Source of the DNA: Hymenobacter polaris
GTDB taxonomy: Bacteria; Bacteroidota; Bacteroidia; Cytophagales; Hymenobacteraceae
DNA: 64,000 nt
NCBI RefSeq assembly: GCF_012927305.1
Contig: NZ_JABBGH010000003.1
Coordinates: 1-64,000, forward strand
Direction of reading: 5' to 3'
Below, one piece after another: positions 1-64,000 of this stretch. Numbering within the stretch: the stretch's first letter is position 1; each line of letters starts with the position of its first letter. A model generated the notes under the pieces. The model was not told the DNA's origin. It saw nothing but the letters and a program-made list of their open reading frames with translations, and searched no databases. Made by a program: the position numbers and the translations under genes.

Positions 1-91
1 TGTCTTGCCCGCGTCCACCCTTGCACCCTTCCCGACCTGGAAGCAGCGGGGCAATCCGCGTCCACTGCGCGTCCGTCAACAGGTATTCCAT
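1..91 (-). mobile_element. IS5-type transposase, N-terminal fragment (runs off window)
   Basis: Reading leftwards from an ATG at 89-91 gives about 30 codons that continue past the window edge. The peptide starts MEYLLTDAQWTRIAPLLPGR and then a Gly/Lys/Arg-rich stretch. The LTDAQWxRIxPLLPxR pattern is the typical start of IS5-family transposases (DUF4096 N-terminal domain). The element's own end should lie between 92 and about 130. A TGTTAACA-type sequence at 114-121 may belong to the terminal inverted repeat, but I cannot define the tip or a target duplication. Whether the copy is intact cannot be seen. Confidence 0.75.
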
Positions 92-141
92 ACCCAAACA
101 TACCCTAGACTGTTAACACCTCCTAGTCACTAATATTGCCC

Positions 142-1515
142 ATGCTCTTTTATACCGTGATGAAGCCCCTGGTGAGCCTGGGGCTGCGCGTGTTTTTTCG
201 CCGCTACGAGGTGCGCCACCTCGACCGCCTGCGCCTGCCGGGGCCGCTGCTGCTGTGTAGCAACCACCCCAATACCCTCATGGACCCGCTGCTGACGGCC
301 GTGCAGCGCCGGGCGCCGGTGGCGTTTCTGGCCAAGAGCACCTTTTTCAAAAACCCCATCCTAGGGGCCATTATGCGCTCGGGCAACTGCATCCCCATCT
401 ACCGACGGCAGGATGTGGAGGGCGGCGCCGAAAAGCTGACGGCCCAGCAGCTGGCCGCCAGCAACGAGGCCAGCTTCGGGCGCTGCTACGACTACCTGGA
501 GCACGGCGGCACGGTCATGATTTTTCCGGAGGGCACCAGCGTGAGCGAGCGCCGCCTACGCCCTCTCAAAACTGGCGCCGCCCGCATTGCGCTGGGCACC
601 GAGGCCCGGCACGACTTCCAACTGGACTTGAAAATCGTGTGCGTGGGCACCAACTACTTCGACCCCACCCGCTTCCGCTCCGATGTGCTGCTGAACGTGG
701 CTCCGCCCATTCGGGTGGCCGACTACGCCGACCGCTACCACCAGAGCCCCGACGACGCGGCCGACGAGCTAACCGAGGAAATTGCCCGTCGCCTTAGCCG
801 CCGCCTCGTCATCAGCCGCGCGGCCGACGACGATGCTCTGGCCCTGCGTGTAGAGCGCACCTTCGGCGACCACCTCAACCCCGACGACGACCCCAACACG
901 CTGTGGGACAACTTCCAGCTCAGCCGCACCTTGCTCAACGCCGTGGCCTGGTTTGAGGAGCACGCCCCCGGCCGCCTGGCCACGCTGCGCGCCAGCCTCG
1001 ACGAGTACCTGGCCGCCCTGCACCAGCACCGCCTCACCGACGACGCCCTCGACCAGAGCCGCCGCCCCGGCACCCGCCTGGCCGACTATTTTAATTTGGT
1101 GCTGGGGTTGCCTGTGTGGCTTTATGGCTTGATTACCAACTACATTCCCTACAAGATTCCGGCCGAGGTAGCCAGCCGCGCCACCTCCGACACAGCCTTC
1201 GTGGCGGCCATTCTGCTGGCGGTGGGCATGGTTACGTTTCCGCTGGCCTACGCCCTGGAAATCGCCGCCGTGCAGCACTGGCTCACCCACGACTGGCGGC
1301 TGACCACCTTATTTGGGCTGAGCTTGCCCTTGGCCGGTTTTTATGCCCTAGGGTACTGGCAAACGCTAACGGCCCGCCGCGAGCGGCTGCGGGTGCGGCG
1401 CCTGCCCGCCACCACGCTGGCCGCCTTGCGCCAGCAGCGGGCGCAGGTACTAGCCCGGCTCGATGAGGCGCGCACCGAGTTTTTGAGCCGGCGGCCGGCC
1501 CCGGCCCAGGGCTAG
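142..1515 (+). CDS. PlsC-like 1-acyl-glycerol-3-phosphate acyltransferase family protein
   Basis: Predicted membrane-bound acyltransferase that transfers an acyl chain to a glycerolipid or related acceptor. The family block NHPNTLMD lies at residues 41-48 (the His and Asp of the NHx(4-5)D catalytic motif), and the acceptor-binding FPEGTS is at 128-133. Residues 200-320 are a charged, helical region. Two hydrophobic helices follow at about 345-400, then an Arg-rich tail. At 457 aa it is longer than a minimal PlsC (about 240 aa) and resembles the GPAT/AGPAT-like proteins of Bacteroidota that carry a C-terminal membrane region. A TTG six bases upstream would add two residues; the ATG is preferred. 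Exact substrate unknown. It lies just inside the IS fragment boundary and upstream of the McrBC pair on the same strand. Confidence 0.85.
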   Translation: MLFYTVMKPLVSLGLRVFFRRYEVRHLDRLRLPGPLLLCSNHPNTLMDPLLTAVQRRAPVAFLAKSTFFKNPILGAIMRSGNCIPIYRRQDVEGGAEKLTAQQLAASNEASFGRCYDYLEHGGTVMIFPEGTSVSERRLRPLKTGAARIALGTEARHDFQLDLKIVCVGTNYFDPTRFRSDVLLNVAPPIRVADYADRYHQSPDDAADELTEEIARRLSRRLVISRAADDDALALRVERTFGDHLNPDDDPNTLWDNFQLSRTLLNAVAWFEEHAPGRLATLRASLDEYLAALHQHRLTDDALDQSRRPGTRLADYFNLVLGLPVWLYGLITNYIPYKIPAEVASRATSDTAFVAAILLAVGMVTFPLAYALEIAAVQHWLTHDWRLTTLFGLSLPLAGFYALGYWQTLTARRERLRVRRLPATTLAALRQQRAQVLARLDEARTEFLSRRPAPAQG

Positions 1516-1594
1516 CGTTCCTCGCCAAGGCCGGCCCTATGGGCTTTCTTTTTGGTAAGGCTGCGCACTTACCGCTTCTCAGCGCTGTTTTTTT

Positions 1595-2878
1595 GTGGTG
1601 ACAACTTCTGACCCGGCCCCGCTGCTCACCCGCGAGCAGGTGCTGCGCGCCCTGCGCCTAGTGGAGCGCGAAAACCGCCGCCTGCCGCCCAGCACCGTGT
1701 ACGAACTGCTGTACCGGGGCCGGCGCTACCCGCCCCGCGCCGTGGCCGAGTTGGCTTACCGCCTGGCCCAGGCCGATGCCCAGGCGCGCTGGCCCCTGCC
1801 CGCCGGCCAGCCCACCAACGCCCAGCTCGAAGCCCTCGATTTTACGGTGGTAGCCAAGCGCCCCGTGCTGGCGGCCGGCTCGGCCCAAGACCAGGAGCAG
1901 GCCGCCGAGCAGCAAGCCGAGGCCCTCTACACGGGCTCGCCGGTGGCGCCGCGCGCCGGGGCGTCGGCGCTGGCGGCCGAGCCTGCCGCCCCCTACGCCA
2001 CCGCTTCTTACACCAAGGCCGACGCCCTAGGCGAGCTGTTTAGTACGGAGCAAGAATTGGATGACGCCCTGGCCGGCCTGCGCCGCCGCCGGGCGCTGCT
2101 GCTGCAAGGCCCGCCCGGCACCGGCAAAACCTATTTAGCCCGCCGCCTTGCCTGGCTGCTGCTGGGAGCCCGCGACGAGCGCCGCATCGAGCTGGTGCAG
2201 TTTCACCCCAGCTACGGCTACGAGGACTTTGTGCTCGGCTTCCGGCCCGGCCCCGGCGGGCAGTTTCAGCTAGTGCCGGGGGTGCTGCCGCTGCTGTGTG
2301 CCCGCGCCGCCGCCGACCCCGACCGGCCTTACTTTCTGCTGATTGACGAGCTGAACCGGGGCAACGTGGCGCGCATCTTCGGCGAGTTGCTTTTGCTGCT
2401 GGAGCCCGACAAGCGCGGCCCCGCCCACGCCCTGCGCCTACCCTACGCCCCGCCCGAGGCCGCCCGCTTCTTCGTGCCCGACAACCTCTACGTCATCGGC
2501 ACCCTCAACTTGGCCGACCGCTCGCTGGCGCCGCTCGACTACGCGCTGCGCCGCCGCTTTGCCTTTGTGCCGCTGCGGCCGCAGTTTGGCGCGCCGCTGC
2601 GGGCGCTGCTCACCCAGGCCGGCGTGCCGGCCGCACTCATTGCGCAGCTCCTCGAGCGCCTGACGGCCCTCAACCAAGCCATCGCCGCCGACCCCGAACT
2701 GGGGCCCGACTTTGAGATTGGCCACAGCTACTTCTGCACGCCGCCCCTAGGGCCACCCGCCGAAGCCGAAGCCTGGCTGCGCCTGGTTTTCGAGCAGGAA
2801 ATCGGCCCGCTGCTGGCCGACTACTGGCGCGAGCAGCCCGACAAAGCCGCCGCCCAGCTACGCAAGCTACTAGCCTAG
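1595..2878 (+). CDS. mcrB: McrB-like AAA+ GTPase of a type IV restriction system
   Basis: Motor subunit of a McrBC-type modification-dependent restriction system; it recognises modified DNA and powers translocation. Walker A GPPGTGKT is at residues 172-179 and Walker B LLIDELNRGN at 248-257. NLAD at 305-308 sits where McrB proteins carry the NxxD GTP-specificity motif, followed by an Arg-rich sensor region (YALRRRF). Residues 10-90 contain a YELLYRGRRYPPRAV pattern that looks like the ScoMcrA-type N-terminal head domain rather than the DUF3578 domain of E. coli McrB, so the recognised modification may differ. Residues 90-140 are a low-complexity linker. The start is GTG; the TAG stop lies inside a CCTAGG. 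The downstream mcrC begins 8 bp after the stop, so the two are co-transcribed. Confidence 0.88.
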   Translation: MVTTSDPAPLLTREQVLRALRLVERENRRLPPSTVYELLYRGRRYPPRAVAELAYRLAQADAQARWPLPAGQPTNAQLEALDFTVVAKRPVLAAGSAQDQEQAAEQQAEALYTGSPVAPRAGASALAAEPAAPYATASYTKADALGELFSTEQELDDALAGLRRRRALLLQGPPGTGKTYLARRLAWLLLGARDERRIELVQFHPSYGYEDFVLGFRPGPGGQFQLVPGVLPLLCARAAADPDRPYFLLIDELNRGNVARIFGELLLLLEPDKRGPAHALRLPYAPPEAARFFVPDNLYVIGTLNLADRSLAPLDYALRRRFAFVPLRPQFGAPLRALLTQAGVPAALIAQLLERLTALNQAIAADPELGPDFEIGHSYFCTPPLGPPAEAEAWLRLVFEQEIGPLLADYWREQPDKAAAQLRKLLA

Positions 2879-2886
2879 GGGAAGTT

Positions 2887-3924
2887 ATGATTCCGCTCGC
2901 CACGCTCTACTACCTGCTGTGCTACGCCTGGCAGCGCCTGCCCGAGCCGGCCGTGCTGCAAGCCGTGAAGGCCACGCCTTTTCACCGGCCCCTGGAACTG
3001 CTGACCCAGATGCTGCTGCACGCCGCCCGGCCCCTACTGCGGGCGGGCCTGCCCCTAGGGTATGTAGCTACCGAGCAAGAGGAGAGTGAGTTGCGTGGCC
3101 GCATAATGCTGGCGCCCACCATCGGACGGGGGCTGCTGCCGCGGGGCCGCGCCGCGTGCGAGGTAGATGAGCTGACGCCCAACCAGCCCCTGGCGCGGCT
3201 ACTGGCCGGCACCTTGGCGGCGCTGGCCAGCCTGCCGGCCCTGCCCCTGGCCTTGCGCCGCGAGGTAAGCCAGCTACACCGCCGGGTGCCCGCTACCGTG
3301 CCGGCGCCCGCTCCTACGGCTGAGGCGCTGGCCACTTTGCGCCGCCAGCGTCTACCCGCCGCCCAGGCCTTCGTGCTGCACGTTTGCCAACTACTATTCG
3401 ACACCGCGCTGCCCGCCCCGGCCGCTGAGGGGCGCCGCCGCTTCGCCGACTTCCGGCGCGATGAAGCCTTGATGGCGCGCATTTTCGAGCAGGCCGTGCG
3501 CAACTTCTACCGCCGCGAGCAGCGCCAGTACCGCATCTTTACCGAAACCATTACCTGGCAGGCTACCGCTGCCCAGCCCGCCGACCTGGCCCTGCTGCCC
3601 ACCATGCTCACCGACACCACCCTGGAGAGCCCGGCCCGCAAAATCATCCTCGATACCAAGTACTACGCCGCCGCCCTGCGCCCGCGCTACGACCAGCCGC
3701 GCCTCATTGCGCCGCACCTCTACCAGCTCTACGCCTACCTCCAAAACCAGCGCCCTAGCCCCGGCCAGGCCCTCGAAGGCATCCTGCTCTACCCCGCCGC
3801 CACCGCCACCGTCGATGCGCGCTATACCTTAGGCGGCCACCCCGTGCGCATCGCCACCCTCGACCTGGCGCAGCCCTGGCCCGGCATTGCGGCCAGCCTA
3901 CTGGCGCTGGTGAGCGTTAGCTAA
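2887..3924 (+). CDS. mcrC: McrC-like nuclease subunit of a type IV restriction system
   Basis: Nuclease partner of the preceding McrB. The N-terminal part (residues 1-180) is helical and proposed to contact the McrB ring. The C-terminal half carries a PD-(D/E)XK nuclease signature: an acidic residue in LPTMLTD (about D243) followed by ILDTKYY, giving D256-x-K258. At 345 aa it matches the McrC family length. It is separated from mcrB by 8 bp. Just beyond its stop lies a REPIN-like palindrome and then a convergent lipoprotein gene, so the restriction module is a compact two-gene unit. I see no methylase or specificity gene beside it, consistent with type IV rather than type I/II. Confidence 0.88.
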   Translation: MIPLATLYYLLCYAWQRLPEPAVLQAVKATPFHRPLELLTQMLLHAARPLLRAGLPLGYVATEQEESELRGRIMLAPTIGRGLLPRGRAACEVDELTPNQPLARLLAGTLAALASLPALPLALRREVSQLHRRVPATVPAPAPTAEALATLRRQRLPAAQAFVLHVCQLLFDTALPAPAAEGRRRFADFRRDEALMARIFEQAVRNFYRREQRQYRIFTETITWQATAAQPADLALLPTMLTDTTLESPARKIILDTKYYAAALRPRYDQPRLIAPHLYQLYAYLQNQRPSPGQALEGILLYPAATATVDARYTLGGHPVRIATLDLAQPWPGIAASLLALVSVS

Positions 3925-3961
3925 TAGCCAGTTAGCAGTCAACGCCGGAAGCGCAGAGTAA

Positions 3962-4066
3962 GCCAAAAAGCGGTCATGCTGAGCTTGTCGAAGCATCTCT
4001 ATCGCGCCGCCTAGGGGTTGGTTCGGTAGGGATGCTTCGACAAGCTCAGCATGACCGCTTTTTGGC
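3962..4066. repeat. REPIN-like inverted doublet, family 1 (copy a)
   Basis: Two near-perfect inverted copies of a unit containing GTCATGCTGAGCTTGTCGAA flank a loop of about 30 bp. The arms extend to GCCAAAAAGCGG on both sides. It lies in the gap between the end of mcrC and the convergent small lipoprotein gene. Related copies are at 12825, 19034, 28263, 30632 and 32937. Confidence 0.9.
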
Positions 4067-4111
4067 AAGCCTGGCCATTTAATGCCGTTGCTCACCCCTA
4101 GGGCCGGCCAC

Positions 4112-4145
4112 AAAAAAAGCCCCAGGCGCGGGGCCCAGGGCTTTT
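4112..4145 (-). terminator. Rho-independent terminator of the small lipoprotein gene
   Basis: AAAGCCC / GGGCTTT hairpin with a GC-rich centre; on the minus strand it ends in a run of seven T. It lies about 50 bp beyond the lipoprotein stop, with a second small CGGGC/GCCCG hairpin in between. Confidence 0.65.
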
Positions 4146-4194
4146 CCTCCACAGAGGGAAACTGCTGTGCCGGGCCGCGAAGCCCGGCGCGCAA

Positions 4195-4437
4195 TTACAT
4201 TTTCTTCTCTTCGGTGGTGGTAGTGGTGGTCGAGCCGTTGGCAGGAGCCATCATCTTGGTGGTGTCACCAGCCATCGGGGCAGCACCCATGGTGTTGCTC
4301 GAGTCGGTGCTCATCGTGGTGGTCGACTCGGTGGTAGCGGGGGTCGTGGTGGTGGTTTCGGTGGTCTTAGCGCCATCGCCGCACGAAGCCAGGCCTACAG
4401 CCAGGAAAAGGGCCGATACTTTCAGCAGATTGTTCAT
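4195..4437 (-). CDS. Small Thr-rich lipoprotein, function unknown
   Basis: 80 aa starting MNNLLKVSALFLAVGLASCG: a short signal peptide with lipobox LASC, so the mature protein begins at Cys19 and is lipid-anchored. The mature part is low complexity, dominated by Thr, Ser, Met and Ala with a (T)6 run and an EEKKM end, with no recognisable fold. The open frame extends 24 codons further upstream (to 4509), but the ATG at 4435-4437 fits the signal peptide. It diverges from the ECF sigma gene, and a palindrome at 4501-4538 lies in the shared upstream region. Similar Thr/Ser-rich small lipoproteins are common in this group and mostly uncharacterised. Confidence 0.7.
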   Translation of the reverse strand: MNNLLKVSALFLAVGLASCGDGAKTTETTTTTPATTESTTTMSTDSSNTMGAAPMAGDTTKMMAPANGSTTTTTTEEKKM

Positions 4438-4500
4438 CTTGGGTAAATTTGAGGGGAGATTAGAAAAAAATCTGCTCTTAATAGCACTGCGTACCCCTAG

Positions 4501-4538
4501 GTAACCCACCCGAAAAAATCTTTTTTCGGCGGGTTACT
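4501..4538. repeat. Palindrome between divergent lipoprotein and sigma-factor genes
   Basis: GTAACCCACCCGAAAAAA and TTTTTTCGGCGGGTTAC form an imperfect inverted repeat with a two-base centre. It lies between two divergent starts, where a terminator would have no upstream gene to end. A regulatory site or a hairpin in one of the leaders is equally possible. Confidence 0.5.
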
Positions 4539-4572
4539 ACTACTGGCTCGCTGGCATTAACCCCCGAAGCGA

Positions 4573-5172
4573 ATGAATACAGACAGCACCTCGGCGGCGC
4601 TGGCGGCAGATGCCCAGCTCATCCAGGCCATCCGGGCCGGCGACGAGCGGGCCCTGAGCCGGCTCTACCGCCTGCACTGGCCCATGGTGTCGCACTTCGT
4701 GCTGCAAAACAGCGGCTCGGAGGACGACGCCCGGGACGTGTACCAGGAGGGCGTGATGGTGTTTTACGAGAAGGTGCGCGAAGGCTCGCTGGAGCTGAGC
4801 TGCCTCATCAAAACCTACCTCTACGCCGTGTGCCGCCGCCTGTGGCTCAAGCGCTTGACTACCAAGAGCCGGCTGCACGGTGTGCGCCTGCTCGACGAGG
4901 AAGAGTACGGCCCCTACCTCAACACGGGGGCCGAGGACGACCTGCTCGAAGCCGAAGAGCGCGACCGGCGCTTTGCCACCATGAGCGAGGCGCTCACCCA
5001 CCTGGGCGAGCCCTGCCGCTCGCTGCTCGAAGGCTTCTACCTGCTCGACAAATCTATGCTCGACCTCACGGCGGAGCACGGCTACACTAACGCCGACACC
5101 GCTAAAACTCAGAAGTACAAGTGCCTAGCGCGCCTGAAAAAATTATTTTTCGCCAGTTATAAAGAAGCTTGA
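4573..5172 (+). CDS. ECF-type RNA polymerase sigma factor
   Basis: 199 aa sigma-70 family protein of the small extracytoplasmic-function class. Region 2 spans about residues 18-95 (the LYRLHWP, DARDVYQEG and TYLYAVCRRLW blocks are typical). Region 4 spans about 135-195, where LTHLGEPCRSLLEGFYL and a degenerate helix-turn-helix can be seen. It directs RNA polymerase to a stress or envelope regulon. The next gene on the same strand (100 bp away) encodes a membrane protein with a periplasmic trypsin-like protease domain and a short cytoplasmic segment, which is plausibly its regulator. No Shine-Dalgarno is visible; the ATG start fits the family N-terminus. Confidence 0.85.
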   Translation: MNTDSTSAALAADAQLIQAIRAGDERALSRLYRLHWPMVSHFVLQNSGSEDDARDVYQEGVMVFYEKVREGSLELSCLIKTYLYAVCRRLWLKRLTTKSRLHGVRLLDEEEYGPYLNTGAEDDLLEAEERDRRFATMSEALTHLGEPCRSLLEGFYLLDKSMLDLTAEHGYTNADTAKTQKYKCLARLKKLFFASYKEA

Positions 5173-5274
5173 TTTTTTGCTGTTAGCCCTTAGCTGCCAG
5201 CTGTTCGCCCTGACAATTCAGCGCAGCAGCCAAGCCGCCAGTTGCTACCAGCCGAAAGCCGTCAGCTAACCAAG

Positions 5275-6429
5275 ATGCAAACCGAAGCCGACTACTACGC
5301 CCTCTTCGAGGCTTACCAGCAGGGAGCGCTGGCGGCCCCCGAACGGGCCAGCCTGGAGGCTCGCCTCACTGCCGAGCCCCGGCTGCAACAGCTCTACACC
5401 GACTACCTGGAGCTGACCAGCACCCTGCATGACTATGCCGAGCGTCGCCGCACGCGCCGCACCATTGGCGCGCTGCACACGGCCATGCTGGCTGCCGACG
5501 CTACCGTCGAGGAAGCCCCCGCGCTGAAAGCCACCGTAAACCCACGCCTGCGCATTTCGCGCACCGAGCAGCGCCTGCGCGAGTTTTGGGGTGGGCACCG
5601 CGCCACCGTGGGCGTGGCCGCCTCGGTGGCGGTGCTGGCCGTTTTTGGCACGCTGCTGGGCCTAGAGGCCTACCGCACGGCCAACACGCCCTCGGCGGGT
5701 GGCTACCAAAAGCTGCGCCTCGAAATGGCGCAAATTCGCCACAGCCAGCAGGCTCTTATTAACAAGGTGAACACGCGGTTGCCGGGCGCCGAAGTGCCCC
5801 CGGTGCGCGAAAGCAAATACGGCGGCACTGGCTTTGCCCTTACGGCCGACGGCTACCTAGTTACTAGCGCCCACGTCATTCAGGGCGCCGACTCGCTGCT
5901 GGTGGAGGGCCGCGACCACCAGCGCTTCCACGCCGAAACGGTGTATGCCGACCAGAAGCATGACCTGGCTATTCTGCGCATCAAGGACGCTGATTTTAAG
6001 ACCTTCGGCAAGCTCCCCTATACCTTCAAGGCCGGGCAGGCCGACCTGGGCGAGCGCGTGTACACCCTAGGCTACCCGCGCGAGGACGTGGTGTACGGCG
6101 AAGGCGCGCTGAGCGCCCGCTCGGGCTTTGACGGCGACACGGCCTTTTACCAAGTCAGCATTCCGCTGAACCCTGGCAACTCGGGCGGGCCGCTGCTCGA
6201 CGCGCAGGGCAACTTGATTGGCGTCGTAAACGGCCGCGATAAAGACGTGCAGGGCGCCGCTTTCGCCACCAAGTCGTCGTACCTGGTGCGGCTGGTTGAC
6301 TCGCTCAAGAACCGGCAGCCCGCGGCGGCCTACCACCTGCCCCACCTCAACCAGCTGGCGGGCGCCGGCCGGCCCCAGCAGCTCAAGCGCCTGCAAGATT
6401 TTGTGTTTGTTGTGAAAGTATACGAGTAA
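5275..6429 (+). CDS. Membrane-anchored trypsin-like (S1C) serine protease with cytoplasmic anti-sigma-like segment
   Basis: 384 aa. Residues 1-105 are a charged helical cytoplasmic region resembling the N-terminal arm of anti-sigma factors but without an obvious zinc site. One transmembrane helix spans about 110-132. Residues 180-345 form a trypsin-like domain with an intact triad: His200 (TSAH), Asp230 (KHDLAIL) and Ser303 (GNSGGP). No PDZ domain follows, unlike DegP/DegS. Linked to the ECF sigma gene, it may combine sensing, anchoring and proteolysis in one protein; this role is inference. A TTG at 5242 would lengthen the ORF by 11 residues; the ATG at 5275 is preferred. A terminator follows at about 6460. 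Confidence 0.8.
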   Translation: MQTEADYYALFEAYQQGALAAPERASLEARLTAEPRLQQLYTDYLELTSTLHDYAERRRTRRTIGALHTAMLAADATVEEAPALKATVNPRLRISRTEQRLREFWGGHRATVGVAASVAVLAVFGTLLGLEAYRTANTPSAGGYQKLRLEMAQIRHSQQALINKVNTRLPGAEVPPVRESKYGGTGFALTADGYLVTSAHVIQGADSLLVEGRDHQRFHAETVYADQKHDLAILRIKDADFKTFGKLPYTFKAGQADLGERVYTLGYPREDVVYGEGALSARSGFDGDTAFYQVSIPLNPGNSGGPLLDAQGNLIGVVNGRDKDVQGAAFATKSSYLVRLVDSLKNRQPAAAYHLPHLNQLAGAGRPQQLKRLQDFVFVVKVYE

Positions 6430-6459
6430 GCTTTTCTCCCTTTTTTCTGCCTTGGTTAC

Positions 6460-6493
6460 GCAAAGCCTCGCCCTTCCCGGTGGGGCTTTTTGC
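6460..6493 (+). terminator. Probable terminator after the protease gene
   Basis: AAAGCCTCGCC / GGTGGGGCTTTTT hairpin about 30 bp past the stop, with a short T run on the plus strand. The rest of the gap to 6700 shows no gene I can support. Confidence 0.5.
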
Positions 6494-6700
6494 TGCCCGC
6501 CCCCTAGGGCCAGCGGCGCAGCCAGACCACCTATTTTAATCCTAAATTTCTTTCAGTCAGTCATTAAACTTTCATTCGGCAGCGTCATCTTTAGGGTAAG
6601 GTGCGCCACCTGGCCCTCGCCAGCTGGTAAAGCCTTTCGGATTTACTCACTTGCTTTCGCGCGCCGACTGCCCTAGGGAGCGCCGCCCAGCCTGCTGCCT

Positions 6701-8407
6701 ATGGAACGTAGAGCTTTCCTCCAACGCCCTCTGGCGGGCGGCCCCATCAAGCCCGCCCAGCCGGCCACGCCCAGCCTGCTCGACCAGGCCAGCCCCTTTG
6801 CCAATACTACGCTGCCGGTCCGCACTAGCGCCGCCACCGCCACTACGCTGGCGCCCTACACCGGGCCGTGGAGCGCGGCGCAGGCGGCCCACTTGCTGCG
6901 GCGCTGCCTATTTGGGCCCACGCGCGCCGAAATCCAGATGGCCGCTACCACCACGCTGGCCGCCACCCTCGACAAGCTGCTGACGCCGGCCGCCACGCCC
7001 GGCCCGCCCCTGAACATCAGCGCCGCCGACACCACCGTGCCCCTAGGGCAAACCTGGGTAGGCCAGCCTTTCGACCAAACGCTGGAGGGCGCGCGCCGCA
7101 CCTCGCTGCGCGACTGGTGGCTGGGGCTGCAGCTCAGCCAGGGCACTTCGCTCACGGAAAAGATGACGCTGTTTTGGCACAACCACTTCGTGGTAGAGTT
7201 TGGCGACATCAACAGCGCGCAGTACGGCTACGCGTATGCGCGGCTGCTGCGCCAGCACGCGCTGGGCAACGTGCGCCAGCTGGCCACCGACGTGACCGTG
7301 AACCCGGCCATGCTGCGCTACCTCAACGGCAACGCCAGCACGGCCGCCGCGCCCAACGAGAACTACGGCCGCGAGCTGCTGGAGCTGTTTACCCTGGGCA
7401 AAGGACCGCTGATTGGGGCGGGCAACTACACCACCTACACCGAGGCCGACGTGCAGGCCGCCGCCAAGGTGCTGACCGGCTGGCGCGACGACGCGGCCAC
7501 CGTGGCGGGCTACTTCACGGCCAGCCGCCACGATACCAGCACCAAGCAGTTCAGCGCCGCGTTTGGCAACGCCAGGATTGCGCCCAACGGCGCGGGCGAG
7601 TACCAGGATTTAATTAACCTGATTTTTCGGCAGCCGGCCACGGCGGCATTTCTGGTGCGCAAGCTCTACCGCTGGTTTGTGTACTACGTGATTGATGCGC
7701 AGGTAGAAAGCGATATTATTCAGCCGCTGGCCGCCCTGCTCATTGCCAGCAACTACGAGGTGGCGCCGGTGCTGCGCGCCTTGTTTAGCTCCGAGCACTT
7801 CTTCGACGCGGCCAACGTGGGCTGCCTCATCAAGAGCCCGCTCGATTTTGTGGTGGGCGTGTGCCGGCAGCTAGAGCTGGCGCTGCCCCCCGCCAGCAAC
7901 TACCTGGGCCAGTACGGCGTGTGGGACTACCTCTACGGCCTAGGGGTGGTGCAGCAGCAAAGCCTGGGCGACCCGCCCAACGTGGCCGGCTGGGTGGCTT
8001 ACTACCAGGCGCCGCAGTTTCACGAGCTATGGATAAACGCCGTGACGCTGCCGCGTCGCAACCAAGCCACCGACTTGTTTATCGGCACAGGCATTACCAA
8101 GAGCGGCTTCGCGTTCAAGGCCGACCCGGTGGCGCTGGTGCAGGCCCTGCCCGCCGCCACGGCCCAGGACCCCAACCTGGTTATTGCCGAATTCGTGCGC
8201 CTGATGGTGCCCATCGACCTGACGGCCAGCCAGCTGGCTTTCCTCAAGAACGCGCTCATCCCCGGCCTGCCCGATTTTGAGTGGACCAGCGAGTGGAGCC
8301 AGTTTTTGGCCACGCCCACCAACACTGCCAAGCGCGCCGCCGTGCAAAGCAAGCTGCAAGCCATGCTGCGGGCCCTAGCCGGCCTAGCCGAGTACCAGCT
8401 GAGTTGA
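6701..8407 (+). CDS. DUF1800 domain protein
   Basis: 568 aa with the DUF1800 pattern: an N-terminal AAHLLRRCLFGPTRAEI block (residues about 65-85), a central MTLFWHNHFV block near 155, an ENYGRELLELFTLG block near 225, and a C-terminal GWVAYYQAP region near 430. DUF1800 proteins are nearly always encoded beside a DUF1501 protein, as here (110 bp downstream). Their biochemical role is not established. The first residues MERRAFLQR resemble a twin-arginine-like start without a clear hydrophobic stretch, so its route of export is uncertain. Only the partner has a T9SS sorting domain, which suggests the two act together at the envelope or outside. Confidence 0.88.
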   Translation: MERRAFLQRPLAGGPIKPAQPATPSLLDQASPFANTTLPVRTSAATATTLAPYTGPWSAAQAAHLLRRCLFGPTRAEIQMAATTTLAATLDKLLTPAATPGPPLNISAADTTVPLGQTWVGQPFDQTLEGARRTSLRDWWLGLQLSQGTSLTEKMTLFWHNHFVVEFGDINSAQYGYAYARLLRQHALGNVRQLATDVTVNPAMLRYLNGNASTAAAPNENYGRELLELFTLGKGPLIGAGNYTTYTEADVQAAAKVLTGWRDDAATVAGYFTASRHDTSTKQFSAAFGNARIAPNGAGEYQDLINLIFRQPATAAFLVRKLYRWFVYYVIDAQVESDIIQPLAALLIASNYEVAPVLRALFSSEHFFDAANVGCLIKSPLDFVVGVCRQLELALPPASNYLGQYGVWDYLYGLGVVQQQSLGDPPNVAGWVAYYQAPQFHELWINAVTLPRRNQATDLFIGTGITKSGFAFKADPVALVQALPAATAQDPNLVIAEFVRLMVPIDLTASQLAFLKNALIPGLPDFEWTSEWSQFLATPTNTAKRAAVQSKLQAMLRALAGLAEYQLS

Positions 8408-8516
8408 GCTGCTGGCAGCTGGCTTTTCCGGCTGGAAGCCCCTAGGGTGCGTCAACTTCTAAACTACTCATTTATAAAGAGCTAACAGCCATTGGCCAGC
8501 AACTAACAGCTATTCT

Positions 8517-10094
8517 ATGAAACGGCGCACATTTATTCAAACGACGGGCGCGACAGTAGCGGGCGCGGCTTTTTTGGGCGGCTTCCCCATTGGCGCCTAC
8601 GGGCACTCGGCCGAGCTGGCGGCCCTCACCAACGCCACTACCCAGACTGATAAGGTGCTGGTAATCGTGCAGCTGCAGGGCGGCAACGACGGGCTGAACA
8701 TGATTATCCCCCTCGACCAATATTCGGCCCTGATGGCGGCGCGGCCCACCCTGGCGCTGCCTCAAAGCCAGGTGCTGCCCCTCACGCAAGCCACTGGCAT
8801 GCACCCGGCCATGGCCACGGCCCAGCAGCTCTATAAGAATGGGCAGCTGGGCGTGGTACAGAGCGTGGGCTATCCCAACCCCAACTTCTCGCACTTTAGG
8901 GCCACCGACATCTGGACCTCGGGCTCGGCTTCGGACGTGATGTGGAACACCGGCTGGGGCGGGCGCTACCTCGACGGCGAGTTTCCGAACTACCCCACTG
9001 GCTACCCCAGCGCCCAAAACCCCGACCCGCTGGCCATCAGCATCGGCTCGGTGGTGAGCAACTGCGTGCAGGGGCCGGCCGTGAACATGGGCATGGCCAT
9101 TGCCAGCACCAGCAGCTTTTATCAGTTGCTGAGCGGCGGCGTCGATGCCGCGCCCGCCACCCCGGCCGGCCACGAACTGACGTTTATTCGGCAGGTGGTA
9201 GCCCAAACGCAGGTGTACACCACCACCATTCAGGCGGCGGCGGCCAAGGCCAAAAACCTGTCGCCCCTCTACCCCACCGCCGGCCAGAACGCGCTGGCCG
9301 ACCAGCTCAAAATAGTGGCTCAGCTGGTGGCGGGCGGCCTGAGCACCCGCATCTACGTATGCCAGCTCGGCGGCTTCGATTTGCACTCGCTGCAAGTGCC
9401 CGCCACTGGCAGCCCCACCACCGGCGCCCACGCCACGCTGCTAGGCAAGCTGGCCGACGGCATCAACGCGTTTCAGGACGACCTGCGGCGCCTAGGGGTG
9501 CAGGACCGGGTGGTGGGCATGACCTTCTCGGAGTTTGGCCGCCGCATCAAGGCCAACTCGGGCTACGGCACCGACCACGGCGCCGCTTCGCCGCTGCTCG
9601 TGTTTGGGGCGCAGGCCAACCCTATTGTGCACGGCCCCAACCCCACGCTGCCCGCCAACGCCGGCGTGAACGACAACGTAGCCATGCAGATTGACTACCG
9701 CAGCGTGTACACTAGCATTTTGAAAGACTGGTTTCAGGTGCCGCAAGCCACGCTCAATCAGCTCTTTGGCCAAGCGTTTCCCTACGTGCCGGTTATCAAG
9801 CCGCAGGGCGCGCTGGCTACGGCGGGCGCGGCGGCAGTCGAGGGCTTCAGCGTGTACCCCAACCCGGCCATCGACCAGGCCACGGTGTTGTTTGAGAGCC
9901 AGGGCGGCGCGGTGCAGCTGCAGCTGCTCGATGGCCTAGGGCGCGTGGTGCGCCGCGTGGTGGAGGGGCGCCCGCTAGGCACGGGCCCGCAGCGGGTGCC
10001 ACTGCCGGTGCAGGGCCTGGCACCCGGCGCCTACCACTGCTTGGTGCGCGAGGCCGACCGCAGCAGCTCGCTGGTACTGGTGGTGGCCAACTAA
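8517..10094 (+). CDS. DUF1501 domain protein with T9SS sorting domain
   Basis: 525 aa. It starts MKRRTFIQTTGATVAGAAF, a Tat-type signal with hydrophobic core. Residues 40-420 carry the DUF1501 fold (alkaline-phosphatase/sulfatase-like superfamily) with VLVIVQLQGGNDGLNMI near residue 45, an FGRR block near 340 and TDHGAASPLLVFG near 355. The last 90 residues (from about GFSVYPNPAIDQATV) are a type A T9SS C-terminal sorting domain, so the mature protein is expected to be exported across the outer membrane by the type IX system. It forms a pair with the upstream DUF1800 gene. The DUF1501 substrate is unknown. Confidence 0.88.
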   Translation: MKRRTFIQTTGATVAGAAFLGGFPIGAYGHSAELAALTNATTQTDKVLVIVQLQGGNDGLNMIIPLDQYSALMAARPTLALPQSQVLPLTQATGMHPAMATAQQLYKNGQLGVVQSVGYPNPNFSHFRATDIWTSGSASDVMWNTGWGGRYLDGEFPNYPTGYPSAQNPDPLAISIGSVVSNCVQGPAVNMGMAIASTSSFYQLLSGGVDAAPATPAGHELTFIRQVVAQTQVYTTTIQAAAAKAKNLSPLYPTAGQNALADQLKIVAQLVAGGLSTRIYVCQLGGFDLHSLQVPATGSPTTGAHATLLGKLADGINAFQDDLRRLGVQDRVVGMTFSEFGRRIKANSGYGTDHGAASPLLVFGAQANPIVHGPNPTLPANAGVNDNVAMQIDYRSVYTSILKDWFQVPQATLNQLFGQAFPYVPVIKPQGALATAGAAAVEGFSVYPNPAIDQATVLFESQGGAVQLQLLDGLGRVVRRVVEGRPLGTGPQRVPLPVQGLAPGAYHCLVREADRSSSLVLVVAN

Positions 10095-10190
10095 GCTGAA
10101 GCGTGGGAACGCAACGCTGAGTTTTGCGTAAGGTAGCGAGCGGCCCCGCGCCCACTTCCTTTGTCAACTCCTTCCCCTAGCCCCTTTGTT

Positions 10191-10430
10191 ATGGCCGACC
10201 AGCTTCAACCCCTCGATAAGGTTCAACCCGAAGACATTGCCCGCACGTTTGAGGCGGCCGTGAACGTGTTTCAAGGCAAGACCGAACACATGGACGATCT
10301 GCTGAAAAATGGTGGCACGCTGCTGCGCAAAGTTTCGAAAAATTTCTCGCCTACGCAACTCGTGCTCACGGTGGCCGCGCTAGCGGTGGTGTCCATCTAC
10401 GTTATCAACCGCGCTACGGAAGAGGAATAG
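10191..10430 (+). CDS. Small single-span membrane protein, unknown
   Basis: 79 aa starting MADQLQPLDKVQPEDI. Residues 1-50 are amphipathic and charged; one transmembrane helix lies near the C-terminus (LVLTVAALAVVSIYVI, residues about 58-73), followed by an acidic tail. The open frame reaches back to 10161, but the ATG at 10191 is favoured. It stands about 100 bp after the DUF1501 gene and is closed by a strong terminator at 10451, so it may share that transcript. No family recognised. Confidence 0.6.
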   Translation: MADQLQPLDKVQPEDIARTFEAAVNVFQGKTEHMDDLLKNGGTLLRKVSKNFSPTQLVLTVAALAVVSIYVINRATEEE

Positions 10431-10450
10431 CCCCTAGGGCTCCTACCCAC

Positions 10451-10489
10451 GCAAAGGGCCGCCCTCTACCAGAGAGGGCGGCCCTTTGC
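10451..10489 (+). terminator. Strong hairpin terminator
   Basis: GCAAAGGGCCGCCCTCT and its perfect complement around a CACAG-sized loop; it ends the DUF1501/small-membrane-protein transcript and faces the convergent rlpA gene. Confidence 0.8.
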
Positions 10490-10579
10490 TATTAGGTCGA
10501 AGCCGCCGAGGCGGCCCTAGGGGTGAGCGGCGCACTGCTGGCAGGCTTTCGAGCTGGTCTGCTACCGGCGTCTACGCGC

Positions 10580-11548
10580 TTAGTCCATGGCCGCAACCGT
10601 GGCGGGGGCGCTGGCTACCGGTTGAGGAGCCACGTCGGGTAGCTGGTGCCGCCCCAGGCCTACCATGCTCCACAGCTGCAAGTTGCGGCGCACGGTTTCG
10701 GCCGCCAGCCAGCTATCAAGCTGACTGGTAACTACCGGGTTGGCAGGCTGCTCCCCCATGCTGGCCGCTTCCGGGGGGCCGAGTAGGCTGGGGTCAATAC
10801 TATGGCGGGTTAGGGCCGCTTCGGCCCGCTGGGCATCCGCAAAGAGGCCAGTTGGCACTTCAAACCGCGACCCTGGCACTGCGGGCGCCGTGGCGGTAGC
10901 CGCAGAGGGCAAGCTGGCAAGCGGCCCGGCGGGGGCAGTGGCCACGGCGGCCACTAGCTCTTGCGACTGCCGCAGCAGCGGCAGCAGGTAGGCCGTGAAA
11001 GGGGCGCGGGGGCGCGGGTCGCTGGCGCGCAGCAGGGCTAGGTCGGCGGGGGTATCGGCCAGGCCCAGCGGGGTAGTGTCGGGCACTACTACGGCAATTA
11101 CCGTGGCAGCCCCAGCCTGCACTAAGCCCAGGGGCTTGGCGGCTTGCTCCGATAAATCGAGAATGCGCTCGTGGCGGAAAGGTCCGCGGTCGGTCACGCG
11201 CACCACCACCGTCACGCCATTGTCCACGTTGGTTACGCGCAGGCGGGTGCCAAAGGGCAGCTTTTTGTGGGCGCACGTGTATTTGAAGCGGTTGTATCGC
11301 TCACCGCTCGCCGTTTCCATGCCCTGAAAAAATTTACCGTACCAAGAGGCGCGGCCCCGCAGCACGGTTTGATAGCCCTCGCGGGCGGTGGGAAGAATGG
11401 TGGGCAGCATTTTTGGGATGAAGATGCGACCGTGGTGAGGCACTGGTTTGGGGCGGGCAATCGCCGTTGCCGCGGTGCTCCATGCGAGGGCCAGCAGGCA
11501 CATAAAGCGGCCCCACGCAGTAACTGATTTAAGAGAAATTAAATGCAT
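10580..11548 (-). CDS. rlpA: RlpA-like septal ring lytic transglycosylase family protein
   Basis: 322 aa. After an N-terminal signal-like hydrophobic segment, a double-psi beta-barrel domain spans about residues 60-160. It shows the RlpA hallmarks GRASWYG, ASGERY, LPFGTRLRVTN, VVVRVTDRGPF (with the catalytic-type Asp) and RILDLS. The family cleaves glycan strands lacking stem peptides or binds them at division septa. The C-terminal 150 residues are Ala/Pro-rich and lack a recognisable SPOR repeat. The ORF could start at a TTG at 11554; the ATG at 11546-11548 gives a normal signal. A 360-bp AT-rich region lies upstream. Confidence 0.82.
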   Translation of the reverse strand: MHLISLKSVTAWGRFMCLLALAWSTAATAIARPKPVPHHGRIFIPKMLPTILPTAREGYQTVLRGRASWYGKFFQGMETASGERYNRFKYTCAHKKLPFGTRLRVTNVDNGVTVVVRVTDRGPFRHERILDLSEQAAKPLGLVQAGAATVIAVVVPDTTPLGLADTPADLALLRASDPRPRAPFTAYLLPLLRQSQELVAAVATAPAGPLASLPSAATATAPAVPGSRFEVPTGLFADAQRAEAALTRHSIDPSLLGPPEAASMGEQPANPVVTSQLDSWLAAETVRRNLQLWSMVGLGRHQLPDVAPQPVASAPATVAAMD

Positions 11549-11907
11549 ACGCAATTGCTTGCTTTGCCGAATGGTGAATCAACCGAATGTAACCCCGCTC
11601 ATTACATTATCACCACTTCTCAATTTGCTAATTGAGTTAACATGCGTTAGTAATTGACCTTTTCTAATAAACCTTGCATTTAAGATGACCGGTGAACGAG
11701 TAGCGCGAGGTCAATTGTGTTTAGTTAAGGCACACAAACCCTTATTATTGCATTTTTTTTAGGTGGCGCTCATATTAGATTATCCGACGGGTGTAAAATT
11801 TTGGCTTAAAGCTTTAGTTTAAGTCTGGCCTTAGCTTGCACGCTTACTAAGTTCTTTGTATATTCCCGCGCCCGCGAATCCTTAGTAAAGCCTCCTACCT
11901 TTGCCGC
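11549..11907. other. AT-rich divergent intergenic region (rlpA / DUF72)
   Basis: About 360 bp, clearly AT-richer than the flanks, with no credible ORF. It should hold the divergent promoters. Near the right edge TACCTTTG (11896-11903) lies five bases before the DUF72 ATG. I see no tRNA, riboswitch or strong hairpin in it. Confidence 0.6.
11896..11903 (+). promoter_or_regulatory. Bacteroidota -7 box (TAnnTTTG) directly before the DUF72 start
   Basis: TACCTTTG matches the -7 consensus of Bacteroidota primary-sigma promoters. The ATG is at 11908, which would place transcription start at or within a few bases of the start codon (a leaderless or near-leaderless mRNA). I could not place a well-spaced -33 TTTG. 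Confidence 0.4.
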
Positions 11908-12822
11908 ATGGATTTTGGCCGCCTACCCGACCTGCGCTACGTAGACTTCCGCCTGCCCCCCGACCACCCCGAAACTGCCCACGTGCTAGCGCGGGCCCAA
12001 GCCACCGCGTCGCAGCCGCCGGGCCTGTACGTAGGCTGCCCCATCTGGACCAATAAAGAGTGGCTGGGCAGCTACTTCCCCCTAGGGGCCAAGGAGCCCG
12101 ACTATCTGCGCTATTACGCCCGGCAGTTCAACAGCATTGAGCTGAATACCACCCACTACCACATTCCGGATGCGCCCACCGTGCGGCGCTGGCGCGAGGC
12201 CGTGGGGCCAGACTTCAAGTTCTGCCCCAAGCTGCCGCGCAGCATCAGCCACGAGCGGGAGCTGTACAACGTGGATGCGCTGACGCTCACCTTTACCCGC
12301 GCCATGCAGGAACTGGAAGGCAACCTAGGTACCTGCTTCTTGCAGCTACCGCCCCACTTCGGCCCCGAGCACCTGCCCCGGCTCGAGCGCTTCCTGCTCG
12401 ACTGGCCTGCCGAGCTGCCGCTGGCCGTGGAGCTGCGCCACCCGCGCTGGTTTGCCGACCGTGCCTTGGCCGATGCCACCTTGGCCACGCTGGAGGCCCT
12501 AGGCAAGACACTGGTGATAACCGACGTAGCCGGCCGGCGCGATGTGCTGGTGCAGCGCCTCACCACGCCCGTGGCCTTTATTCGCCTCAACGGTCACGGC
12601 CTAGTAGGCAGCGACTTCGAGCGCGCCGACGCCTGGGCCGAGCGCCTGGCCGCCTGGTTTGCGCAGGGCCTGCATACGGCCTATGTATTTATCCATCAGA
12701 AGGATGTGCGTCACGCCCCCATCTGGGCCCAGCACTTTCTGGGCCGCGTGCACGCCCTCACCGGCTTGCCTGTGCAGCCCCCGCGCCCCATCCCGCAGCA
12801 AGTGCAGGGCAGCCTGTTCTAG
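11908..12822 (+). CDS. DUF72 domain protein
   Basis: 304 aa TIM-barrel-like DUF72 protein. Typical blocks are YVGCPIWTNKEW near residue 37, the FNSIELNTTHYHIP block near 75, PKLPRSISHER near 105, FLQLPPHFGP near 150 and LAVELRHPRWF near 175. The family is widespread and its activity is unknown. It is transcribed alone: a strong hairpin follows and the next gene is convergent. Confidence 0.88.
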   Translation: MDFGRLPDLRYVDFRLPPDHPETAHVLARAQATASQPPGLYVGCPIWTNKEWLGSYFPLGAKEPDYLRYYARQFNSIELNTTHYHIPDAPTVRRWREAVGPDFKFCPKLPRSISHERELYNVDALTLTFTRAMQELEGNLGTCFLQLPPHFGPEHLPRLERFLLDWPAELPLAVELRHPRWFADRALADATLATLEALGKTLVITDVAGRRDVLVQRLTTPVAFIRLNGHGLVGSDFERADAWAERLAAWFAQGLHTAYVFIHQKDVRHAPIWAQHFLGRVHALTGLPVQPPRPIPQQVQGSLF

Positions 12823-12824
12823 GT

Positions 12825-12890
12825 CAGTTACCAGTAAAAGAACGTCATGCTTCGACTGCGCTCAGCATGACGTTCTTTTACTGGTAACTG
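12825..12890. repeat. REPIN-like hairpin, family 1 short form (copy b); probable bidirectional terminator
   Basis: CAGTTACCAGTAAAAGAACG and its perfect inverse flank a shortened GTCATGC...GCATGAC core. It sits exactly between convergent DUF72 and DUF1345 genes and its A/T runs suit termination in both directions. Confidence 0.85.
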
Positions 12891-12891
12891 A

Positions 12892-13578
12892 TTAAAGGGC
12901 TCCGGCTACGCCGTTGATGACCAGAGCTACCAAGGCTGTGTTGAAGCCGAAGCTGATGAGGCAGTGCACGAGGGCCAGGCGACGCAGCTTGCGGCCGCTG
13001 ATTTCGACGTCGGCGGTTTGGGCGGTCATGCCGATGACGAAGGCGAAGTAAGCCACGTCGAGGTAGTCGGGCTCTTTCTCATCGCCGGGGAAGTCGAGGC
13101 CGCCGTTGTCCTGGCCGGGCTGGTCCTGGTCGTAGTACTCGTGGGCGTAGCGCAGGGTGAACACCGTGTGCACCAGCAGCCACGAGCTACCCACTGCTAC
13201 CACTAGTAGCCCTAGGCGGCGGGCCTGGGCAGCCCCATCCAGGTTATGCAGGGTGCTAAGCAGGGCCACCACGGCGAGCAGGCTGGCGCTGGCCGCCACT
13301 AGGATGAACAGCGTCGCCACGGTGCGGCTGAAATCCTCCTGCGCCGCCACTTCGCGGATGCGGTCGATGTCGGCCTGGTAAATGCTTATCCACACCAGCG
13401 CCAGCGTCACCAGCGCGAAGGCATCCCAGCCCGATACCAGCCGCACCAGCAGCGAGTGGTGGCTGAAGCAGCCTGCCGCGACGCCGGCCCCTAGGGCTAG
13501 CAGCAGCCGGATGGCGGTGGGCAGGCGGCCCACACGGCCAAGGAAGGAAACGGGCTTGGGGTTAGAAGTAACGCTCAC
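12892..13578 (-). CDS. DUF1345 integral membrane protein
   Basis: 228 aa with about five transmembrane helices (residues about 20-45, 50-70, 90-115, 125-145, 195-220) and the DUF1345 signature near the C-terminus: DVAYFAFVIGMTAQTADV followed by RRLALVHCLISFGFNT. Function unknown; likely inner membrane. The start is GTG at 13576-13578, preceded at close range by ACCTTTGC, a -7-box-like sequence. It diverges from pncB with only 34 bp between the starts, so the two promoters are intertwined. Confidence 0.88.
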   Translation of the reverse strand: MSVTSNPKPVSFLGRVGRLPTAIRLLLALGAGVAAGCFSHHSLLVRLVSGWDAFALVTLALVWISIYQADIDRIREVAAQEDFSRTVATLFILVAASASLLAVVALLSTLHNLDGAAQARRLGLLVVAVGSSWLLVHTVFTLRYAHEYYDQDQPGQDNGGLDFPGDEKEPDYLDVAYFAFVIGMTAQTADVEISGRKLRRLALVHCLISFGFNTALVALVINGVAGAL

Positions 13579-13612
13579 GCAGCAAAGGTGCGGCGGCGCT
13601 TACTTTCACGGC

Positions 13613-15112
13613 ATGAACGACGCGCCCATCTCCGGCCTCTACCAGCCCTCGCTGGCTTTGCTCACCGACCTCTACCAGCTCACCATGGCCTACGGGTACT
13701 GGAAAAACAATATGCACGAGCGCGAGGCCGTATTTCACCTATACTTCCGCAAGGCGCCCTTCAACGGGGGCTACGCCGTAGCTGCCGGCCTGGCGCTGGC
13801 CGTGGACTACCTGCAAACCCTGCGCTTCTCGGACGGCGACATTACCTACCTGGCCTCGCTGACGGGCAGCAAGGGCACCCGCCTGTTTCCCGACGATTTT
13901 CTGGCCTACCTGGCCGACTTCAAGTTTACGTGCAGCGTCGATGCCATTGCCGAGGGCACGGTGGTATTCGGCAACGAGCCGCTGGCGCGGGTGCAGGGCC
14001 CGCTGCTGCAAGCGCAGTTGGTGGAAACGGCGCTGCTCACCCTCTTCAACTTCCAGACGCTCATTGCCACCAAGGCCGCCCGCATCCGCGACGCGGCCGG
14101 GCCGGATGATGCCGTGCTGGAGTTTGGCCTGCGCCGCGCCCAGGGCCCCGATGGCGGCCTCGAAGCCAGCCGCGCCGCCTACCTGGGCGGGGCCGACGCC
14201 ACCAGCAACGTGCTGGCCGCCCGCCGCTACAACCTGCCCGTGCGCGGCACCCACGCCCACAGCTGGGTCATGGCGTTTGACGATGAAAAGGAAGCCTTCG
14301 CCAAGTACGCCGACGCCTTCCCCGACGACTCGGTGTTCCTGGTCGACACCTACGACACGCTCGACGGCGTGCGCCACGCCATCGAAGTAGCCCTAGCCAT
14401 GCGCGCCCAGGGCCACGAGCTAGGCGGCATCCGCCTCGACTCGGGCGACCTGGCCTACCTCTCTAAAGAGGCCCGCAAGCTGCTCGACGCGGCCGGGCTG
14501 GATAAAGTGCGCATCGTAGCCAGCAACGATTTGGAAGAAAGTCTCATCGTGAGCCTCAAGCAGCAGGGCGCCCGCATCGACATCTGGGGCGTGGGCACCC
14601 AGCTCGTAACGGCCTACAACCAGCCGGCCCTGGGGGGCGTCTACAAACTGGCCGCCCTGCGCTCGGCAGATGGCCAAAGCTGGGACTTCATGATTAAGCT
14701 CTCGGAGCAGCAAGCCAAGACCAGTATCCCCGGCATCCTGCAAGTGCGTCGCTACCAGGCCGAAGCCGGCGGCCAGCCCCGCGCCGACATGATTTACAAC
14801 GTGGCCGCCGAAGCCCCGCTGCCCGAAGCCCCCACCATCCTCGACCCCGCCGACGCCACCCGCCGCCGCCCCGTGCGCCCCGGCGCCCCCTACCGCGACC
14901 TGCTGCAACCCGTGCTGCGCCAGGGCCAGCTGGTGCAGCAGCTACCCACCCTGGTCGAGAGCCGCGCCCACGCCCGCCAGGAAGTTGGCGCCCTCGACCC
15001 CAGCATCCGCCGCTTCCTCAACCCCCACACCTACCCTGTGGGCCTGGAGCAAGGCCTCCACGAGTTCCGCACCCAACTGATGCTGGACAAGCGACCGGGC
15101 CGGGCGGTGTGA
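13613..15112 (+). CDS. pncB: Nicotinate phosphoribosyltransferase
   Basis: 499 aa enzyme joining nicotinate to PRPP (with ATP) to give nicotinate mononucleotide in NAD salvage. Characteristic blocks: LLTDLYQLTMAYGYWK near residue 15, HLYFRKAPFNGGYAV near 45, EFGLRRAQGPDG near 170, a GTHAHSWVMAF block near 218 containing the catalytic His region, and GGIRLDSGDL near 270. The open frame extends 77 codons upstream to 13382, antisense to the DUF1345 gene; the ATG at 13613 matches the family start and is preferred. It is convergent with the AT-rich hypothetical gene at 15119, leaving 6 bp between stops. Confidence 0.93.
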   Translation: MNDAPISGLYQPSLALLTDLYQLTMAYGYWKNNMHEREAVFHLYFRKAPFNGGYAVAAGLALAVDYLQTLRFSDGDITYLASLTGSKGTRLFPDDFLAYLADFKFTCSVDAIAEGTVVFGNEPLARVQGPLLQAQLVETALLTLFNFQTLIATKAARIRDAAGPDDAVLEFGLRRAQGPDGGLEASRAAYLGGADATSNVLAARRYNLPVRGTHAHSWVMAFDDEKEAFAKYADAFPDDSVFLVDTYDTLDGVRHAIEVALAMRAQGHELGGIRLDSGDLAYLSKEARKLLDAAGLDKVRIVASNDLEESLIVSLKQQGARIDIWGVGTQLVTAYNQPALGGVYKLAALRSADGQSWDFMIKLSEQQAKTSIPGILQVRRYQAEAGGQPRADMIYNVAAEAPLPEAPTILDPADATRRRPVRPGAPYRDLLQPVLRQGQLVQQLPTLVESRAHARQEVGALDPSIRRFLNPHTYPVGLEQGLHEFRTQLMLDKRPGRAV

Positions 15113-15118
15113 TAACAC

Positions 15119-15802
15119 TTATACAACACCTTCGTAGTTCGCCGCTTGCAATTCTATTTTCAATTGACTTACCAAGTCTTCTACTCTGCGCTTTTCTAAT
15201 AAATACTGCTTCACCTCTAGTACTCCTGCGCTTCGCTGCTCAAGTAATATTTCTAATTGACGGCGTAACCGACGTATTTGAACAGCTTTTTCTCGAAGTG
15301 CGAAATCAGCTGCTTTAAGCTTTCTAACTTCTGTCGATTCACTAAATGTAGTATCTGGCACCACACTAAAACTAGAATCGCCACGCTCTTCAGGTAATAC
15401 CTGCTGGCCAGTTTGCAGAGTGGGCTGTCGCCTAACTACTTGCCGGAAAGAATCAGCAGTAATCGTGATAGTACCTTGGTGAGTTTCAATGCACCACTCC
15501 GTACTTCCACTGCTTGCAACACGTCGTTGTATATCTTCTACTTCTAATTGTTGACTAATTCGGCAATCAACATTAAATAAAATGCTAGTAGGATTTAGAA
15601 AGACGAGCGTAACGGGCGCAACAACAAACGAGAAAAAGTCATCTGCGTCTGACTTAACCCATTCAAAAATATAGTCAACGTCGAAGCTGATGTCTTTCCC
15701 AAATTGTACCGCATAAATTCTAGCATCATGCCAGCCCATTCGGTCAAAATCAGCTTCTGACCACGCCCATTTCTCCAATTGATAACTCACAGAATTACCC
15801 AT
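15119..15802 (-). CDS. AT-rich hypothetical protein at the 3' end of the pur cluster
   Basis: 227 aa, not recognised. The N-terminal half begins with a WHDARIYAVQF-type stretch and continues as a beta-rich domain to about residue 80. The C-terminal 70 residues are a charged helical, likely coiled-coil region (LREKAVQIRRLRRQLEILL). Its start codon overlaps the purM stop by 8 bp (ATGGGTAA), implying translational coupling. Base composition is visibly lower in GC than every neighbour and codon choice differs (many A/T third positions), which suggests recent acquisition. It could be an immunity-type or phage-related protein, but nothing in the sequence proves this. Confidence 0.65.
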   Translation of the reverse strand: MGNSVSYQLEKWAWSEADFDRMGWHDARIYAVQFGKDISFDVDYIFEWVKSDADDFFSFVVAPVTLVFLNPTSILFNVDCRISQQLEVEDIQRRVASSGSTEWCIETHQGTITITADSFRQVVRRQPTLQTGQQVLPEERGDSSFSVVPDTTFSESTEVRKLKAADFALREKAVQIRRLRRQLEILLEQRSAGVLEVKQYLLEKRRVEDLVSQLKIELQAANYEGVV

Positions 15803-16892
15803 ACCGCAGCTCCCCCGCCGCCACGCGCAGCGTCACGCCCGCTTCCGCCATGAGCCGCCCGGCCACCTGGGCGGCGTAGCCTAGGGCCGTGAGCTGCTGC
15901 ACCACAGCGTCGGCAGCTTCGGGGGCTACTACCAGCAACATCCCGTTGCCCATGTTCCAGTAGAGGTATGCGGTTTCGGCCTCTATGCCGCCGATTTCGC
16001 AGAGGCGCTGCATGGCGGGCAGGGGGGGGAAGAGGTTATCTAGCTCGGCGCCTAGGCCGTTTTGCAGCACGCGCTGGAAGTTGTCGGCCACGCCGCCGCC
16101 GGTGATGTGGGCGGCGCCGCGCAGGGGCTGGCCGGCGTCGAGCAGGGCGGCCACGGCCGGCGAGTAGATGAGCGAGGGCGCCAGCAGGGCGTCGCCCCAG
16201 GTGGGGTACTGGGCGGCGTCGGGGCCGTCGTAGGCTTGCTCGTGCCACTTGTCGCCGAAGAGGCGCTGCAAGGTCTTGCGGGCCAGTGAGTAGCCGTTGG
16301 AGCGGAACGAGGGCGACTGCAACGCCACCACAGCATCGCCCGGCTGGGCGGCCGCGCCGCTCAGGGGTTGCGCCAGGCTCGGGTGCAGTACGCCGATGGC
16401 GGTGCTGGCCCAGTTGAAGTTCATGCGGGCGCCGGGGTAGCCGCCGATGCGCGAGCCTAACTCCGCGATTTCGCCGCCGGTAATGGCGATTTTCGAGAAC
16501 TGGCAGGCGTCGTGCAGGCCGCGCATCAGCTCGTCTACTACGCTGTAGCTGAGCGTATTCACGTCGATGATATTCGACAGGTTGGTGGGCACGAAGCCGG
16601 CGGCGATGAGGTCGTCGGCGGTCATGGCTACCAGGTCGTAGCCTAGGGTATCGTAGCGGTCGAGGCGCTCGGCCAGTTCAATCTTGGTGCCGATGCCGTC
16701 GGAGCTGATGCCCAGGCGCTCCTGGCCGAAGCGGATTTCGTTGCTGAAGCCGCCGTCGAGGCCGCGGGCCGGCTCGCCGGGCAGGCCGGCGCGGGTGGTG
16801 AAGGTTTTCTTGGCCCAGGCGTAGGCGTTGCGCGAGGCGTTATTGCCTTCTTCGATGGAGTAGCCGGTGTCGGGGGTGTTAGAGGCAGACAT
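15795..16892 (-). CDS. purM: Phosphoribosylformylglycinamidine cyclo-ligase (AIR synthetase)
   Basis: 365 aa. Converts FGAM to AIR with ATP, the fifth step of purine synthesis. Family features: an N-terminal SIEEGNNASRNAYAW segment, SSDGIGTKIELA near residue 65, MTADDLIAAGFVP near 90, ITGGEIAELGSRI near 140 and the GGGVADNFQR block near 265. The ATG at 16890-16892 is preferred; an upstream in-frame start would lie inside the repeat arm of the adjacent DUF559 element. The element at 16901-17441 now separates purM from purF. Confidence 0.93.
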   Translation of the reverse strand: MSASNTPDTGYSIEEGNNASRNAYAWAKKTFTTRAGLPGEPARGLDGGFSNEIRFGQERLGISSDGIGTKIELAERLDRYDTLGYDLVAMTADDLIAAGFVPTNLSNIIDVNTLSYSVVDELMRGLHDACQFSKIAITGGEIAELGSRIGGYPGARMNFNWASTAIGVLHPSLAQPLSGAAAQPGDAVVALQSPSFRSNGYSLARKTLQRLFGDKWHEQAYDGPDAAQYPTWGDALLAPSLIYSPAVAALLDAGQPLRGAAHITGGGVADNFQRVLQNGLGAELDNLFPPLPAMQRLCEIGGIEAETAYLYWNMGNGMLLVVAPEAADAVVQQLTALGYAAQVAGRLMAEAGVTLRVAAGELRYG

Positions 16893-16900
16893 AGAAAAGA

Positions 16901-17441
16901 AAAAACTCCTCTCCTTAGCCAAGGAGGGGACGTTAAAGCGCAGCTTTAACTGGGGTGGTTGAGGTCGTTTGCACCGTCAGAACTCACTAGCGCCGACAAA
17001 ATAGCGTGGGTTATCTCCTCAAAATTGCTCCAAACCAGCTTGTTTTCAAACCGAAGCACTCGAATGCCCAGCGCCCGCAGGTAGCTGTCGCGCTCCGCGT
17101 CGTGCGCTTGGCCTACCGCATCTGCATGGCCGGCACCATCCAGCTCCACGGCCAGCCGGGCGGCCGGGCAGTAAAAATCCAGCACGTATGGCCCCACCCC
17201 GTGCTGGCGGCGGAATTTATAGCCGCCAAGCTGGGCGCTTTTCAGTGCTCGCCACAGCGTGGCCTCGGCCGCCGTGCCGTTGGTGCGTAGGGCTTGGCGG
17301 AAGGTTTTTTGGTGCGGGAGGTTGTGGAGCTGGGCCATGTGGGAGGGTTGGCTTAGCGGGCGGGTCGTTCAACGAGGTCAACCACCCCAATTTTTGCTTC
17401 GCAAAAATGTCCCCTCCTCGTCTGAGGAGGGGAGTTTTTTT
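16901..17441. mobile_element. Putative DUF559 element A: nuclease gene between long inverted hairpin repeats
   Basis: The arms at 16901-16970 and 17371-17441 are inverted copies with the same architecture. From the outside in: an A6-7 run; a stem-loop (CTCCTCTCC/GGAGGGG left, CTCCCCTCC/GGAGGGG right); a second small stem-loop (GTTAAAGC-GCTTTAAC left, TTTTTGC-GCAAAAA right); then TGGGGTGGTTGA and a G(G/A)(T/C)CTCGTT-like end. The arms share layout and tail, but their stems differ by compensated changes, as expected of maintained hairpins. The only gene inside encodes a DUF559 nuclease. The element separates purM from purF in an otherwise tight cluster. Calling it mobile is inference. Confidence 0.6.
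16946..17338 (-). CDS. DUF559 (Vsr-like PD-(D/E)XK) endonuclease-like protein, element A
   Basis: 130 aa. DUF559 hallmarks: a TAAEATLWRAL helix (residues about 22-32), KFRRQHGVGPYVLDFYCP (about 41-58), RLAVELDGAGHAD (about 61-73) and LGIRVLRFEN (about 90-99). The E-x-D-G-x-x-H arrangement plus the preceding VLDFYC strand forms the putative active site shared with very-short-patch-repair nucleases. The last residues (NHPS) and the TAA stop are encoded by the element's left repeat arm, so gene and repeats form one unit. It is inserted between purF and purM on the same strand and presumably rides on their transcript. It may be a stand-alone homing-type nuclease; no substrate is known. Confidence 0.8.
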   Translation of the reverse strand: MAQLHNLPHQKTFRQALRTNGTAAEATLWRALKSAQLGGYKFRRQHGVGPYVLDFYCPAARLAVELDGAGHADAVGQAHDAERDSYLRALGIRVLRFENKLVWSNFEEITHAILSALVSSDGANDLNHPS

Positions 17442-17451
17442 CTGGCTTGGT

Positions 17452-18948
17452 TTAATGCTCGGTCGGTGCGGGCGCTTTCGCGCTCACCGACAACATCTTA
17501 TCGGGTTCGCGGTGGCTGAGGCGCTCCTCCTGGATGTGGCGTAGGTAGCGGGTCACGTCGCCGGTGGGGTACTGGCCGGTGAAGCAGGCGAAGCACGAGC
17601 CGCCGTGGCCGCGCTCCTCGGCGAAGAGGTCTTTCAGGTCCTGCAGGTCCTGGTAGATGACGCGGTCGGCCTCGATGTAGCGGCAGATTTCCTCTTCCGA
17701 GTAGTTGGCGGCAATCAGCTCGGTGCTCATGGCCATGTCGATGCCGTAGATGCAGGGCGACACGATGGGCGGGGCGCTGCTGATGAAGTACACCTCCGTG
17801 GCGCCGGCCTCGCGTAGCAGGCGCACGATGCGGCGCGAGGTAGTACCGCGCACGATGCTGTCGTCCACGACGGCCACTTTCTTGCCCTCCACGAAGGCGC
17901 GGATGGGGTTGAGCTTCTTCTTCACCACATCCTCGCGGCCGGCCTGGGTGGGCACGATGAACGAGCGGCCCATGTGGTTGTTCTTGACCATAGCGCGGCG
18001 GTAGGGCACGCCGATGGCTTCGGCCAGGCCCGAGGCCGAAAAGTAGCCGCTGCTGGGCACGTCAATCACCATGTCGGGCCGAAGGCCGGCATCGACCACC
18101 TTGCGGGCGATGATTTTGCCCAGGCGCACCCGCTCGCGGGCCACCAGCCGGCCGTGAATGGTGGAGTCCTCGCGGGCGAAGTAAATCTGCTCGAACACGC
18201 AGAAGGCCTTGGGCACCGTGTTCTGGTTCTTGTAGTGAACCTGGAAGTTGTTGTCGATAAACACCGCCTGTCCCGGCCCCACGTCGGCCAGAAACTCGAA
18301 GTCGAGGTAGTCGAAGCAGGTGCTCTCGGAGGCGAAGGCGTACACCGGGCCGTCGGGCGTGTTGCGGCGGCCCAGCACCAGCGGCCGAATCCCTAGGGGG
18401 TCGGTAAAGGCCAGCAGGCCGTGGCCGGCGATGATGGTGATGGTGGCATAGGCGCCCTTCACCAGCTCCTGGGTGGTTTCGACGGCATCGAAGATATCCA
18501 CCACCGAGATGCGGTCCAGGTCTTTCACGCGCAGCTCCGAGGCGAAGGTGTACATGATAAGCTCCAGGTCGTTGGTGGTTTTGGGCAGCACGTGGTACTT
18601 CTCGTGCAGCAGCTTGGCCACGTCGCGGAAGTTGATGACGTTGCCGTTGTGCACCATCGCCAGGCCGAAGGGGTAGCTGGTGGTGAAGGGCTGGGCCAGG
18701 TCGGAGTCGTTGGCGCCCTGCGTGGTGTAGCGCACGTGCCCGATGCCGGTGTTGCCGGTCAGCTTCTTCACCGCCTTGGGCCGGAACACGTCATTGACCA
18801 GCCCCTGCCCCTTGTGCAGGTGGAAGGCGTCGCCGTCGAAGGTGGCAATGCCGGCCGCGTCCTGCCCGCGGTGCTGCAAGGCGGTGAGGCCGATAATCAT
18901 GTCGCCCACCACGCGCTCGGGGCCGTGAAAACCTACAATGCCACACAT
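17452..18948 (-). CDS. purF: Amidophosphoribosyltransferase
   Basis: 498 aa. Catalyses the committed step of purine synthesis, PRPP plus glutamine to phosphoribosylamine. The ORF begins MCGIVGFHGP, giving the Cys2 nucleophile of class II glutamine amidotransferases (after Met removal). GHVRYTTQG is near residue 72, NGN near 101, and the PRPP-binding VVDDSIVRGTTSRRIV is near 365. CxxCF near the C-terminus suggests the Fe-S type seen in some PurF proteins, but I am not certain. A start two codons upstream is open but would bury Cys2, so 18948 is chosen. It sits between the family-1 doublet upstream and DUF559 element A downstream. Confidence 0.94.
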   Translation of the reverse strand: MCGIVGFHGPERVVGDMIIGLTALQHRGQDAAGIATFDGDAFHLHKGQGLVNDVFRPKAVKKLTGNTGIGHVRYTTQGANDSDLAQPFTTSYPFGLAMVHNGNVINFRDVAKLLHEKYHVLPKTTNDLELIMYTFASELRVKDLDRISVVDIFDAVETTQELVKGAYATITIIAGHGLLAFTDPLGIRPLVLGRRNTPDGPVYAFASESTCFDYLDFEFLADVGPGQAVFIDNNFQVHYKNQNTVPKAFCVFEQIYFAREDSTIHGRLVARERVRLGKIIARKVVDAGLRPDMVIDVPSSGYFSASGLAEAIGVPYRRAMVKNNHMGRSFIVPTQAGREDVVKKKLNPIRAFVEGKKVAVVDDSIVRGTTSRRIVRLLREAGATEVYFISSAPPIVSPCIYGIDMAMSTELIAANYSEEEICRYIEADRVIYQDLQDLKDLFAEERGHGGSCFACFTGQYPTGDVTRYLRHIQEERLSHREPDKMLSVSAKAPAPTEH

Positions 18949-19033
18949 AAGCAATTAACAATTAGCATTTAACAATTAACAGTTGGGCGGGAGGGCTGGG
19001 CGGAACGAGGTCAGCAGGACGTCGGTAAAAAGG

Positions 19034-19147
19034 CGGTCATGCTGAACTTGCCGAAGCACCTCTACCGCGTCGTTGGCTTGCGCCTTTCTTCGGTTGAACG
19101 GTTCGCTAGCGGCGTGGCAGAGATGCTTTGGCAAGCTCAGCATGACG
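19034..19147. repeat. REPIN-like inverted doublet, family 1 (copy c), supplies the purN stop
   Basis: Inverted copies of the GTCATGCTGA(A/G)CTTGCCGAAGC unit lie between purF and purN. The right arm encodes the last codons of purN: the final ACG TCA TGC TGA is the repeat's own sequence. Confidence 0.85.
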
Positions 19148-19871
19148 TTCCTTCGGGTTGGGCGGCGTTGCGTTTAATCAAGTCGGCCAGCGTTTCGGCG
19201 TAGAGCACGTGCTCGACGGCGAGGCCGCGGCGCTGCACTTCGGCCAGCGAGTCGGCCCCTTCCAAATTTACGACTTGCTGGGCCAGGATGGGGCCGGTAT
19301 CGAGTCCTTCGTCCACGAGGTGCACGGTTATTTTCGTTTCGGGCAGGTGGTTGTCGAAGGCCCACTCGTAGGCGTGCAGGCCCTGGTGCTGGTGCGTATC
19401 GGCGGGGTGGATATTGATAATGCGCCCGGCAAAGGCGCGCACGAACGTGGGCGAGAGCACGCGCATGTAGCCGGCCAGCACCACGTAGTCGGGCCGGTAG
19501 GCTTGCAGCGCGGCCACCACGTCCTGGTCAAACTCCGCCCGCTTGCGGCCTTTCGAGGGCAGGCTGGCGGTGGGCAGCCCTAGGGCCGCGGCAGCTTCGA
19601 GGCCGGGCGCGGCGGGGTCGTTGCTGAATACTACGGCCACCTCGGCCAGCCCGCGCAGGGGGCCAGTTTTGATGGCTTCAGCCAGGGCCAGCATGTTGGA
19701 GCCGCGGCCGGAAAGCAGGATGGCGAGTTTTGCCTCACCCCCCCGGCCCCCCTCTCCTTCAGAGAGGGGGGAGCCTGACGACTGCAACCATCCGCTGACG
19801 GTTGGCTCCCCCCTCTCTGAAGGAGAGGGGGGTCGGGGGGGTGAGGCATTGCGCATCTCGTCCATCATCAC
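19137..19871 (-). CDS. purN: Phosphoribosylglycinamide formyltransferase with repeat-encoded N-terminus
   Basis: 244 aa; transfers formyl from 10-formyl-THF to GAR. The family domain starts only at about residue 47 (AKLAILLSGRGSNM). It contains FSNDPAAPGLEAA, VVLAGYMRVLSP, the INIHPAD block with catalytic Asn/His and the VDEGLDTGPI block with catalytic Asp. Residues about 8-46 are Pro/Ser/Glu/Gly-rich and come from a 116-bp REPIN (19732-19847) read in frame. Starts at 19871, 19868 or 19865 all precede the insertion and lie 2-8 bp from the purD stop. A shorter product from an internal start after the repeat would lack an ATG, so the extension is probably translated. The last three residues lie in a second repeat. 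Confidence 0.9.
   Translation of the reverse strand: MMMDEMRNASPPRPPSPSERGEPTVSGWLQSSGSPLSEGEGGRGGEAKLAILLSGRGSNMLALAEAIKTGPLRGLAEVAVVFSNDPAAPGLEAAAALGLPTASLPSKGRKRAEFDQDVVAALQAYRPDYVVLAGYMRVLSPTFVRAFAGRIINIHPADTHQHQGLHAYEWAFDNHLPETKITVHLVDEGLDTGPILAQQVVNLEGADSLAEVQRRGLAVEHVLYAETLADLIKRNAAQPEGTSC
19732..19847. repeat. Empty REPIN, C-rich family 2 (copy C1), inside the 5' end of purN
   Basis: GCCTCACC(C)n-GG-CCCCCTCTCCTTCAGAGAGGGGG is followed by about 35 bp and the exact inverse. Each half is itself a stem-loop (CTCTCCTTCAGAGAG). It is the same unit as in DUF559 element B (22917-23504) and at 24346-24470, but contains no gene. Confidence 0.9.
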
Positions 19872-19873
19872 AC

Positions 19874-21166
19874 CTAATAAGCCTTGGTTTCGAGCAGCGG
19901 CGCGGGGCGCTGGCCGATGTCGGGGCGCACGTACTTATCCTGGAAGTTCACTTTCTCGGCTTCGGCGTAGGCCAGCTGCACGGCGGTGGGCAGGTCGGGG
20001 CCGTGGGCCACTACCACGGCCACCCGGCCGCTGGCCGTGAGTAGTTCGCCGGGCTGCTGGCCGGGCTGCACGCCACCCACAAATACGTGGGTGCCCTTGG
20101 TCTGCTGGCCGATGCCGTGGATAGGGAAGCCCGTCGGGAACTGCGCGGCGGGGTAGCCGCCCGAGGCCAGCACCACGCCCACGAAGGCACCGGGGCGCTG
20201 CCGCGTGATGGTCTGGGCCAGGCTGCCGTCGAGGGTGGCTTCAATCAGCTCCAGCAGGCTGCTTTCGAGGGCGGGCAGCAGCACCTCGGCCTCGGGGTCG
20301 CCGAGGCGCACGTTGTATTCGAGCAGCTTGGGGCCCTGGGGCGTCAGCATCACGCCGAAGTAGAGAAAGCCCACAAAATCGAACGGCTCGGCTTGCAGGC
20401 CGCGCAGGGTGGGGTCGATGATGTCCTGGCGGATGGCGGCCAGGGCGTTATCGTCCAGGAAGGGCACGGGGCAGTAGGCGCCCATGCCGCCGGTGTTGGG
20501 GCCCTGGTCGCCGGCCAGCAGCTGCTTGTGGTCCTGGGCGGGCGCCAGCAGGCGGATGCGGTTGCCGTCGGTGAGGCCGATGAGGCTGACCTCGGGGCCG
20601 GTGAGCTTTTCTTCGAGCAGGAAGCTGAACCAGCCCTCGTGCAGCTCGCGCAGCTCGGTGAGGGCGGCCGTGGCCTCGGCTACCGAGCTGCACACGTACA
20701 CGCCCTTGCCGGCGGCCAGGCCGTCGTACTTCACCACCACTTGGCCCCCCAGGGCTTCGGCCTGGGCCTGGGCCTCGGCAAACTGGTCGCTGCGGTAGCT
20801 CCAGGCGCGGGCCGTGGCGATGCCGTGGCGGCGCATAAAGTCCTTGCTCCACACCTTCGAGCTTTCGAGCGTGGCCGCCTGCCGCCGCGGCCCGAATACC
20901 CGGATGCCCGAGCCCAGGAAGTAGTCGGCCACGCCCGCCGCCAGCGGCGCCTCGGGCCCCACCACGATGAGCGTGCTGCCGTGCGCCTCGCAGAAGCTCT
21001 TGATAGCCGGAAAATCGGTGGCGCTGATGCCGGGCACGCTGCCGGCAATGCCGGCGTTGCCGGGCAGCACGTGCACGGTGGCGCCATCCTGGCGGAGCTT
21101 CCAGGCCAGGGCGTGCTCGCGGGCACCGGAGCCGAGGAGGACGAGTTGTTGCGTGTTGCCGCTCAC
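19874..21166 (-). CDS. purD: Phosphoribosylamine-glycine ligase (GAR synthetase)
   Basis: 430 aa ATP-grasp enzyme joining glycine to phosphoribosylamine. The N-domain shows VLLGSGAREHALAWKL at about residues 9-24. The ATP-grasp region includes GGQVVVKYDGLAAGKGVYV near 140 and LTGPEVSLIGLTDG near 190. GPNTGGMGAYCPVP near 225 and the LEYNVRLGDPEAEV metal/ATP block near 280 complete the signature. Its stop is 2 bp from the purN start region, so the two are co-translated. Length and order are normal for the family. Confidence 0.94.
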   Translation of the reverse strand: MSGNTQQLVLLGSGAREHALAWKLRQDGATVHVLPGNAGIAGSVPGISATDFPAIKSFCEAHGSTLIVVGPEAPLAAGVADYFLGSGIRVFGPRRQAATLESSKVWSKDFMRRHGIATARAWSYRSDQFAEAQAQAEALGGQVVVKYDGLAAGKGVYVCSSVAEATAALTELRELHEGWFSFLLEEKLTGPEVSLIGLTDGNRIRLLAPAQDHKQLLAGDQGPNTGGMGAYCPVPFLDDNALAAIRQDIIDPTLRGLQAEPFDFVGFLYFGVMLTPQGPKLLEYNVRLGDPEAEVLLPALESSLLELIEATLDGSLAQTITRQRPGAFVGVVLASGGYPAAQFPTGFPIHGIGQQTKGTHVFVGGVQPGQQPGELLTASGRVAVVVAHGPDLPTAVQLAYAEAEKVNFQDKYVRPDIGQRPAPLLETKAY

Positions 21167-21181
21167 GATACGAAAGAAACC

Positions 21182-21928
21182 TTAGCTAAAATCTTGAATA
21201 AAAGCGATTAACCCATCGCGAAAAGAGAACCGCGAGCGGCCCGAGAACTGCAGGGTCGTACCGGCCTTCACCCCGTTGGGCAGGTCGGTAGCCGTCACGG
21301 CGTGGTAGTCGATGGCCGCCTCCACCTGCTCCGCCTGCCACTGCAAATCCGTAATGCGCTGCGTGCGCTCCGTGAACCACGCGGCGGCCCGAATGGCCTG
21401 GCTCTCAAACGCCTCCTTGCTGTCCAGCCGCACCGTTACGTCGCCGTTGGTGGAGTGCTCGAACCGCACGTCGGGTTGCAGGCAGGCCAGCATGCCGGGC
21501 ACGTCGAAGCGGTTGTACGCCTCAATGTAGCTCTCTATCAGTAACTTGGCTTGCGCTGCGTCCATCGGGTAAAGGGACTGAACATCCATCCGCGCAATCA
21601 GTCCATCGCGCAAGTGGTAGATGTGCTGCACCGTCGTATCCAGGAGCAGCGTGCCGGCCAGGTCGTGCACTACCTGATGTACTGTGACGGCCACGCGGCC
21701 ATCGGGCAGCAGCTCGAAGCCGGTGGGGTCTACGTGCGGGTCGATTCCACTCCACTGCTGGGCCCAGTACGCCCGCACGGCGGCGGGGCCCTGCACGTAG
21801 CCACCCAGGAAGGCCTTGGGCCACTGCACATCGGGCTGCATCAAGGCCAGCACGGCTTCGGTATCGCGGGCGTTGAAGCCTTGGTACATCCGCGTTAGCA
21901 AGTCAGTCGTGGCTTGGTTGAGTTGCAT
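21182..21928 (-). CDS. Tandem SnoaL-like (NTF2-fold) protein in the pur cluster
   Basis: 248 aa, two SnoaL-like domains in series: residues about 5-115 (start LLTRMYQGFNARDTEAVLALMQPDV) and about 128-245 (start LIESYIEAYNRFDVPGMLACLQPDV). The halves align at the helix-loop '(Y/F)NxxDxxxxLxxxxPDVxx' motif. No catalytic set is obvious in either. It is flanked by purC and purD with short gaps (15 and 32 bp), so it belongs to the operon. A link to purine or C1 metabolism is only suggested by position. Confidence 0.8.
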   Translation of the reverse strand: MQLNQATTDLLTRMYQGFNARDTEAVLALMQPDVQWPKAFLGGYVQGPAAVRAYWAQQWSGIDPHVDPTGFELLPDGRVAVTVHQVVHDLAGTLLLDTTVQHIYHLRDGLIARMDVQSLYPMDAAQAKLLIESYIEAYNRFDVPGMLACLQPDVRFEHSTNGDVTVRLDSKEAFESQAIRAAAWFTERTQRITDLQWQAEQVEAAIDYHAVTATDLPNGVKAGTTLQFSGRSRFSFRDGLIAFIQDFS

Positions 21929-21960
21929 GGGGCACAGGAGAGTACTGAGGTGGCGCTGAC

Positions 21961-22884
21961 TTAGGAGGCGGACAGCAGCCCAGCTTGCACCAGGTTATGG
22001 GTCAGGCGTTCGGTTACGTCCCCGGTTTCGTCGGCTGTGGGCAGCGGGTGGCCCACGATACGCGCGTAGATGTCGAGGTAGCGGTTGACTGCTTCCTGGG
22101 TTACCTCGGGCGTGAGGGCCCTAGGGTACTTGCCGTCCACCTTGTGGGCAATCAGCCACTGGCGGATGTACTCCTTGTCCATCTGCTCGGCGCCTTCGGG
22201 GTTGCGGGCGTAGTCTTCGGCGCTCCAAAAGCGCGACGAGTCAGGCGTGTGGATTTCGTCAATCAAAATCAGCTCGCCGTTGAGCAGGCCGAACTCGTAC
22301 TTGGTATCGACCAGGATGATGCCCTTCTCGCGCAGCAGGTCGGAGCCTAACTTAAACAGGGCTAGCGATTTCTCAGCCATCTGCTCGTACAGCTCGCGGC
22401 TCACCCAGCCTTCGCTGACTAGGTTACTAGGGGTGATTTCGCGGTCTGACTCCTCCTTGGTGGTTGGCGTCACGATGGGCGCCGGAAACTGCTGGTGCTT
22501 GGTGATGCCGTCGGGCACGGTCACACCCGAAAACGTGCGCTGGCCCTGCTGATAGCCGCGCAGCATCGAGCCGGTGAGGTAGTGGCGCACCACCATCTCC
22601 ACCTTGATGGGCTGCGCCTCCTTCACCAGCGTGGCATTGACATCCACCAGTTTCACCACGTGGTTGGGGATGATGCCGCGGGTCTGCTCAAACCAGAAGT
22701 TAGCCAGCCCGTTGAGCACCGCACCCTTGTGCGGAATCGCGGTTTCGAGCACGCTATCGAAGGCTGAGAGGCGGTCGGTGACGACGATGAGGCGGGTGGT
22801 ATCGTCGATGCGGTAGCTGTCGCGGACTTTGCCGCGGTGCAACAGCTGAAGCTGGGGGGTAGCAAAGTGCGGGAGGGTGTTCAT
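21961..22884 (-). CDS. purC: Phosphoribosylaminoimidazole-succinocarboxamide synthase
   Basis: 307 aa. Joins aspartate to CAIR using ATP. It is the longer variant of SAICAR synthetase. Hallmarks are LLHRGKVRDSY near residue 15, VVTDRLSAFDSVL near 35, VEMVVRHYLTGSML near 95, KGIILVDTKYEFGL near 190 and LIDEIHTPDSSRFW near 212. Immediately upstream (22917) begins DUF559 element B, which therefore separates purC from purQ. Confidence 0.94.
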   Translation of the reverse strand: MNTLPHFATPQLQLLHRGKVRDSYRIDDTTRLIVVTDRLSAFDSVLETAIPHKGAVLNGLANFWFEQTRGIIPNHVVKLVDVNATLVKEAQPIKVEMVVRHYLTGSMLRGYQQGQRTFSGVTVPDGITKHQQFPAPIVTPTTKEESDREITPSNLVSEGWVSRELYEQMAEKSLALFKLGSDLLREKGIILVDTKYEFGLLNGELILIDEIHTPDSSRFWSAEDYARNPEGAEQMDKEYIRQWLIAHKVDGKYPRALTPEVTQEAVNRYLDIYARIVGHPLPTADETGDVTERLTHNLVQAGLLSAS

Positions 22885-22916
22885 AACTAGTGGTTGGCTG
22901 GCGGCGCGGGTGGTGG

Positions 22917-23504
22917 CCTCACCCCCCGGCCCCCTCTCCTTCAGAGAGGGGGATCCTGACGTTGGTAGTTGTGGTGAGTTAGTTCTTTTGACCTGCCTTG
23001 TTCGGTTGTGCGGCTTGCCGGATAGCTTTTAGCACTTCCGGCAAATGATTGTGTACTTCCTCGTTGGAGAAGCGAAGCAGTTGGTAACCTTGGCTTTCCA
23101 GCTCGTGCGTGCGCCCTTGGTCATATTCAGCCTGTTCGGCGTCTAAATGCATCCCACCGTCTACTTCCACTATCAAGCTGTGTTCCAAGCAAATAAAGTC
23201 GACAATAAAATGCTCAACGGCGTGCTGCCGCCGAAACTTCAGGCCATCCAATTGCCGATTGCGCAGCGCCTGCCATAATTGATTCTCCGCCGCAGTTGGC
23301 TCTTTGCGCATCTGCTGCCCAAACTGCTTGTGCGTTTTAAACCAGCTTTTCTTATCAGCTGTCAGATGCAATGGCACCGCGCCCGCCCGCCGATAGTCAG
23401 CGGCACCCTCCTCCACCAAAAACTCCTCCTGCTCGCTACCACTCTCACCATACGCGCCGCCAAGGCTCTCCCTCTCTGAAGGAGAGGGGGCCGGGGGGTG
23501 AGGC
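22917..23504. mobile_element. Putative DUF559 element B: nuclease domain between family-2 REPs, fused to purQ
   Basis: The left arm (22917-22960) and right arm (23464-23504) are inverted copies of the family-2 unit (CCTCACCCCCCGGCCCCCTC plus stem-loop CTCTCCTTCAGAGAG). The 588-bp interval carries one DUF559 domain on the minus strand, like element A (541 bp). The same arms occur as empty doublets at 19732 and 24346, each within about 4 kb. The right arm is read in frame by the end of purQ. Mobility is inference. Confidence 0.65.
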
Positions 23505-24328
23505 AACGACGTAAGGTGCTTCACAATGTTCCGAAACAGCGCCAGCCCATCCCCCTCTTCCTTCAATTCCCCCAGCCGCTTACGCCGCCCCCAATCGGGG
23601 TGGTTGCACCCCGCCAGAAACGCCTCTGGGTGCGGCATTAGTCCAAAAATCTGCCCCGTCGGGTCACACAGCCCCGCACAATTCAAATCCGCGCCGTTGG
23701 GGTTGAGGGGATACGTGCCCGTTTCCTGGTCGTCGCCATCGGCGTAAGCCAGGCAGTTGAGCCCTAGGGCTACAATCCGTTCGCGGGTCGCCGCGTCGGG
23801 CACCACCAAGCGGCCCTCGCCGTGGCGCACGGGCACCTCGAACGAGGTGAGGCCGCGCAGGAAGGGCGTTTGCGAAGCGGGGTTCACTTTCAGGCGCACC
23901 CAGCGGTCCTCGTAGCGGCCCGAGGCGTTATGGGTCAGCGTCACCTCGGGCTCGAAGTTGCCCCCTAGGTTGGGCAGCAGCCCCAGCTTCACCAGCACCT
24001 GAAAGCCGTTGCAGATGCCGAGCACGAACTTGCCGGCGGCCACGAACTCGCGGATGTCGGAAAGCAGCGTGCGGCCGGCGGCGTCGGTTTGGCGGTAACG
24101 CAGCTTGTTGGCCAGCACCACGCCCGAGCCCAGGTCGTCACCGAAGGAGAAGCCGCCGGGGAAGTTGAGGATGTCGAAGTCATGGATGCTCACCCGGCCG
24201 TGCAGCACTTCGTTGAGGTGCACGATGGTGGGCGCGCCGCCCGCCAGGCGGTAAGCCGCGGCCATCTCCTCTTCGCAGTTGATGCCGAAGCCGGTCAGGA
24301 TAAGCGCTTTGGGTGCTTGATTCGTCAT
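22979..24328 (-). CDS. purQ: FGAM synthase glutaminase subunit PurQ fused through a REP to a DUF559 domain
   Basis: 449 aa continuous frame. Residues 1-272 are PurQ: ALILTGFGINCEEEM near the start, class I amidotransferase nucleophile Cys106 in GICNGF, and His233/Glu235 in MPHPE. It supplies ammonia to PurL for FGAM formation. Residues about 273-291 (HPPAPSPSERES) are the translated REP. Residues 292-326 are a linker. Residues about 327-437 are a DUF559 nuclease-like domain (TAAENQLWQALRNRQL, KFRRQHAVEHFIVDFICL, LIVEVDGGMHLD, YQLLRFSNEEV). A TTG/GTG pair preceded by AGGAGGA at about 23421 could permit separate translation of the nuclease. Otherwise a bifunctional fusion is made. The ATG at 24326-24328 is chosen over an upstream in-frame start. 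Confidence 0.85.
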   Translation of the reverse strand: MTNQAPKALILTGFGINCEEEMAAAYRLAGGAPTIVHLNEVLHGRVSIHDFDILNFPGGFSFGDDLGSGVVLANKLRYRQTDAAGRTLLSDIREFVAAGKFVLGICNGFQVLVKLGLLPNLGGNFEPEVTLTHNASGRYEDRWVRLKVNPASQTPFLRGLTSFEVPVRHGEGRLVVPDAATRERIVALGLNCLAYADGDDQETGTYPLNPNGADLNCAGLCDPTGQIFGLMPHPEAFLAGCNHPDWGRRKRLGELKEEGDGLALFRNIVKHLTSLPHPPAPSPSERESLGGAYGESGSEQEEFLVEEGAADYRRAGAVPLHLTADKKSWFKTHKQFGQQMRKEPTAAENQLWQALRNRQLDGLKFRRQHAVEHFIVDFICLEHSLIVEVDGGMHLDAEQAEYDQGRTHELESQGYQLLRFSNEEVHNHLPEVLKAIRQAAQPNKAGQKN

Positions 24329-24345
24329 GGTTGGCTGACGTCGTG

Positions 24346-24470
24346 GCCTCACCCCCCGGCCCCCTCTCCTTCAGAGAGGGGGAGCCTTGGCGGCGCGGCT
24401 TCTTAGTGCTTACTTATAAATAATCGTCCAGCTCCCCCTCTCTGAAGGAGAGGGGGCCGGGGGGTGAGGC
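24346..24470. repeat. Empty REPIN, family 2 (copy C2), across the purL/purQ junction
   Basis: Inverted GCCTCACCCCCCGGCC... units with about 45 bp between them. The purL stop (24414) and its last 10-15 codons lie inside; purQ starts 18 bp beyond its left end. Same family as copies at 19732 and 22917/23464. Confidence 0.9.
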
Positions 24471-27400
24471 TGCCGGCTCCAAGCCAATCGTCTGGTTCAC
24501 CGGCCCATTCGTCCAGGCCGCCCGCAGCTCCGCCGTGGCTGCATCCAATAGCAACTGCCCCTGCAAGTGCACCCGCAGTTGCCCGTCGTCCGTCACTACC
24601 CCTAGACGCGTCGCCCGCTCCTCCAGAATGCTCTCGAAGGCCGTTACGTCTTCCGGCGCCACCGTTACCACGAAGCGCGAGTGCGACTCCGAGAACAGCG
24701 CCGCCGGGGCCGACAGGTCGGTGGCGGGTAGCTCCAGGCGGGCCCCTAGGCCATCGCGGCCGAAGCAGCACTCGGCCAGGGCCACGGCCAGGCCGCCGTC
24801 GCTCAGGTCGTGGCTGCTTTGGATGAGGGACTGGTCGTTGGCTTCGCCCACCAGCGTGTACAGCTCTTTGGCCTTTTGGAAATTAACCTGCGGCACGTTG
24901 GCCCCTAGGGTATCGAACAGCTGGTAAAACTCCGAGCCGCCCAGCTCGTCGTAGGTTTCGCCCAGCAGGTACACCACGTCGCCGGCCTGCTTGAAGTCGC
25001 TGGTCACGGCCGCCCGCACGTCGGGCATCTTGGCCGTCATCGAGTAGAGGACCGTCGGCGGCACCGAGATTTTCACCCCGTCGGCCTTGAAGTCGTTCTT
25101 CATCGAATCTTTGCCGCTGGTGAGCGGGATGCAGTAGGCGGCGCAGGCATCGCGCAGGGCCTGGCACATCTGCACGAGCTTGGCCAGCTTTTGCTTGCCG
25201 TCGGGGTTGGTGGCGGGGTCGTACACCGAGTCGGGCACGCAGAAGTTGTCGTTTACCGACCAGAAAATCCCGTCGCCCGGCGTGAGGTTGGGCAGCCTGC
25301 CGCCCACCGAAATAATCTGCCGCACGGCCTCGTCAAACGAGCCGGCCGACATCTGGTAGGCGTCCAAATCGCCCAGGCGGGGCAGGATGCCGTTGCTCAC
25401 GGCCACGCCCTCCCAGTTCTCGAAGTTGAAGCGCACCACGGCCGCATCCTGCGGGGCCTGGCCGGTGGCGCCCATCAGGGGCTTCACCACGGTGCGGCCC
25501 TTCACCTCGTGGTCGTACTGCCGAATTACCGACTCGCGCGAGCAGATGTTGAGCGAACCCAATAGCTTCAGCAGCACCTCGTTGTAGTCCAGCCCGGCGG
25601 GCAGCGTGGGCTCCTGGGCGGCGGGCTTCACGTACTCGGCCGTCAGCGTCTTGCGCGGCACGCCGTCGTGCAGAAACTCCAGCACCAGGCCCGCAATCGG
25701 TTGGTGGTCAAAGAGAACGTGCAGCGTGCCGCTGGCGGTAAACTCGCCGATGTCGGTCAGCTCTACTTCCATCTCGCGCCCTAGGGCCAGCAGCTCGTCG
25801 AGGCGGGCGGGGTCTACGGCCAGGGTGAAGCGCTCCTGCGACTCGCTCAGGAAAATCTCCCAGGGGCGCAGGCCGGGGTATTTCAGCGGCACGCGGGCCA
25901 GCTCCACGGTGGCGCCGCCCGAAATCGTGGCCAGCTCGCCGATGCTCGACGAGAGGCCGCCCGCCCCGTTGTCGGTGCTGCACCGCACCAGGCCGCGCCG
26001 GGTGGCCAGCAGCAGGAAGTCCATGGCCAGCTTCTGCGTTATCGGCGAGCCGATTTGAACGGCCGTGGTGGGGGCGGCCTCGTCCAGCTCGATGCTGCTG
26101 AAGGTGGCGCCGTGGATGCCGTCCTTGCCCACCCGGCCGCCGGCCATGAGGATGCGGTCGCCGGGCAGGATAATTTTCTCCCAGCTGTCCTGGCCGGCCA
26201 GCTGCATGGGCATCACGGCGCCGGTGCCGCAGTACACGAGCGGCTTGCCGGCGTAGCGGTCGTCGAAGATGATGGCGCCGTTCACCGTCGGGATGCCCGA
26301 CTTGTTGCCGCCGTCCTCGATGCCCTTGCGCACGCCCTCAAAAATGCGGCGCGGGTGCAGCTGCCCCGTCAGCAGCGGCCCGTCGTAGTTGGGGTCGCCA
26401 AAGCACAGCACGTTGGTATTGAACAGCAGCCGCGCGCCCCCGATGCCGGTGGCTAGCGGGTCGCGGTTGTTGCCCAAGATGCCCGTGATGGCCCCGCCGT
26501 AGGGGTCGATGGCCGAGGGCGAGTTGTGCGTCTCGACCTTCCACACAAACAGCGACTCGGCGTTAATCCGCACCGCCCCCGCATTATCCGAGAACACCTT
26601 GATGAGCCAGTCGTTGCCATTGGCCCGCAGCTGCCTATCCACCTCGGCCGTGGCCCCCTTGATGTAGGTTTTGAACAGCCCGTCGATGGTTTCCTCGGCG
26701 CCCGTTTCCGCGTTCTTATAGTGAATTAAGGCGCTGAACTCCTTGTGCTTGCAGTGCTCCGACCAGGTTTGGGCAATGATTTCCAGCTCGCAGTCGGTGG
26801 GGTCGCTGGGCAGGCCCTGGGCGGCGCGGGCTTCGCGCACGGCGGCCCCGGCGAAGTAGTCGCGCACGGCCTGCATCTCGGCCAGGTTCAGGGCGTACAC
26901 CTGGTCCTTGCTCAGCTGCACCAGCTGCTCATCCGTGAGGCCCAGCAGGGGCACGGTTTCGGTGCGGGCGTCGGCGCCGCCGCCGGGCCTAGGGGTGTAG
27001 TCGCGCACGCCCTCGGCCACGCGGCCCACTTCGAAGCGGCTGATGAGCTTGTTGGCCAGCAGCTCTTCGGCAATGCGGCGCAGGTCGCCGTCGGCCAGCT
27101 CATTTTCCAGCCAGTACAGCCGCTTGCTGAAAATGTGCTGCGTCCGCACGTCAATCGGCTCGTTCAAGAAGTCCGAAAGTGCGTTCTGGGCCGAGGTGCC
27201 TTCGTCGTCGGTCACGCCGGGCGCCTTGGCCACCACGATGTAGCTGCGGGCGCCGGCCGGCGCGGGCAACTCGTTGATGGCCAGCGTGTGCAGCACCGGG
27301 TCTTGCAGGCAGGCGGCGGCGAAGGCGGCCACCTGCGCGGCGCTCAGGCCGGGGTAGCGCACGGCGTAGAGGGCCGCGCTGTGCACCTGCCCCGTGCGCA

Positions 27401-27500
27401 GGCCCAGGTGCCGGGCCGCGTCGGCGGCCACCCGCTGCCCGTCGCCGTCGTGGCGGCCGGGCTGCAAAGAGAGGAGAATCGAATGCTGGTTGGTTTCCAA
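24414..27500 (-). CDS. purL: Phosphoribosylformylglycinamidine synthase, synthetase subunit
   Basis: 1028 aa. Converts FGAR to FGAM with ATP and ammonia from PurQ. The order is an N-terminal PurS-like domain (residues about 5-170), then two AIRS-type halves. Blocks are AQTWSEHCKHKEFSALIHY near 265, VKVETHNSPSAIDPYGGA near 325, STDNGAGGLSSSIGEL near 505 and LTSGKDSMKNDFK near 775. It has the length of the synthetase part of large E. coli-type PurL without the glutaminase, which here is a separate PurQ. The final residues (ASPPGPLSFREGELDDYL) are read from the family-2 REPIN. An extra empty REPIN thus sits at the split between synthetase and glutaminase. Confidence 0.93.
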   Translation of the reverse strand: METNQHSILLSLQPGRHDGDGQRVAADAARHLGLRTGQVHSAALYAVRYPGLSAAQVAAFAAACLQDPVLHTLAINELPAPAGARSYIVVAKAPGVTDDEGTSAQNALSDFLNEPIDVRTQHIFSKRLYWLENELADGDLRRIAEELLANKLISRFEVGRVAEGVRDYTPRPGGGADARTETVPLLGLTDEQLVQLSKDQVYALNLAEMQAVRDYFAGAAVREARAAQGLPSDPTDCELEIIAQTWSEHCKHKEFSALIHYKNAETGAEETIDGLFKTYIKGATAEVDRQLRANGNDWLIKVFSDNAGAVRINAESLFVWKVETHNSPSAIDPYGGAITGILGNNRDPLATGIGGARLLFNTNVLCFGDPNYDGPLLTGQLHPRRIFEGVRKGIEDGGNKSGIPTVNGAIIFDDRYAGKPLVYCGTGAVMPMQLAGQDSWEKIILPGDRILMAGGRVGKDGIHGATFSSIELDEAAPTTAVQIGSPITQKLAMDFLLLATRRGLVRCSTDNGAGGLSSSIGELATISGGATVELARVPLKYPGLRPWEIFLSESQERFTLAVDPARLDELLALGREMEVELTDIGEFTASGTLHVLFDHQPIAGLVLEFLHDGVPRKTLTAEYVKPAAQEPTLPAGLDYNEVLLKLLGSLNICSRESVIRQYDHEVKGRTVVKPLMGATGQAPQDAAVVRFNFENWEGVAVSNGILPRLGDLDAYQMSAGSFDEAVRQIISVGGRLPNLTPGDGIFWSVNDNFCVPDSVYDPATNPDGKQKLAKLVQMCQALRDACAAYCIPLTSGKDSMKNDFKADGVKISVPPTVLYSMTAKMPDVRAAVTSDFKQAGDVVYLLGETYDELGGSEFYQLFDTLGANVPQVNFQKAKELYTLVGEANDQSLIQSSHDLSDGGLAVALAECCFGRDGLGARLELPATDLSAPAALFSESHSRFVVTVAPEDVTAFESILEERATRLGVVTDDGQLRVHLQGQLLLDAATAELRAAWTNGPVNQTIGLEPAASPPGPLSFREGELDDYL

Positions 27501-27562
27501 ACGGAAAGGACGGCCCGAGGGCCGCCCGTTAGGGTAAGCAGTCGAGCGGCCGATTGCCGCTT

Positions 27563-27629
27563 GTAGCGCGGCCTTGCGGTCCGCGTAATAGTATATTCTG
27601 GTAACTCGCGGACTGAAAGTCCGCGCTAC
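27563..27629. repeat. REPIN-like doublet, family 4, supplies the pyrE stop
   Basis: GTAGCGCGGCCTTGCGGTCC and its inverted partner CGCGGACTGAAAGTCCGCGC (each a small hairpin) lie between pyrE and purL. The pyrE stop codon TAG is the first part of the repeat's GTAGCGCGG. Confidence 0.8.
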
Positions 27630-28249
27630 TTGGCGTCGGGCCGAGAGCCCGGCTTGATGGCCGGCGTACCGGCCAAGTGGGCCGGCACCGCATCGGCCGC
27701 AAAGACGGCCGCCTGCACCGGCAACAGCGCAAAGTTCGGGAACGGAAGGCCAGCTTTCCCACTGGTGCGGTCGATTAAGGAGGCCACGGCCAGCACTTCC
27801 ACCCCCATTTCGCCCAACACCCGGGCTACTTCGAGGGTGCTTTTGCCAGTCGTAACTACGTCTTCTGCAATGACTACCTTCTCGCCAGGGGTCAAGGTAA
27901 ATCCGCGGCGCAAAGTCATTTCTCCATTAGCATCGCGCTCAGTAAAAAGTGCCGGCACGCCCAGTTGCCGGGCCAGCTCGTAGCTCACGACCACGCCGCC
28001 CATGGCCGGGCCCACCACCACGTCGGGCACCAGCCCGGCTTCGCGCAGGCGCTGGGCCAGCACCGCCATGGCGGGCGCTGCCAGCTCCGGCTTGCGCAAG
28101 AAGCGGGCGCACTGCACGTAAGTATCCGAGTGCAGCCCCGACGAGAGCTTGAAGTGCCCGCTCAACAAGGCGCCCTCCTCGCGCAGCTGCGCTTCGAGGA
28201 TGCGGGCCACTTCGGCGGCGGGAAGGCTGGGGGTGAGTTGATTGGTCAT
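27626..28249 (-). CDS. pyrE: Orotate phosphoribosyltransferase
   Basis: 207 aa. Adds PRPP-derived ribose phosphate to orotate to make OMP. Hallmarks: LSSGLHSDTYVQCARF near residue 35, VVGPAMGGVVVSYELA near 75 and the PRPP-binding VVIAEDVVTTGKSTLEVA near 125. The open frame continues 17 codons upstream into the family-1 repeat (giving a repeat-derived peptide). The ATG at 28247-28249 matches the family start. It is followed by purL across 125 bp containing a REPIN. Confidence 0.93.
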   Translation of the reverse strand: MTNQLTPSLPAAEVARILEAQLREEGALLSGHFKLSSGLHSDTYVQCARFLRKPELAAPAMAVLAQRLREAGLVPDVVVGPAMGGVVVSYELARQLGVPALFTERDANGEMTLRRGFTLTPGEKVVIAEDVVTTGKSTLEVARVLGEMGVEVLAVASLIDRTSGKAGLPFPNFALLPVQAAVFAADAVPAHLAGTPAIKPGSRPDAK

Positions 28250-28262
28250 TGTCAAAACTTGA

Positions 28263-28348
28263 CGTCTGTTATGCTGAGCTTGTCGAAGTATCTCTGCCAC
28301 GCCACAAGGTTCGGTAGAGATGCTTCGACAAGCTCAGTATAACAGACG
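28263..28348. repeat. REPIN-like inverted doublet, family 1 (copy d), between pyrF and pyrE
   Basis: Inverted GTCTGTTATGCTGAGCTTGT-type units. The two arms share the same departure from the family sequence (TTATGC with GTATAA opposite), so base-pairing is conserved by matching changes. Confidence 0.85.
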
Positions 28349-28364
28349 ACTTAAAATTAATTAT

Positions 28365-29120
28365 TTACGCTATCACCGTCCGATGCTCATTTATCTCGTT
28401 CATCAGCTCGCGCGCGGCGGCGCCAGCATCCTCAGCTTGCCAGATGCTGCGCGAGGCGTTAATCAGCAGCCCGCTGCCATCGGCCAGCAGGCCCGCTTTG
28501 AGTACGGACGCCAGGTCGCCGCCCTGCGCGCCAATGCCGGGCACCAGAAACCACTGCGTCGGGCAGAGCTGGCGCAGGCGGCCTAGGGCAGCCGCGTCGG
28601 TAGCGCCGGCTACCAGGCCGATGTTGCCGTGGGTGGCGTCGAGGCCGGCTAGCAGCTGGGCGGTGAAATCGCTCACGGGCTCACCGCTTTGCAGCACGGC
28701 GTCTTGCACGGCCGACTGGTTCGAGGTTTTAGCCAGGGCGAAGACGAACTTGCCGGGGCGGGCGAAGGGCGCTACCGCGTCGGCGCCCATGTAGGCGTTC
28801 ACCGTCACGGCGTCGGCGCCCACCACGTCGTAGGCAAACTGCGCGTAGTGCAGGGCCGTGTTGGCGATGTCGCCAAACTTGCCGTCCAGGATGACCGGGA
28901 TGCCCTCGGGTACGCTCTGCATCACCTGACGCAGCAGCTGTACGCCGTTGGCGCGGCTCAGGAAGAAGGCCAGGTTGGGCTTGAAGGCGGCGGCGTAGGG
29001 GGCGGTTTCGGCCACCACCTGGGCTAGGCGGCGCGTCACGTCTTCGTCCGAGCCAATTGGGTCGAGGCCCACGCACAGCAGCGTATTGGCCTGGGCAACG
29101 CGGGTGAGGAGCTTTTGCAT
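28365..29120 (-). CDS. pyrF: Orotidine 5'-phosphate decarboxylase
   Basis: 251 aa, type 2 OMP decarboxylase: LLCVGLDPIGSDEDVTRRL near residue 13, the catalytic DGKFGDIANT block at about 79-88 (Asp-Lys-Asp), VTVNAYMGADAV near 105 and a VPGIGAQGGD phosphate-binding block near 193. It completes UMP synthesis with pyrE. It is the first gene of the leftward pyr/pur run, with a 45-codon ORF and terminator (29262-29292) upstream. Confidence 0.93.
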   Translation of the reverse strand: MQKLLTRVAQANTLLCVGLDPIGSDEDVTRRLAQVVAETAPYAAAFKPNLAFFLSRANGVQLLRQVMQSVPEGIPVILDGKFGDIANTALHYAQFAYDVVGADAVTVNAYMGADAVAPFARPGKFVFALAKTSNQSAVQDAVLQSGEPVSDFTAQLLAGLDATHGNIGLVAGATDAAALGRLRQLCPTQWFLVPGIGAQGGDLASVLKAGLLADGSGLLINASRSIWQAEDAGAAARELMNEINEHRTVIA

Positions 29121-29261
29121 ACGGTGATAGTGGCTTTGGCCTTGGCGGCGGGGGCGCGGAGCATATGGGTATCCGCGACGAAGCGCGCGCGAAATTTTCT
29201 TGGGTTGAGGAGGCTAAAAACCTACTCCTTACTTAAGTGGAACGCACCGGCCGGGCACAAA

Positions 29262-29292
29262 AAAACCGCCTCAAACTACTGAGGCGGCAACG
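29262..29292 (-). terminator. Terminator upstream of pyrF
   Basis: CCGCCTCA / TGAGGCGG hairpin; on the minus strand it is followed by seven T. It ends a short minus-strand transcript before pyrF and overlaps the stop of the 45-codon ORF, so it might act either as a plain terminator or as an attenuator for pyrF. Confidence 0.7.
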
Positions 29293-29408
29293 GGCGCGAA
29301 GAACGTAGCAAACGAAAAAAACAGGGCAGCAACGACCTTGCTGGCTTCTCGCAACAGAGCTTGGCAGCTCGCGTTGCGCTCTTTCAACTGGTGGTTGAGC
29401 GAGTTCAC
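29271..29408 (-). CDS. Candidate 45-aa small membrane protein upstream of pyrF
   Basis: A GTG-started frame of 45 codons: VNSLNHQLKERNASCQALLR, then a hydrophobic helix (VVAALFFSFATFF) ending in PVAASVV. TAATTTTG (29413-29420, minus strand) matches the TAnnTTTG -7 box and lies five bases before GTG, suggesting a near-leaderless mRNA. The stop codon lies inside the terminator stem-loop, so the transcript would be about 150 nt. It could instead be a non-coding RNA or a leader peptide for the pyr genes. No homology recognised. Confidence 0.42.
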   Translation of the reverse strand: MNSLNHQLKERNASCQALLREASKVVAALFFSFATFFAPVAASVV

Positions 29409-29714
29409 GGTGCAAAATTACCCATTCTTGCATGGGTGCCACATTATCATTGGCAAATGATTTTTTCTGTTCTGTTTCTGCCAGAACGATTTTTGCAGCT
29501 GCCTAGTCGCTTAAGCCCAGTTTTCAGGTGTTTCCGCTAAGTTAAAAAAATTAGCCCGTAGGCGCCGCCTTGCGCTCCGGCCAGTAGTGACCGTAACTTT
29601 GGCTGTTTAGTGCGCCAGCCTTTTTGCTGGCCTAGGGCCCTAGGCCAGCAAAAAGGCCCGCTGACAGCGGGCCTTTTGTTTACTAAACCGGGTATCGGCC
29701 CCTAGGGCCTTCGG
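29409..29714. other. Intergenic region between the small ORF and the S1/P1 nuclease gene
   Basis: About 300 bp of mixed composition. It holds the candidate -7 box at 29413-29420, an AT-rich stretch near 29455-29560 and the double hairpin at 29618-29678. I see no tRNA or further ORF. Confidence 0.5.
29618..29678. terminator. Tandem palindromes; terminator of the S1/P1 nuclease gene
   Basis: A perfect 40-bp palindrome (29618-29657, centre CCTAGGGCCCTAGG) is followed by AAGGCCCGCTG/CAGCGGGCCTT (29653-29678). The two share the AAAAAGGC segment, so they are mutually exclusive structures. On the minus strand the second ends in T5 and should terminate the nuclease transcript. Confidence 0.7.
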
Positions 29715-30500
29715 CTAGCCGAAAGCGGCGTTGAGCACGGCTGCCAGGCGCACGCCGGCTTGCTCGATGCGCTGCTGCAGCACGTCGGCGTGGGCGGGGT
29801 AGTAGCGGTAGTCGGGGTTGGGGTTTTGGGCGGCCTCGTCGTAGAGCTTACCCGAAATCTGGTACGACTCCCAGAGCCACTCGGCGGGGTCGGTGGTGGC
29901 CTGCCACTGCTTGCGCTCGGCGCTGGGCAGCACGCTGTACTGCTGGCCCATCTCGGTGTAGGTTAGGCCCTGGTAGTCGAGCAGGCCGCTGTCCCAGAGG
30001 CTGTGCAGGTTGGTATCCTTGCCCCGGTAGGTCATCTTGATGTCGTTGCCGCCTTTGTCTTCGGCGTGGCCGGTGTGCATGGGCTGGTGGATGTCGCCCA
30101 CAATGTGCACCACGAAGTATAGCGCCTGCTTGCGCTCAGCCGGGGACTTGCTGGGGTCTTTGGCGATGGCCAGCTGGGCCAGCAGGGCGCTGTAGGCGTT
30201 GGGCGTGGCTTGGCTTTTCACGGCGGCCAGGTAGGGGTCGTGCGCTAGGCCAGCGGCAGTGTTCACGTAGTGCCAGGGCGCGGTGTCCTTAAACTCGGGC
30301 AGGTAGCGCATCTCATCGGGCAGGGTGCTTATCATCGTCAGGCTCTGGGTGCCCAAGATGGCGGCCAGGTTCTGGCGGGCCTTGGCCGTGAGGTAGTGCT
30401 CGGCAATGTTGCCGATGGCGCGGTGGCCCTCAGCGCCCCAGGCCCAGAGGCGCAGTGGCAGGGTGGCCAGCAGCAGCAAGGAGAAAACGACTTTACGCAT
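29715..30500 (-). CDS. S1/P1 family nuclease
   Basis: 261 aa secreted zinc nuclease cleaving single-stranded DNA/RNA. A signal peptide (MRKVVFSLLLLATLPLRLWA) precedes WGAEGHRAIG; the Trp of the mature N-terminus and this His are zinc ligands in the family. Further ligands are seen in PWHYVN, HIVGDIHQPMHTGH and GGNDI, with NLHSLWDSGLL later. All three zinc-site blocks are present. The upstream frame is open for 25 more codons, but the signal peptide decides the start at 30498-30500. Confidence 0.92.
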   Translation of the reverse strand: MRKVVFSLLLLATLPLRLWAWGAEGHRAIGNIAEHYLTAKARQNLAAILGTQSLTMISTLPDEMRYLPEFKDTAPWHYVNTAAGLAHDPYLAAVKSQATPNAYSALLAQLAIAKDPSKSPAERKQALYFVVHIVGDIHQPMHTGHAEDKGGNDIKMTYRGKDTNLHSLWDSGLLDYQGLTYTEMGQQYSVLPSAERKQWQATTDPAEWLWESYQISGKLYDEAAQNPNPDYRYYPAHADVLQQRIEQAGVRLAAVLNAAFG

Positions 30501-30631
30501 AAGGATACTTGAAACAACGTAAGCGAGGCAGCCGCCCGGCCGCCTAGGCCCCGCCAGCGGCAAAAGGGCCCGCAAAGATGCTGCCTAGAAGCAGGCCGTT
30601 GCATGAAGGCGAATTCTTCTGCTACCTACAC

Positions 30632-30729
30632 AGTAGAACGTCATGCTGAGCGCAGCCGAAGCATCTCTACTGCATCGTTGGACGGCGTGGTAGAGATGCT
30701 TCGGCTGCGCTCAGCATGACGTTCTACTA
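30632..30729. repeat. REPIN-like inverted doublet, family 1 (copy e)
   Basis: AGTAGAACGTCATGCTGAGC...GAAGCATCTCTAC and its almost perfect inverse (arms about 40 bp, loop about 15 bp), between the nuclease promoter and the Uma2 stop. Confidence 0.9.
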
Positions 30730-30742
30730 ATTAACTAAGTGC

Positions 30743-31336
30743 CTAGGGCGAGGTGAAGATGTCGCTCCAGTCGAAGGTGAGGCCGGGCAGGGTGCGCACG
30801 GGCACGGGGCCAGGCTCGGCATACTCGGTAGAGAGGCGGTAGCGGCCGCCTTCGAGCAAGTACACGGCAATGGTTTGCTCGCCCGGAAATAGTATCCAGT
30901 ACTCGCCCACGCCGCTTTCCTCGTAGAGGTCGAACTTGATTTTGGTGTCGCGGGCGGTGTGGCCGGGCGAGATAATCTCAATTACCCAGTCGGGCGCGCC
31001 CAGGCAGCCGCGGTCGTCGAGCTTGGCCGGGTCGCACACCACGCACACGTCGGGCTGAACCACGGTGTAGACCTGCTCGTCGAAGTTGGCGCCGCCGGGC
31101 GGGGGCAGGCGCACGTCGAAGGGCGCGTGGTAGGCGCGGCAGGGCTTGCCGCGCAAGAAGGGCAGCAGCTGACCCAGGATGTTGGCGACGTAGTCTTGGT
31201 GGCGGCGGCTGGGGCCGCTCAGGGGCCGCAGCATTTTGCCTTTTACCAATTCAATCAGCTCAAATTTCCAGGTCAGGTAGTCGGCGTAAGTATAGTTGCG
31301 GGAGAGGTCGAAGTGCGATAATTGAGCGGGAGACAT
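30743..31336 (-). CDS. Uma2 family (DUF820) endonuclease-like protein
   Basis: 197 aa with the Uma2 PD-(D/E)XK layout: YADYLTWKFELIELVKGKML near residue 17, a YVVQPDVCVVCD-like block at about 90-103 (the acidic residue), then PDWVIEIISPGHTARDTKIKFDLY at about 115-138 (E-x-x-S and the conserved Lys). YWILFPGEQTIAVY follows. The family is abundant in cyanobacteria and Cytophagales; a nuclease fold is established but biological roles are mostly unknown. The stop TAG lies in a CCTAGG. Confidence 0.9.
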   Translation of the reverse strand: MSPAQLSHFDLSRNYTYADYLTWKFELIELVKGKMLRPLSGPSRRHQDYVANILGQLLPFLRGKPCRAYHAPFDVRLPPPGGANFDEQVYTVVQPDVCVVCDPAKLDDRGCLGAPDWVIEIISPGHTARDTKIKFDLYEESGVGEYWILFPGEQTIAVYLLEGGRYRLSTEYAEPGPVPVRTLPGLTFDWSDIFTSP

Positions 31337-31388
31337 AGCGGCGGCACTGGGATGCCGGGGTAAATATAGGCGGATATCTACTAGGTTG

Positions 31389-32822
31389 TCAGAACTCTAC
31401 GTGTAATCGCAGGCCGGCCACGTGGATGGGTCCCTTACGGTCTTGGTTGTAGCCGGGGTTCAGCACCAGTTGATAATCGGGGCTGAGGGCGGCGTGGTAC
31501 TTTGGGAAGTCTATACTATAATATAGCTCCGTAATGAATTCGGTAGCGTAGGTAAGTGCCCCATCGCCAAGGATAAAGCCGTAGCCCCCGCGGGCCAAAT
31601 ACGCGCGGTGCTCGGGCGCGAGGCCGTTGCCCACCACGGCCAGCCCTAGGCGGTCGGTGGGCCGGTGCCAGCGCTTGCCGTCGCTGGTGATGCCCAGGCT
31701 CAGGCTGCGGTCGATTTCGGTGAAGGCCCAGGTTTCGTTCTTGCCGTCGTCGTAGCTGAAGCGCCCAAACAGGCCCACCGAGGGGCTCAGCTCCTGCTCG
31801 GCATTCACCACGAAGCCGTACTTGGTGCGGTAGGCCTGGCGGGTGGCAATGAGGTTGGGGCGGTAGCGGCCGTTTTCGTAGAGATTGTACTGCGGCTCCA
31901 GCGCCTGGGTGTAGTTGCCCATGCCGGCCTGGTTGCGGTAGCCCAGCAGGCGCACCGTGCCGGGGTGGCCGCGCAGGCTGTACACCTTGGTTAGCTCCAG
32001 GGTCTCGGCGTGGGCCTTGCCGTAGTCGTAGTCCAGGTCGGGGCCGTTGGCGTAGGTGGGCATCAGGGAGGTAGCGGCCCGCACCGCAAAGCCAGGGCTG
32101 ATGTACTGCACCACCACGGCCCCGGTGTAGCCGCGGGTGTTGGCCGGGTAGTCCCAGCCACCGGCGCTCATCAGGCTCCAGTTGAAGAACTGCGTGCGCG
32201 GGTCGTGCGAGTAGCTATTCTGGTCGAAGTAGTCGGCCAGGCTGATTTTACCCACCACGATGCCCAGGTAGCGCGTGGGCCTAGGCCCCCCTAGCTGGTT
32301 GAAGTCGTCCTCGTCGTCCACCACCTCGTCGGTGAGGGCGAAGCGCTGCTGCAAAAACAGGCGGGCCAGGTAGAGCACCGGCTCGGCCGAGCCCACCCGG
32401 AACGTTTCGCCGTTGAGCGCGCCGGCCACGCCCGAGGCGCCACTGAGCCCGCTGCCACCCGACACCTCGGGGTTCACAAAAATGGCCCCGTTGTGCCACA
32501 GCCGCCGCCCGATGAACGCCGTAGTGGTGAGCGAAAGCTTGGCATTTTCGCGCACTTGCAGGCTCAGGCTATCCTGGTAGGGCGCCCGAAACTCGCTGTG
32601 CCACTGCTTAATAATGGTTTGCTGAAAGTGCACGCTCCAGCCGTGCTTGTCGCCGGGCTCGCCGTACTCGTAGTGCACCGGCTGCTGGGCCGAGGCCGCC
32701 GCCGGGGGCTTGGCGGGCAGCACCGACGAGGGCGGCGTCACGCCGCCTTGGCCGTAGGCCGCGCTGGCTAGCAAGGTGCCTACCGCGAGCAGTACTATTC
32801 CCCGAAAAGTAGAAGTTATCAA
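31389..32822 (-). CDS. OprB-type carbohydrate porin
   Basis: 477 aa outer-membrane beta-barrel: signal peptide (GIVLLAVGTLLASAAYGQ), then alternating beta strands to the end. The C-terminal NPGYNQDRKGPIHVAGLRLH followed by a final aromatic EF is the typical OprB ending. It probably mediates sugar diffusion. The only start in frame is TTG (32820-32822). A 22-bp inverted repeat (32827-32893) lies directly upstream and may fold in the leader or act as an operator. Confidence 0.82.
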   Translation of the reverse strand: MITSTFRGIVLLAVGTLLASAAYGQGGVTPPSSVLPAKPPAAASAQQPVHYEYGEPGDKHGWSVHFQQTIIKQWHSEFRAPYQDSLSLQVRENAKLSLTTTAFIGRRLWHNGAIFVNPEVSGGSGLSGASGVAGALNGETFRVGSAEPVLYLARLFLQQRFALTDEVVDDEDDFNQLGGPRPTRYLGIVVGKISLADYFDQNSYSHDPRTQFFNWSLMSAGGWDYPANTRGYTGAVVVQYISPGFAVRAATSLMPTYANGPDLDYDYGKAHAETLELTKVYSLRGHPGTVRLLGYRNQAGMGNYTQALEPQYNLYENGRYRPNLIATRQAYRTKYGFVVNAEQELSPSVGLFGRFSYDDGKNETWAFTEIDRSLSLGITSDGKRWHRPTDRLGLAVVGNGLAPEHRAYLARGGYGFILGDGALTYATEFITELYYSIDFPKYHAALSPDYQLVLNPGYNQDRKGPIHVAGLRLHVEF

Positions 32823-32826
32823 AACA

Positions 32827-32893
32827 GTAAAAGCTAAGCCCTAGGGTATACTACCGGGCAAAGGTAGCTACTACCCTAGGGCTCAGGCTTTAC
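32827..32893. repeat. Inverted repeat in the porin upstream region
   Basis: GTAAAAGCTAAGCCCTAGGG and its inverse GTAAAGCCTGAGCCCTAGGG (two mismatches) with a 23-bp centre. It begins four bases from the porin start codon. Both arms contain CCCTAGGG. Confidence 0.75.
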
Positions 32894-32936
32894 TCATGTA
32901 TTCTTCACGCAAGTTGGTGGCCATTTGCAATAACCA

Positions 32937-33042
32937 GCACGTCATGCTGAGCTTGTCGAAGCATCTCTACCGCGCAGCTAGCCCCTAACGGTAGGGGTTA
33001 CTTGCGCGGTAGAGATGCTTCGGCAGGCTCAGCATGACGTGC
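32937..33042. repeat. REPIN-like inverted doublet, family 1 (copy f)
   Basis: GCACGTCATGCTGAGCTTGT and its inverse with an inner palindrome (CCCCTAACGGTAGGGG) in the loop. It lies downstream of the M13 peptidase gene. Confidence 0.9.
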
Positions 33043-33075
33043 TTCTACCTTTTACTAGTACCACCCCCTAGGGCC

Positions 33076-35139
33076 CTACCAGATTTTCACCCGCGCCGAA
33101 TCAGGCCGGTAGAGCTTCTGGCCGGGCTTCACGCCGAAGGCTTCGTAGAACTCGGGTACGTCAGCCATAGGGCCGTTCACGCGGTACTGGGCGGGCGAGT
33201 GCACGTCGGTCAGGATTTGCGAGGCCAGGGCCTCCTGGCGCTGCTGGTCTTGCCAGCCCAGGGCGTACCCGAGGAAGTAGCGCTGCACCGGCGTGAGGCC
33301 GCCAATCTTCTTGCCCTCCTGGTACTCCTTGGTTTTCTTGAAGGCGTCGAGGCCGATGACGATGCCACCTAGGTCGGCGATGTTTTCGCCGGCCGTAGCC
33401 TTGCCGTTCAGGTGCAACGAGTCGAGGGCGGTGTAGCCACTGAACTGCCGCACAATGCCCGCCACGCGCTGGTTGAAGCGCTTACGGTCGCCCTTGGTCC
33501 ACCACTCGTGCAGGTTGCCCTTGGCGTCGAACTGGCTGCCCTCGTCGTCGAAGCCGTGGGTTAGCTCGTGGCCGATGGTGCTGGCGCCCGCGTAGCCGTA
33601 CACCACCGCGTCGTCCACGTCGGCGTCGAGCATGCCGGGGATGGCGAAGGCGGCGGCGGGCAGCACAATCTCGTTGTTGCTGGGGTTGTAGTAGGCGTTG
33701 TAGGTCTGGGGCGTCATGCCCCACAGGGTGCGGTCTACGGGCTTGCCCAGCTTGCTCAGGTCGTAGTTCCAGTCCCAGCGGTTGGCGCGCATCACGTTTT
33801 CGGTTAGCGAGTTGCGGCCAATTTGCAGCTGGCCGTAGTCCTTCCACTTGTCGGCGTAGCCCACCTTGCGGGTTATCTGGCGCAGCTTGGCTTCGGCCAC
33901 CTGCTTGGTGGTGTCGCTCATCCAGTCAAGGCGCTTGATGTGGTCCGAGAACGACGACACGATGTTAGCCACCAGCTTTTGGTAGCGCTCCTTGGCTTCG
34001 GGCTTGAAGTACTCCTTCACGAACAACTGGCCCAAATCGTCCCCTAGGGCCCGCTCCTCCATATCGAGCACGCGCTTCCAGCGGGGGCGCTGGGCGGTGG
34101 CGCCGCGCAAAATGGTGCCGTAAAAATGGAAGTTCTCGTCGGCAAACGCCTGGCTGAGGGTGGGCGCAAAGCGGCGCGTGAGCTGCCAGCTCAGGTAGGC
34201 CTGCCAGTCCTCAAGGCCAGTGTTTTGAAGCAGCTTACTCACCGCCTGGTAAAACTCGGGCTGGCCTACAATTACGCTGTCTTGCTTCGGAATGCCCATT
34301 TCACCCAGCCATTCTCCCCAAGTAGTTTGGCTCAGAGGCGCCAGCTTATCGAGCTGTTTTAGGCTCATCTTGTGGTAGTTGGCATAGGGGTCGCGCAGGG
34401 CTTCGAGCTTGCGCGACGACCTAGCTAGTGTAGTTTCCAGCGCCATCACCCGCGCCGCATTCGCCTTGGCCGTAGCCGAATCTTTGCCGAGTTGCTGGGG
34501 GTCAAGTAGTTGAAATATGCGGGCCACATGGCGCACGTACTGCGCGCGAATTTTTTTGGTGCGTGCGTCGGTGTTGAAATAATAGTCACGGTTGGGCAGT
34601 CCCAGGCCGCCCTGCCATAAATACAGCGCCATGCGGTCAGAGTGCTTAGCATCTTGCTGCACGTTGGGGCTAATGAGCGCGTTTACTCCTAGGGGCACCA
34701 AGTGCGCTACTACCTCAGGTACTTGGTATATCGACTCCATCTCCGTTGCTTCATTCAACTCTCGCTGAATGGGCTGCGCGCCCAGCTTATCGGCCCGCGC
34801 CGAGTCGAGGCCCACGGCCCAGAAGTCACCGATTTTCTGCTGGGCCGAGCCTTCGGCCGCCTTGGCCCCGGCCGCTTGCTGGCTGATGGTGCGCAGCTGG
34901 GCATACACCTCGTTCTGCACTTCGCGCCCGATGCCCCAGCTGCTTTCCGAGGCCGGAATGGGGTGGTTTTTGAGCCAGGTGCCGTTGGCATAGGTGAAAA
35001 AGTCGTCGCCGGGCGCCACGGTAGTGTCGAGGGCGGCTTGCAGCACGTCGGGCTTGCCGGCGCCCGACGACGACGAGGGCCCCGACTGGCAGGCCGCGCC
35101 CAGGGCCGCCAGCAGCGGCAGGTAGAGGTAGTTTTTCAT
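33076..35139 (-). CDS. M13 (neprilysin/PepO) family zinc metallopeptidase, lipoprotein
   Basis: 687 aa. The signal with lipobox (LLAALGAAC) places the mature protein on the membrane from Cys18. The zinc site H524-ELT-H528 and the third ligand E585 in GENIADLGG are intact, with the family NAYYNPSNNEIVLPAA block about 45 residues before HELTH. M13 enzymes cleave short peptides. Length and domain order match bacterial PepO-like enzymes (N-terminal peptidase M13_N, C-terminal catalytic). The frame is open 22 codons upstream; the signal peptide fixes the start. Confidence 0.93.
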   Translation of the reverse strand: MKNYLYLPLLAALGAACQSGPSSSSGAGKPDVLQAALDTTVAPGDDFFTYANGTWLKNHPIPASESSWGIGREVQNEVYAQLRTISQQAAGAKAAEGSAQQKIGDFWAVGLDSARADKLGAQPIQRELNEATEMESIYQVPEVVAHLVPLGVNALISPNVQQDAKHSDRMALYLWQGGLGLPNRDYYFNTDARTKKIRAQYVRHVARIFQLLDPQQLGKDSATAKANAARVMALETTLARSSRKLEALRDPYANYHKMSLKQLDKLAPLSQTTWGEWLGEMGIPKQDSVIVGQPEFYQAVSKLLQNTGLEDWQAYLSWQLTRRFAPTLSQAFADENFHFYGTILRGATAQRPRWKRVLDMEERALGDDLGQLFVKEYFKPEAKERYQKLVANIVSSFSDHIKRLDWMSDTTKQVAEAKLRQITRKVGYADKWKDYGQLQIGRNSLTENVMRANRWDWNYDLSKLGKPVDRTLWGMTPQTYNAYYNPSNNEIVLPAAAFAIPGMLDADVDDAVVYGYAGASTIGHELTHGFDDEGSQFDAKGNLHEWWTKGDRKRFNQRVAGIVRQFSGYTALDSLHLNGKATAGENIADLGGIVIGLDAFKKTKEYQEGKKIGGLTPVQRYFLGYALGWQDQQRQEALASQILTDVHSPAQYRVNGPMADVPEFYEAFGVKPGQKLYRPDSARVKIW

Positions 35140-35264
35140 CAAGCAAAAGTTAAACGCCGCGCGCCGCGCTTGGCGCCGCAAAGTAGCACCCGGCGGCCTA
35201 GGCACCTAGAAGTCGGCGGTTTGCGTAGGAGCGTTGCACGGGGCGGCGCCCCGCCCGCTCTGCT

Positions 35265-35738
35265 ATGTCGCTCCCGCACCTGCTGCTGCTCAATTTTGCG
35301 CTGGCCGCCTACCTCACCGGGCTGGTGTGGGTAGTGCAGCTCGTGACGTATCCGGCCCTGGGGCTGGTGGGCAAAGCGGAGTTTAGCCGCTACCACGCTG
35401 CCCACACGCAAGGCATGGGCTGGGTGGTGGCCGCCCCCATGGTGGCCGAGCTGGCGCTGGCCGGCTGGCTAACCTGGGCGGCCTGGCGGCCCCTAGGGCC
35501 CGCTTTTGCACTAGGGCAGGCGGGACTGGTGGCGCTCGTCTGGCTGGTCACGTTTTTCGTATCCGTGCCCTTCCACAATCGCCTCGGCGCGCAGGGCTTC
35601 GACTACGTGGCCATCGACGGGCTGACGCGCACCAACTGGCTGCGCACGCTGGCCTGGACGGCCCGGCTGCTGTGGCTGGGCGCGGTGCTGTGGGCGCACA
35701 TCTGCTTTTCGCCAACGCTCATTCCGGCTTCTGCGTAA
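35265..35738 (+). CDS. Four-helix integral membrane protein, unknown (DUF1772-like)
   Basis: 157 aa with four predicted transmembrane helices (about 5-30, 52-72, 80-100, 128-148). A VTYPALG motif in the first loop and a conserved-looking FVSVPFHNRL near residue 100 recall DUF1772/anthrone-oxygenase-like membrane proteins, but I cannot confirm the family. It diverges from the M13 peptidase gene; a small lipoprotein gene follows within 30 bp. Confidence 0.7.
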   Translation: MSLPHLLLLNFALAAYLTGLVWVVQLVTYPALGLVGKAEFSRYHAAHTQGMGWVVAAPMVAELALAGWLTWAAWRPLGPAFALGQAGLVALVWLVTFFVSVPFHNRLGAQGFDYVAIDGLTRTNWLRTLAWTARLLWLGAVLWAHICFSPTLIPASA

Positions 35739-35766
35739 CTTGCAGCCTGAAAATCGGCTTACCCTC

Positions 35767-36033
35767 ATGATGATGAAACGCTTCCTGCCCGCGCTCCTCG
35801 CGTCGGCGGCCCTCACCCTGACCCTGGCCTCGTGCAATGACGAGTCGCCGAACAGCGGCGCCTCCACCTCGTCGGAAGACGACGTAGCTACTACCACGCT
35901 GCCCCCCCTGCCCCCCGTAGTGGACACTACCGGCGGCAAAAAAGCCCCCGAGCCGGCTGCCAACAGCGTTAACCGCGAGCTGAACGCGCAGAACGCGACC
36001 GAAGACATCAAGAAAATGCAGGAGCAGCTGTAG
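35767..36033 (+). CDS. Small lipoprotein, unknown
   Basis: 88 aa: MMMKRFLPALLASAALTLTL then lipobox ASC, mature part acidic and low complexity (SSEDDVATTTLPPLPPVV) with a helical C-terminus (NRELNAQNATEDIKKMQEQL). Three consecutive ATG codons leave the exact start open. It follows the membrane protein gene closely and may share its transcript. Confidence 0.65.
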   Translation: MMMKRFLPALLASAALTLTLASCNDESPNSGASTSSEDDVATTTLPPLPPVVDTTGGKKAPEPAANSVNRELNAQNATEDIKKMQEQL

Positions 36034-36092
36034 CCCGGCGCGCGGGCCTAAGGCCAGCGCCAGCCAGCTGCTTTTACTCGTTTAATTCATCG

Positions 36093-36132
36093 GCCTGGGC
36101 TGGTAAGCTACCGGTAGTTTACCAGCCCAGGC
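36093..36132. terminator. 40-bp palindrome between lipoprotein and acetyltransferase genes
   Basis: GCCTGGGCTGGTAAGCTAC and inverse with one mismatch. It follows the lipoprotein stop by 60 bp and ends 22 bp before the GNAT start. No long T run, so it could be a terminator or a leader hairpin. Confidence 0.45.
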
Positions 36133-36153
36133 TGCTGCATTTACCTCCGCCCC

Positions 36154-36624
36154 ATGCCCACCCCAACCATTCGCCGCGGCCAGGAAACCGATTTGCCCCG
36201 CGTGCTGGCCCTCATCCAGGAGCTGGCCGAGTATGAGCGCGCCCCGCACGAAGTCACCAACACCCTGGACATGATGCGCCGCGACGGCTTCGGGCCCGAG
36301 CCAATTTTCGGGTTTTTCGTGCTCGAAAGCGGCGCCGACTTGCTGGGCCTGGCCCTCTTTTACACCGCCTACTCCACCTGGAAAGGCCGAATGCTGTACC
36401 TGGAAGACCTGGTGATTACCGAAGCAGCCCGGCGCGGCGGCTACGGCCGGCAGCTGTTCGAGGCCGTGGTGGCCGAGGCCCGGCGCACCAACGCCCAGCG
36501 CCTGAAGTGGCAGGTGCTGGACTGGAACGAGCCGGCCATCGGCTTCTATAAAAAGCTGGGCGCCCAACTCGATGGCGAGTGGCTGAACGGCAACCTCACG
36601 GCCGAGCAGCTCGCGGCCTTTTAG
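36154..36624 (+). CDS. GNAT family N-acetyltransferase
   Basis: 156 aa complete GNAT fold transferring acetyl from acetyl-CoA to an amine. Residues 1-40 form the N-terminal strand/helix (IRRGQETDLPRVLALIQELA). LYLEDLVITEAARRGGYGRQL at about 88-108 contains the pyrophosphate-binding (R/Q)xxGx(G/A) segment, and WNEPAIGFYKKLGA at about 128-141 is the C-terminal block. The YERAPHEV and WKGRMLYLEDL patterns resemble diamine (spermidine/spermine-type) acetyltransferases; substrate not certain. Confidence 0.88.
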   Translation: MPTPTIRRGQETDLPRVLALIQELAEYERAPHEVTNTLDMMRRDGFGPEPIFGFFVLESGADLLGLALFYTAYSTWKGRMLYLEDLVITEAARRGGYGRQLFEAVVAEARRTNAQRLKWQVLDWNEPAIGFYKKLGAQLDGEWLNGNLTAEQLAAF

Positions 36625-36673
36625 CGCCCTAGGGTCCTAGGGCAGCCTGAACAGCGTGGCCAGCTACCTCACC

Positions 36674-38803
36674 TCACAGGCGCAGCAGGCGCACGGTGTA
36701 GCTGGGCTGGCCGCTGGCGGTGAAGCGCAGCAAGTACAGGCCCGGCAGCAGGCCTTCCGCGTTCAGGCTGAGCAGGTTGAGGCCCGCCTGCACGCTCACG
36801 GCCTGGGCCAGGCAGCAGCGGCCCACGGTGTCGTAGAGGCGCAGCACCAGGGTGCCGGCTGCCGCGGCTGGGTAGCTGAGCTGCAGCTGGTTGGCGCCGA
36901 GTGGATTGGGAAATACCTGGGGCCCGGCCGTGGCGGTATCAGCGCTGGCGGGCAGGGGCGCGGCGTAGTCGGTGGTGCCATCGGGGCGGCGCACCCCCAG
37001 GCGGTAGTAGCGTAGGCCGGTGGCCGGCTGCGGGTCGGCCAGCTGGTACTGGCCGCTGGCTTGGCCGGCGCTGGTACTGGCTACCGCCTGCCAGCCAGCC
37101 GCGGCGGCCGTGGTGTCGGGGCCGGCGCTGCGCTCCAGCACAAAGCCGCTCACGTAGCATTCGTCGCGGGTGCTGAACGGGAAGGTGGCGCCACCTGGGG
37201 TGGTGGCCCCCAGGCTGGTGAGGGGCGCGGGCAGCATGGCCGGCCCGCCGCACCCGCGCTGCCGGAAGCTGCGCGTGCGCAGCACCAGCCGCCCGCCCGC
37301 CACGTCGGACGCCGGGTTGAGGGTGCGCAAATTGGCCCCCGCCGCAATGCCGTAGTGCATGATGGCCCCCGGCCGAATGAGGTGGCTCAGCTGCTGGGCG
37401 TGGCCCAGCTCGTGGGTGGCTACCGACTCAAAATCGTATTGCCCGGCCGTGGCCAGGGCCGGCCCGAATTGGAAAGTCAGGCTGGTAGCAAACTGCTGGT
37501 CAATCTCCTGCGTGTAGAAAACCACCTCGCCCTGGAGGTTGTAGCAGCCCGAGTAGTAGGTGGAAGTGCGCCCCAGCACGCGCGCCGGCAAGCTGCCATC
37601 ATCGAAGGCCACCACGTTGGCTTGGTCCAGGGCAATGGTATTGGCCGCGGCATCGGGGCCTAGGGCCCAGTTGATGCCGGTGCGGCAGCGCCACTGCGCC
37701 AGGGCCCGCTGCCAGGCCGCCACGGCCGCCGCGTTGGCCCGGAAGTTGGGCGCCAGCTGAAAGTTAAGGCCGCCCGCGCCGTTGGTAGCCACGTGGTTGG
37801 GGCGGTCTACAAACGTCGAGCTGGTGTTATTAATGGTGGTGAGGGCATACACGATGGTGAGCGGCGTGGCCGAGTCGGCGGTGCTACCGTCGGCGGCCGT
37901 CACGCGCAGCAGGCCGGTGCCGGCCGGGTGCCCATCACTCGCCAGCGACGGCACCCGCACTTGAATGCGCGTGTCGCTCCAGCTGAGATAATCGAACGCC
38001 AGGGCGCGGGTGGTGGTGGCCCCGCCATCGTCGGCATTGCGAAAATCGACGCCCCCACTGCCCCGGCTGCTGCCAAAGCCGCTGCCCACGATGGTAAGCA
38101 CCGCACCCGTGCCCGCCGTGGTTACGCTGGGGCTAAAGCCGCTGATGGCCACGGCCTGGGTGCGCTGGGTAGCGGCGGCCGCAGCTCGGGCAGCCGCTTG
38201 CTGCGCGGCGGCCGCCAGGGCCGGGTTGGGACGCAGCACCTGGGCGGGCTGGCCGCTCAGCTGAATGGTTTGGGCGAGGGCCGCGGCCGGACTGGCGTAG
38301 GGCCGGGTGGGCTCGGCAGCCGTATTCTGGGCTAGGTCGAAGGCGATAACGCCCTGGCTGGAAGCGTAGGCCGCCCAGGCGGAAGCCAGGCCGGGCCAGG
38401 GCGCGGGCATTAGAAAAAAAATACCCTGCTGGCCCGGCGGCAGCGGCCGCAGGGTGTTGGTCAGCTCCTGGCGGATTAGGCCCACCTGCCCGCCCTCTAC
38501 CAGTAGGGGCAGGGCGGCCGTGTCGGGCAGCGCACCCTTTAGCACCCGAAACACGCGCAGGTGCTGCCGGGTGAAGATGCGCTGGTGGCCGGCATCCCAC
38601 TCGCCCTGGGCGTCCAGCACCTGCGCTTCTACGATGAGCGGCGCGGCGGCCACCCGCTCGGCGGGGCCTAGGGGCAGCAGCAGGCAGGGCAACGGGGCCG
38701 GGGCGGGCAAACCGGGGGCAAGCTGAGCAGCAGCGGAGGTAGCCCCCAGGAGGCCCGCCAGCAGCCCCATCAGCCAGCCAGGCAGCAACGGGTAAAAGCG
38801 CAT
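36674..38803 (-). CDS. Secreted matrixin-like metalloprotease with IPT/TIG and T9SS sorting domains
   Basis: 709 aa. Signal peptide, then a region of unknown fold (residues 30-220), an IPT/TIG domain at about 222-325 (ISGFSPSVTTAGTGAVLTIVGSGF begins it), and a zinc protease domain. This last has HELGHAQQLSH, the HExxHxxxxxH zinc motif, and a following IMHYG Met-turn, typical of metzincins. The C-terminal 80 residues (FPNPLGANQLQLSYP to the end) are a type A T9SS sorting domain, so it is exported to the cell surface or medium. The ATG at 38801-38803 gives a normal signal peptide; an upstream ATG at 38851 is less likely. Confidence 0.85.
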   Translation of the reverse strand: MRFYPLLPGWLMGLLAGLLGATSAAAQLAPGLPAPAPLPCLLLPLGPAERVAAAPLIVEAQVLDAQGEWDAGHQRIFTRQHLRVFRVLKGALPDTAALPLLVEGGQVGLIRQELTNTLRPLPPGQQGIFFLMPAPWPGLASAWAAYASSQGVIAFDLAQNTAAEPTRPYASPAAALAQTIQLSGQPAQVLRPNPALAAAAQQAAARAAAAATQRTQAVAISGFSPSVTTAGTGAVLTIVGSGFGSSRGSGGVDFRNADDGGATTTRALAFDYLSWSDTRIQVRVPSLASDGHPAGTGLLRVTAADGSTADSATPLTIVYALTTINNTSSTFVDRPNHVATNGAGGLNFQLAPNFRANAAAVAAWQRALAQWRCRTGINWALGPDAAANTIALDQANVVAFDDGSLPARVLGRTSTYYSGCYNLQGEVVFYTQEIDQQFATSLTFQFGPALATAGQYDFESVATHELGHAQQLSHLIRPGAIMHYGIAAGANLRTLNPASDVAGGRLVLRTRSFRQRGCGGPAMLPAPLTSLGATTPGGATFPFSTRDECYVSGFVLERSAGPDTTAAAAGWQAVASTSAGQASGQYQLADPQPATGLRYYRLGVRRPDGTTDYAAPLPASADTATAGPQVFPNPLGANQLQLSYPAAAAGTLVLRLYDTVGRCCLAQAVSVQAGLNLLSLNAEGLLPGLYLLRFTASGQPSYTVRLLRL

Positions 38804-39018
38804 AAGCGAAGGTAACGGTGGAACGGCGGCTATCTGGCACGTTTTTTTCACTGGCGCCCCTAGGGCTAGGCAGGCGGCTAAGCCCTGGGGCGCTGGCTAT
38901 TTTATGCTACCTTGCTAGCCTGTTGCCAGCGGGCCCGCACCCGCTGAAATATTCAATTTTATTTTAGCATTATTTTGTTAATCACCGCTTTATCTGCTTT
39001 ATAAACAGTAGTTACTTT

Positions 39019-39426
39019 ATGAAATACTTTTTGCTTATAGGAGGTTTTTTGCTGGCTGGCGCCCGCGTGGCCGGGGCCCAAACCGCGCCCGTGCCTGCCC
39101 CCGTAGCTGCCGCGCCGGGGCCGCCCTGCTCGGCCCTTAGCGGCTACGTAATGGGCAGCGACAGGCCCCTGGCTGGCGCCACGGTCGCCATCCCAGGCAC
39201 CCGGCTGCTGGCTATTACCAACAGCGAGGGTTACTACACCCTGCCCACGGCCAACGTAGCCAAGCCCACCCTGCTTTTCAGCGCCGCTGGCTACGAGCCC
39301 CAGTCCATTACGCCCACCACCTGCGCCGACGAGCACGTCGAGATGCAGCTGCTGCCCGGCACCCGCATCAAACAGCGGGGCAAACGCAAGGGCTTCATCA
39401 TGAAAACCGCCCCGTCAGTGCAGTAG
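39019..39426 (+). CDS. Small secreted protein with carboxypeptidase-regulatory-like domain
   Basis: 135 aa. Signal peptide (MKYFLLIGGFLLAGARVAGA), Pro/Ala linker, then a CarboxypepD_reg-like beta-sandwich at about residues 40-115 (GYVMGSDRPLAGATVAIPGT, NSEGYYTLP, LLFSAAGYEP). Basic C-terminal tail (KQRGKRKGF). Such domains usually begin TonB-dependent receptors; here the domain stands alone, so it may bind a surface partner. Function unknown. Confidence 0.75.
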   Translation: MKYFLLIGGFLLAGARVAGAQTAPVPAPVAAAPGPPCSALSGYVMGSDRPLAGATVAIPGTRLLAITNSEGYYTLPTANVAKPTLLFSAAGYEPQSITPTTCADEHVEMQLLPGTRIKQRGKRKGFIMKTAPSVQ

Positions 39427-39551
39427 GCCCCTAGGGGCATGGCACCCGCCTAGGGGTGTTTAGGGCGAATGGGCGCGGCGGCCTGGCTATCCTGGTCCGG
39501 CCGCCGCGTCCGCGTGGCCGCCCGGCGCGGCATTTTTGCGTAGCAGGCGCT

Positions 39552-39851
39552 ATGTCTACTGCTGTTTTTTGGGTCGCCCGCAGCCTGCGCGTGCCGGGGC
39601 TGGGGCTGCTGGTACTGCCCGCGCCGCCCGCGCCGGCCTGGCTGGCCGCCCCGCCGCTGCACGCCGCCCTACGCCTGCTGCTGCGCCGGCCCGGCTACCC
39701 GCCCCTGGCCCTGCCCGCCACCATCGAAGAAGTAGCCCCCGAGGGGCAGCCCCCCACCCGCGCGCTGCTGCTCGACGCCGACCCGGCGGGCGAGTTGGGC
39801 CAGGGTGCGCAGCTCGCGCTGGTTGAAGTAGTACCGGATGACTTGCTTTAG
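39552..39851 (+). CDS. Hypothetical protein
   Basis: 99 aa starting MSTAVFWVARSLRVPGLGLL. Compact, hydrophobic, Pro/Ala/Leu-rich, with alternating strands and an acidic end (VEVVPDDLL). No signal or clear membrane helix and no family recognised. The longer frame from 39456 is poorly supported. Confidence 0.5.
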   Translation: MSTAVFWVARSLRVPGLGLLVLPAPPAPAWLAAPPLHAALRLLLRRPGYPPLALPATIEEVAPEGQPPTRALLLDADPAGELGQGAQLALVEVVPDDLL

Positions 39852-39993
39852 CAAATTCTATCCTTTAATTTTCATAAAATTAATGCCGGCCAGCTGTTTA
39901 TAAGCTCTACCCTACCGATTACCCCGGTGGGTGGCTTACCGCGCTGGTCGGCGGCATACTGCTTTTCTCACGCTATGAAAACCGCCTTGCTGC

Positions 39994-40617
39994 ATGGGTC
40001 TATCACCGTCTTCCCCCACGGGGCTGCTGGTAGCGGCCCCGCCTACCCTGCTGTGCCGGGGCCTCTTGCTGACCCTACACGAAACCTGGCCCGAGCGCAC
40101 GGCCACCTTGGTTACCGACCCTAGCCAGCTGCTGGCCCATTTGCGCACGCACGCCTACGCGCTACTGATTGTGGATAGCGCCGCGTTTGCGTCGCCCCTG
40201 CTGCCCGGCTTGCTGCGGCAGGCGCGCCAGCTGCGCGCCAACTTGCCCTTTCTGGTGCTTACGGGCCGCCGCCCGCCCGCGCTGCCCCTAGGGGCGATTA
40301 CCTCGCTGCGGCTGCTGCCCCGCCACGCCACTCCAACTGAGGTAGCAGCTACGGCCACCGAGCTGCTGCGCGGTAGCCCGCCGGGCACGGCACCCCAGCC
40401 GAGCCGCCGCACCCCCAACGCTGGCTTCAGCCCCCGCGAGCTGGAGGTACTGGCGCTGGTGGTAGCCGACCTCGGCAACGTGCAAATTGCGCAGCGCCTG
40501 TGCCTGAGCGTGCGCACCGTCGAAAGCCACCGCCGCACCTTGCTGCACAAAGCCGGGGTGCGCACTCCCGTGGGCCTCACCGCCAGGGCGCTGCGCGAAG
40601 GCTGGGTGCCCATGTAA
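39994..40617 (+). CDS. LuxR/NarL-type response regulator-like transcription factor
   Basis: 207 aa. Residues 1-120 resemble a degenerate receiver domain; LLIVDSAAF carries an Asp where the phospho-acceptor is expected, but the usual acidic pair near the N-terminus is not evident. Residues about 143-200 are a LuxR HTH: FSPRELEVLALVVADLGNVQ, IAQRLCLSVRTVESHRRTLL. No histidine kinase is nearby. It lies 110 bp before the unknown three-gene operon on the same strand, so it is a candidate regulator of it. Confidence 0.82.
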   Translation: MGLSPSSPTGLLVAAPPTLLCRGLLLTLHETWPERTATLVTDPSQLLAHLRTHAYALLIVDSAAFASPLLPGLLRQARQLRANLPFLVLTGRRPPALPLGAITSLRLLPRHATPTEVAATATELLRGSPPGTAPQPSRRTPNAGFSPRELEVLALVVADLGNVQIAQRLCLSVRTVESHRRTLLHKAGVRTPVGLTARALREGWVPM

Positions 40618-40729
40618 AATTTCGTGCTTTACGGCTGGGGCCCGGCCATCGGGCCTTGGCGCTGCGCCGACCGGCGCCGCTATTTGTGGCTGCTCGCTTA
40701 CCTCATCCCTGGTTTTAACTTCCTTAGGT

Positions 40730-41251
40730 ATGCTCGAAAACCTATCCAACCTGCTTACCGTGGTGCTGGCCCTGAGCGTGGCTTCCGAGCGCCTGGTAGC
40801 TATTGTCAAAAACCTGGTGCCGTGGCTCCGCACCGAGCAGCCGCGCAACGAGGCCACCCGCAAGCTCGTGCTGCAAGTGCTGGCTGTGCTGGCGGGCATT
40901 GCCACCGCATTTTTGGCGCAGGAGCTGCTGGCCGCGCCGCTCCAGGGCCGGGGGCACCTGGTGGTGCTGGGCCTGCTGGCCAGTGGCGGCTCGGGCTTTT
41001 GGAAGTCGGTGCTGGGCTACGTGAGCAGCGTGCAAGACATCAAGCGAACGAAAGCCGTTGAAACCAAGGTGCAGGCCGCGCACGCGGTAGCCACCATCGC
41101 GCGCAGCGCCGCCACCCGCCCGGCGGCCCCGGCTAGCTTCCGCGCTACCGATGCGGAAGCCCCCCAGCCTACCGCCGCCGCTGACCAGCTGCAAAAACAG
41201 GCCGACGCCAACCTGGCGAAAGCAATTGCTCTAGCCAATGCAACGCTTTAA
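40730..41251 (+). CDS. Membrane protein, first gene of an unrecognised three-gene operon
   Basis: 173 aa. Three hydrophobic stretches (about 5-30, 47-68, 75-92) separated by a basic loop, with SERLVAIVKNLVPWL near residue 19 and LLASGGSGFWKSVLGYV near 84. The C-terminal 75 residues are Ala/Thr-rich, helical and probably cytoplasmic. Size and layout recall holin-like or accessory membrane proteins but no family is certain. Its end overlaps the start of the next gene by 14 bp, so the two are translationally coupled. Confidence 0.65.
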   Translation: MLENLSNLLTVVLALSVASERLVAIVKNLVPWLRTEQPRNEATRKLVLQVLAVLAGIATAFLAQELLAAPLQGRGHLVVLGLLASGGSGFWKSVLGYVSSVQDIKRTKAVETKVQAAHAVATIARSAATRPAAPASFRATDAEAPQPTAAADQLQKQADANLAKAIALANATL

Positions 41252-42425
41252 AGCCGGGCTTGCCGCGCGCGCCGCGCGCTACGGGCGCGGCCTAGGCCTA
41301 CTACTGCTAGGGCTGCTGCTCAAAAGCTGCGAAGTACCCGATGTGCAGCCTTTTACGAAAGCCACCATCGCCATGGGAACGGCCATTGAGGAGAGCTTGC
41401 GCCGCGTGGTGGCCGACCTAAACCGGGTGCAGCTGCCCGCTGCCGAAACCCAAAACCGGATTCAGCTCGACACCGCCCGGCAGCAGCTAACCCGCAAGGC
41501 GCACAAATTTGCCGAGGTGGCGCACGCCTTCGATGCCTACGCCCACGCCCTGGACGCGGTGGCGGCAGCCGGCCAAAAGCGCGGCGCGGCCATCAACCAG
41601 GTTTTTGCCGCTACGCAAGCTATTGCTACGAAAAGCGCGGAGTTTTTGAGTGCCGCGCTGCCGGTAGCAGCCCCCATCAACGCGACCGCGCAGCCCATCT
41701 TGAAGGCGCTGGGCAAAGTGGCGACTGACCTCAACGCTGCCAAAACAATTCATAGCCTCGGCAAGCTGGCCTCGCCCGCGCAGGACTCCGCCATTCAGCT
41801 ATCGGCGCAGCTACTGCGCCTGGGCATGCGGCACTTCTACGCCATCGACTCGACGGCCTACCAGCTTTCTTACGCCAACTTGCCCGACGGCTACCGCCAG
41901 GCGCAGTACTGGTACCAGTTTACGCTGCAGCGGCAAGATTCGCTGGTGAGCCTGCTGGCAGCGCTCACGCAGGCCGATAACTTGGTGCGGGCCGGTAAGT
42001 ATGCCTCGCTGGAAAACCCCATCGACCACGACGGCCCCCTGGACCACATCCGGCAGTGGGACTACGACCCCCAGCGCACGGTAGCCACCGCCTATGCCGC
42101 CTGGCAGCGCCGCCGCAGCCCCGCGCAGCAGCGCCTGGCCAAAGCCGCGCTCCTGGATGCCCTGCGCCGCCGCGAGCTGTATTACCGGCCGCTAACCGAG
42201 CTGCCCCAGGCGCAGCTGGCGGCCGCCCAAGCCCGGTGTGGCGGCCCCGCCCGCGACGCGGCGCTGCTCAGCAAAAGCACCCAGCTGCTTGACACCTGGG
42301 CCAGTAGCCACCACGAGCTGCGCCTGCTGCTGGCCAAGGCCAGTCAGGTGAGCCGCCAAGACCTGGTGAGCTACGCCCAAACCGTGCAAACGCTGGCCGA
42401 AGAGTTAAGAGCCGCTAAAAAGTAA
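41238..42425 (+). CDS. Helical lipoprotein-like envelope protein, second gene of the unrecognised operon
   Basis: 395 aa. N-terminal signal with a hydrophobic core and LLLKSC, an acceptable but not ideal lipobox (Cys31). The mature protein is almost entirely alpha-helical with long Ala/Gln/Leu/Lys-rich segments (about 40-210) and an Arg-rich second half. No known domain. Overlap with the upstream membrane protein and a 20-bp gap to the next gene indicate one transcript. Possible structural or scaffold role at the inner face of the outer membrane; this is inference. Confidence 0.65.
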   Translation: MQRFKAGLAARAARYGRGLGLLLLGLLLKSCEVPDVQPFTKATIAMGTAIEESLRRVVADLNRVQLPAAETQNRIQLDTARQQLTRKAHKFAEVAHAFDAYAHALDAVAAAGQKRGAAINQVFAATQAIATKSAEFLSAALPVAAPINATAQPILKALGKVATDLNAAKTIHSLGKLASPAQDSAIQLSAQLLRLGMRHFYAIDSTAYQLSYANLPDGYRQAQYWYQFTLQRQDSLVSLLAALTQADNLVRAGKYASLENPIDHDGPLDHIRQWDYDPQRTVATAYAAWQRRRSPAQQRLAKAALLDALRRRELYYRPLTELPQAQLAAAQARCGGPARDAALLSKSTQLLDTWASSHHELRLLLAKASQVSRQDLVSYAQTVQTLAEELRAAKK

Positions 42426-42445
42426 CCTTTCTCATCCCCTACCCA

Positions 42446-42925
42446 ATGGCCGCTATTGATTGGAATTCGCTCAGCTCCGCTACCGACTGGGAAGAGGCCC
42501 TAGGCACCCTGACCCAAGACGCCGCCGCAGCCAAAGCCGGCACCCCCGCCGACCGCCAGGCCGTAGAAAGCGAGCTAACAAACTTTTGGGTTATTCCCTG
42601 CCCCTTCACGAAAAAGACTGACCGAGCTCGGCAGCTGTACAATGAGTTGGTTTTAATTGACTTAAGTAGGCTCATTGACCAAGCTACCTTACCGCCGCCC
42701 ACTACTGCCCGCTTAGCCGCAGCAACTTCGCCCCGCCCCCTAGGGTTGCCCGAAACGAAGTTGGCCCACCAGGCACTCCAAGCCCTGAATGGCCTGCGCG
42801 AGCAGCACCGCCAGCAGCTGGCAGCGCACCTGGCTATGGCTTGGCAAATCAGCGCGTTGCAAGCTGCCGTGCAGGCCTTGCTGCCCGCGCCCCGACCTAT
42901 GCGCGGCAAGCGGCCAGCCAAGTAG
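42446..42925 (+). CDS. Helical cytoplasmic protein, third gene of the unrecognised operon
   Basis: 159 aa, no signal. Acidic N-terminus (MAAIDWNSLSSATDWEEALG), a central FWVIPCPFTKKTDRARQLYN segment near residue 47, a variable Pro/Thr linker and a C-terminal amphipathic helix ending in a basic RGKRPAK. The central stretch (42590-42680) is AT-richer than the rest. No family recognised. Confidence 0.6.
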   Translation: MAAIDWNSLSSATDWEEALGTLTQDAAAAKAGTPADRQAVESELTNFWVIPCPFTKKTDRARQLYNELVLIDLSRLIDQATLPPPTTARLAAATSPRPLGLPETKLAHQALQALNGLREQHRQQLAAHLAMAWQISALQAAVQALLPAPRPMRGKRPAK

Positions 42926-42947
42926 CAGCCGGCCCTAGGCCGGCTGC
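42925..42947. terminator. Perfect 23-bp palindrome between convergent genes
   Basis: GCAGCCGGCCCTAGGCCGGC and completion, immediately at the stop of the preceding gene and 30 bp before the ettA stop. It contains CCTAGG at its centre. No T run; likely an RNA hairpin ending both transcripts or an arm-only repeat. Confidence 0.5.
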
Positions 42948-42976
42948 GGACTAAATGTGCCTGACTAGGTAGCTGG

Positions 42977-44647
42977 CTAGCTTAGCTTACGGTAGCGCAC
43001 GCGCTTGGGCTCCACGTCGCCGAGGCGCTTGCGCTTAGCTTCCTCGTAGTCCGAAAAGTTGCCCTCGAACCACACCACTTCCGAGTCGCCCTCGAAGGCC
43101 AAGATGTGGGTGGCCAGGCGGTCGAGGAACCACCGGTCGTGCGAGATGATGACGGCGCAGCCGGCGAAGTTCTCCAGGGCATCTTCCAGGGCGCGGATGG
43201 CGTTCACGTCCAAGTCGTTGGTGGGCTCGTCGAGCAGCAGCAGGTTGGCGCCCTGCTTGAGGGTCATGGCCAGGTGCACGCGGTTTTTCTCGCCGCCTGA
43301 GAGCGTGCCGACCTTCTTTTCCTGGTCGCCGCCGCCGAAGTTGAACTTGCTGACGTAGGCCCTAGAGTTCACCGGCCGGCCGGCCAGCAGCATGGTTTCG
43401 GTGCCGCCCGTAATGGTGTCAAACACCGATTTGCTGCCGTCGAGCGAGTCGTGCTGCTGGTCGATGTAAGCCGTTTGCACCGTGGGGCCCACCGCGAAGG
43501 TGCCCGCATCAGGCTGCAGCTGGTCGGTTATCAGTCGAAACAGCGTGGTTTTGCCCGCCCCGTTGGGTCCAATGATGCCCACGATACCGCCCTGCGGCAG
43601 CGAAAACGACAGGTTCTCGAATAGCAGCCGGTCGCCAAACGCTTTGCGCAGACCCTCGGCTTCAATTACTTGCGCCCCTAGGCGCGGGCCGTCGGGGATG
43701 AACAGCTCCAGCTTCTGCTCCTTGTCTTTGGCTTCCTCGCCGGCCAGCTTTTCGTAGTTGGCTAGGCGGGCTTTACCCTTGCTCTGGCGGGCTTTGGGCG
43801 ACATGCGCACCCACTCCAGCTCGCGCTGCAGGGTTTTAGCGCGCTTGCTTTCGGTGTTCTCCTCCTTGGCCAGGCGCTCGGTTTTCTGCTCTAGCCAGCT
43901 GCTGTAGTTGCCCTTCCACGGAATGCCGGTGCCGCGGTCCAACTCCAAAATCCAGCCGGCCACGTTGTCGAGAAAGTAGCGGTCGTGGGTGACGGCAATG
44001 ACCGTGCCCTTGTACTGCTGCAAGTGCTGCTCGAGCCAGAGCACGCTCTCGGCGTCGAGGTGGTTGGTAGGCTCATCAAGCAGCAGCACGTCGGGCTCTT
44101 GCAGCAGCAGGCGGCACAGGGCCACCCGGCGCTTCTCGCCGCCCGAGAGATTGCCAATAATGGCCTCCTGGGGCGGGGTGCGCAAGGCATCCATGGCGCG
44201 CTCCAGCTTGCTGTCGAGGTTCCAGGCGTCGAGTTGGTCCAGCCGTTCCTGCACGGTACCCTGGCGCTCCAGCAGCTTGTCGAAGTCGGCGTCTTCGGCC
44301 CCGAAGGCCTCGTTTATCTCGTCGTATTCCTTGAGCAGGGCCACGGTTTCGGCGGCGCCTTCCTGCACTACTTCGAGCACCGTTTTGGTGGGGTCGAGCT
44401 GGGGCTCTTGCTCGAGGTAGCCCACTGAGTAGCCGGGCGAAAACACCACCTCGCCCTGAAACTGCTTATCGACGCCGGCAATAATTTTGAGCAAGCTCGA
44501 CTTGCCCGAGCCGTTGAGGCCAAGCACGCCGATTTTGGCGCCATAAAAAAACGAGAGATAGATATTTTTGAGAACTTGCTTCTGAGGCGGGTAAATCTTA
44601 CTTACCCCAGCCATGCTGAAGATGATGGTGGGCTGCTGGTCGGACAT
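42977..44647 (-). CDS. ettA: Energy-dependent translational throttle protein EttA (ABC-F)
   Basis: 556 aa soluble ABC-F ATPase that binds the ribosomal E site and couples translation to energy state. Two ATPase domains: Walker A GLNGSGKSS near residue 42 and GPNGAGKTT near 365; LSGGEKRR and LSGGEKNR signatures; both with DEPTNHLD/DEPTNDLD Walker B blocks. Between them lies the arm/linker region with WVRMSPKARQSKGKARLANYE, typical of EttA. Length and C-terminal RKRLGDVEPKRVRYRKL match the family. Confidence 0.95.
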   Translation of the reverse strand: MSDQQPTIIFSMAGVSKIYPPQKQVLKNIYLSFFYGAKIGVLGLNGSGKSSLLKIIAGVDKQFQGEVVFSPGYSVGYLEQEPQLDPTKTVLEVVQEGAAETVALLKEYDEINEAFGAEDADFDKLLERQGTVQERLDQLDAWNLDSKLERAMDALRTPPQEAIIGNLSGGEKRRVALCRLLLQEPDVLLLDEPTNHLDAESVLWLEQHLQQYKGTVIAVTHDRYFLDNVAGWILELDRGTGIPWKGNYSSWLEQKTERLAKEENTESKRAKTLQRELEWVRMSPKARQSKGKARLANYEKLAGEEAKDKEQKLELFIPDGPRLGAQVIEAEGLRKAFGDRLLFENLSFSLPQGGIVGIIGPNGAGKTTLFRLITDQLQPDAGTFAVGPTVQTAYIDQQHDSLDGSKSVFDTITGGTETMLLAGRPVNSRAYVSKFNFGGGDQEKKVGTLSGGEKNRVHLAMTLKQGANLLLLDEPTNDLDVNAIRALEDALENFAGCAVIISHDRWFLDRLATHILAFEGDSEVVWFEGNFSDYEEAKRKRLGDVEPKRVRYRKLS

Positions 44648-44910
44648 GCGAGGAGGCGAAGAGGTGGGGAACGCGCACGACCCTAGGGGCCGTAGCGCAA
44701 AGCTAGCGCGTTTTGGCGGCCAAGAACCAGGCGCCTCCCCTGGCCAAACCCCAAGTGCAGCTAGTTATTTTCTTGATAATCAACCTGTATTTAAGGCTAC
44801 ACTTCGCAAAAGTCCTAAACACGCAATTTCCCCCGTAAACTTGTAGTTCATTCTCTTCTTGCGCGCGCAGCTATCGGCTGCGTGCGGCGGCTCCACCCTA
44901 TCCTCTCCTA

Positions 44911-46233
44911 ATGCAACACCCCGACCACCCACTCACGGAAGCCAAGCGCTACGGCTATGTGGAAGACGGGGGCGTGTGGCTGCGCCCCGTACTGGGCCAG
45001 CCGGCCCGTCGCATCGGCTCGGTCAAAGGCACCGACGACGATGCTCTCCGCTACTTCGCCCAACGCTACACCGCTTTTCAAGCCAAGATTGACGAGCTGC
45101 TTGACCGCCTGCAAACGGCTGACAACCAAGGCTCTTACCTAATGAAGCTGCTGCACCTGCAGGAGCAAACCAAGCAGCACGACGGCCTGGGCGACTACCA
45201 GGCCCTTTACGACCGCCTGCACGCCGCCGAGGAGCAGCTGAACGGCTCGGTAGCCCGCAACCGCGAAAAAAACCTGGTCACCAAGCGCAGCCTCATTGCC
45301 CAGGCCGAAGCCCTACGCGACACCGTGGACTGGGTGGCGGCCAGCGAAACGGTGAAGGAGCTGCGCCAGGCCTGGCTGAAAACCGGCCCCGTAGATAAGC
45401 AGCTGACCGAGGAGCTGGAAAACCGTTTTCACACCGAAATCCAAGGCTTTTTCGACCGGCGCAAAGCCTTCCAGCTCGACCGCAAGGCCCTGACGCGCCG
45501 CACCGTGGAGCGCTACCGCGAGCTGGTGTGGGAAGCCGAGAAGCTGAAGAACTCCGAGCAGTTTGAGGCTACCTCGCGCCAGCTCAAGCAGCTGCAAACC
45601 GCCTGGCGCGACGTAAACGGCAACTTGCCCAAGAAGCAGGCCGCCGAGCTGTGGACCAAGTTTCGGGCGGCCAACAACCATTTCTTCGAGCGCCTCAAAA
45701 AGCACATCGAAAGCCAGCGCCCGGCCGAAGCCGCCGCCAGCACCGGCGTGCCCAGCACCCCCGAGCAAAGCCTGGTGCGCAAGCGCGAGCTGGCCCGCCG
45801 GGCCGAGGGCCTGCTTGGCCTGCCCCCCGCCCAGGGCGTAACGCAAGCCAAGGCCCTGCAAGCCGAGTGGAAGCAAAGCGGCGCCGTGCGCGGCCCCGAA
45901 AGCGACCAGTTGTGGCAGCGCTTTATGCTGGCCTGCGACAAAGTATTTGAGATGAGCGCCCTCGACTACTACCTGCGCAAGCGCCAGGGCGAGGGCGGCG
46001 AGCCCCTAGGCCCCGCAGAGCGCGCCCAAGCCAGCGTGGTGGCCCTGCGCAAGTTTATTGAGAGCGACCGGCAAGAACTGGCAACCTTACGCGACAATTT
46101 GGGTAAGCTACCCAACTCGGCCGCCAACGACCAGCACCGGCAGCTGCTGCAAGGCAAGATTCGTACTTTCGAACGGAAGGTGCAAACCAAAACTGAGCTG
46201 ATTGCGCTTTTCCAGCAAGCCGCTGGCGCTTAA
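44911..46233 (+). CDS. DUF349 domain protein
   Basis: 440 aa, highly helical. Several DUF349 repeats are visible as 'LKxLQxxWRxxG' units: VKELRQAWLKTGPVDKQLTE near residue 148, QLKQLQTAWRDVNGNLPKKQ near 225 and ALQAEWKQSGAVRGPESDQL near 310, each followed by LWxxFRxxxxxFF. Conserved throughout Bacteroidota, function unknown. It diverges from ettA across a 263-bp gap in which I see no gene. Confidence 0.88.
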   Translation: MQHPDHPLTEAKRYGYVEDGGVWLRPVLGQPARRIGSVKGTDDDALRYFAQRYTAFQAKIDELLDRLQTADNQGSYLMKLLHLQEQTKQHDGLGDYQALYDRLHAAEEQLNGSVARNREKNLVTKRSLIAQAEALRDTVDWVAASETVKELRQAWLKTGPVDKQLTEELENRFHTEIQGFFDRRKAFQLDRKALTRRTVERYRELVWEAEKLKNSEQFEATSRQLKQLQTAWRDVNGNLPKKQAAELWTKFRAANNHFFERLKKHIESQRPAEAAASTGVPSTPEQSLVRKRELARRAEGLLGLPPAQGVTQAKALQAEWKQSGAVRGPESDQLWQRFMLACDKVFEMSALDYYLRKRQGEGGEPLGPAERAQASVVALRKFIESDRQELATLRDNLGKLPNSAANDQHRQLLQGKIRTFERKVQTKTELIALFQQAAGA

Positions 46234-46308
46234 CTTCGGGCGGCGCTCGCACGTAGCGCTTTGTTTAACTGACTTTTTCCTGCACTTCAAGCTTAACTCC
46301 CTCCCTCT

Positions 46309-46530
46309 ATGTACTGGACCCTCGAACTAGCCTCTTATCTGGAAGATGCGCCCTGGCCCGCCACCAAAGACGAGCTGATTGACTTTTCCATCCGCTCGGG
46401 CGCTCCTATGGAGGTGGTCGAAAACCTGCAAGGCCTTGAGGATGACGGCCAGCCCTACGAGAACATCGAGGAGGTATGGCCCGACTACCCCACTAAAGAG
46501 GACTTCATGTTCAACGAAGACGAATACTAG
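46309..46530 (+). CDS. DUF2795 domain protein
   Basis: 73 aa, small and acidic: MYWTLELASYLEDAPWPATK, then ELIDFSIRSGAPMEVVENLQ and an acidic tail. It matches the DUF2795 proteins found next to DUF349 in many Bacteroidota. No catalytic residues are evident. It follows the DUF349 gene by 75 bp and is probably on the same transcript. Confidence 0.88.
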   Translation: MYWTLELASYLEDAPWPATKDELIDFSIRSGAPMEVVENLQGLEDDGQPYENIEEVWPDYPTKEDFMFNEDEY

Positions 46531-46630
46531 ATTAGTGACTAATTACTAGTGACTAGTGACAACTCTTCAACGTTAGGCGGGCCATGCTTGCTTTTACTTA
46601 TTAGTCACTAGTCGCTTGTCACTAGTCATT
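46531..46630. repeat. TAGTGACTA-based inverted repeat before the ABC ATPase
   Basis: ATTAGTGACTAATTACTAGT... on the left (46531-46560) and TTAGTCACTAGTCGCTTGTC... on the right (46601-46630) are imperfect inverse copies with internal repeats of the octamer-like TGACTAGT. The right arm contains the only plausible start codon (TTG, 46616) of the downstream gene. Confidence 0.7.
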
Positions 46631-47344
46631 CAAAGCTTAGTCGCGGAGTACCCCAACCGGGTGCTGCTCCGCGACTTTTCGTTGGTGCTGCCCCCTAGGC
46701 CCACGTTTGTAGCCATCCTGGGGCACAACGGCGCGGGCAAAACCACCCTGCTACGGGTGCTGACGGGGCAGCTGCCCTACCAGGGCTCGGTGCGCCTAGG
46801 GGGCCCCGAGGAGCTGCGCACCCTGCGCGGCCCGGCCCTGGCCCGGCGCCTGGGCTACCTGCCCCAGCGCGGCACCTTAGAGTTTGGCCTGCCCGTGCGT
46901 GAGCTGGTGGTGATGGGCCGCTACCGCCACCACGGCCTACTGGGCACCTACGGCCCCGCCGACTACGCCCGCGCCGATGCGGCCCTGGAGGTTGTGGGCA
47001 TCGCTCAGCTGGCCAACCAGGACTTCCGGCAGCTGTCGGGCGGCGAGCAGCAGCTGGTGTGGCTGGCCCAGCTCTCGCTGCAAGCGGCGCCGCTGTACCT
47101 GCTCGACGAGCCTACCCAGCAGCTCGATGTATATTACCGCCAGCGGGTATTTGAGCTGATAACCAGCTGGGTAGAAGTGGATAAGCGCACCGTGCTGTGC
47201 ACCACTCACGATTTGGATAGCCTACCGGGCCTGCCAGGCTATTTACTCAATTTATCGCGCCCTAGACCCGTACTGGTGCCCATCAGCCCCGAGGCCGTGC
47301 GGACCGAATATAATTTTTTGGCGCGCAAGGGTCCGCGAGGTTAA
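46616..47344 (+). CDS. ABC transporter ATP-binding protein (iron-siderophore/vitamin B12 type), orphan
   Basis: 242 aa. Walker A GHNGAGKTT near residue 36, signature LSGGEQQLVWLAQL near 140 and Walker B LYLLDEPTQQLD near 160; order and length match FecE/BtuD-like importers. No permease or binding protein is encoded nearby. The frame has no ATG before Walker A; the TTG start lies inside the TAGTGACTA repeat, so the repeat appears to have replaced the original 5' end. The last residues (GPRG) and the stop come from the palindrome at 47329-47422. Confidence 0.82.
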   Translation: MSLVIQSLVAEYPNRVLLRDFSLVLPPRPTFVAILGHNGAGKTTLLRVLTGQLPYQGSVRLGGPEELRTLRGPALARRLGYLPQRGTLEFGLPVRELVVMGRYRHHGLLGTYGPADYARADAALEVVGIAQLANQDFRQLSGGEQQLVWLAQLSLQAAPLYLLDEPTQQLDVYYRQRVFELITSWVEVDKRTVLCTTHDLDSLPGLPGYLLNLSRPRPVLVPISPEAVRTEYNFLARKGPRG

Positions 47345-47422
47345 GCGAGGTTTCGCCAGGTTTTTGCTGGCTAAATAGCAATGATTCTAACCTGGCGAAA
47401 CCTCGTCTAACCTTGCGAACCC
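47329..47422. repeat. 34-bp-arm palindrome overlapping the ends of two convergent genes
   Basis: Left arm GGGTCCGCGAGGTTAAGCGA... and right arm (inverse) GGGTTCGCAAGGTTAGACGA... share about 34 positions with few differences. Each arm encodes a Gly-x-x-Gly end and the stop codon of its gene (GPRG-stop for the ATPase, GSQG-stop for the cyclase). Confidence 0.8.
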
Positions 47423-48621
47423 TTGCGCCGCCCCGGCTGGCCGCGCAGCACCTGCCAGATGGAGCGCAGAAAAGGCCCCGCCGATACTGAGTTCATAATG
47501 CGCAGGTTATCGGCCCAGGAGGTTTGTTCGTTTAGAAACTGCAGGATGCGCGCCACTGGGTTGCGCTCGAACAGCTGCCGGAAGATGTCGCGGGTGCGCT
47601 CGCCCCGGCGCTGCATGATGTCGAGCAGCAGCGTGTCAAAGAGGCGAAACTGCCAGCGGTCGCCGGTGGCGTCGGCGGGCGGGTGGCCAGTAGTCGCCAG
47701 CGCCGCCACCAGCCGCGCCGACTGCGCCTGAATGCGCTGAAAGGCGTAGCCGGTGCTGGGCTTGGCCCGGCCGGCGCGCGTGCCCAGGTTAATGATGCGC
47801 GCCCCCGCGCGGGCCGGCAGCGGGTGGTCGCTCATCGGGATGGCGCCTATTTCTTCCTCCACCACGCGGTAATGGCCGTCGGCGAGCCCTAGGGTACCAC
47901 GCAGGTAGTCAAGGATGTACGCCTCATACTCGGCCTTAGGCAGGCGCTGGGCCGAGAAGAGTGTGTACTCGACCAGCGCGCGGCGCGGGCCGAAGGGCAG
48001 CACGTACATAAAGCGCGCCTCGTAGTGCTGCGGCCCCCGAAAGTCCATAAACTCCACCACGGTGGGGTCAAATACGTCGCGGTCGGTTTCAATTTCCCAG
48101 CCTACGAAGTGCTGCAGCAGGTAGCGGTGCCTATCGGGCCTAGGGGCAATAGCGGGCGGGCGGCTGTCGAAGGCGTAGCGGGCGCGGTAGCGGCGGCCGT
48201 CGGCCAGGCGGGCTTCTACGCCGCCGGGCACTTCTAGCACGCCGCTCACCTCGCCCTGCACCTGGGTAAACTGCCGGGGCCGCGCCGCCAGCGCCGCGTG
48301 CACGAAGCGGTAAAAGTCGAGCCCCCGAATGCTGTAGTAACGGTAGGACCCTAGGGATAGCACCCGCTCGAAGCCCGGCGCCCGGAAGGCAATGGCGTCC
48401 CACCGGCCGCGCGCCAGGTGGTCGAAGGGGCCGGGCGCGTCGGCCCAGTAGCTCCAGGTGCGGTCGTTCTGGGTTTTGGGCTCGGGCTCGATGAGCAGCA
48501 CGCGCTGGCCAGCCAAGCGCGGCTCCTGAGCTAGGTGGTAGGCCAGGCTGAGGCCGGCCGCGCCGCCGCCCACCAGCAGGTAGTCGTAGGTATCAGCGGC
48601 GTCGGGGGTGGCCTTGGGCAT
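47407..48621 (-). CDS. crtY: Lycopene beta-cyclase family protein
   Basis: 404 aa FAD/NAD(P)-dependent enzyme forming beta-rings of carotenoids. N-terminal dinucleotide fold YDYLLVGGGAAGLSLAYHLA at about residues 13-32, the CrtY-type KTQNDRTWSYW block near 48, and motifs FMDFRGPQ near 192 and FMYVLPFGPRRALVEYTLF near 205. Carotenoid pigmentation fits a Hymenobacter-like host. No other crt genes lie in the window. It is convergent with the ABC ATPase gene, the two sharing a palindrome at their stops. Confidence 0.88.
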   Translation of the reverse strand: MPKATPDAADTYDYLLVGGGAAGLSLAYHLAQEPRLAGQRVLLIEPEPKTQNDRTWSYWADAPGPFDHLARGRWDAIAFRAPGFERVLSLGSYRYYSIRGLDFYRFVHAALAARPRQFTQVQGEVSGVLEVPGGVEARLADGRRYRARYAFDSRPPAIAPRPDRHRYLLQHFVGWEIETDRDVFDPTVVEFMDFRGPQHYEARFMYVLPFGPRRALVEYTLFSAQRLPKAEYEAYILDYLRGTLGLADGHYRVVEEEIGAIPMSDHPLPARAGARIINLGTRAGRAKPSTGYAFQRIQAQSARLVAALATTGHPPADATGDRWQFRLFDTLLLDIMQRRGERTRDIFRQLFERNPVARILQFLNEQTSWADNLRIMNSVSAGPFLRSIWQVLRGQPGRRKGSQG

Positions 48622-48774
48622 GGTGCAAAGATGGGGCCGCCGCCGCCCCGATTTGGCTGGGCCGGGCCTGGGTGTTAGGTTCGTAGTGGCAACGCCTTGA
48701 TTTACCTAATTATAGCATTTTATCAACTTCCAGCGTTACGATACTTAGCAGGACCCATTTTATTTGGTATTATT

Positions 48775-50853
48775 ATGAATTCTAGTTCGGGTTATTTTTT
48801 AGTGGCCGCGCTACTGGCAGGCTCGGCCGCACAGGCGCAATCGGTACTGTGGGCCACCAAGGTAACGGAAGTTTCATCGCAGAAAGCCAAGGGAAAAGAA
48901 GACTATTCGCCCGAGCAGGTGCTGGGCGAGCCCAACGCCCTACCCCTAGGGTCGGCTAGCGAGAAAGCCTGGACGCCCGGCAAAGATGGCAGCACCGAGT
49001 TTATTGAAGTGCGCTTCGCCCATTCTATTAAGGCCCAGCAGGTTACGGTCATTGAGAACGTCAACCCCGGCGCCATCATCAAGATTGAGCTGGTGGATAC
49101 TAAAGGCCAGCGGCACCAGGTGTACAAAAACGACCAGCCTGGCCCGCTGCCTTCGTCGTTTCGCACGCTGCAAGTCACCTTCAAGCCCGATAAGTACTTG
49201 ACCATCGGGGCGGTAGTGACGCTGAACGGCAGCAAGGTGACCGGCGAAAACCAGCTCGACGCCATCGGCGTGGCCAACGTGGAGGCCCAGATGGTGAAGT
49301 CGGACTTCAAGAACGAGGCCTCGGAGGTGCAGGCGGCCCAGATTGACTCGACGCTGAAGAACCTGGGGCCCAACGTGAACAGCAAGTACGTGGATACCCA
49401 CCCGGTGATTTCGCCCGACGGGCGCACGCTGTTCTTCGCCCGCCAGTTTCACCCCGACAACATCGGCGGCACCCACGACCCGCAGGACATTTGGTACGCC
49501 AAGATTACCAGCGGCAAAAACCAGACATGGGGCATTGCCAAGGGCCTAGGCTCGCCGCCCAACGGTGGCGACGAGCCCAACGGCCTGGCCTCGGTGACGG
49601 CCAACGGCACGCAGGCGCTGCTCATCGGCGTGTACGAGGACGGGCTGATGCGGCCCAACGGCTTCTCGATGAGCCGGCGCTCGCCGGGCGGCTGGAGCGT
49701 GCCCGCGAAGGTGGAGATTGATGACTACAAAAACGAAGACCCCGAGCACATCGACGGCTTTCTGGCTACTTCGGGCAAGGCGCTGCTGATGGCCGTGCAG
49801 CGCCCCAACGGCCGCGGCGGCCAGGATATCTACGTGAGCTTTCCGAAGCCCATTCCGGTGGGCGAGCAGGACCGCCCCGGCCGCGCCGTGAAGTGGGGCA
49901 AGCCCATCAACCTAGGGCCCAATATCAACACGCCGGGCTCGGACTTTGCCCCCTTCCTAGCTCCCGACGACAAGACGCTGTACTTCGCCTCGGACGGACA
50001 CGGCGGCTACGGCAAGAGCGACATCTTTTACTCGAAGCGCCTGGACAGCACCTGGACCAAGTGGAGCGTGCCGCGCAACCTGGGCCCGGTGGTGAACTCG
50101 CCCGACTTCGACGCTTATTACACCGTATCGGCGGCCGGCGACAACGCCTATCTGGTATCGTCGCGCGAGGGCACGCAGGGCTCGAAGGATATTTTCCGGG
50201 TGGCCTTGTCGCCCGCCTTCAAGCCCGAAGTGGTAACGCTGGTAACCGGCAAGGTGCTGGACGCCGTGACCAAGAAGCCCATCCGGGCTAAGATTCACTA
50301 CGAAAACCTGCTGACGGGCGAGGAGATTGGCGTGGCCGAAAGCTCGCCCATCGATGGCTCGTACACGATTGTGCTGCCGGCCGGCGTGCAGTACGGCTAC
50401 CGCGCCGAGGCCGCCGATTACCTGGCCGAGGACGCCAGCCTCGACAACACGACGGCCAACAAGTACAGCGAGAAGCAGCAGGATTTGTTCTTAGTGCCCT
50501 TCAAGGTGGGCCAGAAGGTGAAGATGAACAACATCTTCTTCCCGCAAAGCAAGTTCATCTTGCAGCCCAGCTCGTTCCCCGAGCTGAACCGCCTGGTGAA
50601 AATCATGCGCAACTACCCGACGCTGGAGATTGAGCTGGGCGGCCACACCGACAACCAGGGCGACCCGGCCCTAAACGTAAAGCTGAGCGAAGACCGGGTA
50701 AATGCCGTGAAAGCCTTCCTGGTAGCCAAGGGCATCGAAGCCAAGCGCCTGACCACCAAAGGCTACGGCGGCGCGCAGCCCATTGCCAGCAACGAGCAGG
50801 AGGAAACCCGCCGCTTCAACCGCCGCGTGGAATTTACCATTACCAAAAAATAA
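48775..50853 (+). CDS. OmpA/PD40-domain outer-membrane protein (PorE-like)
   Basis: 692 aa. Signal peptide (FLVAALLAGSAAQAQ). Residues 22-190 form a discoidin-like beta domain. Residues about 210-480 contain PD40/WD40-type beta-propeller repeats (PDGRTLFFAR, DDKTLYFASDGHGGYGKSDI). A carboxypeptidase-regulatory-like module follows at about 495-570. The last 120 residues are an OmpA peptidoglycan-binding domain (LEIELGGHTDNQGD, LSEDRVNAVKAFLV). This layout is seen in T9SS-associated proteins such as PorE. PorP/SprF and GldJ genes follow on the same strand, supporting a T9SS or gliding role. Confidence 0.85.
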   Translation: MNSSSGYFLVAALLAGSAAQAQSVLWATKVTEVSSQKAKGKEDYSPEQVLGEPNALPLGSASEKAWTPGKDGSTEFIEVRFAHSIKAQQVTVIENVNPGAIIKIELVDTKGQRHQVYKNDQPGPLPSSFRTLQVTFKPDKYLTIGAVVTLNGSKVTGENQLDAIGVANVEAQMVKSDFKNEASEVQAAQIDSTLKNLGPNVNSKYVDTHPVISPDGRTLFFARQFHPDNIGGTHDPQDIWYAKITSGKNQTWGIAKGLGSPPNGGDEPNGLASVTANGTQALLIGVYEDGLMRPNGFSMSRRSPGGWSVPAKVEIDDYKNEDPEHIDGFLATSGKALLMAVQRPNGRGGQDIYVSFPKPIPVGEQDRPGRAVKWGKPINLGPNINTPGSDFAPFLAPDDKTLYFASDGHGGYGKSDIFYSKRLDSTWTKWSVPRNLGPVVNSPDFDAYYTVSAAGDNAYLVSSREGTQGSKDIFRVALSPAFKPEVVTLVTGKVLDAVTKKPIRAKIHYENLLTGEEIGVAESSPIDGSYTIVLPAGVQYGYRAEAADYLAEDASLDNTTANKYSEKQQDLFLVPFKVGQKVKMNNIFFPQSKFILQPSSFPELNRLVKIMRNYPTLEIELGGHTDNQGDPALNVKLSEDRVNAVKAFLVAKGIEAKRLTTKGYGGAQPIASNEQEETRRFNRRVEFTITKK

Positions 50854-50861
50854 ATAGCTTT

Positions 50862-50898
50862 GTAAATCAGCAAAAAGCAGACCGTCATGCTGATTTAC
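50862..50898 (+). terminator. Hairpin after the OmpA gene
   Basis: GTAAATCAGCA / TGCTGATTTAC, 11-bp stem, about 10 bp after the stop; the loop contains a GTCATGC similar to family 1. T run is weak. Confidence 0.5.
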
Positions 50899-50973
50899 TA
50901 ATTGACCCAGGCGCCAAAAACAACCCCTAGGGTCAAGTACCTTCGCAGCCCTTGCCAGCGTTAGGGCTGCACC

Positions 50974-51990
50974 ATGAAGCTTCCACTACTCGCGCTTACG
51001 TTGCTTGCCACGGCCGCTCACGCGCAGGACGTGTATTTTTCGCAGCCCTACGCCAACCGCCAGCAGGCCAACCCCGCCTGGGCCGGCCTTGTGGACGACT
51101 ACAGCGCCACGCTCAGCTTTCGCGACCAGCTGCCGCAGTTCGCGGGCTCGTTCATCACCACGCAGCTGGCGGCCGACTGGCGCCTGCCGCAGCCGGGGCT
51201 ACACCACGCCCTAGGGGTGGTTATTACCCGCGACCAGGCGGGCACCGCCGGCTACACCCGCCTCGAGGCCAGCGCTCAGTACGCTTACCACACCCGCCTC
51301 ACGCGTGAACTGGCGTTGAGTGGCGGCGCCACGGTGGGTTACGGCCGCCAGCGCGTGGGCTACGGCAACCTCACTTTCGGCGACCAGCTGGCGGCCGACG
51401 GCACACTGACGGGCCCCACGGCCGAGAGCCTGAGCGATTTTCCGGCGGCCAACTACCTGACCCTAGGGGTGGGCGCGGTGCTGTACACCCAGCAGTTTTG
51501 GCTGAGCGTGAGCGGGCACCACCTGAATAGGCCCGACCTAGGGTTTCAAACCCAGGCGCAGCTGCCGGCCCGGCTGGCGGTGAGCGGCGGCTTTAAGGTT
51601 TACCTGCGCCCGCCCGAAAGTCACGGCCGGGTCGAAACCCACGAAATCAGCTTTACGCCGGTGGCCGGCTACAGCCAGCAGGGCGGCTCGCGGCGCACCG
51701 AGGCGGGCGTGTACTTTTTGGCGCAGCCCATCACCCTAGGGGCCGTGTATCGCAACCTCACCGGCTTTGAAACTAGTGGCACCCAGCACGTGTTGGCGGC
51801 GGTGGCCGGCGTAGCGGTGGGCGACCTGAGAATTGGCTATAGCTACGACGTGGGACTGAGCCGGTTGGCGCAGGATTTGGGGGGGGCGCACGAAATAACT
51901 TTAACCCTGCGTGCGTTTGACAGGCTCGAAAGCGCCTACCGGAAGCTGAAAAGAAGAAATTATCCGGCTGCCCCTTGCCCAAGTTTTTGA
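50974..51990 (+). CDS. PorP/SprF family T9SS outer-membrane protein
   Basis: 338 aa beta-barrel. Signal peptide (MKLPLLALTLLATAAHAQ), then DVYFSQPYANRQQANPAWAG, the typical PorP/SprF opening 'QDxxFSQxxxxxxxxNPAxxG'. Beta-strand pattern to the end with YRNLTGF and AGVAVGDLRIGYSYDVGLS near the C-terminus. SprF-like proteins work with secreted adhesins or as T9SS accessories. Here the partner may be the OmpA/PD40 protein directly upstream. Confidence 0.87.
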   Translation: MKLPLLALTLLATAAHAQDVYFSQPYANRQQANPAWAGLVDDYSATLSFRDQLPQFAGSFITTQLAADWRLPQPGLHHALGVVITRDQAGTAGYTRLEASAQYAYHTRLTRELALSGGATVGYGRQRVGYGNLTFGDQLAADGTLTGPTAESLSDFPAANYLTLGVGAVLYTQQFWLSVSGHHLNRPDLGFQTQAQLPARLAVSGGFKVYLRPPESHGRVETHEISFTPVAGYSQQGGSRRTEAGVYFLAQPITLGAVYRNLTGFETSGTQHVLAAVAGVAVGDLRIGYSYDVGLSRLAQDLGGAHEITLTLRAFDRLESAYRKLKRRNYPAAPCPSF

Positions 51991-52059
51991 ACTTTTGTAA
52001 TATTGCAGGCAGATTGCTCGAAATAATTAATTACAGCCTTTAAAAAATTGTCTTTACCT

Positions 52060-53337
52060 ATGAAATTCAATAACTATCTCGGCCTGGTGGCTGCCGGTAG
52101 TCTGGCATTTCTAGCCAGCTGCGGCCACAAGGGGGCTCCTACCGCCACCAACCCTGGCAAAGCATCGTCGACGACCGGTATAGAGTACAATACGGACGAG
52201 GGTATGAAAGTGGCCAGCTTCAAGAAGATTCCGACCGGTCCCGGTTTGGTATATATCGAAGGTGGCCGCACGGTGCTGGGCTCGGCCGAGGAGGACGTGA
52301 CCAACAACCACGACAACATGGAGCGGACGGTGACTATCGCCTCGTTTTACATGGATGAAGCGGAAGTGGCCAACATTCACTGGCTGGAGTATTTGCACTT
52401 TTTGCGTAAAGATTCATCGGAAGAGAAGTACCGCGCCGCCCTGCCCGACACCACCGTGTGGGCCCGCGACCTGTCGTTCAACGACCCCTACGTAACCTAC
52501 TACCTGCGCTACCCCGGCTTCCGCTACTACCCCGTAGTGGGCGTAAACTGGCTGCAGGCCGACAGCTACTGCGCGTGGCGCACGGCCAAGGTGAACGAGA
52601 ACCTGGCCAAGAGCAACAGCGGTAACTCGAAGGGGGGCGGCTTATTTGGCAAGAAGAAGGATAAGAAAGGGGATGCCTCGGCCGCTAGCGGTGCCGAAGG
52701 CGGGGGCGCCGGCGCCCTGGCCAACGGCAAGAATGGCCCATCCATCGAAAACGGCAACACGCTGCCTAACTACCGCCTGCCCACCGAGGCCGAGTGGGAA
52801 TACGCCGCCCAGGCTCTCATCGGCACCCAGGAAGTGGGCAACGAAAACCAGGAGGAGAAGCGCATTTATCCCTGGGATGGTCGCTCGCTGCGCAACCCCT
52901 ACGGTGGCAAGCAGGGCCAATTTTTGGCTAACTTCAAGCGCGGCCGCGGCGACTACGCCGGCCTGGCGGGCAGCCTGAACGACGGCGCCATGATTACGGA
53001 GTATATCTACGCTTACCCGCCGAACGATTTCGGCCTGTATAACATGGCTGGCAACGTCAACGAGTGGGTGCAGGACGTGTACCGCCCGCTCTCGTTCCAG
53101 GACGTGGAGGACCTCAACCCCTTCCGCCGCAACGGCGTGGGTGACCCGGCCGACAAGTACGACAAGAAAGGCTACCAGAGCATGATTGACGACCACGTGC
53201 GCGTGTACAAAGGCGGCTCGTGGCGCGATGTGGCCTACTGGCTCTCGCCCGGTACCCGCCGCTACATGGCGGAAGACTCGGCCACGGCTACCATCGGTTT
53301 CCGCTGCGCCATGATTAACGCCGGTAGCAACAAATAA
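52060..53337 (+). CDS. gldJ: Gliding motility / T9SS lipoprotein GldJ
   Basis: 425 aa with lipobox LASC (Cys21). It carries an SUMF1/formylglycine-generating-enzyme-like fold: GLVYIEGGRTVLGSAEED near residue 65, ASFYMDEAEVANIHWLEYLH near 95, ALPDTTVWARDLSFNDPYVT near 128 and YPVVGVNWLQADSYCAWRT near 155. After a low-complexity Lys/Gly insert (about 190-230) come YRLPTEAEWEYAAQ and GNVNEWVQDVYRP. This arrangement matches GldJ, needed for stability of GldK and for T9SS function. The catalytic cysteines of true FGE are not evident. A TTG at 52048 is an alternative start. Confidence 0.85.
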   Translation: MKFNNYLGLVAAGSLAFLASCGHKGAPTATNPGKASSTTGIEYNTDEGMKVASFKKIPTGPGLVYIEGGRTVLGSAEEDVTNNHDNMERTVTIASFYMDEAEVANIHWLEYLHFLRKDSSEEKYRAALPDTTVWARDLSFNDPYVTYYLRYPGFRYYPVVGVNWLQADSYCAWRTAKVNENLAKSNSGNSKGGGLFGKKKDKKGDASAASGAEGGGAGALANGKNGPSIENGNTLPNYRLPTEAEWEYAAQALIGTQEVGNENQEEKRIYPWDGRSLRNPYGGKQGQFLANFKRGRGDYAGLAGSLNDGAMITEYIYAYPPNDFGLYNMAGNVNEWVQDVYRPLSFQDVEDLNPFRRNGVGDPADKYDKKGYQSMIDDHVRVYKGGSWRDVAYWLSPGTRRYMAEDSATATIGFRCAMINAGSNK

Positions 53338-53565
53338 TCGCGGATTTAACTAATTTCGGGAATACGCTTGCTGCGCAAGCTGACTACGTGAGCAGTAAAG
53401 TTGAAAGGACAGGCCACCCATAAGTGGCCTGTCCTTTTTTGCTACTACTAACACAAAATCCCTAAACCAGGCGAGAAGCAGGCACGCGCCAACTCGCCAG
53501 TCGCGTAGTCAGCTGCGAAGCAGCGTATCCCCGAAATCAGTTAAATCCGTTAAATCTGCGGTCCT
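53338..53565. repeat. REPIN-like doublet, family 3, around a terminator
   Basis: The left arm (53338-53392: CGGATTTAACTAATTTCGGG and onward) and right arm (53503-53561, inverse) match over about 50 positions. Each contains a small hairpin (GCTTGCTGCGCAAGC left, GCTGCGAAGCAGC right) followed by GACTACG. Between them lies an ordinary terminator (53404-53440). No gene inside. It fills the gap between convergent gldJ and comF. Confidence 0.8.
53404..53440 (+). terminator. Rho-independent terminator of gldJ
   Basis: AAAGGACAGGCCAC / GTGGCCTGTCCTTTTTT hairpin with T6 tail on the plus strand; the complementary A-run gives it some activity for the opposite strand. Confidence 0.85.
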
Positions 53566-54259
53566 AGGCGGCGGCCACGGTGGCAATGCTAATAGCGCGG
53601 GCACCCGCTTGGAGCAAGGCCGCGCCGCAGGCTTCGAGGGTGGCGCCAGTGGTGAGCACGTCGTCAACCAGCAGCACGTGGCGGCCGGCAATGGCCCTAG
53701 GGTCGGCCACCTCGAAAACGGCGGCTACATTTTGCCAGCGCTCGGCGCGGCTCTTCCGGGTTTGCGACTCGGTATCGGCCAGGCGGCGCAGGGCGTGAGC
53801 GCGGCTAGGGCAGCCCAGCGCTTCGGCCAAACCGCTGCCGAAGGCCTCGGCCTGGTTGTAGCCGCGGCGGGCCAGCTTGCGCGGGTGCAGCGGCACGGGC
53901 ACAATGAGGTCGAACTCACGGGCCAGGCCAGCGCCGGCCAGCTCGGCACCGTAGAGGCGGCCTAGGGTGTGGCCCACATGGCGCTGGCCCCGGTACTTGA
54001 GCTGGTGCAGCAGCAGTTGAGTGCGGCCGTGGCGCATAAAGTGCAGGTAGCTAAGCACCTGCTGCACCGGCAGCCGGCCCCAGAAGCGGCGAGCCAGCGG
54101 GTTGTCGGCGGGCGGCAGGCGGTGGTAGTCGGTGTAGGGCAGCTCGATGCGGCAGACGGTGCACAGGTGCTGCTCGCCGGCCACCAGGGGCTGCTGGCAG
54201 GCTAGGCAGGCTTGCGGAAAAAACAGGGCCAGGCAGTCGGCCAGCAGCGAGCGGAGCAT
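53564..54259 (-). CDS. comF: ComF family phosphoribosyltransferase-like protein
   Basis: 231 aa. N-terminal zinc-binding region with CLACQ and CTVC (about residues 16-37), then a type I phosphoribosyltransferase-like domain: YRGQRHVGHTLGRLYG near 90, VPVPLHPRKLARRGYNQAEA near 120 and the PRPP-type loop HVLLVDDVLTTGATLEACG near 195. ComF proteins take part in DNA uptake in competent bacteria and link to PriA-dependent repair in others. The frame is open for 38 codons upstream; the ATG at 54257-54259 fits the family. Confidence 0.9.
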   Translation of the reverse strand: MLRSLLADCLALFFPQACLACQQPLVAGEQHLCTVCRIELPYTDYHRLPPADNPLARRFWGRLPVQQVLSYLHFMRHGRTQLLLHQLKYRGQRHVGHTLGRLYGAELAGAGLAREFDLIVPVPLHPRKLARRGYNQAEAFGSGLAEALGCPSRAHALRRLADTESQTRKSRAERWQNVAAVFEVADPRAIAGRHVLLVDDVLTTGATLEACGAALLQAGARAISIATVAAA

Positions 54260-54437
54260 CTTTTCGGGAGCGAAGCGGTTATGGGACGTAAGTTCGCCGC
54301 CCGCGCGTGAAAGCCAGTTGTCCCGGCTCTTTCTAGGACTGCTAATTTGCCCTAGGCCCCTTGGACCAAGCAACGCGCTCCCACCTCCATGGGGCCCCGC
54401 AGGGCATCAGAACGCAACTTTTAACTTTTAACCTACC

Positions 54438-54836
54438 ATGTCGCTCACTACCGACTTCAATGATTACCGCCAGCGCATGAACGAGCGCGTGCTGGCCTAT
54501 GATAACAAGGTTATCAAGCGCTTCTTTAACCTCGATACCAACGCCTATCAGGCCGGGGCCATTGATGTGAAAACCAAGGAGATGCTGGGCCTGGCCTGCT
54601 CGCTGGTGCTGCGCTGCGACGACTGCGTGAAATACCACCTGGGCAAGTGCCATGCCGAAGGGCTGAGCGACGACGAGGTGTTCGAAGTATTCTCCATCGC
54701 CAACCTCATCGGGGGCAGCATCGTGATTCCGCATTTCCGCCGCGCCGTAGAGTACTGGGAGGTGCTGCGGGCCGAAGCTGCCCTAGGAACCCCCGGCGCC
54801 GCCCACGCCGCTACGCACCCGCCCCATGCGCACTAA
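54438..54836 (+). CDS. Carboxymuconolactone decarboxylase family (AhpD-like) protein
   Basis: 132 aa. The family core is at about residues 35-110 with CDDCVKYH near residue 57, the CxxCxxxH redox/proton-relay motif of AhpD-like proteins. Likely a peroxidase-associated or decarboxylase-type enzyme. Its last 11 bases overlap the start of the next gene, so the two are translated together. The His-rich end (AAHAATHPPHAH) is variable sequence. Confidence 0.9.
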   Translation: MSLTTDFNDYRQRMNERVLAYDNKVIKRFFNLDTNAYQAGAIDVKTKEMLGLACSLVLRCDDCVKYHLGKCHAEGLSDDEVFEVFSIANLIGGSIVIPHFRRAVEYWEVLRAEAALGTPGAAHAATHPPHAH

Positions 54837-55200
54837 TCCCGCCTTCGCCGCCGAAACCGAGGCTGAGTTCAATGCCCGCTGGGAAGCGCTGCTCACCGAA
54901 CTGCACGCGCGCTTTGGCCGCCGACCCGACCTCAATGCGCTGCTGCTGCTCATTGGCGTGCAGGAACTGGGGCAGGGCGTGGCTGCCTTCACCAAAGAGC
55001 AAAAGCAGGACCTGATGCACATTGCCACCTGCAAGCTATTCAGTCTCAGCCACTACTACGAACTGGAGCGCGTGGATGACGAGGGCTGGCCGCACTACCG
55101 CCTGCTGACGCCGGTACCCTTCGCCAACCTCAAAGAGCAGGAGCGCATGCTGAAATGGCACATGCTGGAATATTTTGATGCCCTGAAAGACGAGGAGTAA
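54826..55200 (+). CDS. Conserved hypothetical protein coupled to the AhpD-like gene
   Basis: 124 aa, no signal. NALLLLIGVQELGQGVAAFT near residue 38, then KEQKQDLMHIATCKLFSLSH and YYELERVDDEGWPHYR. It looks like a Bacteroidota-conserved protein of unknown function. Overlap with the upstream gene (11 bp) indicates coupling. Confidence 0.75.
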   Translation: MRTNPAFAAETEAEFNARWEALLTELHARFGRRPDLNALLLLIGVQELGQGVAAFTKEQKQDLMHIATCKLFSLSHYYELERVDDEGWPHYRLLTPVPFANLKEQERMLKWHMLEYFDALKDEE

Positions 55201-55320
55201 GGAATGTGCGAAGGTGGCAGATTTGGAAATGTAGGGAATGTAAAGCTGCGCCTGACCGTCTTTTTCCTGCGCTACCCCCATCCTATACATTCCCACCTCT
55301 TCTCATTTCCCTACATTCTC
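55201..55320. repeat. Imperfect GAATGT-rich inverted repeat before xth
   Basis: GGAAATGTAGGGAATGTA near the left and TACATTCCCACC...CATTTCCCTACATTC near the right form an imperfect inverse pair. It occupies the whole gap and abuts the TTG start of xth. Confidence 0.5.
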
Positions 55321-55321
55321 C

Positions 55322-56095
55322 TTGAAAATCGTTTCGTATAACCTTAACGGCCTGCGCTCGGCGCTGGGCAAGGGCCTGCTCGACTGGGTGGCCCAGGCGG
55401 CACCCGATGTGCTATGCGTGCAGGAAATAAAGGCTGGCACCGCCTCGCTCGACGTGAGCGGGCTGGTGGCCCTAGGCTACCATGCCTACCTGCACCCGGC
55501 CCGGAAGCCCGGCTATAGCGGCGTGGCCACCTTCAGCCGCCAAGTGCCCCTAGGGGTAATAGAGGGCTGCGGCAACCCGCTCTACGACGACGAAGGGCGG
55601 GTGTTGCGGCTCGACTTTGAGGACGTCTCGGTGCTCAATACCTACATGCCCTCGGGCACGAGCGGGCCGGCGCGGCAGGCGTTTAAGGTGGCGTGGCTGC
55701 ACTGGTTTCGGCAGTACGTGGCTGGGCTGCGGCGCGACCCGGCCGTGCCGCCCCTGGTAATTGGCGGCGACTTCAACTGCTGCCAAACGGCCATCGACCT
55801 GCACAACCCCAAGGCTAACCAGCAAAGCCCCGGCTACACGCCCGAAGAGCGGCAGTGGTTTCGGGATTTTCTGACGGACGGGCTGGTTGATTCGTTTCGG
55901 CACCAGCATCCCGAAGCACCCGGCCACTACTCGTGGTGGAGCTACCGCGCCGGCTCGCGGGCCCGCAACGTGGGCTGGCGCCTCGACCACCTGCTGCTGG
56001 AGCCCGCCCTGCTGCCGCGCCTGCACGGGGCCGGCCTCTGGCCCGACGTGGTGCATTCCGACCACTGCCCCGCCTGGCTCGAGCTGACACCCTAG
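55322..56095 (+). CDS. xth: Exodeoxyribonuclease III family protein
   Basis: 257 aa Mg-dependent AP endonuclease/3' exonuclease of base-excision repair. KIVSYNLNGLRSAL at the start carries the metal-binding Asn. PDVLCVQEIKA near residue 29 has the catalytic Glu, IGGDFNCCQTAIDLHNPKAN near 143 the Asp/Asn pair, and VVHSDHCPAWLEL at the end the Asp-His pair. All are intact. The start is TTG, next to the inverted repeat that fills the upstream gap; no ATG is available in frame. Confidence 0.92.
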   Translation: MKIVSYNLNGLRSALGKGLLDWVAQAAPDVLCVQEIKAGTASLDVSGLVALGYHAYLHPARKPGYSGVATFSRQVPLGVIEGCGNPLYDDEGRVLRLDFEDVSVLNTYMPSGTSGPARQAFKVAWLHWFRQYVAGLRRDPAVPPLVIGGDFNCCQTAIDLHNPKANQQSPGYTPEERQWFRDFLTDGLVDSFRHQHPEAPGHYSWWSYRAGSRARNVGWRLDHLLLEPALLPRLHGAGLWPDVVHSDHCPAWLELTP

Positions 56096-56108
56096 GCCGA
56101 TTCCAATT

Positions 56109-56142
56109 AAAAAGCCCCGCACTCCTGCGGGGCTTTTTTTTT
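56109..56142 (+). terminator. Rho-independent terminator of xth
   Basis: AAAAAGCCCCGCA / TGCGGGGCTTTTTTTTT hairpin, 13 bp after the stop, with a long T run. Confidence 0.9.
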
Positions 56143-56246
56143 GTGACTAATAGCTAGCCATATAGCAAGGAATGAAGGACCTACGAATAACAGGACGTTG
56201 GATTACGGACAGGAACAGGAATCAGCATAACAACTTGCGCGGCCAC

Positions 56247-58403
56247 TTACTGGCCAGCTACTTGCAGGCGCTGCGTGGTAAGGACTTGGCCGGCCGCATC
56301 GCGCAGCACCACGTAATAGAAGCCGGGGGCTAGCCCGGCGGTAGGCAGCGCCAGCGTGGCCTGGCCCTCGGCCGCGGCCGCCGAGTGGTGCAGCGGCTGC
56401 CCGAGGCTTGAGTACAGGTGCGCCACGGCCCCTAGGGGCAGGTTGCCGCTGGCTCCCAGCGTGACGACCGCGGCGGCTACGGGGTTGGGGTAGAGGCTAA
56501 AACTAGCCCGCGGGGCACTGCCGGCCAGCGCCACTACCTGCGAGAGCGTGGCAGTGCCATCGCGGTCGAGTTGGCGCAGGCGGTAGTAGAGGGTGCCCGT
56601 CAGGCTGGCGGCTTCGGAGTCGCGAAGGCTGTACTGGCGCGTGGTGGCGCTGCTGCCGGCCGCGGCCACCTGCCCTACGGCCGCAAAACCCTCGGCCGGG
56701 TCGGTGGCGCGCTCCACCACAAAGGTGGCGCTGTTCAGCTCGCTAGCCGTCGCCCAGCTAAGTTCGGCTTCGCCGGTGGCGGCCAGGCGCCGCACCGCCA
56801 CGCTCACTAGCTGCACGGGCAGGGGCGCCGCCGGGGCCACCAGGTTAATTTGGCCGTTGGAGTCGTCGGCGAAGGCGTAGTAGATATTGGTATTATCTAC
56901 CAGCCCCAGCACCCCGCCGATGGTTACGCCCACCGCGGCAAAGTTGCGGGTGGTGCGGAAGCTGACGGTTTGGCGGTTATCAGGCAGCACATCCAGCGTG
57001 AGGAGCGACGAGCCGGTTTTGGTTTCTAGCACGTTATTATCAGCGTCGTAGGTAGCCACCGTCACGCGGTCGAGGGCTGCGGCATCGAGCAGGCCGCCCT
57101 GGTGGGCCAGTACTAGGCCGGCGCGGTTGCCAGCCTGGCCGCCGCCGTTCAAATCCAGCTGTAGGCTAGCCGAGCTGGCCACGCCTACCGCCACGTTCAG
57201 GCTGGCGTAATTGGTTAGGTTGACATCGGCCGCGTTGGCGCCATTGCTTACGCTGCAGCTCGTCGGGGACGCGCACAGCAGCCCGTTGCTGTAGGTGCGG
57301 AAGTGGCCGGCTGCGTTGCCCCAGGCCGAGCGAATTTGGGTGGCGGGGGTGGCGGCCACGCCCACGCCGTAGTACAGCTGCAGGTTGTCAAGCACCGTCA
57401 CGGCGCCCACCCGCTCGATGGATACCGCATCAAACTCCTTGGTGGTGGGAAAGCTGAGCAGGCTTTGGCCGCTGGGCAGCACGCCTAGCTCCAGCAGCGA
57501 CAAGCCCTCGGTAGTTTCCTGCATCGCGCCGTTGCGGTAGGTTTTCAGCACCACGCCCCCTAGCAGGTCGGCGTTCAGCAGGTTGTCGCGGTTGCCCACC
57601 ACAAAGCCGGCCCGGTAGCCCGCCGGCGCCACGCCCTCCAGGTTAGTGCGCAGCTGCTGCGGGCAGCTAACGGTGGCCAGGCTGGCGAAGGTGGCGTAGT
57701 TGGTGAGGTCGTTGTCTACCGTCAGCTCGGGGTTGTTGATGCCGCTAGTGCAGCCGCCGGTGGCGTACTGGCCGGCCGGGTTGCCAAAGCGCGATACGTA
57801 GCCTGCCACCTGCCGGGCCTGGTTGGGCTGCACCCCGTAGGCATACTGCACCCGCAGCCCCGACCCTAGGCTGAGCACGCTTCCTAGTTCCAGCTCCACT
57901 TGGTTGAAAGACAAGGTAGACGTGAACTCCAGCTGCTCGGGCGCACCAGCCCCGGCCAGCAGCGCCGCTCTCAGCAGCGATAGGTCTACCGCTTTGGTTT
58001 CCCGCAGCGCCCCATCCAGGTACGTGCGCAGGGTGGCCGTTTTCAGCGCCGAGATATTAAGGCCCCCTAGGGCTGCTACCAGCATGCCGGCGCGGTAGCC
58101 AGCGGGCGCCGTGCCGCTGAGCGGCAGCCGCAAGACAACCGGGGCAGTAGTGGCCGTATACACATTGGCGGCGAATGACAAATCAGCCAGCTGCGCGGCC
58201 GTACCCACCGCTACCCCGCCGCACAAAAGCGGCGTGCACCCAAAGCCCGTAGGCTGCGTGGCCACCACCGGGCTGGCCGAGGAATAGTAGGCCGCCCCGC
58301 GCGCCGCGGCGGCCGCCAGCAGCAGGCTTAGCAGCAGCAGGCGCCCCATATAGGCGCCAGTGGCGCGAGTAGAACCAATTGTGGTTTTATCAAGAGAATA
58401 CAT
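56247..58403 (-). CDS. Large secreted protein with three repeated beta modules and a T9SS sorting domain
   Basis: 718 aa. After an N-terminal signal (core GRLLLLSLLLAAAAARG) come three modules of about 150 residues, at roughly 35-185, 190-345 and 350-500. Each has 'LTNYA/LSFA', 'P.GYRAG(M/F)V', 'LLNADLLGGVVLKTYRNG' and 'LxFxTTKxF' positions in the same order. A fibronectin-like region follows (about 535-640: LSWATASELNSATFVVERAT). The last 80 residues are a type A T9SS sorting domain (SFSLYPNPVAAAVVTLG). A surface adhesin or S-layer-like role is plausible. A start at 58349 is also possible. Confidence 0.75.
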   Translation of the reverse strand: MYSLDKTTIGSTRATGAYMGRLLLLSLLLAAAAARGAAYYSSASPVVATQPTGFGCTPLLCGGVAVGTAAQLADLSFAANVYTATTAPVVLRLPLSGTAPAGYRAGMLVAALGGLNISALKTATLRTYLDGALRETKAVDLSLLRAALLAGAGAPEQLEFTSTLSFNQVELELGSVLSLGSGLRVQYAYGVQPNQARQVAGYVSRFGNPAGQYATGGCTSGINNPELTVDNDLTNYATFASLATVSCPQQLRTNLEGVAPAGYRAGFVVGNRDNLLNADLLGGVVLKTYRNGAMQETTEGLSLLELGVLPSGQSLLSFPTTKEFDAVSIERVGAVTVLDNLQLYYGVGVAATPATQIRSAWGNAAGHFRTYSNGLLCASPTSCSVSNGANAADVNLTNYASLNVAVGVASSASLQLDLNGGGQAGNRAGLVLAHQGGLLDAAALDRVTVATYDADNNVLETKTGSSLLTLDVLPDNRQTVSFRTTRNFAAVGVTIGGVLGLVDNTNIYYAFADDSNGQINLVAPAAPLPVQLVSVAVRRLAATGEAELSWATASELNSATFVVERATDPAEGFAAVGQVAAAGSSATTRQYSLRDSEAASLTGTLYYRLRQLDRDGTATLSQVVALAGSAPRASFSLYPNPVAAAVVTLGASGNLPLGAVAHLYSSLGQPLHHSAAAAEGQATLALPTAGLAPGFYYVVLRDAAGQVLTTQRLQVAGQ

Positions 58404-58727
58404 AACGGGCGGGTATACTGTGGAGCTATGCCACACCTGTTACAAGGAATTTGCCAATTAATATAAAATGTTTATAGTCAAGATTTTAATTTAATGACAT
58501 AAGATTTAAACCATCTCAAATTGGAAATTATATATCCGTATTTCTACTAACTATTACCCTATTTACCGGGGTGATACTTGCACTGTAAATTTTATACCCG
58601 AATTTTGCCTATCGTATATATAATTAGTGCGTTAATTATAATTATTCTATTATCAAGTTGTCCTGCTTATCTGCTTACACTCTTTCTGATAGTGCCATCA
58701 GGGACTATCTGCCTTCGCTATCGTTAA
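58404..58727. other. AT-rich divergent intergenic region
   Basis: About 320 bp, the most AT-rich stretch of the window, between the T9SS cargo gene and the sigma-54 activator gene. It should hold both promoters. I found no ORF, tRNA or strong hairpin, and no convincing -24/-12 (sigma-54) element by eye. Confidence 0.6.
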
Positions 58728-60098
58728 ATGCCTACTCCTTCTTCCTACATTATCTGGCTTATTGGGCCAGATAGCTATTACGTTACCCGCCTCTGCCATC
58801 GCCTTTGCCTGAACCCCGACTACCAGGTGCGGCGGTTTACGAGCGTGGCGGCAGCCCTGGCCGCCCGGCCTAGCCCTGGTTCGCCCCTGCCCAACGCCCT
58901 GGTGCTCGATAGCGACGATGCGGCGCAGCAGCTGCCCCAGCGCCTGCTGGCCAAGCTGCGCGAGCGCCTGCCCGAGGCCCCCCTCTTTGTGCTGGCCGAC
59001 CAGGCCAACGCCACCCTAGAAGCCCAGCTGCTGAGCCAGGGCATTACGGCCTATCTGGTGAAGGATGCCGGCAGCCCCGAGCGGCTATGGCAGGCGCTGG
59101 CCAAAACCCGCGAGCCGCAGCCCACCCCGCCCCCCGCAGACAGCCCCGCCTCGCACCTGCTGCTGGGCGAGCACCCCACTATTCTGCGGGTGCGCGAGTT
59201 GATAACTAAGGCAGCCCGCACCAGCATTACCGTATCGGTGAGCGGTGAAACGGGCACGGGCAAGGAGGTGGTGGCCCAAGCCATCCACGCGCAGTCCAGC
59301 CGGGTGGGCAAGCCGTTTGTGGCGCTCAACATGGCCGCCATTCCGCGCGAGCTGCTGGAAAGCGAACTGTTTGGGCATGAGAAGGGCGCTTTTACCGGGG
59401 CTGCCAGCCGGCGCACCGGGCGCTTTGAGGAAGCCAGCGGCGGCACCCTGTTTCTGGACGAGATAGCCGACCTAGAGCTGACGCTGCAAGCCAAGTTGCT
59501 ACGCGTGCTGCAAGAGCGCACCATCACGCGCGTGGGAGGCCGCGACGCCATTCCGTTTGATGTGCGCCTAGTAGTGGCCACCCACCGCGACTTGGCCGCT
59601 GAGGTGCGGGCGGGCCGTTTTCGTGAGGACTTGTATTACCGCCTGCTGGGGCTGCCCATCGAGCTACCGCCCCTGCGCAGCCGCGGTCAGGATGTGCTGC
59701 TGCTGGCCACGGCGTTCGAGCGGGCCTTTAGCCAGCAAAACGGGCTGCCCTCGCGGCCCTTTAGCAAGGAGGCCCGCCAGGCGCTGCTCAACTACGCCTT
59801 TCCGGGCAACGTGCGCGAGCTGAAGGCGGTGGTGGAGCTGGCTACCGTGCTGGCGGAGGGCGCGCAGCTCGAAGCCGCCGACCTGCCCTTCCGCAACCTA
59901 GCGCCCGTGGCCGACGGCCCAGCTCCCAAAGGCCAGCACCCCTCGCTACGCGAGCAAACGCTGGCCATTATGCAGCAGAGCTTGAACGATATGCAGGGCG
60001 ATGTAGTAGCGGCGGCCGGCCGCCTGCGCGTGGGCCGCTCCACGCTCTACCGCCTCATTCAAAGTGGCGAGCTGCGGCTGCCCACCTCTGCTACCTAG
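58728..60098 (+). CDS. Sigma-54-dependent transcriptional activator (NtrC family)
   Basis: 456 aa. Residues 1-125: receiver-like domain with Asp61 in LVLDSD. Residues 145-380: AAA+ domain with Walker A GETGTGKE (173-180), the sigma-54-contacting GAFTGA (220-225), Walker B LFLDEIADL (241-249) and the R-finger region RFREDLYYRL. Residues 410-450: Fis-type HTH (VVAAAGRLRVGRSTLYRLIQ). No kinase gene is close. The usual second acidic residue of receiver domains is not obvious, so phosphorylation control is uncertain. Confidence 0.93.
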   Translation: MPTPSSYIIWLIGPDSYYVTRLCHRLCLNPDYQVRRFTSVAAALAARPSPGSPLPNALVLDSDDAAQQLPQRLLAKLRERLPEAPLFVLADQANATLEAQLLSQGITAYLVKDAGSPERLWQALAKTREPQPTPPPADSPASHLLLGEHPTILRVRELITKAARTSITVSVSGETGTGKEVVAQAIHAQSSRVGKPFVALNMAAIPRELLESELFGHEKGAFTGAASRRTGRFEEASGGTLFLDEIADLELTLQAKLLRVLQERTITRVGGRDAIPFDVRLVVATHRDLAAEVRAGRFREDLYYRLLGLPIELPPLRSRGQDVLLLATAFERAFSQQNGLPSRPFSKEARQALLNYAFPGNVRELKAVVELATVLAEGAQLEAADLPFRNLAPVADGPAPKGQHPSLREQTLAIMQQSLNDMQGDVVAAAGRLRVGRSTLYRLIQSGELRLPTSAT

Positions 60099-60281
60099 CC
60101 GGCCGGAGCGCGCCAGGGGCCACCACCGGGCCGCCAGCCTAGGGGGCTTGGCCGGCCGGCAACCCTAGGGGGCATAAAAACCCGAATCTTACTGTAACCC
60201 TGCCCGGCCAATCCTGGTTAAACACCCACCCCGTCCCGCCGGCCGGGCGTTCCTATTCCTTCACGTTAATTGCCTTGTACT

Positions 60282-60380
60282 ATGAAATGGGTATTTCTTG
60301 CGTTGGTGGTAACTACCGCCGTACTCGCCCTCGATACTGCTCGCCGCGTGCGTAACCTAGCCACCGGCGAGTCCCGCTAG
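60282..60380 (+). CDS. Candidate 32-aa small membrane protein
   Basis: MKWVFLALVVTTAVLALDTA followed by RRVRNLATGESR: one hydrophobic helix and a basic tail. ATG start, closed by a perfect terminator palindrome within 8 bp. Size and tight terminator suggest a real small transcript; no homology recognised. Confidence 0.45.
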   Translation: MKWVFLALVVTTAVLALDTARRVRNLATGESR

Positions 60381-60387
60381 GCTAGTG

Positions 60388-60444
60388 GCGCTTAGCGCAT
60401 AAAAAAAGCAGCCCGACGGGCTGCTTTTTTTATGCGCTAAGCGC
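60388..60444. terminator. Perfect 57-bp bidirectional terminator
   Basis: GCGCTTAGCGCATAAAAAAA-GCAGCCC and exact inverse around a 3-base loop; A7 and T7 runs on both sides make it active for the small ORF and for the convergent gene at 60463. Confidence 0.92.
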
Positions 60445-60462
60445 TGCTGGGGCAATACCCTT

Positions 60463-60843
60463 TCAGCGGATAACCAGCTTGCAGAGCTGGCTGGCGTTGT
60501 CGGCCTCAATCTTGACGTAATATAGGCCATTAGCCAAGCGGCTCAAGTCCAGCGTCTTAGTAAAATGGTCGTTCAGTTCGCTCAGCGACTCGCGGTACAC
60601 TACGGTGCCAATCACGTTGAGCACGCTCACGTCAACTTTACGGCCTTCGAGGCCGCTGATGGTGAGGTGCACAATGCCAGTGCTCGGGTTAGGATATACC
60701 GTCAGGGAGCGGTCGTCGAGAAAAGCGCGCGCCGGGGCTTGAAGCGGGTGTACCGGCGTAGCTTGCGCAGTGAGCGGCAGCGCCGCCAAGGCCAGCCCTA
60801 GCGCATAAAGCGAGCAAATAACAGTAAGTAAGCGTTGTTTCAT
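60463..60843 (-). CDS. Secreted protein consisting essentially of a T9SS sorting domain
   Basis: 126 aa. Signal peptide (ICSLYALGLALAALPLTAQA), a 20-residue spacer and then a complete type A sorting domain (DRSLTVYPNPSTGIVHLTIS, DVSVLNVIGTVVYRE, LANGLYYVKIEADN, CKLVIR). There is no room for a passenger. It may be the remnant of a larger cargo, a carrier-less surface coat protein, or a regulator of T9SS. Promoter region AT-rich. Confidence 0.85.
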   Translation of the reverse strand: MKQRLLTVICSLYALGLALAALPLTAQATPVHPLQAPARAFLDDRSLTVYPNPSTGIVHLTISGLEGRKVDVSVLNVIGTVVYRESLSELNDHFTKTLDLSRLANGLYYVKIEADNASQLCKLVIR

Positions 60844-60982
60844 ACTAAACTCAACCAGAACACGATAGCGGGGTTGGACTCAGGTTAACGTCCAAGGCTG
60901 GTTTTGGTTTTACAAAGTTAGGGAGCTAGTATAAGCGCCGCATACTAAACTACACAAATATTCGTTTTTTCTCCTTGACTAC

Positions 60983-62134
60983 GTGCAGCTAGCCCCTATT
61001 CCTACGGCAGAGGTAATCCCGGTTTTGGTGCTGGGGGGCGGGCTGGCGGGGCTGGCCGCGGCCCTGGACCTAGCCCAGCGGGGGCAGCGCGTGGTGGTGG
61101 TAGAGCGCCGCACCTATCCCTTTCACCGGGTGTGCGGCGAGTACGTGAGCAACGAGGTGCTGCCCTACCTGCGCCGCCTGGGCGCCGACCCGGCCGCGCT
61201 GAACCCGGCCGCTATTCAGTATTTCGAGCTATCATCGCCGGCGGGGCGCACCTTGCGCAGCCCGCTCGACCTGGGTGGCTTCGGCATCAGCCGCTACCAG
61301 CTCGACGCTTTTTTGTACGAGCGGGCCCTAGGGGCGGGAGTCGAGTTTATCTTGCCCGCCACGGTGGCCAGCGTCGAGTTTGAGGCCGCTGCCGGCCTAC
61401 ACCGCGTGGCGCTGGCCGACGGCCGCCGCCTGGCCGCCCGGCTGGTGCTGGGCACCTACGGCAAGCGCGCCAACCTGGACCGGCAGCTGAACCGCAGCTT
61501 TTTTGGGCAGCGCTCGCCCTACCTGGGGGTGAAGTACCACCTGCGCCTGCCCGGCTTCGGGCGCGACGTGATTGCGCTGCACAATTTTCGGGATGGCTAC
61601 GCGGGCATTTCGGCCATAGAAGACGACCGCCTGTGCTTCTGCTACTTAACCACGCGCAGCAACCTCAAGGCGGCTGGCAGTATTCCGGCCCTGGAGGCTA
61701 CGGTGCTGGCGGCCAACCCGCGCCTGGCCGACATCCTGGCCGCGGCCGAGCACCTGTACGCCCAGCCCGAAGTGATAAACGAGATATCTTTTGCCCCCAA
61801 AACCTGCGTTGAGCAGCACGTGCTGATGGTGGGCGACGCGGCGGGCCTCATCACACCGCTGTGCGGCAACGGCATGGCCATGGCCCTGCACGGCGCGGCG
61901 CTGGTGGCCCCGCTGGCCGAGGCTTTTTTGCGCGGGCAGCTACCCCGCCCGGCCCTGGAAGCAGCCTACGCCCGCACTTGGCGCGCGCATTTTGCCGGGC
62001 GGCTGCAAGTGGGGCGGGCGGTGCAACGCCTCTTTGGTGGGCCGCGGCTGAGCGAGCTGGTGGTGGGCGGCCTGCGCCACTGGCCCGCCGCCGTGCGGGC
62101 CCTGATGCGCCGCACGCACGGCACCGAATTTTAG
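60983..62134 (+). CDS. FAD-dependent oxidoreductase, geranylgeranyl-reductase-like
   Basis: 383 aa. FAD-binding VLVLGGGLAGLAAALDLAQR at about residues 14-33, PFHRVCGEYVSNEVLPYLRR near 46 (the FAD/His-Cys block of this reductase/hydroxylase group) and the VGDAAGLITPLCGNGMAMAL block near 277. The start is GTG. A type III polyketide synthase gene follows 240 bp downstream, and such reductases often accompany type III PKS genes, so it likely hydroxylates or reduces the PKS product. This is inference from context. Confidence 0.85.
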   Translation: MQLAPIPTAEVIPVLVLGGGLAGLAAALDLAQRGQRVVVVERRTYPFHRVCGEYVSNEVLPYLRRLGADPAALNPAAIQYFELSSPAGRTLRSPLDLGGFGISRYQLDAFLYERALGAGVEFILPATVASVEFEAAAGLHRVALADGRRLAARLVLGTYGKRANLDRQLNRSFFGQRSPYLGVKYHLRLPGFGRDVIALHNFRDGYAGISAIEDDRLCFCYLTTRSNLKAAGSIPALEATVLAANPRLADILAAAEHLYAQPEVINEISFAPKTCVEQHVLMVGDAAGLITPLCGNGMAMALHGAALVAPLAEAFLRGQLPRPALEAAYARTWRAHFAGRLQVGRAVQRLFGGPRLSELVVGGLRHWPAAVRALMRRTHGTEF

Positions 62135-62372
62135 GCGCACGGCCTGGCAGCTAGGCAAAACAAGTGTAAAATTTGCGCTATCTGTGCCCCTAGGGTCCGG
62201 CCAGCCCTGGAGCCATTTAGCTATTAACCAGCATCATACTAGCAATACATGCAGCTACCCGGCCCGCCCCAGCCGAAAACTTGGGGCGGGCCCGACTGCT
62301 ACCGGCCGCGCCTTTGCGTAGATTGGCCCAAGCCCTAGACGCCTGCGCTGGCCTAGGGTCCTTCTTTTTCTC
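62135..62372. other. Gap between oxidoreductase and type III PKS genes
   Basis: 238 bp with no credible ORF; AT-rich part near 62150-62260, then a GC-rich leader. It is large enough for a separate PKS promoter. A GGGCGGGCC-type inverted pair (62258-62290) is visible, not clearly a terminator. Confidence 0.4.
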
Positions 62373-63533
62373 ATGCCTAGCTACCTGGGTGCCATTGGCA
62401 CCGCCGTTCCGCCCCACCGCCTGGCCCAGCCGGTTATTGCTGGGTTTATGGCGCGGGCCCTCGAGCTAGACGAGGCCGCCACACGCAAGCTGCGGGCCCT
62501 CTACCGGGTGTCGGGCATCGAGCACCGCCACTCGGTGCTGCCCGACTACGGCCGGGCAACGGGCGAGTTTGAGTTTTTTCCTAATACGCCCGGTCTGGAG
62601 CCTTTTCCGCGCGTGGCTTCGCGCCTGGCGGCCTACCGGCGCGAGGCCCTGCCCCTGGCCCTGGCGGCCGTGCGCGACACCCTAGGGCAGGCGCCGGGCA
62701 TAGAAGCGGCCAGCCTTACGCACCTGCTTACCGTGAGCTGCACGGGCATGTACGCGCCGGGGCTAGATATTGAGCTGGTGCAGGCCCTAGGGCTAGCGCC
62801 GAGCGTGCGGCGCACCTGCATCAACTTTATGGGCTGCTACGCGGCCGTAAACGCCCTGCGCCTGGCCGATAGCCTGGTGCGGGCCGACCCGGCGGCGCGG
62901 GTGCTGGTGGTGAGCGTGGAGCTGTGCACCCTGCACTTCCAGAAAAGCCCTGAGCCCGACCACCTAGTAAGCAACGCCTTATTTGGCGACGGGGCGGCGG
63001 CCGCGCTGGTGCTGGGCGAGCCCCTGCCGGGCCCGCAGCCTAGCCTAGCGCTGCGCGCCTTCCACTGCGGCCTCGAGCCGGCGGGCCTGGCCGACATGGC
63101 CTGGCACATCGGCGACTTTGGCTTCGAGATGACGCTCTCGGGCTACGTGCCGGCGCTCATCGAGGGGGGCATTGGGGCCTTGGTTGCGCGGCTGCTGCAC
63201 GAGCTGCCAATAGAGGCCGAAGCCATTCGCCACTTCGCGCTGCACCCCGGCGGCCGTAAGATTCTGGAAGCCATCGAAAAGGCCCTAGGCCTCTCGGCCC
63301 ACGACAACCGCCACGCCTACCGGGTGCTGCGCGACTACGGCAACATGTCGTCGGCCACGGTGCTTTTTGTGCTGCGCGAGCTGCTGGCCCACGCCACCCC
63401 CGCCGACCACGGCGCGCCGGTGCTTAGCTGCGCCTTCGGGCCGGGGCTGACGCTGGAGGCTATGCTGCTGGAGGTGGTAGCCTTGCCTAGCCCAGCAGCC
63501 CTAGGCCCGGAGCAAGCCGCAACCTTTGCTTAG
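62373..63533 (+). CDS. Type III polyketide synthase (chalcone-synthase-like)
   Basis: 386 aa thiolase-fold enzyme that extends acyl-CoA starters with malonyl-CoA. Catalytic triad intact: Cys155 (INFMGCYAA), His291 (ALHPGG) and Asn324 (YGNMSSAT); CTGMYAPGLDIELV near 123 and LSCAFGPGLT near 351 are further family blocks. Product unknown; bacterial relatives make alkylresorcinols/pyrones or naphthol-type pigments. The upstream FAD oxidoreductase probably tailors it. A methyltransferase, common in such loci, is absent within the window. Confidence 0.92.
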   Translation: MPSYLGAIGTAVPPHRLAQPVIAGFMARALELDEAATRKLRALYRVSGIEHRHSVLPDYGRATGEFEFFPNTPGLEPFPRVASRLAAYRREALPLALAAVRDTLGQAPGIEAASLTHLLTVSCTGMYAPGLDIELVQALGLAPSVRRTCINFMGCYAAVNALRLADSLVRADPAARVLVVSVELCTLHFQKSPEPDHLVSNALFGDGAAAALVLGEPLPGPQPSLALRAFHCGLEPAGLADMAWHIGDFGFEMTLSGYVPALIEGGIGALVARLLHELPIEAEAIRHFALHPGGRKILEAIEKALGLSAHDNRHAYRVLRDYGNMSSATVLFVLRELLAHATPADHGAPVLSCAFGPGLTLEAMLLEVVALPSPAALGPEQAATFA

Positions 63534-63547
63534 CTGCGTTAAGTACC

Positions 63548-64000
63548 CTAGTAGTCCAGCGACAACTTGCGGCTGTAGGTGCCGCGCTCGGTGCTGAGAA
63601 ACAAGCGGTAGATGCCCACTGCCAGCCCCGGCTTGATGAAGTGCGGCTGGCCATCCTCCAGGTTTAGCGACTGCTGAAAAACCAGGTGCCCCGCAATGTC
63701 CACTATCTTGAGCTGGCCCATGCTGCCAGGTCCCAGCGGCGGCACCTGCAAGTAAAAGGTACCATTGTTGGGCACCGGGTACAGGCTGAGCACGAAGGGG
63801 GTTGGCTTCACTTCCACGGCCAGCATGGGCGAGTACACCGGCGAGCGGTCGCTGCGCAGCTGTTCGAGGCGGTAGTAGTTTTGGCCAAGGGCGGGCTTAG
63901 CATCCAGAAACTCGTAGGTGTGCGGGCCCCCGCCCACGCAGGCCTGGCGCTGCACGGTTTCGAACACCACCCCGTCGGTAGAGCGCTGCACCACGTAGGC
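63548..64000 (-). CDS. T9SS cargo protein, C-terminal part (gene runs off window)
   Basis: About 150 codons to the window edge in frame with no stop. QRSTDGVVFETVQRQ and YEFLDAKPALGQNYYRLEQL is the fibronectin-like module that often precedes the sorting domain. FVLSLYPVPNNGTFYLQVP, LKIVDIAGHLVFQQSL and GIYRLFLSTERGTYSRKLSL form the type A T9SS domain. The N-terminal passenger is outside. It is convergent with the PKS gene (14 bp between stops). Confidence 0.85.
   Translation of the reverse strand, partial: AYVVQRSTDGVVFETVQRQACVGGGPHTYEFLDAKPALGQNYYRLEQLRSDRSPVYSPMLAVEVKPTPFVLSLYPVPNNGTFYLQVPPLGPGSMGQLKIVDIAGHLVFQQSLNLEDGQPHFIKPGLAVGIYRLFLSTERGTYSRKLSLDY

Follow-up and report, generated by a model that had tools for sequence, protein, structure and literature searches.

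In the 64,000-nt window of Hymenobacter polaris DNA analyzed here (the window being this whole stretch), two genes for DUF559 PD-(D/E)XK nucleases are each enclosed by inverted hairpin arms. Across the genus, arm class and subtype track the nuclease and not the host, and at a fixed site the nuclease and its two arms are exchanged jointly, as a single unit. Enzyme and repeats vary in concert, an indication that the repeat system is mobile and that the nuclease, not a known transposase, runs it. We consider it probable that the DUF559 nuclease between its inverted hairpin arms, together with short empty doublets, constitutes a compact mobile unit, in which the nuclease itself presumably does the moving. 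The nuclease would recognize its own class of arm, perhaps as a hairpin, and would cut at the arm or at a target. Repair of the break would then copy the whole element to a new place, with no target-site duplication, while an empty doublet would be served in trans by the nuclease and copied likewise.

Two nuclease elements in the window

The original prediction described two intervals sharing the same plan, inverted arms around a DUF559 gene, and both were recovered (Table 1), with arms of 70 nt (79% complementary) in element A and of 48 nt (92% complementary) in element B. The end of nuclease gene A does lie within a repeat arm, as had been proposed, and the two neighboring empty doublets said to share the arms of element B both exist and have the same hairpin core. 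Their arms are 45 nt long and 98% complementary at purN, and 40 nt long and 100% complementary at purL. Although elements A and B both have inverted hairpins, their arms belong to two superfamilies, not to one family, and the tail motif is outside the hairpin in element B and inside it in element A. CTAG was found beside type-A hairpins.

Table 1. Position of the elements, their arms and genes in the window.
Feature	Position	Strand	Remarks
Element A	16900..17440	.	between purM and purF; type-A arms; SW arm score 25
Element A left arm	16900..16969		hairpin outward, GGGGTGGTTGA tail inward; nuclease gene A ends (final codons, stop) within
Element A right arm	17371..17440		
DUF559 PD-(D/E)XK nuclease A	16946..17338	-	130 aa; Pfam PF04480 E = 9.6e-33
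Third-family doublet	19036..19146		GIY-YIG-associated, not DUF559
Empty type-2 doublet	19731..19848		in frame, 5' part of purN ORF
Element B	22910..23510	.	purQ 3' end, before purC; type-2 arms
Element B arm, purC side	22910..22957		core recurs in the genome
PurQ-arm-DUF559 ORF	22979..24328	-	ATG at 24328; frame open to 24352
DUF559 domain, nuclease B	23012..23332	-	Pfam DUF559 E = 7.1e-36
Element B arm, purQ side	23463..23510		translated in frame
Empty type-2 doublet	24346..24470		purL 3' end; purL frame terminates in its arm

In the two nuclease genes, Pfam detected DUF559 and the overlapping MTES_1575 and nothing else, and there is little room between the arms of either window element for any further domain. 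Elements A and B account for the two DUF559 matches (E ≤ 1e-3) of this 5.59-Mb genome, which contains 41 type-2 and 20 type-A hairpins. The hairpin core of element B (≤2 mismatches) occurs at 27 genomic sites versus none for the reversed control, and these sites correspond to 11 short inverted pairs (two of them in the window), one long pair (element B) and three single arms.

Because no stop codon closes the DUF559 frame of element B across the upstream arm and into purQ, the ORF at 22979-24352 (minus strand) reads PurQ-arm-DUF559. The predicted plan of DUF559 between arms stands in amended form: many elements share the reading frame of a host gene, and AddA-like, AddB-like and RecQ genes are among these hosts. 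Past the upstream arm the frame stayed open for at least 300 nt in 40 of 134 elements, and it was open on both sides in seven. As arms can be translated, an element can take up residence at the end of a gene, or within it, with the host protein not being cut short. Palindromes translated in frame within proteins are also a property of Rickettsia palindromic elements and of REPs in genes, but the in-frame insert described here, unlike those, can carry a whole nuclease domain. PMC3733652 reports REPs inside repair genes, recBCD and uvrD among them. The element would explain odd annotations, namely PurQ, MetH, RecQ, AddA-like and AddB-like proteins with an in-frame nuclease domain; three of these five host genes are involved in DNA break repair, making a link between the element and repair directly testable.

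Arm class and subtype track the nuclease

The expectation that DUF559 genes have matching arms was borne out in Hymenobacter, where inverted arms bracket the gene at 134 of 142 loci, these being the better-scoring of 241 DUF559 matches; detectable arms (score 16) were absent at the remaining eight. Arms were present at 73 of the first 80 loci versus 2 of 800 control positions, and their conserved tails were CCTCACCCC-like and GGGGTGGTTGA-like. Carrying genomes have one to six DUF559 copies. The 142 loci (best of 241) fall into only 28 genomic contexts, several of which are common to 12-28 genomes, and these positions are therefore long-lived or preferred.

A regular-expression scan of 679 kb around DUF559 genes yielded 49 short type-2 doublets and 42 of gene length. 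All 42 held DUF559 and no other gene was seen within such doublets, in a count that misses degenerate arms, including those of window element A. Indeed, because the expressions miss degenerate arms, the arm-order scan found none at 10 of the 142 loci, nine of which were type A or unclassified by local alignment. Among the same loci (best 142 of 241), the type-2 order was arm-gene-arm with tails outward at 56 and doublet-gene-arm at 24, which rules out a plain two-arm doublet for every DUF559 gene. The latter order was also found at at least six type-A loci. Elements were nested at one hot spot.

The two arm superfamilies are split by a single change on the nuclease tree, in a count over 131 of the 142 loci (eight armless and three unclassified ones were left out) for which three arm labels (L308, L138 and window element A) were set by hand. 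In a test on 52 of 120 genomes, consisting of 35 that were fully read and 17 without a match, the arm class of the genome also agreed with the resident nuclease (p = 1e-7 and 2e-4). At the level of subtype, the AAAAGGG hairpin was found in 7/7 carriers versus 5/113 other genomes, while the CTTCAG hairpin also occurred in 14/116 non-carriers and one of its four carriers had a copy in its own element only. The proposal that empty doublets share the arms of a resident DUF559 copy thus holds for class and, with two hairpins tested, for hairpin subtype.

Outside Hymenobacter, inverted arms were detected at 28 of 55 DUF559 loci tested (1 of 550 controls) and not at the other 27; of the 80 loci gathered for this wider-taxon test six were truncated and did not enter it, and 11 of its Hymenobacter loci overlap the 142. 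A further control set gave 0 of 190. Arms are therefore associated with DUF559 across genomes. GIY-YIG nucleases, a second family, have doublets of their own, present at 27 of 30 loci versus 1 of 232 controls. These loci, 30 out of a longer list, are not independent sites because they are confined to eight contexts, one with 18 loci.

Since the arms are GC-rich hairpins close to gene ends, they might be ordinary terminators next to the nuclease genes, or a product of chance. The position controls (2/800, 1/550 and 0/190) exclude both readings, to which we assign a negligible probability: the reversed pattern had 0 sites versus 27, and third-family cores were found at none of the 142 DUF559 loci (best of 241), whereas the 30 GIY-YIG loci carry solely those. 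The chances seem to us about even that palindromic mobile elements driven by nucleases form a general class spanning phyla, in which small stand-alone enzymes of unrelated folds, the DUF559 PD-(D/E)XK and GIY-YIG nucleases, would each spread their own gene-bearing and empty hairpin doublets by break-and-copy and not by a transposase. Such nucleases would then be the missing enzymes for some widespread palindromic repeats without RAYT. For some families of palindromic repeats no mobilizing enzyme is known, as PMC3733652 states for CGTC repeats.

Element-free sites at two junctions and exchange at purQ

Element-free sites, which the original prediction had proposed to look for, were found at both junctions and DUF559 is not present there in all relatives: 22 of 30 purQ loci lacked the element, and among 30 purF-purM loci only that of the window genome had DUF559. 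At least seven gains or losses at purQ were placed on supported branches, a count made on 51 of 118 purQ genomes in which filled sites are over-represented because further filled genomes were added to the 30 nearest. Relatives with 94-99% identical PurQ carried nucleases of only 47-58% identity at the purQ 3' end; in the pair G035/G058, nucleases were 47% identical despite 96% identity in PurQ. Arm subtype required 5 changes, the fewest possible, on the nuclease tree versus 11 on the PurQ tree. In a small sample of inspected aligned pairs (about 80-90% identity), no target-site duplication was visible and some pairs showed target replacement.

The nuclease gene might instead home into pre-existing doublets spread by other means, the doublet being a landing site and not a vehicle. 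The doublet-gene-arm loci of both types, the nesting at the hot spot and the differing doublet families hosted by the same purF-purM junction across relatives would fit this explanation. Against it, most type-2 loci (56) have one arm on each side, close relatives exchange the nuclease jointly with both arms at purQ, and the hairpin subtype of short doublets is that of the resident nuclease, so that we find it improbable.

The nuclease, candidate transposases and known systems

DUF559 genes are frequently annotated as Vsr-like. Nuclease A gave a structure model with a pLDDT of 81.7. The Vsr fold was matched weakly (Foldseek E = 0.022), much more weakly than I-Bth0305I, a homing endonuclease of the group called the EDxHD family. 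Among solved enzymes with a described function, the catalytic domain of I-Bth0305I is the closest both in sequence (profile E = 1.3e-6) and in fold (Foldseek E = 1e-4). The DUF559 nuclease is under purifying selection (median dN/dS 0.09) and its candidate active-site residues are invariant, being kept in 141-142 of 142 loci (best of 241). A defense function was considered and set aside, as PADLOC (DpdF, 2.2e-6; homing endonuclease model, 1.1e-4) and PHROG gave weak matches only.

The strong purifying selection, the weak PADLOC matches and the several positions common to 12-28 genomes would also suit a domesticated repair or defense gene that is now stable, with arms serving expression or RNA stability and nothing moving. 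Moreover, according to PMC12907096, a Caulobacter mutant requires VsrA, a DUF559 protein, to respond to DNA damage, which we also count in favor of the mobile unit. Repeated gain or loss at purQ, the replacement of unlike nucleases by each other in near relatives and the presence of matching empty copies make domestication very unlikely.

DUF559 could otherwise be cargo in doublets moved by a RAYT/IS200-type transposase or an unrecognized recombinase. Y1_Tnp was matched in 83 of 120 genus genomes, where arms were more numerous (median of 55 per genome versus 30 without a match, p = 0.003), and some DUF559-free genomes are rich in type-2 hairpins (104 in G039, 61 in G103 and 39 in G018). Yet the window genome has its 41 type-2 and 20 type-A hairpins with no Y1 transposase (PF01797) found at E ≤ 1e-3, which speaks against such an enzyme there. 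The six best-scoring Y1 loci had no such arms, these being the best-scoring ones and not longer RAYT-like ones. Cargo would be under no need to fit the arms around it, yet arm class and nuclease clade stay together throughout the tree, subtype changes along with the nuclease at purQ, and the 679 kb showed no gene but DUF559 within gene-length type-2 doublets. We therefore regard passive transport as rather unlikely. The predicted independence from RAYT is upheld for the window genome only, since 83 of 120 genomes have a Y1 match and more arms.

The nuclease-driven mobile unit that we favor resembles several known systems. With homing endonucleases of the I-Bth0305I group it shares the nuclease fold, and the exchange at purQ agrees with spread by break-and-copy, but the DUF559 element is set apart by its palindromic arms and its numerous empty doublets. 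Around the DUF559 gene no intron or intein was noticed. The fold is also shared, weakly, with the Vsr mismatch endonuclease. A gene-bearing element accompanied by short empty copies that share its ends recalls MITEs and insertion sequences, although the window elements have no transposase or integrase domain as an insertion sequence would. No description of a DUF559/hairpin-doublet system was found in open-licence papers. If a single nuclease domain of about 110 residues suffices, self-carrying mobile elements can be very small, and DUF559, a "domain of unknown function", would gain a testable activity.

REPIN/RAYT systems likewise have inverted doublets of short tailed hairpins in many copies per genome (11 short pairs in the window genome) and one linked enzyme, with subtypes of enzyme and repeat corresponding to each other (PMC3116915). 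The enzyme here is a PD-(D/E)XK nuclease, whereas RAYT is a tyrosine HUH transposase, and the DUF559 gene sits inside the doublet. RAYTs are described as single-copy, in contrast to the one to six DUF559 copies exchanged at fixed sites. Tails also differ, being CCTCACCCC or GGGGTGGTTGA here and GTAG or CGTC in REPs.

DUF559 nuclease genes and their arms in Hymenobacter

The region holds the purine gene cluster of Hymenobacter, and the inverted hairpin repeats (arms), DUF559 nuclease domains and two empty doublets (short inverted arm pairs) that the original prediction had placed there were all confirmed in position. The whole genome spans 5.59 Mb in 8 contigs at 99.88% completeness, and its only two DUF559 matches were those of elements A and B themselves. 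The hairpin core of element B, with up to two mismatches, occurred at 27 sites vs 0 for a control; element B accounts for the one long pair among them, and the others form 11 short inverted pairs and three single arms.

Features of the window and host loci of in-frame elements
Feature	Position in window	Context or loci
Element A	16900-17440	between purM and purF
Element B	22910-23510	end of purQ, before purC
Third-family doublet	19036-19146	
Further third-family core	3973-4055	
Further third-family core	30640-30720	
Further third-family core	32941-33038	
In-frame elements, AddA-like		L104, L107, L115, L125, L303
In-frame elements, AddB-like		L301, L321, L072
In-frame elements, RecQ		L136, L293 and others

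Across the genus, 103 of 120 genomes carried DUF559, with 241 matches in total, of which we read 140 of the better-scoring loci plus the two from the window. Among the first 80 loci read, 73 had the domain bracketed by an inverted repeat with a local-alignment score of at least 20; this was true of 2 of the 800 control positions taken from these loci. The expectation that DUF559 genes have matching arms held in 134 of the 142 loci read at a score of at least 16 and in 128 at a score of at least 20. In 679 kb around 82 DUF559 genes, a count of loci centred on DUF559 rather than a genome-wide census, pattern searches found 49 type-2 doublets that were short and 42 of gene length, and all 42 of the latter contained DUF559. 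Extra short hairpins (GCTTGATGCGC-like) broke an arm in L105, L123 and L131, and the arms were repeated in L081.

Two arm superfamilies were observed, corresponding to two nuclease clades. The type-2 arm is a CCCTCTC-loop-GAGAGGG hairpin with the tail CCTCACCCC outside it, while the type-A arm has the tail GGGGTGGTTGA inside and the hairpin outside. These labels require a single change over the 131 rows of the nuclease tree, in which 33 rows, made up of all 31 type-A rows and two unclassified ones (type A by eye), group with full support. The rows closest to nuclease B of the window (L088, L062, L060) all shared its CTTCAG hairpin. The left arm's best or tied-best partner was its own right arm in 76 of 95 type-2 elements and in 24 of 27 at purQ.

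Joint exchange of nuclease and arms at purQ

Sites without the element, which the original prediction proposed to look for, do exist: 22 of 30 purQ loci were unfilled and 8 filled. On a 51-row PurQ tree (29 filled), this state requires 8 changes, at least 7 of them on supported branches. For 28 filled loci, the PurQ tree requires 11 changes of arm subtype; the nuclease tree requires 5, as few as six subtypes allow. Hairpin subtypes differed in the genome pairs G035/G058 (PurQ 96%, nuclease 47% identity), G079/G058 (96%, 55%), G021/G062 (94%, 49%) and G036/G081 (98%, 58%); in G079/G035 (99%, 56%), the hairpin label was identical and the tails differed. The converse was seen in G035/G005 (PurQ 85%, nuclease 87%). 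Therefore, nuclease and arms change jointly against the host background. They form one unit that covaries and is exchanged, and the nuclease is under purifying selection. That the nuclease instead homes into pre-existing doublets is improbable in our view.

In the filled/empty purQ pairs inspected, the element occupied the position of intergenic DNA and of the variable tail of PurQ, and no target-site duplication was seen. Nor was one seen when short doublets were compared with empty sites. At the purQ end of L251 and L299, the empty site reads GTTGCCGCAAC, and the filled relative's element starts with GTTGCC and finishes with GGCAA; this could be an excision scar or a palindromic target.

The nuclease, empty doublets and a possible mechanism

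Residues H37, D45, E56, D58 and H62 were conserved in 141 to 142 of the 142 DUF559 domains, internal stops were present in 4, and the median dN/dS was 0.09 (234 non-independent pairs). The AlphaFold2 model of nuclease A had a pLDDT of 81.7 and a pTM of 0.74. Family profile and model agreed on the DUF559 protein NGO0050 as the nearest solved structure (profile E 4.8e-33, Foldseek 7.6e-8), followed by the I-Bth0305I homing endonuclease domain (1.3e-6 and 1e-4). Two mitoribosomal proteins (4.1e-4, 2.2e-3), PvuRts1I (0.012) and Vsr (0.022) ranked lower. Since the nuclease is kin to a homing endonuclease, a break-and-copy mechanism fits: the nuclease would cut at or near the arms, repair would copy the element, and empty doublets would be served in trans.

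Empty doublets were also expected to share the arm class of the resident nuclease, and they did. In 52 genomes (35 with every DUF559 gene read and 17 without DUF559), those with a clade-A nuclease had a median of 32 type-A hairpins and those lacking one a median of 1 (p 1e-7); for type-2 hairpins and clade-2 nucleases, the medians were 27.5 and 6 (p 2e-4); cross comparisons gave p 0.09 and 0.04. The AAAAGGG hairpin was found in 7/7 genomes whose nuclease carries it and 5/113 others, and the CTTCAG hairpin in 4/4 and 14/116, respectively, with copies beyond the element's own arms in three of the four carriers. Median arm numbers per genome were 48 in DUF559 carriers vs 15 in non-carriers (p 0.0002), and 55 with vs 30 without a match to the RAYT/IS200-type transposase domain Y1_Tnp (p 0.003). 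Three genomes were rich in type-2 hairpins despite having no DUF559 match (G039, 104; G103, 61; G018, 39); perhaps they lost the nuclease, or another enzyme may be in charge. Both the Y1_Tnp association and these three genomes weaken a nuclease-only account. Still, we consider it rather unlikely that DUF559 is simply cargo of doublets moved by another enzyme.

The DUF559 doublet system works in a manner like that of REPIN/RAYT. However, it lacks two defining features of the latter, the transposase and the tail, and is therefore not classed with it. We found no earlier description of the system in the open-licence papers searched.

Host genes, a third doublet family and other phyla

The 142 loci fell into 28 contexts (either flank shared); the two largest contained 28 and 26 loci, and one context had both type-A and type-2 elements. 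At a hot spot adjoining one gene (context 1; L103, L344, L110, L128), some genomes had type-A elements and others type-2, and nested doublets (type A within outer type-2 arms) were also seen. In 56 of 134 elements, the nuclease frame stayed open across the upstream arm, and in 40 for at least 300 nt past it; at purQ, the frame was continuous in 27 of 28. It was open on both sides in seven elements, inside an AddA/RecB-like and an AddB-like gene, both assigned with family scores below curated cut-offs. Eleven elements run into the RecQ start and some others lie after MetH. The AddA-like, AddB-like and RecQ hosts have roles in DNA break repair. PMC3733652 reports REPs in repair genes, which resemble these in-frame elements.

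Among 30 purF-purM loci, DUF559 was found only in that of the window genome, and no single common empty form was present. Two loci had no purM nearby; of the other 27, 11 had third-family and 8 had type-2 doublets, one had a type-A doublet and one a short remnant, and 6 had other sequence. The third doublet family (GTCATGCTGAGC and kin) first became apparent at these loci, and several of its doublets are present in the window. We suspected GIY-YIG genes as its partner. Among 30 GIY-YIG loci of the genus, taken from a longer list (L345-L374; 8 contexts, one holding 18 loci), 27 were flanked by inverted arms reaching score 16, as was 1 of 232 controls. Third-family cores, as GTCATGCTGAGC, GTCATCCTGAGC or GTCATTGCGAGC variants, occurred in all 30 and type-2 or type-A arms in none; such cores were within 420 nt of 0 of 142 DUF559 loci.

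Beyond the genus set, 74 of the best 80 loci of a DUF559 genome scan were tested for arms. Arms were present at 16 of 19 Hymenobacter loci (11 of the 19 overlapping with the 142) vs 0 of 190 controls. In other taxa, they flanked 28 of 55 best-scan loci vs 1 of 550 controls at score 16, and 20 loci vs no control at score 20. The CCTCACCCC-CCCCTCTCC plan was seen in Chloroflexota, several Bacteroidota, one cyanobacterium and one Ignavibacteria record, and a gammaproteobacterial record had it with an inward-pointing tail; some other taxa, such as Flavobacterium, had different hairpins. All 14 genomes selected because they have these arms beside DUF559 showed the arm pattern, at 1-263 sites with the element's own arms counted, as did 6 of 16 others.
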